Shown: positions 1-40,575 of the stretch, piece after piece
How the letters are laid out: each line of letters starts with the position of its first letter
Position numbering within the stretch: the first letter of the stretch is position 1
Assembly (NCBI GenBank): GCA_902775555.1
Contig: CACYMQ010000019.1
Location: 1 to 40,575, forward strand
Source of the DNA: an uncultured Lachnospiraceae bacterium
Lineage (GTDB): Bacteria; Bacillota; Clostridia; Lachnospirales; Lachnospiraceae
DNA length: 40,575 nt
Direction: 5' to 3'
Made by a program: the position numbers and the translations under genes
Notes under the pieces: generated by a model
Seen by the model: only the letters and a program-made list of their open reading frames with translations
Databases searched by the model: none
Told to the model about the DNA's origin: nothing

Positions 1-257
1 TCCGGAAGGATCTCCCCCTCCTGAAGCTTCTTCTTCACAGAAGGTTCCAGCGAGAACAGCACCTCCACCAGACCATCCTTTGTATCGTCACGCAGCAGCG
101 TCTTATCGAACTTTCCTCCGAGCGCGATACCGATAGCTCCGATCACCACGGACTTTCCTGCACCGGTCTCGCCGGTCAGCACATTCAGTCCTTCTTCAAA
201 TGTGACCTCGAGCCGGTCGATCAGTGCGATATTTTCTATTCTTAAACTAACTAACAT
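1..257 (-). CDS. recN: RecN DNA repair ATPase, N-terminal fragment
   Basis: The 5' end of recN; the rest lies beyond the window edge. RecN is an SMC-like ATPase acting early in double-strand break repair. The 85 visible residues begin MLVSLRIENIALIDRLEV, the usual RecN opening, and carry a Walker A motif GETGAGKS at residues 29-36. The ATG at 257 is preceded by AGGAGGAAGT, a near-ideal ribosome site. It is the last gene of the minus-strand housekeeping run and lies 69 bases after nadK. Family and start are clear; nothing can be said about the missing ATPase half. Confidence 0.93.
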   Translation of the reverse strand, partial: MLVSLRIENIALIDRLEVTFEEGLNVLTGETGAGKSVVIGAIGIALGGKFDKTLLRDDTKDGLVEVLFSLEPSVKKKLQEGEILP

Positions 258-326
258 ACTTCCTCCTCATAATTCGTCCTGCCTTTGCAGGAGCGGTGAG
301 GATCATCATACCGAATACACAGTCAT

Positions 327-1286
327 CTAATTCTGACTCAGTTTTCTGGAAAGCACCTCATAGAAACTCCGATCCTCGAACCTGATCAGCCGCAGGGGTG
401 CCTCCGCTGCATATACCTCTACCTCATCTTCAACGGAGATGGAATAATTCTTATATCCGTCAAAGGATACGATTGCCTCATTTACCTGGGTTTTCCGCTT
501 TTCCTCCAGGGTGATACGGATCCGGTCTCCCTCTCCGAAGACCACGCTCTTCTTGGAAAGAGAATGCGGGGAAATGGGTGTCATCACAAGAAGCCGCGTC
601 TTGGGTGATACAATGGGGCCTCCTGCCGACAGATTATATCCCGTAGAACCGGTGGGTGTGGAGATGATCACTCCGTCTGCTTCATACGTATCAAAGAAAG
701 CATCATTTACATAGATCTTTAATGCGATAAGTCGAAGCACACCCTCCCTGATGACCACCACATCATTTAATGCGGAAAAATGTTCCTCTGACTTTCCGCC
801 TGCAGGCAGATCGGCGCCTTCGGCATTTCGCCCGCTGCCCGCTGTATTCTCTCCGGTGTCCCCGGCATTTCGCCCGCTGCCCGCTGTATTCTCTCCGCTA
901 CTTCCGGTATTTCGCCGGATCACACCTGTCAACTGCATCCGCTCTTCCACGAAGTAGTCTTTGTTGATCAGACGGTCTACCATCTGCTCCATGGCCGAAC
1001 ACTCCACCTCCGTAAGGAAGCCGGTGGTCCCGAGATTCAGACCGATCATGGGCACCGGACCATCCATAATGGCATGGCTGGCCCGCAGCATGGTCCCGTC
1101 GCCGCCCAGTACGATCACACAGTCCAGAGTATCCAGGAGCTGCGCGGAGATCCCTTTCTCCGGCGCCTCATCCCCTTCCAGCAGTCTGGTGGTTTCATGC
1201 CCCTTCGAACGGATCAGCTTCTCCAGCCTGTCCGTGATACTCTGATCCGGGTCCTTATTTACATTTGAAAAAAGCAGAAAATGCAT
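327..1286 (-). CDS. nadK: NAD kinase with an in-frame repeat insertion
   Basis: Phosphorylates NAD to NADP in the cytoplasm. Family motifs are intact: GGDGT at residues 61-65, NLGTTGF at 84-90, ALNDVVV at 172-178 and DGVIISTPTGSTGY at 204-217. Between LTGVIRR (about 119-125) and ALND (172) there is roughly 45 residues of extra, low-complexity sequence containing two copies of the 14-residue unit GENTAGSGRNAG(D/E)(T/G); most NadK proteins join these strands with a short turn. Length is 319 residues, against about 260-295 usual. The ATG at 1286 follows an AGGAAAG purine tract. It lies 117 bases after tlyA. Function is very likely kept because the catalytic and nucleotide-binding motifs flank the insertion. 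Confidence 0.95.
   Translation of the reverse strand: MHFLLFSNVNKDPDQSITDRLEKLIRSKGHETTRLLEGDEAPEKGISAQLLDTLDCVIVLGGDGTMLRASHAIMDGPVPMIGLNLGTTGFLTEVECSAMEQMVDRLINKDYFVEERMQLTGVIRRNTGSSGENTAGSGRNAGDTGENTAGSGRNAEGADLPAGGKSEEHFSALNDVVVIREGVLRLIALKIYVNDAFFDTYEADGVIISTPTGSTGYNLSAGGPIVSPKTRLLVMTPISPHSLSKKSVVFGEGDRIRITLEEKRKTQVNEAIVSFDGYKNYSISVEDEVEVYAAEAPLRLIRFEDRSFYEVLSRKLSQN
822..920. repeat. 42-bp tandem repeat inside nadK
   Basis: Two near-identical 42-base units start at 822 and 864, and a third, partial and diverged, starts at 906 (GGTATTTCG against GGCATTTCG). The period is a multiple of three, so copy-number change adds or removes 14 residues without a frameshift. It encodes the Gly/Asn/Ser/Thr-rich insertion of NAD kinase. 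Confidence 0.85.
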
Positions 1287-1403
1287 TTTCTATTCTTTCC
1301 TATCTTTCCTATCTCTTTCATTCTGTCTTACAGCCGGTCACGAAGCGGTCCGTGGACCTCATCCCTGCCGGTGGATCTGAAGACGTTACACCTGTATTTT
1401 GGA

Positions 1404-2240
1404 TCAGACATCAGTCGGTTTATCCAGCTTTGCATGGCTCTCCTCAACCACTGCTTCCGCAGAGATCTCCGATCCGCCCGCCGGTTCATTTTCGAAAGAT
1501 GATGTACCTCCTTTTTGCAGCCAGACCAGATACTCGATATTTCCTTCCGGTCCTTTGACCGGCGAATAGGTAAGCCCGCGAACCGTAAAGCCTGCCACAG
1601 GGGCATAATCCAGGATCTTTTCGATCACTTCCCGGTGAACCTTTCGGTCCCTGACCACACCCTTCTTTCCGACCTTCTCCCTGCCCGCTTCGAACTGCGG
1701 CTTGATCAGGGCAACGACCTCCCCCTCGTCCCGAAGCATTTCATATACCGGAGGAAGCACCTTCGTAAGAGAGATAAAGGATACATCGATCGATGCAAAA
1801 TCCAGCTGTGCACCGCCGATATTTTCACGTGTCACATAACGGATATTGGTCTTCTCCATACAGACGACACGCGGATCGTTTCGCAGTTTCCAGTCCAGCT
1901 GTCCGTGCCCCACATCCACTGCGAAGACCTGTCTTGCACCGTTTTGCAGCATACAGTCCGTAAAGCCGCCGGTGGAAGCTCCGACATCCATACAGACCCT
2001 GTCCTGCAGGGTTATGGGGAAGCTCTTCATGGCCTTCTCCAGCTTCAGCCCCCCACGGCTGACGTAGGGCAAAGTCTTTCCCCGGACCTCGATCCGGCAG
2101 GTCTCTTCAAATGTGCTTCCTGCCTTATCTTCCTTCTCATTATCCACATATACGATCCCGGACATGATGATGGCCTTTGCCTTCTCCCGGGAGTCCGCCA
2201 ACCCCTGCTCTACCAGCAGGATATCCAGTCTCTTTTTCAC
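1404..2240 (-). CDS. tlyA: TlyA-family rRNA 2'-O-methyltransferase (S4 + FtsJ)
   Basis: Predicted cytoplasmic SAM-dependent methyltransferase of the TlyA/hemolysin A family, which modifies ribosomal RNA. An N-terminal S4 RNA-binding domain (KKRLDILLVEQG, residues 2-13) is followed by SRGGLKL (61-67) and the SAM-binding motif DVGASTGGFTD (85-95). The start is GTG at 2240, whose GTGA overlaps the dxs stop, so the two are translationally coupled; an upstream in-frame codon at 2348 would run deep into dxs and is rejected. About 35 residues after the conserved EYLVWL end are an extra acidic, probably disordered tail. 278 residues. Whether it targets both subunits, as in mycobacteria, cannot be told from sequence. 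Confidence 0.94.
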   Translation of the reverse strand: MKKRLDILLVEQGLADSREKAKAIIMSGIVYVDNEKEDKAGSTFEETCRIEVRGKTLPYVSRGGLKLEKAMKSFPITLQDRVCMDVGASTGGFTDCMLQNGARQVFAVDVGHGQLDWKLRNDPRVVCMEKTNIRYVTRENIGGAQLDFASIDVSFISLTKVLPPVYEMLRDEGEVVALIKPQFEAGREKVGKKGVVRDRKVHREVIEKILDYAPVAGFTVRGLTYSPVKGPEGNIEYLVWLQKGGTSSFENEPAGGSEISAEAVVEESHAKLDKPTDV

Positions 2241-4141
2241 TTCTTCAGTTCCTTTCGGATCCTGCTGACGACCGAATCCACATCCAGTCCCAGCCTTGTA
2301 CGAAGAGATGAAACCGTACCATGCTGTACGATCTCCTCCTCTATGCAAATGTGCATGAAGGGCGTCGAAACCCCGTGCTTCTGAAGCTGATAGGCCACTG
2401 CCTCACCATAACTGCCGTGCTGCACCGCTTCCTCCAGGATCACAAGAAGATCACTTTCCTTTGTTGCGGCACAGAGCATGGTTTCATCCAGAGGCTTGAT
2501 AAAACGGGCGTTGATCAGCGAAACCCTGACACTGTCCTCACGTTCCAGGATACGGGATGCGGTTTCCGCTTCGGCAGCCATGGCACCGACGGAAACGATG
2601 GTGATATGCTTCCCCTTTCCTTTCTTTTCCGTCCTGTGACTGATGTACTCCGACCTTCCCTGCTCGATGGGAGCGATCACCCGGCCGGGCACATCCAGGG
2701 CGCTTCCTTTGGGATACTTGATCGCTATAGGGCCCTCTATAGTCACGGCATATTCCAGCATGGCCGCAAGCTCAGCCCCGCACCTCGGAGAAAGTACGGT
2801 AAGACCCGGCATCTCATCCAGATATGCCGTATCGTAGATCCCCTGATGCGTCTCCCCGTCTCCGCCCACAAGACCGGAACGGTCGATGGCGAAAATGACA
2901 TGAAGATGCTGCAGACAGACATCATGCAGGATCTGATCATACGCTCTCTGCAGGAAGGACGAATAGATAGCCACCACAGGGATGATCCCCTGCTTTGCGA
3001 GTCCTGCCGCAAATGTAACGGCATGCTGCTCGGCGATCCCCACATCGTAGGTCCGGTCGGGGTATGCCTTTTTAAATGCGCGAAGTCCGGTCCCCCGGAT
3101 CATGGCTGCGGAAACCGCCACCAGTTCCGGATACTTCTCTCCCAGCGACAGCATGGTCTTTGCAAAAACATCGGTAAACATTTTATATCTGGCCTGTGTC
3201 GGTTCGCCGGTCACACGGTCAAAGGGACCGATCCCGTGGAACCGTTCCGGATGCCTCTCTGCGGGAAGGTACCCCTTCCCTTTCTTCGTCTTCACATGCA
3301 CGATAATTGGCTTATTCAGACGAAATGCCCTTTCAAATGTGGATACCATTTCTTCCACATTGTGTCCGTCCACCGGACCGATGTAGGTGATCCCCATTTC
3401 CTCGAAGAACATACCCGGAACCAGAAGATTCTTCACCGAATCCTTGGACCTCTTTATGCTCTTGGCTACCTTTGGTCCGACACCGGGAATGGTCATCAGC
3501 GCGCTTTCCACATCCGATTTCAGTTCATTGTAGGATTTTCCGACGCGGATCCGGTTCATGGCTTTGGAGAAACCACCGACATTTTTACCGATGGACATCT
3601 CATTGTCATTTAGTACGATCACCAGCGGAGCCTTCAGCTGTGACACTGCATCCAGCGCCTCATATGCCATTCCGCCGGTCATGGAACCGTCGCCGATCAC
3701 CGCTGCCACCCGGGGCATCGCAAGGGTCGGATCCGCAGTACATTTGATCCGTGCCGCTTCCACGATCCCTAAAGCCGCCGAGATGGAAGTGGAACTATGT
3801 CCTGTGTCAAATGCATCACAGGGGCTTTCACTCCCCTTCGGAAAACCGCTCATCCCATCCAGCTGACGCAGGGTATCAAAGCCATCCTTCCGGCCGGTAA
3901 GGATCTTATGGGTATAACTCTGATGTCCCACATCAAAAACCAGCTGATCCCCGGGGAATTCCATGCAGAGATGCAGTGCCATGGTAAGCTCCACAACTCC
4001 GAGATTTGCCCCCAGGTGACCGCCGGTCTGACTCACTTTATCCAACAGGAAATTCCGGATCTCATCCGCAAGACGCGGATAATCCTCCGGAGCGATCTCC
4101 CGTATATCATTTTCATGATTGATCTGATCCAGCAGACGCAT
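2237..4141 (-). CDS. dxs: 1-deoxy-D-xylulose-5-phosphate synthase
   Basis: Thiamine diphosphate enzyme that condenses pyruvate and glyceraldehyde 3-phosphate, the first step of the MEP isoprenoid pathway. The TPP site shows as GDGSMTGG (150-157) and NDNEMSI (178-184); the pyrimidine-binding and C-terminal transketolase domains follow, with DVGIAEQHAVTFAAG. 634 residues, full length. The ATG at 4141 lies 10 bases after GGAG of AAGGAGA; a TTG two codons upstream (4147) is closer to the same site and is the alternative. It shares the run with ispA, giving two MEP and prenyl steps together, but a REP cluster separates them. Downstream it overlaps tlyA by 4 bases. Confidence 0.96.
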   Translation of the reverse strand: MRLLDQINHENDIREIAPEDYPRLADEIRNFLLDKVSQTGGHLGANLGVVELTMALHLCMEFPGDQLVFDVGHQSYTHKILTGRKDGFDTLRQLDGMSGFPKGSESPCDAFDTGHSSTSISAALGIVEAARIKCTADPTLAMPRVAAVIGDGSMTGGMAYEALDAVSQLKAPLVIVLNDNEMSIGKNVGGFSKAMNRIRVGKSYNELKSDVESALMTIPGVGPKVAKSIKRSKDSVKNLLVPGMFFEEMGITYIGPVDGHNVEEMVSTFERAFRLNKPIIVHVKTKKGKGYLPAERHPERFHGIGPFDRVTGEPTQARYKMFTDVFAKTMLSLGEKYPELVAVSAAMIRGTGLRAFKKAYPDRTYDVGIAEQHAVTFAAGLAKQGIIPVVAIYSSFLQRAYDQILHDVCLQHLHVIFAIDRSGLVGGDGETHQGIYDTAYLDEMPGLTVLSPRCGAELAAMLEYAVTIEGPIAIKYPKGSALDVPGRVIAPIEQGRSEYISHRTEKKGKGKHITIVSVGAMAAEAETASRILEREDSVRVSLINARFIKPLDETMLCAATKESDLLVILEEAVQHGSYGEAVAYQLQKHGVSTPFMHICIEEEIVQHGTVSSLRTRLGLDVDSVVSRIRKELKK

Positions 4142-4169
4142 GGTCAACTTTCTCCTTAGTTTCTATTAT

Positions 4170-4217
4170 CTACATGTCATTCTGACTACATGTCATTCTG
4201 ACTACATGTCATTCTGA
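4170..4217. repeat. Three tandem 16-bp truncated REP units
   Basis: The 16-mer CTACATGTCATTCTGA occurs three times head to tail (4170, 4186, 4202). It is the left end of the REP-like unit that follows, so it looks like a partial unit amplified in place. It lies in the leader region of dxs, about 30 bases before the start codon. Confidence 0.85.
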
Positions 4218-4388
4218 GCGCAGCGAAGAATCTTTCCGCCATCTCCCCTGCCATGACCCCATGTCATTCTGAGCGCAGCGAAGAATCTTTCCGCCATCTC
4301 CCCTGCCATGACCCCATGTCATTCTGAGCGCAGCGAAGAATCTTCTCTCCTGCAACACCATAAGATCCTTCGCTTCGCTCAGGATGAC
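4206..4388. repeat. REP-like palindromic repeat cluster (55-bp tandem plus inverted copy)
   Basis: Two full 55-base units (4206-4260, 4261-4315) and a partial third begin with ATGTCATTCTGAGCG and contain GCAGCGAAGAATC. The third copy (4318-4344) faces an inverted copy (4362-4388) matching 24 of 27 positions, so transcripts of either strand can fold a 27-bp hairpin with a 17-base loop. The motif is a well-known dispersed bacterial palindrome family. It fills the 256-base gap between ispA and dxs, where no gene is seen. On the minus strand the hairpin would form in the mRNA just after ispA, where it could slow decay or partly uncouple ispA from dxs. Confidence 0.85.
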
Positions 4389-4397
4389 GATCATTTG

Positions 4398-5339
4398 TCA
4401 CTTCTGCCGTCCCACCAGCCCCTGCAACAGCGCGATCAGTTCCTCTGCCGCTGTTCCGATGGCCTTTCCTTCGTCCTCCGGGAACAGTTCCCTGAGAAGC
4501 TTCTCCGACGTATCCGTCATTTCCTGAACGTAAGACCTTGCCGCATCCATACCATACAGTGTAACATAGGTCGTCTTCTCATTTCTGGCATCCTGTCCTA
4601 CTTCCTTGCCAAGAGATGCCTCATCTCCGATCTCGTCCAATATATCGTCCTGCACCTGGAAAGCCAGACCTGCATGATAGGCAGCCTTACGAACCGCCTC
4701 CACCTCCTGTGTGGCAGCGCCGCCAAGGACAGCCCCCATTTCCATGGCACATTCCAGAAGAGCCGCTGTCTTGTTCGCATAGATATATTCCAGTTTGACA
4801 TCATCCATCTTCGTTCCCGCCAGAGTCACATCCGCAGTCTGGCCGCCCAGCATACCGAAGAGCCCCGGGCGTTTTGCCAAAATGCGCATCGCCTGTTCGA
4901 TCCTTCTCTCACACGGAAAGATCTCCATTGCCTCCGCCGCCACTTCAAAAGCCAGATTCAGAAGACCGTCTCCTGCCAGAATGGCGATATCCTCTCCAAA
5001 TGCCACATGCACGGTGGGGCGTCCCCGGCGCAGAGAATCATCGTCCAATGCCGGCAGATCGTCATGGATCAGGGAGTAAGTATGGATCATTTCCAATGCC
5101 GAGGCAAAGATCAGCGCGATCTCTCTCGGAATGGGCGGGATCAATGTATCCTGCGTAGAATCCACCCTTTGCATAAAAGCGTCATAGGTCAGCATCAGAA
5201 GCTGCGGCCGGATCCTCTTTCCGCCGGCCATCAGTGCATACTCCATTGCCTCACGTACTTTATTCGCCGGTCCTGCATCCGCCGGCATATAACGTTTCAA
5301 TGCGCTCTCGATCTCTTCTCTTCTTTTATCCTCTGTCAT
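4398..5339 (-). CDS. ispA: Polyprenyl (farnesyl-type) diphosphate synthase
   Basis: Builds short-chain isoprenoid diphosphates by condensing IPP with DMAPP or GPP; cytoplasmic. The first Asp-rich motif is DDLPALDDD (93-101), the second DDILDE (231-236), with KRIRP at 41-45 for diphosphate binding; 313 residues fits the family. The start at 5339 is set by an ATGA overlap with the xseB stop; an in-frame upstream codon at 5405 lies inside xseB and is rejected. Product length (C15 against C20) cannot be fixed from sequence, but the chromosomal position next to xseB and dxs is that of ispA. Confidence 0.94.
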   Translation of the reverse strand: MTEDKRREEIESALKRYMPADAGPANKVREAMEYALMAGGKRIRPQLLMLTYDAFMQRVDSTQDTLIPPIPREIALIFASALEMIHTYSLIHDDLPALDDDSLRRGRPTVHVAFGEDIAILAGDGLLNLAFEVAAEAMEIFPCERRIEQAMRILAKRPGLFGMLGGQTADVTLAGTKMDDVKLEYIYANKTAALLECAMEMGAVLGGAATQEVEAVRKAAYHAGLAFQVQDDILDEIGDEASLGKEVGQDARNEKTTYVTLYGMDAARSYVQEMTDTSEKLLRELFPEDEGKAIGTAAEELIALLQGLVGRQK

Positions 5340-5557
5340 ACCCCGTTCTCCTCCGGTGAAAGGATCTTCAACTGCTGTTCCACACCTTCGAGGGTCTTCT
5401 GGCATTCACCCAAAAGACCAACTCCTTCCGTATACAGCTTCATGGCATCCTGAAGCCCGGTTTCCGGAGACTCCAGTTCCTGCAGGATCTCCTCAAGACG
5501 GCTCAGAGATTCCTCCACTGTAAGCTTCTTTTCTTCTTCCTTCTTCTTTGCCGGCAT
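5336..5557 (-). CDS. xseB: Exodeoxyribonuclease VII small subunit
   Basis: Small subunit of exonuclease VII, which degrades single-stranded DNA with XseA. 73 residues from the ATG at 5557, which follows AGGAG with a 6-base spacer; a start at 5590 would add 11 unusual residues and lacks such a site. After a Lys/Glu-rich leader (MPAKKKEEEKKLT) the family signature appears: SLSRLEEILQELESPE followed by two amphipathic helices. It sits 36 bases after xseA and overlaps ispA by 4 bases, the normal clostridial order. Confidence 0.93.
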   Translation of the reverse strand: MPAKKKEEEKKLTVEESLSRLEEILQELESPETGLQDAMKLYTEGVGLLGECQKTLEGVEQQLKILSPEENGV

Positions 5558-5593
5558 ATCCTTCTCCTGTATATCTTTCCAGTACAACACGAT

Positions 5594-6850
5594 CTACGGC
5601 AGGATCTTCGCATCCCGTTTCCCGTCATGCAATGTGATGCGGATCACGTCATCCGTGCGAAGTTCCGAGATCGAACGTACCGGTTGTCCTTCCTTTGTAA
5701 AATAACCGAAGCCTCCCACCAGTTTTGCCGTAGGTGACAGTCCGTGCAGCCTTTCCGCAAGAAGGGCAGCACGCTGGGCGGTCAGCTCGTATTTCCGCTG
5801 CATGGCCAGCCTGAGTGCATCCCCGGTCTCTTTCGCTCTTCTTTCAGTAAGCTCCAGCTTCTGCCGGATCCGCTCCTGCATCTGCCGCTGTATCTGTTCC
5901 AGCCGCAGCTTCTGATCCTTCAGCCTTCCTTCCGGTCCCTTATGCTCCAGTCGGGCCCTGTATCCGGCCAACTGCGTACGAAGGACCTCCAGCCGTCCCT
6001 GCAGATGCCGGTCCAGCATATCTCTCATATCCTGCAGTTTCCGCAGTGTCGACATCACATCCGGGATGGCCAGCTCCGCTGCCGCCGAAGGTGTCGGCGC
6101 CCTGAGATCCGCCGCATAATCCGCTATGGTATTATCCGTTTCATGTCCCGTACCGGAAATGACGGGGGTCTTCGCTTCATAGATCGCTCTGGCCACGATC
6201 TCCTCGTTGAAGGCCCAAAGGTCCTCAATGGAACCTCCTCCACGGCCGATGATGATCGTATCCATCCCCATCCCGTCCAGCGTCCGGATACCTCGGGCTA
6301 TGGTGGCTGCAGCCCCCTCTCCCTGTACTTTCGCAGGATAGAGGACCAGTTCCACATAGGGATTCCGTCTTCTTGCTATATTACAGATATCCTGGATTGC
6401 AGCCCCGGTGGATGCCGTAACGATCCCCACCTTCTTCGGATATTTCGGGATCTCCTTTTTCTTCTCAAAATCAAACAGTCCCTCTTCAAAAAGCTTCTGT
6501 TTCAACTGTTCATACAGGACATGGAGTTTTCCTGCCCCGTCACCGTCCAGCCGGATCTTCTTCGCATAGAGGTTGATCCTGGTATCCTTCTCATAGATCC
6601 GGATCTGCCCTTCGATCACCACCGCCTGTCCGTCCTCCAATCGGAATGTAAGACCGGCCGCCTGATTTCCCTTAAACATAACACACGGCATGGAACCGCT
6701 TTCGTCCTTCAGAGAGAAGTAAATATGTCCCATGCTGTGATATTTACAATTGGATATCTCACCCTTTATGAAAATGCGCTGCAGCAGATAATCCTGATCG
6801 ATCAGACCCGAAAGATAGCGGTTTACCTGCCCTACCGTATATACTTTCAT
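5594..6850 (-). CDS. xseA: Exodeoxyribonuclease VII large subunit
   Basis: Catalytic subunit of exonuclease VII. An N-terminal OB-fold (KVYTVGQVNRYL, then FIKGEISNCKYHSMGHIYFSLKD) is followed by the catalytic core with PKKVGIVTASTGAAIQD, GRGGGSIEDLWAFNEE and SGTGHETDNTIADYAADLRAPTPSAAAE, then a long helical coiled-coil segment and a C-terminal VGGFGYF motif. 418 residues from the ATG at 6850, where relatives start; an in-frame TTG at 6871 is possible. Neither has a strong ribosome site, so coupling to nusB (33 bases upstream) may help initiation. Confidence 0.94.
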   Translation of the reverse strand: MKVYTVGQVNRYLSGLIDQDYLLQRIFIKGEISNCKYHSMGHIYFSLKDESGSMPCVMFKGNQAAGLTFRLEDGQAVVIEGQIRIYEKDTRINLYAKKIRLDGDGAGKLHVLYEQLKQKLFEEGLFDFEKKKEIPKYPKKVGIVTASTGAAIQDICNIARRRNPYVELVLYPAKVQGEGAAATIARGIRTLDGMGMDTIIIGRGGGSIEDLWAFNEEIVARAIYEAKTPVISGTGHETDNTIADYAADLRAPTPSAAAELAIPDVMSTLRKLQDMRDMLDRHLQGRLEVLRTQLAGYRARLEHKGPEGRLKDQKLRLEQIQRQMQERIRQKLELTERRAKETGDALRLAMQRKYELTAQRAALLAERLHGLSPTAKLVGGFGYFTKEGQPVRSISELRTDDVIRITLHDGKRDAKILP

Positions 6851-6883
6851 CCGGCTGTCACATCCCTTCAAAACTTCAGGTTC

Positions 6884-7351
6884 TTATAAAGAGTCTGCAT
6901 CTTCCTCTTTGGTCTCCCTGGTATACAACTGGTTCAGAACACCATTGATGAAGGGCACTGCCTTTTCGTCACAGTATTTCTTGGCGAGCTCAAGCGCCTC
7001 ATTGATGGCTACCTTATCGGGGATGTCCTCATCAAAGCAGATCTCATAAGCAGCCACACGAAGGATCGCCAGTTCGGCCTTTCCGACCCGGTTCATCTTC
7101 CAGTCCCTGCTCGCCTGTTCCAGAAGCCGGTCCAGTTCTCCTGTCCGTTCAAGGATCGCATCAACCTTCGCACGGATATAAGCCCGGTCCTCTTCTTCGA
7201 TCTCCTTCCGCATCCCGGGCAGGAAGACCTCCGGTTCTTCTCCCAGCATCGTCAGATATTCTTCCGTCTGCTCTCCCATCCCCTCTGCGGGAAAGAAAGC
7301 CTCCCGAAAAACGATCCGAAAGATGCTGTCTCTTGCTTCACTTCTTGTCAT
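6884..7351 (-). CDS. nusB: Transcription antitermination factor NusB
   Basis: All-helical RNA-binding factor that acts with NusE and NusA in rRNA antitermination. The opening TRSEARDSIFRIVFREAFFP and the C-terminal block ILRVAAYEICFDEDIPDKVAINEALELAKKY (read in parts), ending in PFINGVLNQL, are diagnostic. 155 residues, with a somewhat long acidic middle segment. The ATG follows GAGG at 8 bases. It lies 11 bases after the Asp23 gene and upstream of xseA. Confidence 0.95.
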   Translation of the reverse strand: MTRSEARDSIFRIVFREAFFPAEGMGEQTEEYLTMLGEEPEVFLPGMRKEIEEEDRAYIRAKVDAILERTGELDRLLEQASRDWKMNRVGKAELAILRVAAYEICFDEDIPDKVAINEALELAKKYCDEKAVPFINGVLNQLYTRETKEEDADSL

Positions 7352-7362
7352 TGATCCAACCT

Positions 7363-7743
7363 CTATTTCTCTGAAAAATCGATCCCGGACACACGCACAT
7401 TTACCCTGGATACCTTAAGGCCCGTCATGGTATAGAGTGCCTGTGCCACCTTCTCCTGAACCGCCTTTGAGACATCCACGATATTGAAACCGAACTTCAC
7501 GACCACAGCAACATCTATGGTAAATGTATCCGTCCCGTATGTTACCCGGATCCCCTTGGACAGATTCTTCCTGCCGAGTTTGGAGATCAGCTCATTCGGC
7601 ACATTTCCGCTGAGCCTTGAAACACCATCCACTTCCGTAGCGGCAAGCCCGGCGATATTGGAGACCACATCTCCGGCGATCTGGATAAATCCGGTTCCCT
7701 CATCATCCCTGATGGTAAGTGTTGCCTTCTTCTCTTCTTCCAT
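7363..7743 (-). CDS. Asp23/Gls24 family envelope stress protein
   Basis: Small protein of the Asp23 (DUF322) family; relatives are cytoplasmic and often membrane-associated in Gram-positive bacteria. Visible blocks are GFIQIAGDVVSNIAGLAATEVDGVSRLSG (in parts), then GIRVTYGTDTFTIDVAVVVKFG and the closing KVSRVNVRVSGIDF. 126 residues from the ATG at 7743, which follows GGGAGGAAATT; an upstream in-frame ATG at 7845 would read through a REP remnant and is rejected. Its place just before nusB is common in Clostridia. Confidence 0.92.
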   Translation of the reverse strand: MEEEKKATLTIRDDEGTGFIQIAGDVVSNIAGLAATEVDGVSRLSGNVPNELISKLGRKNLSKGIRVTYGTDTFTIDVAVVVKFGFNIVDVSKAVQEKVAQALYTMTGLKVSRVNVRVSGIDFSEK

Positions 7744-7818
7744 AATTTCCTCCCGTACGTTGATCTCCCGCTTAGCGCTGCCGCCCGGTCGAGACCCGGC
7801 GCATAAACTGCGTGCCCT

Positions 7819-7832
7819 CTCAGGATGACATG
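7819..7832. repeat. Half-site remnant of the REP-like element
   Basis: The 14 bases CTCAGGATGACATG match the right end of the REP-like copies at 4362-4388 and 37673-37702, but the left half is replaced by unrelated sequence. It lies in the 98-base gap between the TM2 gene and the Asp23 gene, which otherwise holds only the Asp23 ribosome site. Confidence 0.5.
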
Positions 7833-7841
7833 CGTCCCTCA

Positions 7842-8048
7842 TCACGATGCTTCGCCTGCCACAGTTTCTTCCTCATCGGTCCCCAGCAGTATCACGCCAT
7901 CATAAAGCCCAACTAAGCCTGGGATCCCCGTCCAGAAAAACAGCAGGCAGAGCAGCCCCTGTTTCCACTTTCCAAGATAGAATTTATGTACTCCGATGGT
8001 TCCGAGCAGAAGCGCAAGAATTCCTGCTGCCGTTCGATTTTTCTTCAT
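7842..8048 (-). CDS. TM2 domain membrane protein
   Basis: A 68-residue protein of the TM2 family, function unknown. Two hydrophobic helices (about residues 7-20 and 31-55) flank the conserved turn GVHKFYLGKWKQG, and the second helix ends in the typical GLYDGVILL. The short C-terminus is acidic. The start follows AGAGG; it is the first gene after the minus-strand promoter at 8100-8108. The family is clear from the G-x-H-x-F-Y-L-G signature, but its role here is not known. Confidence 0.88.
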   Translation of the reverse strand: MKKNRTAAGILALLLGTIGVHKFYLGKWKQGLLCLLFFWTGIPGLVGLYDGVILLGTDEEETVAGEAS

Positions 8049-8099
8049 TTTTGATACCTCTTTGGTTTAAGTCTTACCCAAAAGTTCATAGTCGGTTAG

Positions 8100-8108
8100 A
8101 TTATAGCA
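8100..8108 (-). promoter_or_regulatory. Extended -10 promoter for the TM2-Asp23-nusB run
   Basis: On the minus strand the sequence reads TGCTATAAT, a perfect -10 box with the TGn extension, about 52 bases before the TM2 start codon. A -35 at 17-base spacing is poor (TTTCAT), as expected for extended -10 promoters. Confidence 0.7.
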
Positions 8109-8204
8109 TACTCCTGACCGAAATGAAAGATATTCCATTGAATCAGACAGGCATCCCTCTTTGTCACACAGTATCCGCATTTTCCTTTGGGGATCTTTGG
8201 GGAT

Positions 8205-8228
8205 ACATTTCATCTTCCATGAAAATGT
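8205..8228. promoter_or_regulatory. Imperfect inverted repeat near the yfhO -35 region
   Basis: ACATTTCAT and ATGAAAATGT face each other across CTTCC, with one unpaired base. The element ends about 20 bases before the yfhO -10 box, a plausible operator site. No regulator is identified. Confidence 0.3.
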
Positions 8229-8247
8229 AGAAAAAGCTATGTTAATA

Positions 8248-8256
8248 TGATATAAT
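8248..8256 (+). promoter_or_regulatory. Extended -10 promoter for the double YfhO gene
   Basis: TGATATAAT is a perfect extended -10 box, 36 bases upstream of the ATG at 8293. The -35 region is weak. Together with the box at 8100-8108 it defines a divergent promoter region in the 244 bases between the TM2 gene and this gene, which otherwise hold no gene. Confidence 0.7.
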
Positions 8257-8292
8257 GAATTGTTAATTTTGCTTTATTTTTGGGAGGAGATC

Positions 8293-11200
8293 ATGGCTAA
8301 GTCAAGCACCGACTCAAAGAAAAAAAACACGGGCACTACGGCAGGCTCCGGCAGTAAGTCTGCGACAAAAAAGACCATAGACATAAAGGATCGATCGAAA
8401 GCAAAAAAAGCTTCCGAAGCAAAGAAAGCCGCCGACTTTCATCCGAAGAAGTCCAACCGCTCTCTTTATGTACTGGCATTCCTGATCCCGGTGATCGCCG
8501 TGCTGCTTGGCATGCTGGCCGGTTCCTTTGCCCCCTTCGGAGGCAAGGATGTAATGACCGCCGGCGGGCACTCACAGCATCTCACCTATTACTACGAACT
8601 CTATGACCGGGTTCATGAAGGGAAAGGACTTCTCTACAGTCTCACCACCGGCTCCGGTTATGATTTTACTACGATCTTCACCTATTATCTGTCCGATCCC
8701 CTGAATCTGATCATCCTGATCTTCCCGCGGACCGCCATTCTTGCTGTCTTCAATCTGCTCTATGCACTGAAGATCGGTCTGGCTGGTCTCTTCTTCGCAT
8801 TTTTCCTGAACCATCGGAAAGAACGTATCCTGCAGCGGAAGCTGGCCATGGAAGAGTCACGCAGCGATGCGATCCGGGCCATCAGCGAACGCCGCGCAGC
8901 CAGGAAGGCAAGAGCAAAGGAAAAAGCAGAAAAAAGCGGTAAGACAGCAAAGAAAGATCTTGTCATCGGCGGAGCAGAAGCTCCATCCACCGGAATCGGT
9001 GCGCTTCTTGCAAAATTCGACTTTCCGATCCTTGGTTTTTCCATCGCCTATGCCCTTTCCGCATATATGCTGGGTCAGGGACTGAATGTAGGGAATCTCT
9101 CTGTGGTTGCCATCTTCCCCATCCTGCTCATGGCACTGGATGAACTGATGGAGAACGGAAAATGGAGACTATACGCAGCTCTGATGACTGCCTGCATCTT
9201 CTGCAGTTTTCAGATGGCGATCGTGGTCTTCCTCTTCTCTGTCCTCTATGCCATCCTTTTCGATCATAAAGATCTTCACCATGCGATCCGAAATCTTCTC
9301 CTGAAGCTTCTCTCGGATCTTATGGCATTCGGTGCGGGAGCTGTGATCGTACTGAACTGCCTCGGAAGCACCACCTTCCGGGATCAGGTATCCGTCAAAT
9401 TCCCCTATGGCGGTGTCGTTACCACATTTTTTGATATCATCAAGAATCTCCTGCCGACCACACGGACCTCTGCCACCAGCGCATACAGCTATGGCATCGA
9501 TATCTTCTGCGGAATACTGGCCGTCTTTCTTGTGATACTTTATGTTCTGAACCCGAACATCAAGCTTTCCAGACGTCTTCGTCAGACCGGCATCCTGGCC
9601 GCACTGGGCACCGGCCTCATGCTGGTGACCCCCAACTATCTCTTCAACGGTTTCTCCCACCGGGAGATGACCGTCTGCCTGTTCGGTTTCCTCTTTATCG
9701 CACAGCTTCTGTCCATGGCTTATGAAGTCTTTCAGAATATCGAACATACACCGGTATGGCAGCTCCATGCCGCGCTTGTCGTGCTTCTGGTTCTGATCCC
9801 CGTAAGTTTCTTCCTTTGCGACAATTACAATTCCTTCAGCCCGTTCCTGTATGCCATGGAATTCCTTATGGGATATTATTTCCTGACCTTGCTCTACCGG
9901 AGCGATAATCTTGGAAAATGGCTGCTGGCTCTGCTTATCCCTGTCATCCTGATCCTTGAAGTCGGAATGACCTATGTGGACAACCTGCGTCTTGCCGGAT
10001 CCGAATCAAAGGCGTATTCCTCCACTATGGACAGCCAATACTACGAAGTCTCCCGACTGCTCCATCAGGCTATGCCTGAGGCTCATATCAAGATCTATGA
10101 CCCGGAAACTAATCAGGATACAGTAGTGGCCTACACGCTCCTGGACTATCACTTCATCATCACCTCGAAGGACGTAAAAAATGTGGATCCCACTCTCCGG
10201 CACATGACGGATGTAGGGGATGTCTCCATCTATGAAAATGAATACTCCGCAAACGGCGTATTTATTCCGAAATCCGTGGAGGATTGGGCTTACCGTGAAG
10301 AAGCTCCATTTACCACAACCAATGACCTGATACTGGATGTGCTTGATTCCACGCCGGTTTTCTATACTGCTTTGGGAGAACCCAGTAATGGTTTTCTTCC
10401 CAAATTTGACGAAAATGGTGTCGAGGATGTAAGACACCTGGATTATATGTTCAACTTTGTCCCCGAAGGAGATGGTCCTCTCTACAGCTCCCTGTACAGC
10501 ATCCGTTTCCACGGAGATGTAAAGAAAGGGGAACTTGCCACTTTCCTTCATACTTTTTCCAGTTGGGAAGAAACGCCTACGACCCCGCGATCCGAATATG
10601 TCTTTTTCCATAAAGAAGGATTTGAAGCCTTCTGTAAGAACCTTCTGATCCCCGCATCAAAGATCCGCTCCGAAGGCTCGGTTTCCTATAGCATCGACGC
10701 CCCGGAGGATGGGTATCTCCTGCTTCCCTATAGCACGCTGTCCGGTTGGAAGATCAGTTCTTCTACCAATGCTGCCGGAACCATGGATAACTTCCTTGGC
10801 CAGGCTCTTATGGTTCCTGTCTCTTCCGGGCAGAATACCATCGAGCTGGAGTACACTCCTTCACTCTTCTACGTAGGAATACTGATCAGTCTTGCATGTC
10901 TTGCGATCCTTATCTTCCTTGCAGTGAAGGATCAGCTGAAGATCCGTGCAACTGCCGGCGGTATTCATTCCCTGTCCGATTGGATCAGGGAAAACTATGT
11001 ATATGTCATCACGATTTCCGTGATGGCACTCATATACATCCTGATGCTGATGTATACCAGCAGTATCCCCTTCGGTAATAAATCTGTGCTGATCGGTGAC
11101 GGCTACCTGCAAGGGTATTATGGAAATGCCGGTATCATGAAGGCACTGAAAAATGGGACCTATGGACCTTTAGACTGGAACACTGGAATCGCTATTGACC

Positions 11201-13590
11201 AATACAACAGTTTCCTAAGCTATCTGCTAACACCATGGACTTTACTGAAATATCGAATCATGCCGGAATCCATGATCCTTTTTGATATGGCGTTCCGTTA
11301 TGGACTATGCTTCATATTTCCATCGATCACGATTCTCCTTTATCTGACACACCGCCATGGTCGAAAGATGAATAAAAAAGACTGGCGTCTCATTGTCATC
11401 GGACTTTCCTATGGACTTTCCACCTACGGCATCAGCTACTTTGTATATGCAAACTTCGACTTCCTGTCCTATGTTCCTCTGATCCTGCTCGGTTTGGAAC
11501 GCCTGGTATATGACAAAAAACCTGCCTTATATATCATCCTGCTATTTATCATGATGGGGGATGCATACTACGGTTTCATGCTTTGTGAATTCCTGTTTCT
11601 CTACTTCTTTACACTCAAATTCGACAGCTTCAAGGATTTCATACAAAAGGGACTTCGATTTGCAGCCGCTTCAATCGCATCTGCAGGTCTTGCATGTTTC
11701 CGCCTGATCCCGTATTTTATGCGAACTCTGGACTCTCCCTATAAAGCCGGTGATTCCATCTCTCCGCTTTCAAAATCAGGAGGAAATTATCTCTCCGTGA
11801 TCTCCGACTATATGAGTCACCGGGAAGCCGTGATCACAACCACCGACGATTTCCGTGTCAACTATTACATTGGGATCCTTGCGCTACTTGTGATCCCTCT
11901 GTATCTCCTGAATAAAAAGGTTGATCTTTCGGTACGGATCCGAAGAACCGTGCTTCTTTCCTTATACTTTATTGCATTCGGAAGCAGCATACTGAACTAT
12001 GTCTTCCACGGATTCCATTATCAGACACAGGTTCCGAATCGGTTCAGTGCTTTCTTCATCGTGCTTCTTGTCATCATGTTTGCAGAGTGCATTCTGTCCT
12101 GGCAGGATTATAAGCGAAAGACCTTCTGTCTCAGCATCACCATTCCTGCCGTGATCCTGGGAATCCTTTGGACCATTGCACTTCTCTCCGACTTAAGAGA
12201 GCCGGTAAAGACCACTGCATACGTTATGAGTATGATCATTTTAGGCATCTATATTATACTGGCGTGTCTCCAGTTCCTGAAAAAACATAAGAATGCCCTG
12301 CGAAATGCCATGCTTGTGGTACTTATCAGCGAAATGATACTGAACGCGGTATATATCTTCCCAAATGCGATTGGAGCCACAGTCCCCGATGACCGGGATC
12401 AGAACAGTATCAACACCTTGTCTGCCCGCCATCCTGAGATGCAGGAGCCCTTCACTGCTACGGAATTCATTGCCGACTATTACAATATTGCCGAATCCAC
12501 CGATATGATCTCCGACAGCTTCTTCTCCTCCTACTCTACAAACGGGCATATGACGTTGTTTACCAAATGGAATCTTCTGACCTCCGGAAATTCTACCGCA
12601 TATCTCACCGGAAATCCTCTGGCAGATATGATGATGCATATCCGGTATAATATATCCAATAATGCGGACGACAGTTCCTGGTCGCATTACCCGGTCATCG
12701 ATCAGTCCGGCTGTATGGTCCTTCATGAGAATCCGAACTTCCTTCCACTGGGAATCTATTTTGCGGATAATGAGGAGCTTGCTGCTTGGGCGAAGACTGA
12801 GTATTCCGACTATAATGAAGACCAGCATGGCGGAAATGCTTTTGAGCTTCAGAATGCTTTCTCCCATGCCATGGGCTGTGGCGATCTGTATCATATCATC
12901 GAGCCGGAAGCTGACGGATCAAAGATCAACGAAGAAAATGAATCGGAGATCACCTATATCACTGCAGATCCCTCCGAGTATTTAGAGGGAAAACAGACCG
13001 AGATTCCTACAAAGATCCATCTTGCAAAGGATGTGGAAGGCGACGTCTACTTCTCCTACTTCAATACCATCTCATATGCAGGCACAACAACAGCCGGAGA
13101 GGCCGATGTCTTTGATATGACCATGTATCTTCCTCTCGGACGAAAAGATTATTACATGCGGATCGCAACCTTTGACGAGGAGGAAATGGAGAAGCTCCAT
13201 GAGAAGCTGGCCGCATCCACCATGCAGGATATAGAGATCGGTTTCAATTCCATTACGGGGAAGATCACCACCCCCGATTCCGGAACCGTTTACCTCTCTC
13301 TTCCATATATGTCCGGATGGACCTATTACGTCGACGGCTCAAAGGTCGAAGGTTCGGAGTATCTTGGCGGAGTCGGTATCCCTGTAACTGCCGGCGATCA
13401 TACCATCAAAGTGATCTACACCCCACGTGGTGCATGGCTCGGATTTGCAGTTACCGGTGCCACGATCCTGCTTCTCATCGCTTATGTACTCATTCGCAGG
13501 AAGACAGCTAAGAGAAACCCCTCTCCGACTACCGAAACCGACGGAGGGGATTCCTCCGAAACCGATTCCGAAAAAACAGTTGAAATTTAA
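8293..13590 (+). CDS. Tandem double YfhO-family membrane protein (GT-C-like)
   Basis: A 1765-residue multi-pass membrane protein made of two YfhO modules. YfhO proteins are GT-C-fold relatives linked to glycosylation of surface polymers; a single module is about 850-900 residues. Module 1 spans about 57-885 and module 2 about 896-1740. Each has a membrane N-terminal part (PFGGKDVM and PFGNKSVL), a C-terminal extracytoplasmic beta region (LLLPYSTLSGWKI and LSLPYMSGWTYYV) and a final helix after a YTP motif. D936 in IGDGYLQ of module 2 fits the catalytic Asp of the first outer loop; module 1 has G91 there (TAGGHSQ). A Lys-rich cytoplasmic leader (1-55), a charged loop (about 173-235) and an acidic C-terminus are extra. 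The ATG at 8293 follows GGGAGGAGA; a TTG at 8260 lies too close to the -10 box. It stands alone between its promoter and efp. Confidence 0.85.
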   Translation: MAKSSTDSKKKNTGTTAGSGSKSATKKTIDIKDRSKAKKASEAKKAADFHPKKSNRSLYVLAFLIPVIAVLLGMLAGSFAPFGGKDVMTAGGHSQHLTYYYELYDRVHEGKGLLYSLTTGSGYDFTTIFTYYLSDPLNLIILIFPRTAILAVFNLLYALKIGLAGLFFAFFLNHRKERILQRKLAMEESRSDAIRAISERRAARKARAKEKAEKSGKTAKKDLVIGGAEAPSTGIGALLAKFDFPILGFSIAYALSAYMLGQGLNVGNLSVVAIFPILLMALDELMENGKWRLYAALMTACIFCSFQMAIVVFLFSVLYAILFDHKDLHHAIRNLLLKLLSDLMAFGAGAVIVLNCLGSTTFRDQVSVKFPYGGVVTTFFDIIKNLLPTTRTSATSAYSYGIDIFCGILAVFLVILYVLNPNIKLSRRLRQTGILAALGTGLMLVTPNYLFNGFSHREMTVCLFGFLFIAQLLSMAYEVFQNIEHTPVWQLHAALVVLLVLIPVSFFLCDNYNSFSPFLYAMEFLMGYYFLTLLYRSDNLGKWLLALLIPVILILEVGMTYVDNLRLAGSESKAYSSTMDSQYYEVSRLLHQAMPEAHIKIYDPETNQDTVVAYTLLDYHFIITSKDVKNVDPTLRHMTDVGDVSIYENEYSANGVFIPKSVEDWAYREEAPFTTTNDLILDVLDSTPVFYTALGEPSNGFLPKFDENGVEDVRHLDYMFNFVPEGDGPLYSSLYSIRFHGDVKKGELATFLHTFSSWEETPTTPRSEYVFFHKEGFEAFCKNLLIPASKIRSEGSVSYSIDAPEDGYLLLPYSTLSGWKISSSTNAAGTMDNFLGQALMVPVSSGQNTIELEYTPSLFYVGILISLACLAILIFLAVKDQLKIRATAGGIHSLSDWIRENYVYVITISVMALIYILMLMYTSSIPFGNKSVLIGDGYLQGYYGNAGIMKALKNGTYGPLDWNTGIAIDQYNSFLSYLLTPWTLLKYRIMPESMILFDMAFRYGLCFIFPSITILLYLTHRHGRKMNKKDWRLIVIGLSYGLSTYGISYFVYANFDFLSYVPLILLGLERLVYDKKPALYIILLFIMMGDAYYGFMLCEFLFLYFFTLKFDSFKDFIQKGLRFAAASIASAGLACFRLIPYFMRTLDSPYKAGDSISPLSKSGGNYLSVISDYMSHREAVITTTDDFRVNYYIGILALLVIPLYLLNKKVDLSVRIRRTVLLSLYFIAFGSSILNYVFHGFHYQTQVPNRFSAFFIVLLVIMFAECILSWQDYKRKTFCLSITIPAVILGILWTIALLSDLREPVKTTAYVMSMIILGIYIILACLQFLKKHKNALRNAMLVVLISEMILNAVYIFPNAIGATVPDDRDQNSINTLSARHPEMQEPFTATEFIADYYNIAESTDMISDSFFSSYSTNGHMTLFTKWNLLTSGNSTAYLTGNPLADMMMHIRYNISNNADDSSWSHYPVIDQSGCMVLHENPNFLPLGIYFADNEELAAWAKTEYSDYNEDQHGGNAFELQNAFSHAMGCGDLYHIIEPEADGSKINEENESEITYITADPSEYLEGKQTEIPTKIHLAKDVEGDVYFSYFNTISYAGTTTAGEADVFDMTMYLPLGRKDYYMRIATFDEEEMEKLHEKLAASTMQDIEIGFNSITGKITTPDSGTVYLSLPYMSGWTYYVDGSKVEGSEYLGGVGIPVTAGDHTIKVIYTPRGAWLGFAVTGATILLLIAYVLIRRKTAKRNPSPTTETDGGDSSETDSEKTVEI

Positions 13591-13608
13591 ATCGGAATAT
13601 ATTAAAAT
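13580..13608 (+). promoter_or_regulatory. Promoter of efp
   Basis: TTGAAA at 13580-13585 and TAAAAT at 13603-13608 are 17 bases apart, each matching 5 of 6 consensus positions of the main sigma factor. The -35 box lies inside the last codons of the YfhO gene, so efp has its own transcription start about 90 bases before its ATG. Confidence 0.7.
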
Positions 13609-13665
13609 ATTAACGATTTTGTGCAGTTATATGCTGTACGCAGACCATACTCAAAACAAATGAAT

Positions 13666-13685
13666 GCCGCTGCTGTTTCAGCGGC
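13666..13685 (+). promoter_or_regulatory. GC hairpin in the efp leader
   Basis: GCCGCTG pairs with CAGCGGC around a 6-base loop. It ends 5 bases before the AAAGGGAGG ribosome site of efp. No U-run follows, so it is not an ordinary terminator; it may modulate translation or stabilise the efp mRNA. Confidence 0.55.
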
Positions 13686-13705
13686 CATAAAGGGAGGATT
13701 TTATT

Positions 13706-14260
13706 ATGACAGCAGGCGAGATCAGAAACGGTATCACCGTTGAGATTGAAGGAAATGTATTCCAGGTCATCGAGTTCATGCACGTAAAGCCCGGTAAAGG
13801 TGCTGCTTTCGTTCGTGCAAAGCTTAAGAATATCATCAGCGGCGGTGTGGTTGAGCGTACCTTCCGTCCTACCGAGAAGCTGGAAACTGCTCATATCGAC
13901 AAGAAGGATATGCAGTATTCCTACAAGGATGGTGAACTCTACTACTTCATGGATTCCGAAACCTTTGAGATGACACCCGTAAATGCTTCTCTCATCGCAG
14001 ATTCCATGAAGTTCGTAAAAGAGAATGAGAACTGCAAGCTCAGCTTCTATAAGGGTTCCGTATTCAGCTGCGAGCCTCCGATCCAGGTTACTCTTGAAGT
14101 AACAGACTGCGAACCGGGTGTAAAGGGCAATACAGCTACAAATGCTACTAAGCCCTGTACTGTTGAGACCGGAGCAACCTTGAATATCCCGCTCTTTGTC
14201 AACACAGGTGATATGATCACCATCGATACCAGAACCGGTGAGTATACCGGCCGTGCATAA
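13706..14260 (+). CDS. efp: Translation elongation factor P
   Basis: Relieves ribosome stalling at polyproline stretches by binding next to the P-site tRNA. 184 residues with three OB-like beta barrels: KOW-like N-terminal domain ([20 protein letters not shown]), EF-P central domain and C-terminal domain ending [13 protein letters not shown]. The conserved loop is [10 protein letters not shown] with Lys31 at the tip, the residue modified in many bacteria. The start follows AAAGGGAGG. It has its own promoter and a terminator 20 bases downstream, so it is likely monocistronic. Confidence 0.97.
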
Positions 14261-14279
14261 AGAATAAACAGTGCCAGAT

Positions 14280-14330
14280 AAAAGAAGGGTTCAAACATAC
14301 TGCCTTGCAGATATTTGAGCCCTTCTTTTT
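14280..14330. terminator. Bidirectional terminator between efp and the phosphonate operon
   Basis: AAAGAAGGG-T-TCAAA pairs with TTTGA-G-CCCTTCTTT around a loop holding a nested TGC/GCA pairing, followed by TTTTT on the plus strand and TTTT on the minus strand. It ends efp on one side and the decarboxylase gene (stop at 14355) on the other. Confidence 0.88.
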
Positions 14331-14354
14331 ATGTATTTGATTTTATGTATAAGA

Positions 14355-15476
14355 TCATAAGCAGGACAAATAATCCATAAAGCCCTTCTTATTCTCAAGT
14401 GCCGTTGTGGTGGGACGGCCGAGATCCTCTCTTGCTCCAATGGAACAAAGCACTTCGATCAGCGAAAGATCTCCATAGTTCCTGGCATCCTCCAACGCCT
14501 GATCCAACTCCTCAAAGGAGGCAACCCTTGTTGCTTTCGGATACCCGCACGCCTTTGCAATCTCCACCAGATCCAACTCTCCTGCCACCGTCGGCATCCC
14601 GCCTACCGTTTCATGCGCTCCGTTATTGATCACGATATGGACCAGGTTCTTCGGACGAGTGGCACCAATGACTGCCATGGCACCCATATGCATTAATACT
14701 GCACCATCCCCGTCAATGCACCAGATCCGTTGACCGGGTTTATTGATCGCGATCCCCAAAGCAATAGAGGAACTATGGCCCATGGATCCCACCGTCAGGA
14801 AATCATATTTATGGCTCTGCCCGTTCCCCTCGCGGATCTCAAAGAGTTCCCTGCTGGCCTTTCCCGTAGTACTGACCACCGGATCCTCTCCGGTTGCTGC
14901 TGCGATATGCCTTATGATCTCCTCACGTACCATGGTATTCTCATTATGGTAGTTTACCTTCGGAGCCTCAGTCAAAGCACCCTTTCGTATCACGAAAGCA
15001 ACATCCTTCCCCTCCGCCAGGAGATTTCGATATTCCTTCATTTTTTCCTGCAGTTCCTCTTCTGTCGTATCCTGTCCGACTACATAAGCTGCGATATCCA
15101 TATCCTCCAGGAGTTTCAAAGTAACCTCTCCCTGATAGATATGCTGCGGTTCATCATGGATTCCCGGCTCACCTCGCCAGCCGATGATGAAAATAACCGG
15201 AATGGCATACACCTTATCATTCAGAAGGCTGGCGACCGGATTAATGATATTTCCTTCACCGGAATTCTGCATATATACGACAGGAACCTTCCCTGTCGCC
15301 AGATGATACCCGGCCGCAAGTGCCGTACAGTTTCCTTCATTTGCAGCTATGATATGATGCTTCGGATCGATCCCATAATGATCCATCAGATAATTGCATA
15401 ATGGTTTCAACTGAGAGTCCGGAACACCGGTATAAAAGTCGGAATCAATGATCTCTACGAATCTGTCTATTTTCAT
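14355..15476 (-). CDS. aepY: Phosphonopyruvate decarboxylase
   Basis: Thiamine diphosphate enzyme that converts phosphonopyruvate to phosphonoacetaldehyde, pulling the unfavourable PEP mutase reaction forward. 373 residues. Visible are FYTGVPDSQLKPL (14-26), the catalytic Glu47 in AANEGNCTALAAGYH, the family motif WRGEPGIHDEPQH (100-112) and the TPP-binding GDG with NNGAHETVGG. Sulfopyruvate decarboxylase is a close relative, but the PEP mutase gene two positions upstream settles the substrate. The start follows GGGATGAATT. It is the last gene of the three-gene operon, 9 bases after the dehydrogenase gene. Confidence 0.93.
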   Translation of the reverse strand: MKIDRFVEIIDSDFYTGVPDSQLKPLCNYLMDHYGIDPKHHIIAANEGNCTALAAGYHLATGKVPVVYMQNSGEGNIINPVASLLNDKVYAIPVIFIIGWRGEPGIHDEPQHIYQGEVTLKLLEDMDIAAYVVGQDTTEEELQEKMKEYRNLLAEGKDVAFVIRKGALTEAPKVNYHNENTMVREEIIRHIAAATGEDPVVSTTGKASRELFEIREGNGQSHKYDFLTVGSMGHSSSIALGIAINKPGQRIWCIDGDGAVLMHMGAMAVIGATRPKNLVHIVINNGAHETVGGMPTVAGELDLVEIAKACGYPKATRVASFEELDQALEDARNYGDLSLIEVLCSIGAREDLGRPTTTALENKKGFMDYLSCL

Positions 15477-15485
15477 AATTCATCC

Positions 15486-16595
15486 CTATTTCGTTCTTAA
15501 AATACAATGATACAGTCCATCGATGGTCTCTTCATCCAATGGGATCGGATGATTCTTCAGACGGACCGGGTTCACGCTTTGCTTCAATATACCGAACTGT
15601 TCCTCCGTGGCACAGGGTATCTCCAGATCCAATCGGCGGAATAATTCTTCAAATCGTGCAGCAGCAGCCTCGGGAGTATCCTCTCCCATGGCACCAGCCA
15701 GCTCGATCAGAGTCTTTTTCAGATATTCTGCTCCCCTTGGATCCCCGCACATTTCCGTATGCTCCGTCATCCACGGGAACAGAACACGATTACACAGCGC
15801 CACTGCATGTCCATGAGGTATACCGAAGAGTCCGGTGAGTTTATAGCTCATGGCATGTCCTGCCGTCGTCTGTGTGATATTGATCGCCTTTCCTGCTGTA
15901 TTTGCAGCCATCAGCATATCTGCATTTGCTGTATCCTCATTTGCAAGATATCCGTCCATGTGATCCAGGATCTGTCGTATAGCTTTTTTACTGTACTGTT
16001 TGCTTTCCTCCGTACTGTTTACCGACCAAAAGGATTCGATCGCATGGCAGAGCGCATCCAGCATCGTACATTTCTTCTGATATAGCGGTAAGGTTTTTAA
16101 GACGCTGCTGTCCATAAGTATCGTATCCGGTATCGCATACACACTTGTAACGGACTGCTTGACCCCCTCATAATAGATCACCGCATAACGCGTAGCCTCC
16201 GCACCTGTTCCGGCCGTTGTCGGCATAGCAAGGAACGGGATCCCCGTATCCCCGGATTCCTGTTGCAGAAAAGCACCCGCAGCTCCATTTCCCGGCATCC
16301 CGGCATATAGCCGGATACACTTTGCCACATCAATGGCGGAGCCTCCTCCCACTGCGATCAGCGCATCGCACCCTTCGTCCCGGAAGGTTTTTACGCCCTC
16401 CACTACACTGTTGTAATCCGGATTCGGCTGAAAATCGGTAAAACGAACCACCTTGTCCTTATATGTCTCAAAGAAGGCATTGATCCGAAAGAACCCGATG
16501 GATCCGTCGCAGACCAGAAGGATCTTATGATTAGGATCCATCCATTTTTTTAGTTGTTGATAGTCTCTGTCGTTCTGTATGATCGTCTGTTCCAT
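15486..16595 (-). CDS. Iron-dependent alcohol dehydrogenase, probable phosphonoacetaldehyde reductase
   Basis: Group III (Fe-type) alcohol dehydrogenase, 369 residues. GGGSAIDVAK (83-92) binds NAD(P), and probable metal ligands are D181 and H185 (LDALCHAIE), H248 and H262 (GIPHGH). By family alone the substrate is open. Between PEP mutase and phosphonopyruvate decarboxylase it most likely reduces phosphonoacetaldehyde to 2-hydroxyethylphosphonate, as known reductases of this family do in phosphonate clusters. No aminotransferase is nearby, so aminoethylphosphonate is not the expected product. Its ribosome site GAGG lies in the last codons of the upstream gene, with a 2-base gap. Confidence 0.88.
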   Translation of the reverse strand: MEQTIIQNDRDYQQLKKWMDPNHKILLVCDGSIGFFRINAFFETYKDKVVRFTDFQPNPDYNSVVEGVKTFRDEGCDALIAVGGGSAIDVAKCIRLYAGMPGNGAAGAFLQQESGDTGIPFLAMPTTAGTGAEATRYAVIYYEGVKQSVTSVYAIPDTILMDSSVLKTLPLYQKKCTMLDALCHAIESFWSVNSTEESKQYSKKAIRQILDHMDGYLANEDTANADMLMAANTAGKAINITQTTAGHAMSYKLTGLFGIPHGHAVALCNRVLFPWMTEHTEMCGDPRGAEYLKKTLIELAGAMGEDTPEAAAARFEELFRRLDLEIPCATEEQFGILKQSVNPVRLKNHPIPLDEETIDGLYHCILRTK

Positions 16596-16597
16596 AT

Positions 16598-18607
16598 TTA
16601 TACCTCTTCCGGGATCAGACGGATGATCTCATTAAAGGGCATCAGCATCTTATCACATTCTTCTGCTCTATGATTCTCAAGGATCATCTTCGCTGCATTC
16701 TGGATTGCCGGAACAGTAGCTCTCATCAACTGATTCGCATAAATGATGATGTTGGCCCCCTGTTCCTTCCACTCCTCCTCCGTAACCGAATTAAAGGATG
16801 TGGGAACGAGCACGATGGGGGTACTTTGGTCTTTTTCACGGAAGCCTTTTATGAATTCCCGGATCTCGGACGGATCCTTCTTCCGGCTGTGGATCATAAT
16901 GGCGTCTGCACCAGCTTCCACAAATGCAAAGGCTCTTGTCAGAGCATCCTCCATCCCCTGTTCAAGGATCAGAGACTCGATCCTGGCACAGATCATGAAT
17001 TCCTTCGTTCGCTGGGCTTTCTTTCCTGCCCGGATCTTCTCACTGAAATTCTCAATGGAATCCTGTGTCTGCTGAACCTCTGTTCCAAAGAGACTGTTCT
17101 TTTTCAATCCGGTCTTATCCTCAATGATGACCATGGACACACCCAGGCGCTCCAGCGATCTGACCGTATAAACGAAATGCTCTGTCTTTCCGCCCGTATC
17201 CCCGTCAAAGATTATAGGCTTTGTGGTGACTTCCGTAATATCCTCGATCGTCCGGAAACGGGAGGTCATATCTACCAGTTCGATATCCGGTTTGCCCTTT
17301 GCCGTACTGTCACAAAGTGAAGAAACCCACATCGCATCAAACTGATGTGCCCCGCCATCCTGGTGAACGATGGTATTTTCCACAATCAGACCTGTCAGTC
17401 CGTCATGCGCCTCCATGGCCGTTACGAGGCCTTTCATTTCCAATACCTTTCTCAACCGACCACGTCGGATGTCCGGCATAGCCAGATCGGAACGGGTCCG
17501 GTTCTCTATATCCCTGTACTTGTCATCTACACTATAGGGATACTCCACCAGTCTCCCGCCATAAGTGGAAAGGACTGAGATCACCTCGTCCCGGATGGGT
17601 TTTTGGAAACCGGTGCACCAGTCATCCCCATGAACTACGATGGAGGGTTGATATCTGAGCAGATTCTCTTTATAGCTGAGGGTGCTTTGATCAACCACCT
17701 TATAAACACCCGCAATATTCTCAAACATCACCTTTCTTTCGGAAGCAGGGACAAGGGGAAACCTCTTATAGGAGCATACCGCTTCGTCCGACAGAACACC
17801 AATGATCAGTCTTCCGAGTTTTTGTGCTTTTTTTATGATCGCTATATGTCCGCCATGGATGATATCCGTAGAAAAGCACATATAAACTGTACGAGCTTCG
17901 ATTTCCTTTAACCGGGCAGAAACAACCGCCAGATCTTCAGGATTATCGATCTCCGCGCACAACATATCCCGGACATCGAGGGCGTGGATATCTGCAGCAC
18001 CTTTCAGCTCATTTAACGCATTTTCCGCATAGACCTTCCGGTTGTCCTTTTCACAGAACTCTATGATCTTATCCAGCCAAAGACGCCAATCCTCTTTTTG
18101 CAGCTTATACAGCGGCTGCGCTTCCATAGCGTCCTCAAATATGTCCACTCCCACAGCCAGGATCTTATCATTCTCCACCTTCGCCTTAAAGTCCTTCTCC
18201 GGAAGAGGCTCCGTAGACGAAACCGTCATACAGGAATGGTCATAGGATACAACCTTGTCAAATACCTCGCCTTCAAAAACCAGATCACCATGCATGAGCA
18301 GGATATCGTCATCCAGGTAGTCCCGGGCACAGTAGATGCTGTAGATATAATTTGTTGAATCATATAGGGGATTCTTTACGAATGTATAATTCAGCGGATA
18401 ATCCAGGGAATTACAGTAATCGATCAGAACCTGATCATAATAACCGGTTGTGACCACAACGTCGGTGATCCCCGACTGACAGATCAGATGCAATTGTCTG
18501 GAAAGAATCGTTTCCCGGGGACTGATCTCTGTCATACACTTGGGATGATCCGATGTAAGAACTCCCATGCGTGAACCGAGCCCCGAGTTCAGGATCAATG
18601 CTTTCAT
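16598..18607 (-). CDS. aepX: Trifunctional-type fusion: LicC-like nucleotidyltransferase, cytidylyltransferase-like domain, PEP mutase
   Basis: 669 residues in three domains. Residues 1-235 are a LicC/PntC-type nucleotidyltransferase (LNSGLGSRMG 6-15, HPKCMTEI, HGDLV 106-110). Residues 239-365 are a cytidylyltransferase-like fold (STDIIHGGH 246-254, PASERKVMFENI), but the usual C-terminal ISSTxI signature is not evident; DDKYRDIENRTRSD stands near its place. Residues 385-669 are PEP mutase, with DGDTGGKTEHF (468-478) and the diagnostic EDKTGLKKNS (496-505), making the C-P bond of phosphonopyruvate from PEP. A two-domain form (cytidylyltransferase plus mutase) is common; the extra LicC-like domain suggests that one polypeptide both starts the pathway and makes a CMP-phosphonate for transfer to a surface polymer. 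The start follows GAGGAGGATTCT; first gene of the operon. Confidence 0.92.
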   Translation of the reverse strand: MKALILNSGLGSRMGVLTSDHPKCMTEISPRETILSRQLHLICQSGITDVVVTTGYYDQVLIDYCNSLDYPLNYTFVKNPLYDSTNYIYSIYCARDYLDDDILLMHGDLVFEGEVFDKVVSYDHSCMTVSSTEPLPEKDFKAKVENDKILAVGVDIFEDAMEAQPLYKLQKEDWRLWLDKIIEFCEKDNRKVYAENALNELKGAADIHALDVRDMLCAEIDNPEDLAVVSARLKEIEARTVYMCFSTDIIHGGHIAIIKKAQKLGRLIIGVLSDEAVCSYKRFPLVPASERKVMFENIAGVYKVVDQSTLSYKENLLRYQPSIVVHGDDWCTGFQKPIRDEVISVLSTYGGRLVEYPYSVDDKYRDIENRTRSDLAMPDIRRGRLRKVLEMKGLVTAMEAHDGLTGLIVENTIVHQDGGAHQFDAMWVSSLCDSTAKGKPDIELVDMTSRFRTIEDITEVTTKPIIFDGDTGGKTEHFVYTVRSLERLGVSMVIIEDKTGLKKNSLFGTEVQQTQDSIENFSEKIRAGKKAQRTKEFMICARIESLILEQGMEDALTRAFAFVEAGADAIMIHSRKKDPSEIREFIKGFREKDQSTPIVLVPTSFNSVTEEEWKEQGANIIIYANQLMRATVPAIQNAAKMILENHRAEECDKMLMPFNEIIRLIPEEV

Positions 18608-18652
18608 AGAATCCTCCTCGAATAGTCTTTTTCTTTACATTCCATAAGTTAA

Positions 18653-18681
18653 ACAATACTCAAAAAAAAAGATACTGTCAA
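18653..18681 (-). promoter_or_regulatory. Promoter of the phosphonate operon
   Basis: On the minus strand TTGACA (18681-18676) and TATTGT (18658-18653) are 17 bases apart: a perfect -35 and a 4-of-6 -10. The spacer contains a run of nine T. It lies 46 bases before the start codon at 18607, and just after the terminator of the pilus operon. Confidence 0.82.
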
Positions 18682-18702
18682 TAGTTTTTCCACTCAAGGA
18701 AA

Positions 18703-18726
18703 GGAGCCATGCTCCCGCATGGCTCC
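18703..18726 (-). terminator. Terminator of the pilus operon
   Basis: A perfect 10-bp stem GGAGCCATGC/GCATGGCTCC with a 4-base loop, followed on the minus strand by TTTCCTT, 24 bases after the stop of the giant protein gene. The T-run is weak, but stem and placement make termination likely. The plus-strand side has CCTTTT. Confidence 0.75.
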
Positions 18727-18749
18727 CCTTTTGTCTGTTAAGTTTTCGC

Positions 18750-21700
18750 TTAGGTCATATCCCAAAGCTTCGGTGCGATCTTAACCATGATACGCTGCAG
18801 TGTAACTGTTCCCTTCCTGGTCTTAACCGCGATTACAATGTAGGTATACTTGTTGTCATACGGTCGGAAGTACTCCGGCTTCAGTGCCAACTCTTTGATT
18901 GCCTTACTGATCAGCTTGTACTTATTCTTCAGGATGGAATCATCATCCTTGGCATCTGCCTCGAAGATCGAAACATCCGTACCATTTACAAATCCGTACT
19001 CACCGGCTGAAGCATTCGGTGACAGATCGTAGTAGATCTTCACATGAGATACCTCATCCGATGTATCCGGAATCGTTACTCTGTATGTGAATTCAGGTAC
19101 TGAATCCATACTCGGAACGACTGTTTCGTAAGAACCATCCTCTGCCTTGGTAATATCACTGTTGGTGTATACCGGATTACCCTCTCCATCCGTCTTGATC
19201 GAGCCATCCGGATTCTTCACCGGATAAGGATCATAGACATCAATGGTCGGTCCGAATACAGACTTCTTTGCGGAGTTCAGGATAATATTGATGAAGAGAC
19301 GTCTCTCATCATTATTATCTCTCTTCCGTCCGGTCAGAAGCGTATGCCCGGCGCCGCAGTAGGTTACATTTCCGTAGGAATACAGGAAGTAATTGTCGAT
19401 ACCATCCTGCGGATCCGCTGCAACTACACTAGACTTGGAACCCTTCGCACCACCTGCGAGAGCATAGTAGACAACCACATCTTCATTCTCGATATCCGTC
19501 GAGAAGCTGTTCGGATGGGTTTCCGATATCTTCAGCTCCGAAGCGATCAGGAACGGATACATGGTTACTACACCCTTATTGACCTGTGTCGCACGGTTTG
19601 TAAACGCACCATAATTACTGATATCACTAATGAAATTGATGTGCGAGTTCGGAATCTGGATATCTGTATTCAGAACCGCCGTCTGTGTATACATGAAGCG
19701 TCCGAACTTCTCCGCGTTCCCCCATACACCCTTATTTACCATGGTAAGGTGATCGGCCATTGTCGGAATCGTACCGCCACTCTTGGTAAGCGGAGTATAA
19801 TGATAACGATTCACATCTGTATTCGGTGCTGTAGTGACTTCAAGTACTTCTGTATCCGCTATGCTCGCAACAGAGCCGCTGGACTTGCCGTCACGATCCG
19901 AATGCGGATTAAATTCATATACAGGTGTATCATTTCCATTCAGGAGTATCCGTATCCTCTGATTTGAATAATTCGTGTTCGTTGCAGGGTTGCCATTGGT
20001 ATCATGCATCTCCCAATCGAAACTGATAACTCCCGTATTATTTGCTACTGCTTCAATTCTCTCTACCTTACCCTCATTATCCGCAAGAAGATGTGCAGTA
20101 ATCTTCAGACCCTGGCCCTTACTTAACGTACCTGACGCAAGGGTTGGATAAGTATTATTATTCTCCGTCCCACCCTGAATCACATACGGTAACGATTCAA
20201 CCTGCTTCACTTCCGCCTTCGTTTGAATACCATTGTAATTCTGTCCGAACAGAGTCTTCAAATTATTCGTCAGAACCGGCGTTGATCCTTCATTATTGAT
20301 CGTCTGATGGAAGATGAACGTATTCCCATCATTCTCAACATAATACTTCAGTGTATTGACCGCTGCCGTGGTTTTGATGTCATCATCTCCAAAATTCTCA
20401 CCAACACCTACAACAATACAGCTATATACCTCTGTAAGATCCGGATAATAAGCGCCCTTATACTCCTTCATCGTACTATACATAAGATATTTCATATACA
20501 TCTTATAGAAGTACTCTTCATAAACCTTGGCATTTCTCCAATTCCTAAAATGCTTTGTAAACTCAGTATAAAGATTGCTGTCACCGGTTGTTGACTTTGA
20601 AGTGATGGTCTTACCGTCTGCTGCTACAGAATACTCATCATATGTTGCTGTATAGCTTATATTATGATTATTCGACAATGAATAGAAATCACTGTATCGG
20701 TGATAAGTTGTCTCATAATCGATTTCCTGATCCAGATAATTCTTCCATGTCTTATCCGCAGTAAATTTGCCTTTTGCTGAAAGAAGAAGACTATCCAGAT
20801 TCTTCTGTGCAACACGATAGCTGTTCAGCTCATCCTCACTCACATGGAAGCCACCCTTAGCAGTTTCCAGATCATAAGCAGCCTTTTCTTCTCCAAAAAG
20901 CTGATTCAGATCAGCTTCAACAAAAGAAGCATTTGTCTTGGTAAGCTTATTCTTCAGATAAATGTAATTTGTACTGTCAACATCTACCGAACCATCAACC
21001 ACCTGCTTCATGGTAAGGTAATAGTTTTTGTAAATTGCAGCTAATGTTTTATAGTTCGTTATGGTTGCTGCCGCATTTGCACCCGTGACAGCAGTCATCG
21101 CATCCTTCACATTTGCCTCAAACTCCCTGGTCGTCCAGATGTCCATATCGATATCATAATCACGATATACATCCTCAGCCCAGTTGGTCTCCCAGTTATC
21201 CACCCCGGTATACTTCACATTTCCATTTTCATCTCTGAGAGAATAGTTGGAATCGTACTTAACTATACCAAAGTTGTGTCGGTGAATCCCCAGTTCCTTG
21301 CCGGTTGCCGGATTATTGAATCCAGGATCATATGTTGCAGGATTCTGGAGCGTTCCACCTACAGAATAGTTATCATCATAGAAACAGGACCCATTGTAGT
21401 AAGACGCCTCTGAATACTTACCGGTATTGGAATAACGGTTACCATGCAGGATTCCTCTTGCCTCCTGACACTCAGTACAGAAAAGCAGAGTCGTCTTGCC
21501 GTTGATCTTAGAGCTCTTCGCATCATCCGGTGCAATCTGAAGCACATTCACATAATTCTTATTCTTTACCTTAACTTTTGAGAGCCCTGTCACAGAACTC
21601 TTGCATTCACCGGACTGTACTTCGAACTTCCAGTAAAGCGCACCATCAAAGCTGCTTGCGAAGTTTGCAGTGATCTTACCACTGGGATTCTTCTTCGGTC

Positions 21701-24700
21701 CGTAGATTACTTCCTTTTCTTCAAACCTGCTATTGGTATTATCGTCTACATATACGGTAACCGTATAATCCGACTTGCTTGCCACATCAAACTTGAAGGA
21801 AATCGAATTTCCGGTGATCTCGGTAGACACATCTCCTTCTACATATGTAGCAGGTCCCTGTAACAACGAGAATTTTGGCCGCTCACTACAGCTGGAAAGC
21901 AGTGCGGAGAACTCCTCGGCATTTACAGCAGTAGTATCCGGATTCTTCAAAGTAACCGGAGTATTTCCATCTGCACCCTTGACATAAACCGATTTTTCCA
22001 CTCCGCCGAATATGGTCACATAGCCACCATAGGTCGTTCCATAGGTACCATCATTAAGTACTTTGATCTGATCCTCAGAATCAAAGCCTGCCAGCACGTT
22101 CGCCTTATTCGTAGGATACCACAGCTGTCCTGTATCGGTTTTGGTTTCAGTAGCTGTACCCTGCATATAGAGGTCCATCAACTTACAGATATTCGATTCC
22201 GGATCCATTTTCGTATTTTGATAGGTATTGGTCTTTGCCTCATAATAAGCATCGGATACTGCCTTTGTAAAGATCAGCGGCATTCCTGCTGTGACATACT
22301 TCTGAAGCTCCACATAACGATTGTAGGTGATGTCATTGCCGGTAAGCACACCGATCTCGCCATCATAGCTATAAGTTCCACCCTGATGGAAATACATATT
22401 ATAAACTGTCGCATTTCCGTCACGACCATCGGTAGCAATATACTTTGCATCTTTGATTGCAGTATTCTTACCGCCGATGTATATTGCGTCATAATTATCA
22501 AGCAGTGTCTCGCGGCTTGTATTAAACTCAACCGAAGACATATGCACAACATTTACTTTGTTGTAATCAAGACCAGTCAGATAAGCAACTTTTGCCCTGG
22601 AAAGTTCCCATGCATAGTAATCAACTGCATTGGTTCCGATCACCTTATCTTCAAAAAGCAGATTTCCGCTGGCATCCTTCTTCTGAATCGGATTACCGTC
22701 GGCATCCTTCTTATAGATCGGATTTCCATTTGAATCGACCTTTACTGCTGTCAGTCGGATCGGATTGCCACTTGCATCCCGTCTATACGTGAACTTATTC
22801 TGATTCTTAGCCTGGTCCCAGACCTGATCAAACTCATAAGGGCAGTCATTATTAAAGGAAATCTCATTTGCATATCCTTCTCTTGTCGGTCCCCATTGCG
22901 TCTTATACTCAACCTCTACTTCATAAACCGGCTCTCTTACTGTAATGTCTCCGATCAGTTCACTGTTCTGAACAGCTCCTCTGGCACTGATTCCGGTAGT
23001 TGCATTGTCCGTGGATTCCATATCCGACAGTGAAGTAATACCACCATCAAAAGTAATCTCATCAGATGTCACATTGTTCAAAACAGAGTCCGGAACGATA
23101 TAGTAGAATATATCCGATCTGTCATTTTCCGGCTTGTTCCCGGGATCCCTACCTTTTTCCGCAAGGGAGCGAATTCCTCTGTCCTGAAGGGCTTTCGCCA
23201 GATTCAGGTCGATGGGATAGCAGGGCTGAATCTCCAGTACCGTATAGAGATTGGAGGAGCTTCCGCCGCCGCCGGATCCTCGATAGGAACCGTTGTTGAT
23301 GATATCCGCGATGGCCTTCACTCCGGAGGGTGCTGTAGCCGCACCGTAGATCCGCATCTCTGCCATACCGGTTACCAGAACATTCGTGAAACGGGATACC
23401 TCATTGGCATCCGCAACCTTATTGACTACGTACTGATAATTAACTGCGGGGGAGGTAATAATATCCGAATGCTCCTCTCCGCCCTGACTGGTGGTCATGG
23501 TACTGTCATAGACGATATGCTGCATACCGTAGACCATGGAAGACAGCATATTCTTGACATCATTGGAAATCGCTGTGCCGGACACACCCTTCTCAATGAT
23601 CACCAGGTCGTATACGCCGAGATCCGTGTCCGCCGTGAGATCCGCTGCTGTCATCTTCTCAAAGACTACATTGTCGGGAAGCTTCTGGGTAGAACGATAT
23701 CCATATGCCGCGAAATTCGTTCCCTTGATCTCGAAGGCTTCCTTGCCATCCTTTACGAAGGTCGGATCCTGTGCCTTGATCTTCTCCAGTTCATAGGCGG
23801 TATTCCCTACAGACTCCTTAAACTTTGCGGTTACGGCATTATCCGCATCTCCGCTCTGAATGGTCAGGATCCGAGCCGTCGTCTTGCCGTCCCCGTCCTT
23901 ATACCAATTTGCTGTCTTGCTGCCGCCGGAAATGGGAAGCCACTTGGACCTGGTATCCAGACGGTTCATATACTTCGCGATATCCGCTGATGCGGAGGTA
24001 TCATACGCAAATGTATTTCGGTAATATCCTGCTTTTGCAAATACCTGCTGCGCCAGATTCCTAAAGGTGGTTGCGCTGGTTCCACCGCCATTTCCGTTCG
24101 CCGTCTTTGTGGGGCTGTCGATGATGAACGGCGTATAAGTGGAGGTCGCCGCGCCGGACAGGATCAGCTTCAGATCCTCTGGGATATCCCTGGATGAGCT
24201 GTAAGTGCTGTCCGGATCATTGCTGACATAGATCAGATCCGCCTTGCTGACTGCCGTGATCGCCTTGTCGATTGCATCTGTCGAAGTCAGAGATCCGACA
24301 CTGATATACTGGTAGGAGATCTTATTCGGCGTCATGGTCTTATTCTGTGTGGACCAACCGTTGATCACCTGCTTTACAAACTGACTGAAATCATCGGTAC
24401 TCTTATTTGTCGTCAGATCCTCCGCTACCATTGCCTTCAGCGGAGAATTCGCATCCGAATCGGCGGAGCCTACCTCGACGATATAGAAGGGACTAAGATC
24501 TCTTCCTGTCTCGTCCTTATCGGCTGTGGCCGAATTCTCGATGATGTAGTCAATATTCGTCTTCGTGGTACTGAAACTGCTTCCACCGTCTCCGGATCCG
24601 TTTTCCCCCGGGGTGTCATCAGCAAGCGAGAATGAAAGTAATGTGGTAGCAACGCACATCACAAGCATAAGCGCCAGCGATATCACCAAAGTTTTTGCGT

Positions 24701-24713
24701 TTCTCTTCTTCAT
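18750..24713 (-). CDS. Giant secreted protein of the pilus operon, DUF5057-like
   Basis: 1987 residues, probably exported by Sec: a basic start MKKRNAK, a hydrophobic stretch about 8-30 and a likely cleavage after SLA at 31, then a Gly/Ser-rich linker. No LPXTG, membrane anchor or prepilin motif is seen. Several segments share a pattern of a hydrophobic strand, a helix and a second strand, as in LIYVSND...TPFIIDS (160-200), YDLVIIEKG...HIVYDST (368-405), YDAIYIGG...GMPLIFTK and YSCIVVGVG...NTFIFHQ; this recalls class I glutamine amidotransferase-like folds without a Cys-His-Glu set. VLEIQP and VLQIAP motifs recall the DUF5057 family. A CTEC knuckle and tandem GNPI repeats are also present. 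The ATG at 24713 follows AAAGGA; a GTG two codons upstream is too close to it. It is the last gene of the operon, so it may be a pilus-tip or surface partner, but this is inference. Confidence 0.75.
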   Translation of the reverse strand: MKKRNAKTLVISLALMLVMCVATTLLSFSLADDTPGENGSGDGGSSFSTTKTNIDYIIENSATADKDETGRDLSPFYIVEVGSADSDANSPLKAMVAEDLTTNKSTDDFSQFVKQVINGWSTQNKTMTPNKISYQYISVGSLTSTDAIDKAITAVSKADLIYVSNDPDSTYSSSRDIPEDLKLILSGAATSTYTPFIIDSPTKTANGNGGGTSATTFRNLAQQVFAKAGYYRNTFAYDTSASADIAKYMNRLDTRSKWLPISGGSKTANWYKDGDGKTTARILTIQSGDADNAVTAKFKESVGNTAYELEKIKAQDPTFVKDGKEAFEIKGTNFAAYGYRSTQKLPDNVVFEKMTAADLTADTDLGVYDLVIIEKGVSGTAISNDVKNMLSSMVYGMQHIVYDSTMTTSQGGEEHSDIITSPAVNYQYVVNKVADANEVSRFTNVLVTGMAEMRIYGAATAPSGVKAIADIINNGSYRGSGGGGSSSNLYTVLEIQPCYPIDLNLAKALQDRGIRSLAEKGRDPGNKPENDRSDIFYYIVPDSVLNNVTSDEITFDGGITSLSDMESTDNATTGISARGAVQNSELIGDITVREPVYEVEVEYKTQWGPTREGYANEISFNNDCPYEFDQVWDQAKNQNKFTYRRDASGNPIRLTAVKVDSNGNPIYKKDADGNPIQKKDASGNLLFEDKVIGTNAVDYYAWELSRAKVAYLTGLDYNKVNVVHMSSVEFNTSRETLLDNYDAIYIGGKNTAIKDAKYIATDGRDGNATVYNMYFHQGGTYSYDGEIGVLTGNDITYNRYVELQKYVTAGMPLIFTKAVSDAYYEAKTNTYQNTKMDPESNICKLMDLYMQGTATETKTDTGQLWYPTNKANVLAGFDSEDQIKVLNDGTYGTTYGGYVTIFGGVEKSVYVKGADGNTPVTLKNPDTTAVNAEEFSALLSSCSERPKFSLLQGPATYVEGDVSTEITGNSISFKFDVASKSDYTVTVYVDDNTNSRFEEKEVIYGPKKNPSGKITANFASSFDGALYWKFEVQSGECKSSVTGLSKVKVKNKNYVNVLQIAPDDAKSSKINGKTTLLFCTECQEARGILHGNRYSNTGKYSEASYYNGSCFYDDNYSVGGTLQNPATYDPGFNNPATGKELGIHRHNFGIVKYDSNYSLRDENGNVKYTGVDNWETNWAEDVYRDYDIDMDIWTTREFEANVKDAMTAVTGANAAATITNYKTLAAIYKNYYLTMKQVVDGSVDVDSTNYIYLKNKLTKTNASFVEADLNQLFGEEKAAYDLETAKGGFHVSEDELNSYRVAQKNLDSLLLSAKGKFTADKTWKNYLDQEIDYETTYHRYSDFYSLSNNHNISYTATYDEYSVAADGKTITSKSTTGDSNLYTEFTKHFRNWRNAKVYEEYFYKMYMKYLMYSTMKEYKGAYYPDLTEVYSCIVVGVGENFGDDDIKTTAAVNTLKYYVENDGNTFIFHQTINNEGSTPVLTNNLKTLFGQNYNGIQTKAEVKQVESLPYVIQGGTENNNTYPTLASGTLSKGQGLKITAHLLADNEGKVERIEAVANNTGVISFDWEMHDTNGNPATNTNYSNQRIRILLNGNDTPVYEFNPHSDRDGKSSGSVASIADTEVLEVTTAPNTDVNRYHYTPLTKSGGTIPTMADHLTMVNKGVWGNAEKFGRFMYTQTAVLNTDIQIPNSHINFISDISNYGAFTNRATQVNKGVVTMYPFLIASELKISETHPNSFSTDIENEDVVVYYALAGGAKGSKSSVVAADPQDGIDNYFLYSYGNVTYCGAGHTLLTGRKRDNNDERRLFINIILNSAKKSVFGPTIDVYDPYPVKNPDGSIKTDGEGNPVYTNSDITKAEDGSYETVVPSMDSVPEFTYRVTIPDTSDEVSHVKIYYDLSPNASAGEYGFVNGTDVSIFEADAKDDDSILKNKYKLISKAIKELALKPEYFRPYDNKYTYIVIAVKTRKGTVTLQRIMVKIAPKLWDMT
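22655..22790. repeat. Tandem 30-bp-type repeats encoding GNPI units in the giant protein
   Basis: On the minus strand this stretch encodes four short units built around D(A/S)xGNPI or DASGNLL, about 10-15 residues each. The two central units (GCATCCTTCTT at 22672 and 22702 on the plus strand) are 30 bases apart. Such units usually form beta-hairpins in surface proteins; copy number may vary between strains. Confidence 0.7.
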
Positions 24714-24731
24714 AGTCACATTCCTTTCCTC

Positions 24732-25637
24732 TTACTCTCCGGTACCCTTTTCTCCGCCGGAGCCGCCGGAGCTTTCACCGCCGGCACCGCCCTCTCCGGA
24801 CCCGGCGCCGCCTTCTTCGCCGCCTGCACCCTCAGTCTCCGTAATGGATACCTTCGCTGCTGTACGGCTTCGCATATCTTTCATAACATAAGAGTTTCTG
24901 CAGCTTACCAGGCCGCTGGTATTATACTTCTGCCCTCTGTCCCAGAAATCCAGGATAAGATCAAAGGACTGCGTTGTATAATCTACATGAAGCTTTGCTT
25001 CCGTCATGGCTGATGTGTACAGCCAATCCTGATATTTATCACGATCTTCCTTCGAGGAAGCCGTCTGCTTTGCCGGTGTCCATTCCGTAGCTGCCGCTGT
25101 CGGCCAGACACTGTTAACCTTTCCGGCACCGGAATCATAGGTACGTGTCACATACATATTACACTTATCATGTCCGCTCTCCGGATCGGAATACCTGCAG
25201 AAATAGTATGTAGCAACACAGTTTTCATTATTTATATCATCACTGTTTGCCACGGAGTAGGTCACCTTAAGTTCAACCGGATATACCGTCTGATACGTTG
25301 CATTTCCGGAATCATCGATCGTCATCAGTTCATCAAAACCCACTGCGGCTTCACCCGGGGCGATCGCAGATTTCTTTTTATAGGTTCTGACCGTTGCGTC
25401 CGTATCGGTGTACGCCTTCAGCTCTATGGACTTTGCCTGCATGATACTATCCTGGAGCGTTGAGTACGTCTCCTGCGCAGAAGTCTGCACGGATATATCG
25501 GCCTTTGTCTTTCTGTAGATCACGGTATTGTTGCTCATCAGCATGATCACCGCAGTCATCAGCATGGCCAGAACTGCAAGGGCAACCATCAGCTCAACCA
25601 GGGTCACGCCTCGGTTCTTCACTTGTCTTCCGTTCAC
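24732..25637 (-). CDS. PilW-like minor pilin with Gly/Glu/Ser-rich tail
   Basis: Class III-signal minor pilin or pseudopilin, 301 residues. The prepilin peptidase site is Gly10 before VTLVELMVALAVLAML, with Glu15 at mature position +5; the N-terminal helix then continues as an amphipathic assembly helix. The body has beta-rich sequence with two Cys (VATYYFCRY and CRNSY, plus C at DKCNMY). The last 36 residues or so are nearly all Gly, Glu, Ser and Ala, probably disordered. The GTG start at 25637 follows GGGGGG at 7 bases. It lies between a second pseudopilin and the giant protein gene, as PilW does among minor pilins. Confidence 0.85.
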   Translation of the reverse strand: MNGRQVKNRGVTLVELMVALAVLAMLMTAVIMLMSNNTVIYRKTKADISVQTSAQETYSTLQDSIMQAKSIELKAYTDTDATVRTYKKKSAIAPGEAAVGFDELMTIDDSGNATYQTVYPVELKVTYSVANSDDINNENCVATYYFCRYSDPESGHDKCNMYVTRTYDSGAGKVNSVWPTAAATEWTPAKQTASSKEDRDKYQDWLYTSAMTEAKLHVDYTTQSFDLILDFWDRGQKYNTSGLVSCRNSYVMKDMRSRTAAKVSITETEGAGGEEGGAGSGEGGAGGESSGGSGGEKGTGE

Positions 25638-25651
25638 TAAAAATCCCCCCT

Positions 25652-26269
25652 TTATTTTGACTGATGGCTACCATTTGCACGAATATACTCATGCGCAACT
25701 ATATTTCCGTTTCTCTTATAGAATCGAATATCACCCACACCGGACTCACAGGAACCGTCCTTTGCGAAGCGGATGAAGAGTCCTCCACCCGGATTTCCAA
25801 GCGCCGTACAGAGGTTCTTGATCTCATGATCGCTTACCGTAAGCGTAATGTCTTCTGTTCCCTTCATGGTAGCATTATCAAATGCCACGTTCGGACAGCT
25901 TCCGGTATACTTGATCACAACATAGGAGGAAAGTGAGGTACCTTTTCCTTCTCCCTCTGTATCTGTGTCTTTAAAATCGTAACTCTTTGTCTTCGGATTG
26001 TAATATCCCTTCTGGAAATAGTAAGCCCCCTTCTCATCCGCATAGATCCGGGCCGCGTACTGCCATCCGGCTCTGTCCGAACTCATATTCTTGGACTTCG
26101 TGATCAGTGTGGAGACTTCCGAGTCCACTGTGGTAGATGCATTCTTCGCCTTAGCCGAATGGATCAGTGTGATCGAAATGAGTGACAGACCGGCTACAAC
26201 CGCGATGATAGCAATTACCACTATCATTTCCACCAGGGTATAACCCTGACTTCTTTTTTGCTTCGTCAT
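25652..26269 (-). CDS. Minor pseudopilin (GspH/FimU-like)
   Basis: 205 residues. The prepilin site is Gly9 before YTLVEMIVVIAIIAVVAG, with Glu14 at mature +5. The body is a beta-rich globular domain with three Cys (GSCPNV, NLCTAL, GSCESG). The start follows AGGAGGAGCAT, 11 bases after the stop of the large PilX-like gene. Typing among minor pilins is uncertain; its place in a V-X-H-W set fits the initiation complex that primes pilus assembly. It needs a prepilin peptidase, which is not in this window. Confidence 0.87.
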   Translation of the reverse strand: MTKQKRSQGYTLVEMIVVIAIIAVVAGLSLISITLIHSAKAKNASTTVDSEVSTLITKSKNMSSDRAGWQYAARIYADEKGAYYFQKGYYNPKTKSYDFKDTDTEGEGKGTSLSSYVVIKYTGSCPNVAFDNATMKGTEDITLTVSDHEIKNLCTALGNPGGGLFIRFAKDGSCESGVGDIRFYKRNGNIVAHEYIRANGSHQSK

Positions 26270-26280
26270 ATGCTCCTCCT

Positions 26281-29200
26281 TTACGATCCGGCCCCCTCAG
26301 ACTTCGGCTCAGCCACTACGTTCTTCATCCAGTTGGAGTAGCGGACTACATCCGAATACTGGATCGTATCGATGGTCTTAAGACTTACATCGATGGTCTT
26401 AACCTCGCCGGTAGCATATGCGTAGTTCTCATAGGACTTAAATACAGCCAGAACCTTCTTCGCATATGTACCATTATCAGAAGTATCACCGGTCATCATC
26501 ATGCACTCATTCAGGATTGCACGAACTACTTCAGGACTTGCACTGATTGAAGTAATCGTATTATTTCCGGTAGCTGTTCTTCCGCGTTTTGTAGGAAGTG
26601 CGGTGCCTACCAGGTTATCAACATAGATCTTATCACCGGATACGATCAGTCCTTCAAACTTGCTGACGGTATTATCAAAGAACACATTTCCTTTTGCAAT
26701 AACAATGCCCTGAACGACACCATCATCCCGCTTGGAACTAACAACCACATCATTATTACTGATCCATACGCTGTAGCCGGATGCAAGATCCAATGCCTGT
26801 GTATATGAGGGATTCGAATATCCTGTCATGGCCGGACGGATATCTGTCGTTGCAGTGATCTGATTAAAGTTCAGATACCTGTTCAGCGGGGACAGATACT
26901 GCTCACCGTAGTTTACCATGCTTCTTACATAACCAAGCTCTGCAACACTTCTTGCAAGTTTGGAGTTGTACTGCTCCAGAGTCCACTTGGTATATGCATA
27001 GCGGTCTTCCATATTATTTGCTACATCTGCAGCCTGGATGGTTGTAGGTTTACCCATCTTCTCATACTCAGTGGTTTCATTTGAGGGTACATCCTGGCCA
27101 AGAGATCTCTGAAGATTCTCAGCACCCTTGATGGAGAACTCTGTACCGGTCTTCGCTGTAATAGCACCTGAGGAGTAAATATTTGTATCCGAATCCGGAA
27201 CCGTCAGATATCCTTTATCGAAGTTAAAGCCCTCGAATTTTCCGCCGATATCCGAAAGCACTGCTTTGCAGCTGGAGGCATCATAATTGGAAAGCTCCGT
27301 ATAGTAATAGAGGATAAACTGCTTTGCCAGATCCTCTGCGGACTTAATCGTGATATTTCCCGAATCCACCATATTTGCCGTAGCTGTCTCACTCGCCTTA
27401 AACACATAGTTGAAACGAATGGTATCAAGACCCTTTGCCTGATAGAACTGCTCATAGATCGTCTGGAAATCGTAGTAATACTCGATGGTTCCGTCCGAGG
27501 TCTGATACTTAAGACAGGGAACTGTCTCCATAGCCTTTCCATTCGTTCCGAAGCCACCGCCCAGGATCCAGAGGAAAGGTACTGCAGACTGTACCTCCTT
27601 CGGAAGCGGAACCAGATAATACTTGGAACCGTCCGTCTTGGTCTGCTCTTTTACATCGACTGTGGATACACCGGTGATATTCATCGGTACATACGCCAGC
27701 TGGTTTGTCTTGATCGACACACTTTCGCCGGTCTTAAAGTCATTGACATTTCCATCGAAGACATACGTCTTCTCCGTAACCTGCTTTCCTTTTTCGTCTA
27801 CTTCATCGACGATCGTCTCGACATTCTCGCCTTCTGTTCCGTCAGCCACCTGCTCGGACACTGCTCTCTTCCGTACGACATTTCCGTAATCCTTGGAAAG
27901 CTGCACATAGGAACGTCCACCTACAAAGAGTGCATCCAACTGGGAAAGATCCAGTTTGGACTGCTGTCCGTTGATGACGATGGCAGAACTGTTGTAATGT
28001 TCACGTGCAGTGGTCTTGATCGTACCGTCTGCATTTGTTGTCTTATAGAAGAATGCATTTGATGCATCCCCGGTTACGGTCGGAACATACTCACGGGCAT
28101 CACTCTTCGTGCTGTCTCCAAAACCATAGTAACGGCCGGCCAGCTGGAAGAAGGAATAGTTGGCATTCAGTTCCAAATCGTCGCGTACATGCAGATTTGC
28201 ACGGAACATTGCATATGGAGATGCTTCCTTATTTCCGATACCACCGAGAGCCACATTGTCAGCCCATACATCCGCCTCACCGACACCGGTACCGGTCTTA
28301 CCATAAAGAGTAAGCTTACCACCGTCCATAACCGCGATGGTTCCGGGGACGATCAGTTCGGAAGACTGCATATTGACATTTGCACCCTTGATGTACAGTC
28401 CGGAGTACATACTGTTCTCCTGCACACCATCATAATCGGATACTGTCTGGATACCGGAACCGAAATAGATCCGGTCATTACGGAGTGACTTTGCAGAGTT
28501 ATTGGATACTTTACCATTATTAAAGTTGTAATATACTCTCTTCTGTGCTGTATTCTGTGCAACAGAAGGAAGCGTTGACGAAGAAACAAAATCCGTGCTG
28601 GGACTCACATCCGATCCGTCTTTTGCTTTAAGTGATCCAAGATAATTTCCGTTCGTACTGGAACCATCTGTGGAATAGTAGAAACCACCATTCTTTACAA
28701 GATCCGGTGTCTTTCCGTCATAATCATTGTAGCTCTTGTCATAGAAATCAGCTGCAGCATAGACATTACCGCTGATGCTGAGTTCAGACTTGTTCTGCGT
28801 CACCTCGATCCCGCTGTCTGCAAGCATCGAATAATCATATAATGTGGAATAATCCATAACAATGGATGTGAAATTCATCTCAAAATCAGGCTGATTTACA
28901 ACGATATCCGTGGAGATCGTCTGTGTGAAATCGCCATTTGCCGTAGAACGATTATACTTTGCCGTTCTGCTGAGAATGACATTCTTGATCACGATCGTCG
29001 AATACTCAACATTGGAACCGGGTACGCCGGCAAAGACTTTCTCCTTACCGTCATCTCCCATCACATACTTCACGATCTTGGCATTTCCTGTTACGAGTTT
29101 CACGTCGGAATTGGTGATAAAACTCTGAAGGAACTTATCAAGAGCACCGTCAGCCGTCTTCATGAATTCGGAATTTGCCACATTGTTCATGAAATTCTTC

Positions 29201-29538
29201 TTGAATGTGGCATTCAGTTCCTTCGGATCACGGGTAATATAGCTCTTGGATGACTCTGAATACTCAACCATCTGATTCACCACGTCCGTATAAGCAGTCT
29301 GCATGCAGGAAAGCGTCTCATTTCCCACACCGGCATATACCTCATCCATGGCCTGCTCCAGATAATAGAAGTTATCCTTTGCATTGTAGTCATAGAGCTT
29401 CAGACGATACGCATAGCCAACCGCCGTGAGCAGTGAGCCGACGAGGATACCGATGAAAGCAACGGCTACAATGACCAGAACAAGACCGGAGCCCTGATCC
29501 TTACGTCTGTTTTTCAGTTTCGCACGTAACTTCTTCAC
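26281..29538 (-). CDS. Very large PilX-like minor pilin, 1085 residues
   Basis: A basic leader (MKKLRAKLKNRRKDQG) is followed by a hydrophobic helix SGLVLVIVAVAFIGILVGSL and an amphipathic helix ending YYLEQAMDEV, as in PilX N-termini. Glu at +5 is absent, as in some PilX proteins. The bulk (about 340-560 and again about 935-1000) is made of short strands with turns rich in Gly and Asn, such as GLYIKGANVNM and IVIAKGNVFFDN...GLIVSGDKIYVDN, suggesting a beta-helix or bactofilin-like stack. The GTG start directly follows the TAA of the upstream gene, with GGGGG 9 bases before. Typical PilX is about 160-200 residues, so the extra 850 probably form an exposed domain, perhaps a tip adhesin. No vWA motif was seen. 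Confidence 0.82.
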   Translation of the reverse strand: MKKLRAKLKNRRKDQGSGLVLVIVAVAFIGILVGSLLTAVGYAYRLKLYDYNAKDNFYYLEQAMDEVYAGVGNETLSCMQTAYTDVVNQMVEYSESSKSYITRDPKELNATFKKNFMNNVANSEFMKTADGALDKFLQSFITNSDVKLVTGNAKIVKYVMGDDGKEKVFAGVPGSNVEYSTIVIKNVILSRTAKYNRSTANGDFTQTISTDIVVNQPDFEMNFTSIVMDYSTLYDYSMLADSGIEVTQNKSELSISGNVYAAADFYDKSYNDYDGKTPDLVKNGGFYYSTDGSSTNGNYLGSLKAKDGSDVSPSTDFVSSSTLPSVAQNTAQKRVYYNFNNGKVSNNSAKSLRNDRIYFGSGIQTVSDYDGVQENSMYSGLYIKGANVNMQSSELIVPGTIAVMDGGKLTLYGKTGTGVGEADVWADNVALGGIGNKEASPYAMFRANLHVRDDLELNANYSFFQLAGRYYGFGDSTKSDAREYVPTVTGDASNAFFYKTTNADGTIKTTAREHYNSSAIVINGQQSKLDLSQLDALFVGGRSYVQLSKDYGNVVRKRAVSEQVADGTEGENVETIVDEVDEKGKQVTEKTYVFDGNVNDFKTGESVSIKTNQLAYVPMNITGVSTVDVKEQTKTDGSKYYLVPLPKEVQSAVPFLWILGGGFGTNGKAMETVPCLKYQTSDGTIEYYYDFQTIYEQFYQAKGLDTIRFNYVFKASETATANMVDSGNITIKSAEDLAKQFILYYYTELSNYDASSCKAVLSDIGGKFEGFNFDKGYLTVPDSDTNIYSSGAITAKTGTEFSIKGAENLQRSLGQDVPSNETTEYEKMGKPTTIQAADVANNMEDRYAYTKWTLEQYNSKLARSVAELGYVRSMVNYGEQYLSPLNRYLNFNQITATTDIRPAMTGYSNPSYTQALDLASGYSVWISNNDVVVSSKRDDGVVQGIVIAKGNVFFDNTVSKFEGLIVSGDKIYVDNLVGTALPTKRGRTATGNNTITSISASPEVVRAILNECMMMTGDTSDNGTYAKKVLAVFKSYENYAYATGEVKTIDVSLKTIDTIQYSDVVRYSNWMKNVVAEPKSEGAGS

Positions 29539-31455
29539 TTACTCAGCCCCCTTTGCACCAGACAGTCTTACGGAATAACCGGAGTATACCGATCCATCCT
29601 CCTTTAACTTATCCATCTGAACCGTTACCGTATATACACGATCCGAAAGCGTAACATCTTCATGAACATCCTTTACAAGATTCGGATCATACATACTTCT
29701 TCCGATATCATTGATGGTATATCTATCATCCTTATTTATTTCATCGCCAGCTACAGACTTAACAACTCCGTAGTATCTGTTGATGTTTGCGTTTCCTTCC
29801 CCCGCATACTGGCATCCATCCGTCGCTTTTGCAGGAAGCCCGCATTTGAAACTGTTCAGATTGATATTCGTATAGATCGGAAGAACATTTGTTGAAGCAT
29901 CCTTAAGCTGCAGGTTATTTACGTAAATGTTTACCTTGCTTTCAAAATCCGTAGTCAGTTTCGTGGTGAACTCATGTGATTTCTCATAGTAAGTATCGGC
30001 AGACCATACAGGCGCTGCAACCGTTCCCTCTTCGGAACCTGCTGTTCCCGTCACCGGAACATACTTCCCATCGTCCATTTTATAATAGGAAGCATAATTT
30101 GCCTCCCAATCGGCCGGCTGTTCAGTCAATTCATTATATTTTACAACCCTACCCTTGTTCGGCTTTATGATATACATCTTCGCATGCTTTTCATTCGGTC
30201 CGTATAAAACTCCATCATAGGTAAGGATATAGTCATTGTTGGAATAATTATTACCATTTGCTACATAAGGCTCATAAACAAGATAGATGTCGGGAGCCTG
30301 GTTTGTATAGAATCTGTGAGTGTATGCATTGTACGTCAGCACCTCCGGCACGGTCTGGTCGATATCCATATCCTCGGCATCCACCTCGATTGCCGCATCA
30401 CTATCCTTTGCTTTCTCCGTACCGCTCCCCCCTGTCTTGATCAGGTAATCCTCATAGAATACGGTACAGTCTACATCATAGTATTTCAGTTTCCTGTCCT
30501 TATCGTAACCGGACACTATGGAAACCCGTGTCATCTTACTTACATTATCATTAAAGAGTCTGGTATCCAAAACGGATCCACCCTTGGAAAGCATCGCCTG
30601 TACCCAGTCGTCCGGGCGGGAAGCCTTCAGACGGTTCATCTTCAGATTGTACAGGTCCGTCTCTGCCTGTGCATCAAAATTGGAAGCCGACCCCTGGATG
30701 ATGGCAACCTTACTGCTGTCAAGATCCTGCATATAACTGGTACCGCTTCCGTTCGGACTGCGCATTCCAACCACCTTTGATACAACGATGTCGGTAACAA
30801 GTCCGGTTGTTTCATCATACTTAACTGCCGCGCCCTCAGTGGTGATGGTAAAGCCCTCACCTTTAAGTGCTGCTATGGCTCCGTCAGAGAAATTGGTTTC
30901 GATGGTAGCATCATTGGCAGCAACCACTGCTCTCAGATTATCTACCGTAACTTTCCTCTGATACATCTTATCCCCTCTGGAAATTGATGTATCCTCCAGG
31001 GTATAGGTAGTTGCCGAGTAAGGAACTCCAACTGCGCTGCTGAGTGCAGCTGTGACCTGTGAATCCGAGATCGGATCCCTCTTCATATAATCATCAACGC
31101 TGGCATAAGGACCATTAGTCCAAAGGAAACAGTTTGCTGCCGGAGTTGATACGCAGCTGGTGAACTTCAGAGTTCCACCATCGATGCTCTCTGTAATGGT
31201 TTTTCCTTCAGCATCGGCAGCCGGGGTTGCCCCCAGCTTGCCGGCTAAAGTATTGAGTTTGGAAACAGGAGTTTCCTGCATATAGTTCAGCACGTATTCA
31301 GCATTTTCTATCGCAGCCTGTCGCTCCTTTGCCTGGGCGCTTGTCTGCAGCGTCTGAATCACCTGCTTGATGATCGGTGCCATAAGCAGTGTCAGAACCG
31401 CAACCGCTACGATCACCTCTATCAAACTAAAACCTCGATTTTTCTTTCGGACCAT
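29539..31455 (-). CDS. PilV-like minor pilin with large C-terminal domain
   Basis: 638 residues. The prepilin site is Gly8 before FSLIEVIVAVAVLTLLMAP with Glu13 at +5, followed by the usual amphipathic helix with AENAEYVLNYM-like sequence. PilV proteins are normally about 130-200 residues; here a long beta-rich region follows with few Cys. The chosen ATG at 31455 has GGAG 8 bases upstream; a GTG three codons earlier (31464) overlaps that site. It lies 50 bases after pilO and is fused end to start with the PilX-like gene. Function of the large domain is unknown; a surface or adhesive role is inferred from position only. Confidence 0.85.
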   Translation of the reverse strand: MVRKKNRGFSLIEVIVAVAVLTLLMAPIIKQVIQTLQTSAQAKERQAAIENAEYVLNYMQETPVSKLNTLAGKLGATPAADAEGKTITESIDGGTLKFTSCVSTPAANCFLWTNGPYASVDDYMKRDPISDSQVTAALSSAVGVPYSATTYTLEDTSISRGDKMYQRKVTVDNLRAVVAANDATIETNFSDGAIAALKGEGFTITTEGAAVKYDETTGLVTDIVVSKVVGMRSPNGSGTSYMQDLDSSKVAIIQGSASNFDAQAETDLYNLKMNRLKASRPDDWVQAMLSKGGSVLDTRLFNDNVSKMTRVSIVSGYDKDRKLKYYDVDCTVFYEDYLIKTGGSGTEKAKDSDAAIEVDAEDMDIDQTVPEVLTYNAYTHRFYTNQAPDIYLVYEPYVANGNNYSNNDYILTYDGVLYGPNEKHAKMYIIKPNKGRVVKYNELTEQPADWEANYASYYKMDDGKYVPVTGTAGSEEGTVAAPVWSADTYYEKSHEFTTKLTTDFESKVNIYVNNLQLKDASTNVLPIYTNINLNSFKCGLPAKATDGCQYAGEGNANINRYYGVVKSVAGDEINKDDRYTINDIGRSMYDPNLVKDVHEDVTLSDRVYTVTVQMDKLKEDGSVYSGYSVRLSGAKGAE

Positions 31456-31505
31456 CGCATTCACTCCAATCCCAAATAATGAATAGTTAACTTAATTTCT
31501 GTCTC

Positions 31506-32633
31506 TTAGTAGACTCTTACAACTCCGGATCTTCCAACCAGTTTGAATCTCGGGCTGGTCGTATCATCATCAACAACCTTGAAATATACCGGAAGTGTTG
31601 TAGTATTCTGTACGGAAACATCCACGCCATTTGCATCGCTTGCATCCACACGTGCAGAAGACTTAACATATACTGTCACATCGGATGTAAGGATCTCAGT
31701 TGAATACTTCTGTGTTCCGATGGAATACTCGATGAAGTTCTTTCCGCCATCTTCATAGACGGAGATCGTCATCTGCGCTCTTGCATTGTCACTGGAAGTA
31801 ACATAGGTTTCATCACGGTTTGCATTTGTTGCTGCGATCACGCCCGCAGACAGATCACTGTTTGCTGAGTTCAGCAGGATAGCCAGATTGTTGCTGGTTG
31901 CGATCGATGCTCCCTGATCTGCATCATACTTGGAAGATGCAGAGGAAGAGGAAGAAGAACCATCGCCTGCAATAAAGAGGTTGGATGTACCTGACGGCAC
32001 GCCGGGGTCTACTGTATCCGGTGTACGATCCGGGCCACTGATGGCATATCCGTTGATTATCGTTGTTCCGCTATACTGGTCCTTCTCACGATCATAGGAG
32101 ATAGATATAGAGGAAACATTCATACGATACTTGTAATCAGCGATATACTGAAGCATATCCTTGATGCCCTGATAAGCACCTGAATAGGAAACACTATACG
32201 CAGCCGAGGTGCAGATATACTCATCCTTTTTCACCTGATCTCCTGTAAGCGCATCTGTTGAAACACCTGCGCCTTCTGTTCCGCTAAGGCTGTAAAACTC
32301 AGTCTCTTTCGGCATACTGAATGATCTGTTTACAAACTCATTATTCTCCTCAACAGACTTCAGGAACATCAACGTGGTTTCCTGATTCAGATCTGCCGGA
32401 TAATCCTTAAGTACATCCTGGAAGTCCTGTTTAAACTGTTCTGTCTCAGCAAGGAGCTGATCCTTCTGTGCTTCCTTCGCAATGAGATCATCCAGGCGAG
32501 TCTGCAGTGTTGCACACTCTCCTTCTAACTTATCCACATCCTCCTTGGCCGGTGAAAAAACATACATGTAAGCCAGGAAGATGATCGCTATACCCAGTAA
32601 TGCAATCAATGCTTTTTTTGACGTATCATTCAT
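31506..32633 (-). CDS. pilO: PilO-like pilus alignment protein with extra C-terminal domain
   Basis: Inner-membrane component of the PilMNO assembly platform. One transmembrane helix at about 7-26, a coiled coil at about 31-75 and a ferredoxin-like periplasmic-type domain at about 80-200, ending in IINGYAISGP. After a linker with a Ser run (226-232) comes another domain of about 135 residues (240-375) that I do not recognise; it is beta-rich with IEYSIGTQKYSTEILTSD and ends KLVGRSGVVRVY. 375 residues in all, against about 200 for common PilO. The start follows GGGGAGG. It sits 15 bases after the pilMN gene. Confidence 0.82.
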   Translation of the reverse strand: MNDTSKKALIALLGIAIIFLAYMYVFSPAKEDVDKLEGECATLQTRLDDLIAKEAQKDQLLAETEQFKQDFQDVLKDYPADLNQETTLMFLKSVEENNEFVNRSFSMPKETEFYSLSGTEGAGVSTDALTGDQVKKDEYICTSAAYSVSYSGAYQGIKDMLQYIADYKYRMNVSSISISYDREKDQYSGTTIINGYAISGPDRTPDTVDPGVPSGTSNLFIAGDGSSSSSSASSKYDADQGASIATSNNLAILLNSANSDLSAGVIAATNANRDETYVTSSDNARAQMTISVYEDGGKNFIEYSIGTQKYSTEILTSDVTVYVKSSARVDASDANGVDVSVQNTTTLPVYFKVVDDDTTSPRFKLVGRSGVVRVY

Positions 32634-32648
32634 ATTCCTATCCTCCCC

Positions 32649-34325
32649 TTACTTTGCTTCCGTTGTAGCTTCTTCAGTTGCTGCTGCCTGTTCAGCCGCC
32701 GCCTTCTCGGCTGCCGCCTTCTCGGCTGCTTCCTTCTCAGCTGCATGCGGATCTGTGTATACACAAGTCAACGTAAATCGGAAGATATCTTTACCTGTCT
32801 CTGTCGGCTCATCAATCGTTCTTTGAGTTGAAACAGATGCTACATATACATCATTAATTACCGAAATAGTTTTCAGATTTACGATCAGCTGTGCCACATC
32901 ATCATAACCTGTAGCAAGTACATTCACACTCACGCCTTGGTTATTAGAGGTAAAGCCCTCTAAGTATACCGATTTCGGCATCTTTCCTTCAAACTCATTA
33001 ATAAAAGCCAGGGCCTGTTCATTCAGCTGATAGGTGGATGCGGACATATCCTTCGCATTCTGTGCGATGGTCTGCATCTTGTCATGCTCAGCGATGATCT
33101 TCTCGATATACTCTTTCTCAGCGATCTGTGCTTCCAAGGAACTCTTCTTGTCCTGCATCTTGCTCTTTTCATTCAGCATATAGAAGCAGAGCGCAGCTGC
33201 CGCGATGGCGCAGATCACGGTGAAGATAATGAACGGAGCATAACCGATGGTTCCCTTCTCCTTTGCTGCACCGCCCTTTGCTCCAAGTTCGAAGCCCATG
33301 GGATTAATAGCTGCACCGATGGGTGAGATCAGATATACCGGACTATAGATCTTCTGATCAATAGAAGGATCGAACTTTACATTATATAAGGTATCCATGA
33401 TACGAGTGGAAACATTGAGCTGGATCTTGAAGAGTCCGTCAATGCCGCGGATCAAGGCTCCATCACCGGTCAGGAATACATCGTCGATCGGATTGTCCGG
33501 ATGCTGTGACGCATAATAGTCCATAACACGGCCGATATTATTAATGAGATACCGGAATGCACCGGTTGCCTCATTGTCATCAAAATCAACTGTGATGATC
33601 CGGTCATTCTGAAGCAGCGTCATAGCGGTAGTCGCATCTACACCGCGTTCTTCCATAACTACATTTACCACCGGATTCGTACCATAGGGTACATTTCTCT
33701 GAAGCAGGAGCTTGTCACCCTGTACTACGTTCAGGACGGTGGACTCGCTGCCCAGCTGGATTACCATTGTTGTCGACTGCTCAGTGGTCTGGGTCTTGAT
33801 CAGCTGCAGCATACTGTTACCGATGAAGTCCAGATCCTGAACCTTCAGTCCGCAGGCAGCTCCCAAGTCATAATAGGAACGAACCATAGCCTCCGGAGCC
33901 GCAACCGCCATAACGCGCATCTGCTTCACTCCGTTCTCGTCTGTCGTTGTTTCGAGCAGTGAATTTGATACAATATAATCCTCTATACTTACCGGGAAAT
34001 AATCGGATGCATTTGCATTGATAATTCCCGAGATCTTATTCTCTTTTACGTACGGGATTACAACTTCTCTGTTAATGATCTTTGTGGAATTCATGACAAA
34101 GACCGCAACCTTATTTGTGATACCGGCCTGCTGAAGCTGACCGCGGATCGCTGTAGCGATCCTCTCCGGATCCCGGATCGTTCCGTCTTCATAGGAATCC
34201 TCCGGTGTTTCGAAGATAAGTACCTTGTGGATGTAGGTCTGCTTTTTTGCCGAAGCAGTGATCTCCACAATCGTAATACTTTCGTTCGTGATGTCTATTG
34301 ATAAGACTCTTTGTGCTTTTGCCAT
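32649..34325 (-). CDS. pilM: PilM-PilN fusion, assembly platform protein
   Basis: Residues 1-345 are PilM, an actin-like ATPase-fold protein on the cytoplasmic membrane face (VLSIDITNESITIVEI at 7-22, VFLTGDGALIRGIDGLFK near 283-300). Residues 362-384 are a single transmembrane helix, then a coiled coil and a small domain (SVYLEGFTSNNQGVSVNVLATGYDDVAQ in parts), which match PilN. The two are separate genes in most genomes; in the fusion the PilN cytoplasmic INLLP peptide that docks into PilM is not evident. The last 30 residues or so are Ala/Glu/Lys repeats (EKAAAEKAAAEQ). 558 residues. The start follows GGGAGG at 7 bases, after a 277-base structured leader. Confidence 0.85.
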   Translation of the reverse strand: MAKAQRVLSIDITNESITIVEITASAKKQTYIHKVLIFETPEDSYEDGTIRDPERIATAIRGQLQQAGITNKVAVFVMNSTKIINREVVIPYVKENKISGIINANASDYFPVSIEDYIVSNSLLETTTDENGVKQMRVMAVAAPEAMVRSYYDLGAACGLKVQDLDFIGNSMLQLIKTQTTEQSTTMVIQLGSESTVLNVVQGDKLLLQRNVPYGTNPVVNVVMEERGVDATTAMTLLQNDRIITVDFDDNEATGAFRYLINNIGRVMDYYASQHPDNPIDDVFLTGDGALIRGIDGLFKIQLNVSTRIMDTLYNVKFDPSIDQKIYSPVYLISPIGAAINPMGFELGAKGGAAKEKGTIGYAPFIIFTVICAIAAAALCFYMLNEKSKMQDKKSSLEAQIAEKEYIEKIIAEHDKMQTIAQNAKDMSASTYQLNEQALAFINEFEGKMPKSVYLEGFTSNNQGVSVNVLATGYDDVAQLIVNLKTISVINDVYVASVSTQRTIDEPTETGKDIFRFTLTCVYTDPHAAEKEAAEKAAAEKAAAEQAAATEEATTEAK

Positions 34326-34602
34326 CCTATAGCCTCCCTCGCTAATCAGTTTTCATACTTTCTTTTCAAGGTACAGCTTGTCAGCTGCCACCCATGGATC
34401 GGATTTGCCCCGATACGAAAAACTTGAATGCAGTTATGATCGGACCTTCATCCGATACAAATAAAATGTTACGCAGCCGTCAGCCACACCCGAAATTGCT
34501 GACCGCGAAAAAAACTGAAAACTCTTATATCCGAGTGCCTGCGAGCGAGACAGGCACCGGATAGTATGACTTGTTACAGTCTTTTCCTACTAGCTTACAA
34601 TC
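34326..34602 (-). ncRNA. Structured pilA-pilM intergenic RNA with a candidate multi-hairpin element
   Basis: No gene is seen in these 277 bases. Read on the minus strand they hold, in order: the pilA 3' hairpin (34532-34560), a 6-bp hairpin GTCAGC/GCTGAC (34503-34479), a hairpin ATCGGA/TCCGAT (34456-34439), and a compact junction in which TTCAAG (34428-34423) pairs with CTTGAA (34370-34365) around three directly adjacent hairpins (34414-34398, 34397-34388, 34387-34374). The two ATCGG/CCGAT hairpins can exchange strands, giving mutually exclusive folds. It may be a regulatory leader for pilM or a pilA stability element. No known riboswitch motif was recognised; pairing is inferred by eye. Confidence 0.4.
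34532..34560 (-). terminator. Hairpin after pilA, probable partial terminator or mRNA end
   Basis: GTGCCTG pairs with CAGGCAC (7 bp) around a 9-base loop TCTCGCTCG, extended by CCG/CGG. A run of seven T lies about 20 bases further on, not directly after it, so strong termination is not expected. The placement 43 bases after the pilA stop suits a site that ends or processes most pilA transcripts while letting some reach pilM. Confidence 0.5.
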
Positions 34603-35076
34603 TTACTTGTAATCCTTGGAAATTGACGGCTGAACCTGAACCATATCACCACCAGCTGAACCATCGGTGATGTAAACGATCGGCTTGCCGTTAGATGCTG
34701 CAACTGCCCATCCAGCAGGAATGAATCCACCTTCTTCGAGCTTCTTCTTATATTTCAGCTTCGGAGTCTTTCCACCAAGGTTAGAGTTAACTTCCTTAGC
34801 GAAGTTCGGATAAGTCTTGTCCGGGAACGCCTGCTCCTGTTTTGCCTCAAGAAGAATAGCACCCGTCATGTTGGACATGATCTCATCATAAGCATCCTCA
34901 TTGGACAGAGATGTCTGAACTGCTGTGTTTACAGTCTCAGCAGCTGCGATATCATCAGCCTTACGAGACTTATCGATGTAACGGATCAGTGCAGGAGCGA
35001 TAGCTGCTGCAAGGATAGCCATGATCGCGATAACGATGATGAGCTCTACAAGTGAGAAACCTTTGTTTTTCTTCAT
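34603..35076 (-). CDS. pilA: Major type IV pilin
   Basis: 157 residues. A short leader MKKNKG is cut after Gly6; the mature protein would start FSLVELIIVIAIMAILAAA, with Glu11 at mature +5. The helix continues through ALIRYIDKSRKADDIAAAETVNTAVQ into a small C-terminal domain without Cys (so no disulfide-bonded D-loop). The start at 35076 has AAGGAG 10 bases upstream; in-frame ATGs further up lie within the leader. Small size, a classic class III signal and its place between pilC and pilM mark it as the main subunit. Hairpins stand on both sides of the gene, as might be needed for its excess production. Confidence 0.93.
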   Translation of the reverse strand: MKKNKGFSLVELIIVIAIMAILAAAIAPALIRYIDKSRKADDIAAAETVNTAVQTSLSNEDAYDEIMSNMTGAILLEAKQEQAFPDKTYPNFAKEVNSNLGGKTPKLKYKKKLEEGGFIPAGWAVAASNGKPIVYITDGSAGGDMVQVQPSISKDYK

Positions 35077-35134
35077 AGTTTTTTCTCTCCTTTTCATAAA
35101 AGATATAGTTTTTTCCCTTTTTGATATGTATATC

Positions 35135-35152
35135 CTGCCGCTCGCCCGGCAG
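35135..35152 (-). promoter_or_regulatory. pilA leader hairpin 2, loop GGCGAG
   Basis: On the minus strand CTGCCG pairs with CGGCAG around the loop GGCGAG. It lies about 60 bases before the pilA start codon. The same loop and the same closing G-C pair occur in the hairpin at 35184-35201. Confidence 0.6.
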
Positions 35153-35183
35153 TAGATACCCCAAAGGATATATGTAATCAGGC

Positions 35184-35201
35184 TGCTTGCTCGCCCAAGC
35201 A
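35184..35201 (-). promoter_or_regulatory. pilA leader hairpin 1, loop GGCGAG
   Basis: On the minus strand TGCTTG pairs with CAAGCA around the loop GGCGAG. The stem differs from hairpin 2 while the loop is identical, which points to selection on the loop. The 151-base gap between pilC and pilA holds these two hairpins and the pilA ribosome site; no clear promoter is seen. Confidence 0.6.
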
Positions 35202-35227
35202 TCCTGTTTACACCGTTTAAGATACTT

Positions 35228-36430
35228 CTAGTAGTTGTCAACCGCGTCGTACATGGAGAGGATCGGGGTGTAGATCGCTATAACGATACCACCGACGGTT
35301 ACACCCATGATTACGATGATCAGCGGCTCCATCATGGAGGTAAGAGCTGCGGTTGCTACCTCAACCTCTTCCTCGTAGAAGTCTGCCACCTTCTCCATCA
35401 TATCTTCGATATTACCGGTCTCCTCACCGATATGCATCATCTGAGGAAGCATGTTCGGGAAGATATCCATATCCCGGATTGGCTTGGAAAGGGGTACACC
35501 CTTTGCCACCTGCGCCTTGCAGGCGATAACCTTGTCGCGGATAACCTTGTTCTTCATAACCTTACCGGTCTGCTCTACCGCATCAATGAGCGGGATACCG
35601 GATGCAAGCAATGTAGCAAAGGTCCGGGAGAAGGTTGCTGCAGCCGTCTTGACTGATAACTGTCCGAAGATCGGAGCCTTCAGTGCAAGATTTCCGAAGA
35701 ACTGCTGTCCGGCCGGTGTCTTCTTGAAGTACTTGATACCGAAGATCAGCACAACCACGATAATGAGAAGCAGCCACCACTTAGCAACGATAAAGTCTGA
35801 CAGATTTACCAGTGCCTGTGTAGCAGCCGGAAGCTTGGTACCCATCTCCTTGAACATTTCGGAGAATGTAGGAATAACCATGACCATCAGCAGGCCTACA
35901 ACACCGATTACGACGCACAGGATAACGATCGGGTAGGTCATCGCGCCCTTGATCTTGGACTTGATGGCTCCGTCCTTCTCGAACTGCACCGCCATACGTT
36001 CAAATGAGATCTCCAGCTTACCGGAGGACTCACCCGCAGCCACCATGTTCGAGAGCATATCCGGAAATGCCTTCGGATTCTGCCTCATGGCGTCTGCCAG
36101 AGTACCACCCTTCTGTACATAGGACGCGCATTCCTGAAGTGCACCCTGAAGGGTTTTGTTCGTCATCTGTTCCCCCATCATATCCAAAGCAGATATGATC
36201 GGCACGCCGGCACGGAGCACCGCAGCAAACTGTTTACAGAACACAGAAAGATCGCGGTCAGTAACCTTCCCGCCTCTTTTCTTTCCTCCGCCGACTTCCT
36301 TGCCCACGCCGGCGACACTATACCCTTCTGACTTCAGTTTGGCTCTGGCACTTTCTTCCGACTTTGCCTCGACGGTCTTCTTTTGCGACTTCCCTGCGGA
36401 GTCAACGACCTTGAAAGAATATTTTGCCAT
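35228..36430 (-). CDS. pilC: Type IV pilus inner-membrane platform protein
   Basis: Polytopic GspF/PilC family protein that couples the PilB and PilT motors to pilin insertion. 400 residues with two GspF repeats: CKQFAAVLRAGVPIISALDMM (about 64-84) and TFSRTFATLLASGIPLIDAVEQTG near 265, each followed by membrane helices (about 170-190, 215-235 and 370-392). A 55-residue N-terminal region (YSFKVVDSAGKSQKKTVEA) precedes them. The start follows GGAGGAAGTGTA. It has its own promoter 42 bases upstream. Confidence 0.94.
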   Translation of the reverse strand: MAKYSFKVVDSAGKSQKKTVEAKSEESARAKLKSEGYSVAGVGKEVGGGKKRGGKVTDRDLSVFCKQFAAVLRAGVPIISALDMMGEQMTNKTLQGALQECASYVQKGGTLADAMRQNPKAFPDMLSNMVAAGESSGKLEISFERMAVQFEKDGAIKSKIKGAMTYPIVILCVVIGVVGLLMVMVIPTFSEMFKEMGTKLPAATQALVNLSDFIVAKWWLLLIIVVVLIFGIKYFKKTPAGQQFFGNLALKAPIFGQLSVKTAAATFSRTFATLLASGIPLIDAVEQTGKVMKNKVIRDKVIACKAQVAKGVPLSKPIRDMDIFPNMLPQMMHIGEETGNIEDMMEKVADFYEEEVEVATAALTSMMEPLIIVIMGVTVGGIVIAIYTPILSMYDAVDNY

Positions 36431-36471
36431 TACACTTCCTCCAACTTACATTTTTCTATATACCTATGAAA

Positions 36472-36500
36472 ATGATACAACTGTTTTGAACGATTTGCAA
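36472..36500 (-). promoter_or_regulatory. Promoter of pilC
   Basis: On the minus strand TTGCAA (36500-36495) and TATCAT (36477-36472) are separated by exactly 17 bases, matching 4 and 5 of 6 consensus positions. It would drive pilC, pilA and the genes after them independently of pilB-pilT. Confidence 0.68.
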
Positions 36501-36514
36501 CAAATTTGTTAACA
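36499..36514. promoter_or_regulatory. Overlapping palindromes at the pilC promoter
   Basis: AACAAATTTGTT (36499-36510) is a perfect 12-bp palindrome and overlaps a second, TTGTTAACAA (36506-36515). Both abut the -35 box, a natural operator position. No binding protein is identified. Confidence 0.4.
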
Positions 36515-36556
36515 ATTCATAAACAGTTCACATCTCCATGCAAGGCCAGTTAATGC

Positions 36557-37612
36557 TTAATACAGGTTCTTCTTCATCACCTGCTGATCCTGTGCATACA
36601 TGAGACACATCTCCTTGGAGATCATGCCGTTGTGATAGAGATCCATCAGCGCATCATCCATGGTGATCATTCCGATGCCCTTGGAGGTCTGGATCGAAGA
36701 CTCGATCTGGTGGGTCTTTGCCTCACGGATCTGTGCACGGATCGCCGGGGTCGCAAGCATGACCTCAAATGCTGCGCAACGGCTGTTTCCGCCAATGGTA
36801 GGGATCAGCTGCTGGGAGATAACTCCCTCGATTACCATCGCCAGCTGGATACGGATCTGCTGCTGCTGATGCGGCGGGAATACGTCGATGATACGGTCGA
36901 TGGTACTTGCCGCACCGATGGTATGCAGTGTCGAGAACACAAGGTGTCCTGTCTCGGCTGCGGTGATGGCGATCTGGATCGTCTCCGGGTCACGCATCTC
37001 ACCTACCAGGATGATATCCGGATCCTCACGAAGTGCAGCTCGAAGCGCATTATCGAAAGAAAGGGTATCCATACCGAGTTCCCGCTGGTTCACGATGGAT
37101 TTCTTATGCTGATGCAGGTACTCGATGGGGTCCTCCAGCGTAATGATGTGGGCGCCGATATTCTCATTTGCCTTATTGATGATCGACGCAAGCGTGGTGG
37201 ACTTACCGGAACCGGTCGGTCCTGTTACCAGCACCAGCCCCCTCTTCTTCTTGTACAGCTCAACCACGGCATGCGGAAGACCCAGCATCTCGGGCCGAGG
37301 GATGATCGTGTCGATCTTTCGATAGGCAGCCGCCATACGCCCTCTGTCCATGTAAACATTTACACGGAAACGTCCTTTGTCACCGACGGAGTATGCATAG
37401 TCACACTCACCACGGTCCTTCAGGATCGCCTTCTGACGCTCATTCATGGTAGATCCAATGGATTCTGCCGCGTCCGGCGCCGTAAGAGGCGGTACGTTGA
37501 CATCCACAAGAGCACCGCTGATTCGGAATTTCGGCGGAATGCCCACAGCTATGTGGATATCGGATGCGTTCTGGTCAATCGCAAGACTGAGCAGTTCGTC
37601 CATGTCTAACAT
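36557..37612 (-). CDS. pilT: Type IV pilus retraction ATPase
   Basis: Hexameric ATPase that depolymerises the pilus and powers twitching. 351 residues with the PilT opening LDMDELLSLAIDQNASDIHI, Walker A GPTGSGKST (131-139), the Asp box EDPIEYLH, Walker B PDIILVGEMRD with the HLVFSTLHT His box, and the retraction motif as AIRAQIRE (usual form AIRNLIRE). It lacks the Cys pairs of PilB. The ATG at 37612 has only a GGGGG tract 10 or so bases upstream. It lies 110 bases after pilB, with a REP-like copy between. Confidence 0.95.
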   Translation of the reverse strand: MLDMDELLSLAIDQNASDIHIAVGIPPKFRISGALVDVNVPPLTAPDAAESIGSTMNERQKAILKDRGECDYAYSVGDKGRFRVNVYMDRGRMAAAYRKIDTIIPRPEMLGLPHAVVELYKKKRGLVLVTGPTGSGKSTTLASIINKANENIGAHIITLEDPIEYLHQHKKSIVNQRELGMDTLSFDNALRAALREDPDIILVGEMRDPETIQIAITAAETGHLVFSTLHTIGAASTIDRIIDVFPPHQQQQIRIQLAMVIEGVISQQLIPTIGGNSRCAAFEVMLATPAIRAQIREAKTHQIESSIQTSKGIGMITMDDALMDLYHNGMISKEMCLMYAQDQQVMKKNLY

Positions 37613-37672
37613 ATCTTTCTTACCCCCATTCTTTCTTATTTCATACTGTATCCATACATGAGAGCCTGAGTC

Positions 37673-37702
37673 AGGATCCTTCGCTTCGCTCAGGATGACA
37701 TG
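37673..37702. repeat. Single REP-like palindromic element between pilB and pilT
   Basis: The 30 bases contain GATCCTTCGCTTCGCTCAGG and end in ATGACATG, nearly identical to the inverted copy at 4362-4388. With CCTGAG at 37665-37670 it can fold a hairpin with CTCAGG at 37689-37694. It makes up most of the short pilB-pilT gap. Confidence 0.8.
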
Positions 37703-37722
37703 CAGGTCCTCATTATATGCTA

Positions 37723-39444
37723 TTAATATTCATCGCCTGCCGTATAAACGATCTTTTTCATCTCTTCTATAGAAGTAATACCGTTCAGTACATGGCGGGC
37801 CGCACCCATCTTCAGAGTGGTCATGCCCTCCTTCAGGGCCTGTTCCTCGATCACATCCGCAGTAGCCCCTTTGGAGATAACCGCCTGAAGATCATGGGAA
37901 ACCGGCATCATCTCATAGACACCGATTCGTCCGGAATAGCCTGTCTCATTACAGAGCGGACATCCTACCGGCTCGTAGATGACAACGTCTTCATCCGGAT
38001 CCGTGATGCCGAGGATCTCCTTCTCATTCTCTTCGGCCAGCCGCGGTTCCTTGCAGGAATTGCAAAGACGGCGGACAAGTCGCTGTGCGATAACGCCCAC
38101 GAGTGCGTCACCGATGATATAAGGTTCGATCCCCATATCGATAACACGGGTAACCGTGGAAGCCGCTGAGTTGGTATGCAGTGTGGATACAACCAAATGG
38201 CCCGTGATAGCAGCCTGTACGGCGATCTGTGCAGTCTCACCGTCTCGGATCTCTCCGATCATGATAATGTCAGGGTCCTGACGAAGGATCGAGCGAAGCG
38301 CTGCCGCGAAGGTCATTTCCGCTTTGACATTTACCTGAACCTGATTGATACCGTCGATATTCGCCTCGACAGGGTCTTCTACGGTAATGATATTAACATC
38401 TTCAGTATTCAGCTCACTGAGTGAGGTATAAAGCGTTGTGGATTTACCGGAACCCGTAGGACCCGTAACCAGAATGATGCCGTGGGGATTACTGAGGATC
38501 CCGTCGAAGACCTCGATCTCTTCGGGAGAAAACCCAAGTCCGGATTTCGGCTTGGTCAGTCCTTCCTTGGAAGTAAGTCGCATAACGACCTTCTCTCCAT
38601 ATACGGTAGGAAGCACAGATACACGGACATCGAACTCTCTCCGGTCTACCATGATGGTGATACGACCGTCCTGAGGCTTTCTCTTCTCGGCGATGTCCAT
38701 GCCGCCCACGATCTTGATACGCGCGGAGATGGCAGCAGCCAGACTGTAATCATAAGTCATGACCTGCTTCAACGCACCATCGATACGATACCGGACGCGG
38801 ACATAAGTCTCCATGGGTTCGATGTGGATATCGGATGCACGCTGACGTACGCCGCCTTCCAGGATCTGATTAACAAGCAGTACGATGGGAGAATTGTCGA
38901 TATCCTCCTTCATCATATCCACTTCTTCATCCGTCAGTTCACCGGACGCCTGCTCCATACGGAACTGTTCCGCAGCCTCCATGGCCTGCGCACTTCCGTA
39001 GTACTTACCGACACATTCCTGGATATCATCATCGAATGCCAGCACCGGTTCTACGGTAAGTCCGGTAGCAATGGACACATCATCCACTGCCGCAAGATCC
39101 ATAGGGTCCGCCATGGCAAGACGCAGGACGTTCGGATTATCATCCGCAAGTCCGATGGGCATGACCTTATGCTGTGCCACAAGCTTCTCGGGCACCTGTT
39201 TCAGGATATTCTCATCGATCTTTACAGAACGAAGCTCAACGAAGTCGATTCCCATCTGGGTGGTCAACACGGTAATCAGGAGTTCGCGGCTGATAAAGCC
39301 CATATCCATGATCACATTACCGATACGGCCGCCCTCTTCCTTCTGCTTCGCCAAAGCCTCCTGTAACTGTTCTTCCGTAATGGCTCCGGCTTCTACAAGC
39401 AGGTCACCGATACGTATTTTTTTTCTAGCTCCTGTAACACGCAT
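37723..39444 (-). CDS. pilB: Type IV pilus extension ATPase
   Basis: ATPase that powers pilus assembly. 573 residues with an N-terminal MshEN-type domain (IRIGDLLVEAGAITEEQLQEAL at 10-31, GGRIGNVIMDMGFI at 38-51, LP-type repeat region), Walker A GPTGSGKST (328-336), Walker B PDIIMIGEIRD, TLHTNSAAST, and the zinc-binding Cys 461, 464, 495 and 498, typical of PilB and GspE but not PilT. MshEN domains in several species bind cyclic di-GMP, so direct control is possible. The start follows GGAGAGG. First pilus gene after its promoter. Confidence 0.95.
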   Translation of the reverse strand: MRVTGARKKIRIGDLLVEAGAITEEQLQEALAKQKEEGGRIGNVIMDMGFISRELLITVLTTQMGIDFVELRSVKIDENILKQVPEKLVAQHKVMPIGLADDNPNVLRLAMADPMDLAAVDDVSIATGLTVEPVLAFDDDIQECVGKYYGSAQAMEAAEQFRMEQASGELTDEEVDMMKEDIDNSPIVLLVNQILEGGVRQRASDIHIEPMETYVRVRYRIDGALKQVMTYDYSLAAAISARIKIVGGMDIAEKRKPQDGRITIMVDRREFDVRVSVLPTVYGEKVVMRLTSKEGLTKPKSGLGFSPEEIEVFDGILSNPHGIILVTGPTGSGKSTTLYTSLSELNTEDVNIITVEDPVEANIDGINQVQVNVKAEMTFAAALRSILRQDPDIIMIGEIRDGETAQIAVQAAITGHLVVSTLHTNSAASTVTRVIDMGIEPYIIGDALVGVIAQRLVRRLCNSCKEPRLAEENEKEILGITDPDEDVVIYEPVGCPLCNETGYSGRIGVYEMMPVSHDLQAVISKGATADVIEEQALKEGMTTLKMGAARHVLNGITSIEEMKKIVYTAGDEY

Positions 39445-39482
39445 TATGTATACCTCTCCATTGTTGATTTACACACAGAGAC

Positions 39483-39511
39483 ATTATACCATATGTACAA
39501 TCATATGGGAA
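39483..39511 (-). promoter_or_regulatory. Promoter of pilB with inverted repeat in the spacer
   Basis: On the minus strand TTCCCA (39511-39506), a 17-base spacer and TATAAT (39488-39483) preceded by TGG form an extended -10 promoter 39 bases before the pilB start. The spacer is almost wholly the inverted repeat CATATG-N6-CATATG (39507-39490), a good candidate operator. The 180-base gap up to the U32 gene shows no other feature and no clear terminator. Confidence 0.72.
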
Positions 39512-39624
39512 GAATAAGTGAAATTTTGGCAAAATCACAAGGAAATCACCCCGATCGATTGAAAATCTCTTTAAAAATCTGGTTGTCATTTGTATAAATT
39601 GCACAACTTCCAGATTATGTTCCC

Positions 39625-40575
39625 TTACGCCTCCGCGCTTTCTCTGCGCAGGATCATGCCGAAAGTTATGTCACCTGTATGATCCGTCTTCAAATAGACC
39701 TTCAGGGCCTGTTGCGGATGCGGTGCGGAATCCTGTTCTTCTCCCTCCTCATTCACGATCCGTTCTACGACAGCGGAAAGATTTCTTCCGTCATAAGCCA
39801 TCACCTGAATGTCCTCTCCCACCGAGAATTTATTCTTCTGATGGATCCGGATCCCTCCATCCGGTTCCACAGCTTCGATCATCCCCAGAAAAACAGCTTT
39901 CTGTTGATAGGTATTTGCATCATAGATCTGATCTTCCTCCGTAGGGCGCCGGAAATAGAAGCCGGTAGTGAAATCCCGTGTAGTGCACATGGAGATCTCT
40001 TCTTTGTAATAAGGGAGCCTTTCCCGATATCTGTCGGGATCCTCAAAGTAATCATCAATGGCACAACGATAGGTCCTGGCAGTGACGGCCACATAGAGCG
40101 CCGTCTTCATCCTTCCCTCGATCTTGAAGGACGCGATCCCCGCATCCAGCAGCTCCGGTATATGATCGATCATACAGAGATCCTTGGAATTCAGGATATA
40201 GGTCCCTCTTTCATCTTCTTCTATAGGCAGGTATTCCCCCGGACGGCTGGTTTCTTCCAAAACCGTATACTTCCATCGGCAGGGATGGGTACAAGCCCCC
40301 CGGTTTGCATCCCTTCCGGTAAAGTAGGAAGAAAGGAGACACCTTCCCGAATAGGAAATGCACATAGCCCCATGAATGAAAGCCTCTATCTCCATTGAGT
40401 CTCCCACCTTTTCATGGATCTCACGGATCTCATCCAGCGACAGTTCTCTTGCGGCGACCACACGCTCCGCTCCCATTTGCTTCCAGAATTCCCAGGTCAG
40501 ATAGTTGGTATTGTTGGCCTGCGTGCTGATATGGATGGGAACCTCCGGAAGCAGTTCCTTTGCAAGCATAAGGAC
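39625..40575 (-). CDS. Peptidase U32 family protein, 3' part
   Basis: The 5' end lies beyond the window; 316 codons are visible. Family signatures are HISTQANNTNYLTWEFWKQMG, AARELSLDEI and the Cys-rich block FIHGAMCISYSGRCLLSSYF...NRGACTHPCRW, whose four Cys bind an iron-sulfur cluster in characterised relatives, then SFKIEGRMKTALYVA. Members were named as collagenases, but studied homologues (RlhA, TrhP/YrrN-O, UbiU) act in RNA or ubiquinone hydroxylation, and a tRNA or rRNA hydroxylation role is more likely here. It is upstream of pilB on the same strand without a visible terminator, so read-through is possible. Confidence 0.9.
   Translation of the reverse strand, partial: VLMLAKELLPEVPIHISTQANNTNYLTWEFWKQMGAERVVAARELSLDEIREIHEKVGDSMEIEAFIHGAMCISYSGRCLLSSYFTGRDANRGACTHPCRWKYTVLEETSRPGEYLPIEEDERGTYILNSKDLCMIDHIPELLDAGIASFKIEGRMKTALYVAVTARTYRCAIDDYFEDPDRYRERLPYYKEEISMCTTRDFTTGFYFRRPTEEDQIYDANTYQQKAVFLGMIEAVEPDGGIRIHQKNKFSVGEDIQVMAYDGRNLSAVVERIVNEEGEEQDSAPHPQQALKVYLKTDHTGDITFGMILRRESAEA

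Follow-up and report, generated by a model that had tools for sequence, protein, structure and literature searches.

A three-gene operon of an uncultured Lachnospiraceae bacterium with a predicted role in tailoring surface glycans with 2-hydroxyethylphosphonate

Results

The operon described here is a variant of the phosphonyl-tailoring pathway. We read it as a cassette whose head group is 2-hydroxyethylphosphonate (HEP), a reading to which we assign a probability of roughly three in four and in which we infer each of the reactions, CMP as the carrier, a glycan as the target and LicD as the transferase. PEP mutase would convert PEP to phosphonopyruvate, the decarboxylase would pull this product on to phosphonoacetaldehyde, and the Fe-dehydrogenase would reduce the aldehyde to HEP. 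The first protein would then use one of its cytidylyltransferase domains to combine HEP with CTP into HEP-CMP, and a LicD-type transferase encoded elsewhere in the genome (the best candidate lying on contig C1) would move HEP onto a surface glycan. What this analysis adds of most value, as judged from sequence comparison, are residue marks, fusions to the dehydrogenase, dual operons and a relative in Segatella copri.

Layout and signals of the operon

The window, i.e., the whole 40,575-nucleotide stretch analysed, corresponds to C19, one of the 96 contigs of a 3.0-Mb assembly that is 99.49% complete. Three tightly packed ORFs lie on its minus strand, separated by gaps of 2 and 9 bp (Table 1). 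The preliminary description had placed a PEP mutase, a phosphonopyruvate decarboxylase and an Fe-type alcohol dehydrogenase (ADH) with intact metal ligands in one operon, and all three score above their cut-offs, with 400.2 bits against 319.55 for the PEP mutase domain (TIGR02320), 468.6 against 312.5 for the decarboxylase (TIGR03297) and 113.7 against 31.3 for the ADH (PF00465). Its attribution of a promoter and a terminator to the operon held in part. The promoter-like TTGACA-17-TATTGT is correctly placed, but the region as a whole has 11 such matches, about as many as its shuffles (mean 9.1, sd 2.9). A strong hairpin does exist, just beyond the operon (14355..18681); it is not the operon's own terminator, since it also serves the convergent elongation factor P (EF-P) gene.

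In the ADH, metal ligands D180, H184, H247 and H261 are all in place, matching the Asp-His-His-His metal-ligand pattern of type III Fe-containing ADHs. No NCBIfam model reaches its cut-off with this protein (TIGR03405 scores 144.6 against 423.7), so its substrate rests on context. It is 48% identical to an S. copri protein annotated as phosphonoacetaldehyde reductase, and it probably has this activity.

Table 1. Coordinates of the operon, its domains and its signals in the window
Feature	Position	Strand	Evidence
Triple fusion, NTP + CYT + PEP mutase, 669 aa	16598..18607	-	ORF call; PF12804, PF01467, PF13714; TIGR02320
N-terminal MobA/LicC-like NTP domain, aa 1-235, GLGSR...PK loop	17903..18607	-	PDB 1jyk E 3.7e-9; 6pd1 (PntC) E 2e-6
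His106 codon, NTP domain, aligns with Glu104 of T. denticola PntC	18290..18292	-	Alignment
Fom1-like CYT domain, about aa 236-365	17513..17902	-	Fom1 CyTase 5x3d E 3e-36
HGGH, the HxGH motif of the CYT domain	17846..17857	-	Sequence motif
Lys281 codon, CYT domain (Fom1 Lys67)	17765..17767	-	Alignment
PEP mutase domain, aa 385-668	16604..17455	-	PF13714, TIGR02320
PEP mutase motif EDKTGLKKNS (EDKXXXXXNS pattern)	17093..17122	-	Sequence motif
Fe-type alcohol dehydrogenase (ADH), probable phosphonoacetaldehyde reductase, 369 aa	15486..16595	-	PF00465; 48% identity to S. copri gene so annotated
Phosphonopyruvate decarboxylase, 373 aa	14355..15476	-	TIGR03297 above cut-off
Promoter-like site TTGACA-17-TATTGT	18653..18681	-	Consensus match alone, 10/12
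Bidirectional terminator hairpin, common to operon and EF-P gene	14280..14329	.	z -7.45 (minus), -5.77 (plus)

Two cytidylyltransferase-type domains in the first protein

CTP activation had been described as built into the operon, which appears right but understated. By Pfam and NCBIfam, the first gene is a three-domain fusion in which PEP mutase is preceded by two different cytidylyltransferase-type domains, a MobA/LicC-like nucleotidyltransferase (PF12804; NTP) and a cytidylyltransferase (PF01467; CYT). The NTP domain has the PntC-type GXG(T/S)R...PK loop (GLGSRMGVLTSDHPK), and the CYT domain combines similarity to the Fom1 CyTase with an HxGH motif, as expected of the Fom1 type. In Treponema denticola PntC, a water, Glu196 and Glu104 are reported to sit at the amine of 2-aminoethylphosphonate (AEP) (PMC6697681). 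Our alignment, which reaches Glu104 of these two Glu contacts, puts His106 in its place, so that the NTP domain lacks this amine-binding Glu. We think that the MobA-like domain with His106 (Glu in AEP-type enzymes) is the HEP-specific activator; the Fom1-like domain, intact and with residues of the known HEP enzyme Fom1, may perform the same or a second activation.

Partners of the fusion in related loci

Relatives came from two sources. In a family set of 397 genomes, including the bacterium's own, the fusion found matches in 69 at E 1e-20, in many of them through the first domain alone; 47 stretches around PEP mutase matches and one NTP-only match were taken, and short fragment matches in two genomes (G226, contig C43; G294, contig C20) were left out. 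A GTDB contig scan with the NTP domain gave at least 553 relatives, of which the best 80 were kept. These sources yielded 76 unique triple fusions, 15 from the family set and 61 from the best 80 of at least 553, after four duplicates were dropped. Partner and residue counts were made with homologous frames picked first, whereas the phylogenetic tree (106 rows), the by-locus table and the ADH ligand count use gene picks that lose genes under longer antisense frames. By these latter picks, the fetched loci (family set plus best 80 of at least 553) hold 84 ADHs, which retain D180, H247 and H261 in 84/84 cases and H184 in 79/84.

A same-strand ADH lies at most three genes away from 67/76 unique triple fusions, 57/76 showing the exact order fusion-ADH-decarboxylase, and no ADH lies within three genes of 9/76 (family set plus best 80 of at least 553). 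Three of these nine (L105, L120 and L122) end at a contig edge, L120 including the start of an ADH. The other six (L057, L092, L098, L109, L124 and L128) have at least 2 kb present downstream, and a tblastn search for ADH found none in them. In L098, a PhnW-like transaminase follows a triple fusion with a His-type NTP domain and no ADH is in view, L109 has a short-chain dehydrogenase, and L108 has both a PhnW-like gene and an ADH.

AEP is the commonest phosphonate. It could be the end product here as well if a transaminase were encoded elsewhere and the dehydrogenase had another role, an explanation that we hold to be very unlikely. The PhnW-like partner of the L098 triple fusion speaks for it, as do the two-domain CYT-PEP mutase fusions of the family set (n=31), 17 of which have a transaminase within six genes, against 3 with an ADH and 11 with neither. 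However, the genome itself contains no transaminase above cut-off. The PhnW/AepZ transaminase model found nothing above cut-off in the whole genome, a search with no positive control, as 0/14 control genomes pass either. With an AEP-type transaminase of a relative as query, matches in the genome were partial and none exceeded 37 bits; the same query picked up the PhnW-like gene of L098, which is more distant, at E 2e-60. His, not Glu, at the AEP-amine position also argues against AEP. The preliminary description had proposed HEP on the lack of an aminotransferase and had named a phosphonate transaminase elsewhere in the genome, with AEP as the sole product, as one finding that would overturn it; such a gene was searched for and not found, and this result and the ADH near most triple fusions support HEP as the probable product.

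The same genome has a single PEP mutase above cut-off, and no C-P lyase PhnJ was found in it (E. coli control positive). A 629-aa frame on contig C9 that the transaminase model had hit was considered as a PntC-AEPT fusion and rejected, its N-terminus looking cysteine desulfurase-like by eye and the transaminase being matched only partly.

Residues that may mark the head group

Position 106 was tallied in 118 unique NTP domains with partners within four genes (Table 2), most of the His rows having been gathered by similarity to the window. In the CYT domain (family set plus best 80 of at least 553), Lys281 is Lys in 75/75 ADH-linked triple or ADH-fused domains, and the same position in 18 transaminase-linked CYT-PEP mutase fusions is Asn 17 times and Trp once. 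In ADH-linked CYT-PEP mutase fusions this residue is Lys in 3 and Asn in 2; in the NTP-CYT frames that lack PEP mutase (n=6), it is Lys in 3, Gly in 2 and Arg in 1. In the same sample (family set plus best 80 of at least 553), Gln335 (Fom1 Gln121) is found in 75/75 ADH-linked versus 0/18 transaminase-linked domains listed, Asn315 (Fom1 Asn101) in 70/75 versus 1/18, and Asp329 in 69/75 versus 1/18, the last being less clean, with Asn in 5/8 ADH-fused domains. Both His and the Gly of HxGH are kept in 75/75 ADH-linked and 18/18 transaminase-linked domains (family set plus best 80 of at least 553).

Table 2. Residue at NTP position 106 by neighbouring partner (family set plus best 80 of at least 553, except where stated)
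Partner	n	Residues
ADH only	80	78 His, 1 Glu, 1 Ser
AEP-type transaminase only	9	8 Glu, 1 Cys
ADH + transaminase (three dual operons; best 80 of at least 553)	6	3 His, 3 Glu
ADH + PhnW-like	1	His
PhnW-like only (L098)	1	His
Neither partner	21	14 His, 4 Glu, 3 Ser

Independent support for these marks is thin, because the PEP mutase tree shows just three switches of the ADH/transaminase label; among independent pairs, His follows the label in 2/2 (p 0.5) and Lys in 1/2 (p 1). One locus, L153, combines an ADH and a His-type NTP domain, yet has Asn at CYT position 281. The pattern suggests, short of statistical proof, that the His/Glu position of the NTP domain tracks the head group.

Fusions to the dehydrogenase and dual operons

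In eight loci among the best 80 of at least 553 (L103, L110, L132, L134, L136, L142, L143 and L144), the PEP mutase partner is replaced and the fusion reads NTP-CYT-ADH. In L089, the NTP domain alone is joined to an ADH, and the stretch has no CYT domain. Three of the eight, L132, L136 and L142, also contain a transaminase and, besides the ADH fusion, a further NTP gene and a fusion of CYT to PEP mutase. The ADH-fused CYT domain has Lys281 and the PEP-mutase-fused one Asn; no decarboxylase was recognised in these three stretches. Since these loci carry both branches, a single operon would seem to produce HEP and AEP alike.

These arrangements bear on which domain activates HEP. The MobA-like domain might act on something other than HEP, for example a sugar 1-phosphate, leaving HEP to the Fom1-like domain alone; this is the less probable assignment, if one to be reckoned with. 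The MobA-like family does include sugar nucleotidyltransferases, and the Fom1-like domain is well preserved in ADH-linked fusions, as the counts for HxGH, Lys281, Gln335 and Asn315 given above indicate. In L089, however, where the stretch holds no Fom1-like domain, the MobA-like domain is joined straight to the ADH, and the MobA-like His/Glu position goes with the head group. In the S. copri relative, moreover, NSAH aligns with the HGGH of the window, so that the CYT domain has lost HxGH, while the NTP domain retains its motifs and His106; we take this as a hint that it is the NTP domain on which activation depends.

We favour the MobA-like domain as the HEP activator, and a wider proposal can be made, in which our confidence is evenly divided. 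In this proposal, the PntC family would include a further, new specificity class represented by this domain, a CTP:HEP cytidylyltransferase recognisable by its His where AEP enzymes have the Glu that binds the amine; HEP synthesis would be an exchangeable cassette that has spread among Clostridia of gut and rumen and reached Bacteroidota; and in L132, L136 and L142 a single PEP mutase would supply both HEP and AEP, the two having separate activating enzymes.

A related cluster in Segatella copri

In S. copri DSM 18205, a plasmid record (NZ_CP085933.1) encodes a triple fusion 72% identical to that of the window over its length, together with a decarboxylase and a dehydrogenase at 50% and 48% identity. 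The S. copri set differs in its order, fusion-decarboxylase-dehydrogenase, and in an adjoining TagF-like transferase. It belongs to a polysaccharide cluster comprising aepX, aepY, a gene annotated as phosphonoacetaldehyde reductase, a CDP-glycerol glycerophosphotransferase family protein, an O-antigen polymerase, a flippase and glycosyltransferases. Since 72% identity of the fusion spans phyla, we infer that this suggests transfer. Carriage by phages or plasmids was considered and rejected. In the plasmid search, 142 records match and a single one covers at least 80% of the query. A viral_contigs search found no relative of the HEP-type domain; two "Bacteriophage sp." PEP mutase records hold bacterial phosphonate genes and look mislabelled.

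PEP mutase, decarboxylase and Fe-ADH are also the early steps of fosfomycin synthesis. HEP could accordingly be an intermediate to a small molecule of the fosfomycin, phosphinothricin or methylphosphonate type, and the CYT domain is closest to Fom1 among solved structures. We consider this improbable: a scan of 26 window proteins found neither a radical SAM methylase nor an HEP dioxygenase, nor any later fosfomycin gene (Fom3, epoxidase) beside the triad, and related loci hold polysaccharide genes and LicD or TagF-like transferases, in keeping with the surface role that we prefer.

An accessory operon and a candidate transferase

In the one same-genus genome of the sample (G160), the flanking genes occur in the same order without the operon, and the EF-P gene and the large pilus-side gene are about 0.2 kb apart at the corresponding site. 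The operon is accessory, being missing from this site in the sister species. A tie to the neighbouring type IV pilus genes was set aside, as the sister has their relatives without the operon.

Accessory status, together with the fact that no transferase gene was recognised alongside, would also fit a decayed or silent acquisition that has no present role. This seems the least plausible explanation of all, given three intact genes with conserved motifs and a fusion 73-85% identical over its length to 34 aligned relatives (34 of the 49 full-length ones listed). A working HEP pathway would draw on a transferase from elsewhere: the preliminary description was correct that transferase and acceptor are absent from the window, and the genome has three LicD genes, on contigs C1, C45 and C39, none of them beside the operon. 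No PF04464 transferase was found in the genome (three controls positive).

The likeliest HEP transferase, as a lead drawn from sequence similarity, is the LicD of contig C1 (G000 C1:183224-184141). Across 306 positions it shares 56% identity with the LicD of L170, an Oscillospiraceae MAG in which LicD lies directly upstream of the fusion in an HEP operon; its best-scoring match in the other 396 family genomes is 43% identical. LicDs adjoining triple fusions in two of these genomes (G332 and G029) are among its six best matches outside its own genome, but are outscored by matches in three genomes with no fusion match (G042, G083 and G068). More generally, a LicD-like gene lies within three genes of 23/67 ADH-linked triple fusions (family set plus best 80 of at least 553). 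An attempt to single out the HEP LicD through the sister species failed, as the three lack close counterparts in it, the best match being 31% identical over 270 positions; a search without positive control gave no match in that species for the AMP-ligase beside the C1 LicD either.

Discussion

We take Fom2 and FomC of Streptomyces to be the counterparts of the decarboxylase and Fe-ADH steps in the early fosfomycin pathway. The fosfomycin enzymes Fom1, Fom2 and FomC resemble the operon in comprising a CyTase-PEP mutase fusion, a decarboxylase and an Fe-ADH, with HEP and CMP-HEP as intermediates. The operon differs in that it adds an N-terminal MobA-like domain and has relatives in a surface-glycan context. 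Fom1 is reported to make CMP-HEP (PMC6697681).

The triple-fusion architecture itself is in print, Rice et al. 2019 counting it in 42/1485 Ppm proteins (PMC6697681). As stated there, two characterised PntCs prefer AEP, and PntC enzymes were expected to activate various phosphonates. The triple Ppm fusions of that study share with ours the three-domain architecture, the LicC-like domain and LicD-like partners. They differ in that T. denticola PntC has Glu104 where the window has His106, and in that the partner in the window is a dehydrogenase; the main text of PMC6697681 contains no word starting with "dehydrogenase". In the literature searched, with subscription journals mostly outside it, we found no report of the His mark or of a link between triple fusions and HEP.

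The phosphonoglycans of Glycomyces and Stackebrandtia reportedly contain HEP. Judging by the title of Yu 2014, as cited in PMC8931226, they resemble the proposed product in carrying phosphonate on exopolysaccharide; they differ in coming from Actinobacteria. Synthesis of HEP by a PEP mutase, a decarboxylase and an Fe-ADH is described for AlpH, AlpI and AlpJ in PMC8976061, and HEP on marine polysaccharides is mentioned in PMC9381506.

The locus and its relatives offer a concrete candidate for a second substrate of PntC enzymes, a putative one-residue mark and natural fusions in which activating domains and the predicted reductase form one protein. The prediction is testable, as S. copri DSM 18205 is a named strain with a related set in a polysaccharide cluster. 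If true, it would allow genomes to be sorted by sequence into HEP and AEP decorators.

Variant dehydrogenases and gene orders around the triple fusion

The second metal ligand of the ADH, His184 in the window protein, is replaced by Gln in 5 of the 84 ADHs encoded by the fetched loci. This substitution occurs in L089, and the ADH of Segatella copri DSM 18205 (NZ_CP085933.1, L189) likewise has Gln at the position. The S. copri locus also encodes a Bacteroidota triple fusion (72% identical). In its Fom1-like domain the HxGH motif is lost and the sequence reads NSAH.

Gene order around the triple fusions also varied. One locus (L052, from family genome G046) carries the fusion-ADH-decarboxylase set twice within 19 kb, in opposite orientations, with one decarboxylase broken into two frames. 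In L098 and L108, the triple fusion is immediately followed by a PhnW-like transaminase gene, and in L108 an amino-acid permease-like gene and then those for ADH and decarboxylase come next. A short-chain dehydrogenase (by eye) lies 3' of the triple fusion in L109, at the usual place of the Fe-ADH, which it possibly replaces.

Positions of features in the window and fetched loci
Locus	Position	Feature
L089		ADH with Gln at His184 position
L189	18146-19264	ADH with Gln at His184 position
L189	15001-17007	S. copri triple fusion
L052	G046 C1:256000-275000	Duplicated set
L109	10031-10756	Short-chain dehydrogenase
L090	6976-8829	MobA-like/membrane domain fusion
L070	10550-12439	YidC-like/TagF-like fusion
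Window	18750-39444	Type IV pilus operon
L132, L136, L142	about 8000-13770	Operon with both branches

Neighbouring genes, other fusions and operons with both branches

The window's type IV pilus operon encodes several N-methylation-motif proteins, plus proteins of 1085 and 1989 aa. The sister species has relatives of the part adjoining the phosphonate operon, without phosphonate genes.

In L090, a single frame joins a His-type MobA-like domain to a membrane domain, rhomboid-like by eye. Fusions of a YidC-like part to a TagF-like glycerophosphotransferase (by eye) adjoin AEP-type phosphonate genes in L070 and in cluster 6 of the fetched loci. Two faecal, unverified "Bacteriophage sp." entries, MT837901.1 (L190) and MT836947.1 (L191), contain bacterial phosphonate genes and are probably mislabelled contigs.

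Finally, three loci (L132, L136 and L142) combine in one operon an NTP-CYT-ADH fusion, a transaminase, a CYT-PEP mutase fusion and a second, Glu-type nucleotidyltransferase. Judged from this gene content, a single PEP mutase would apparently supply two phosphonate head groups.
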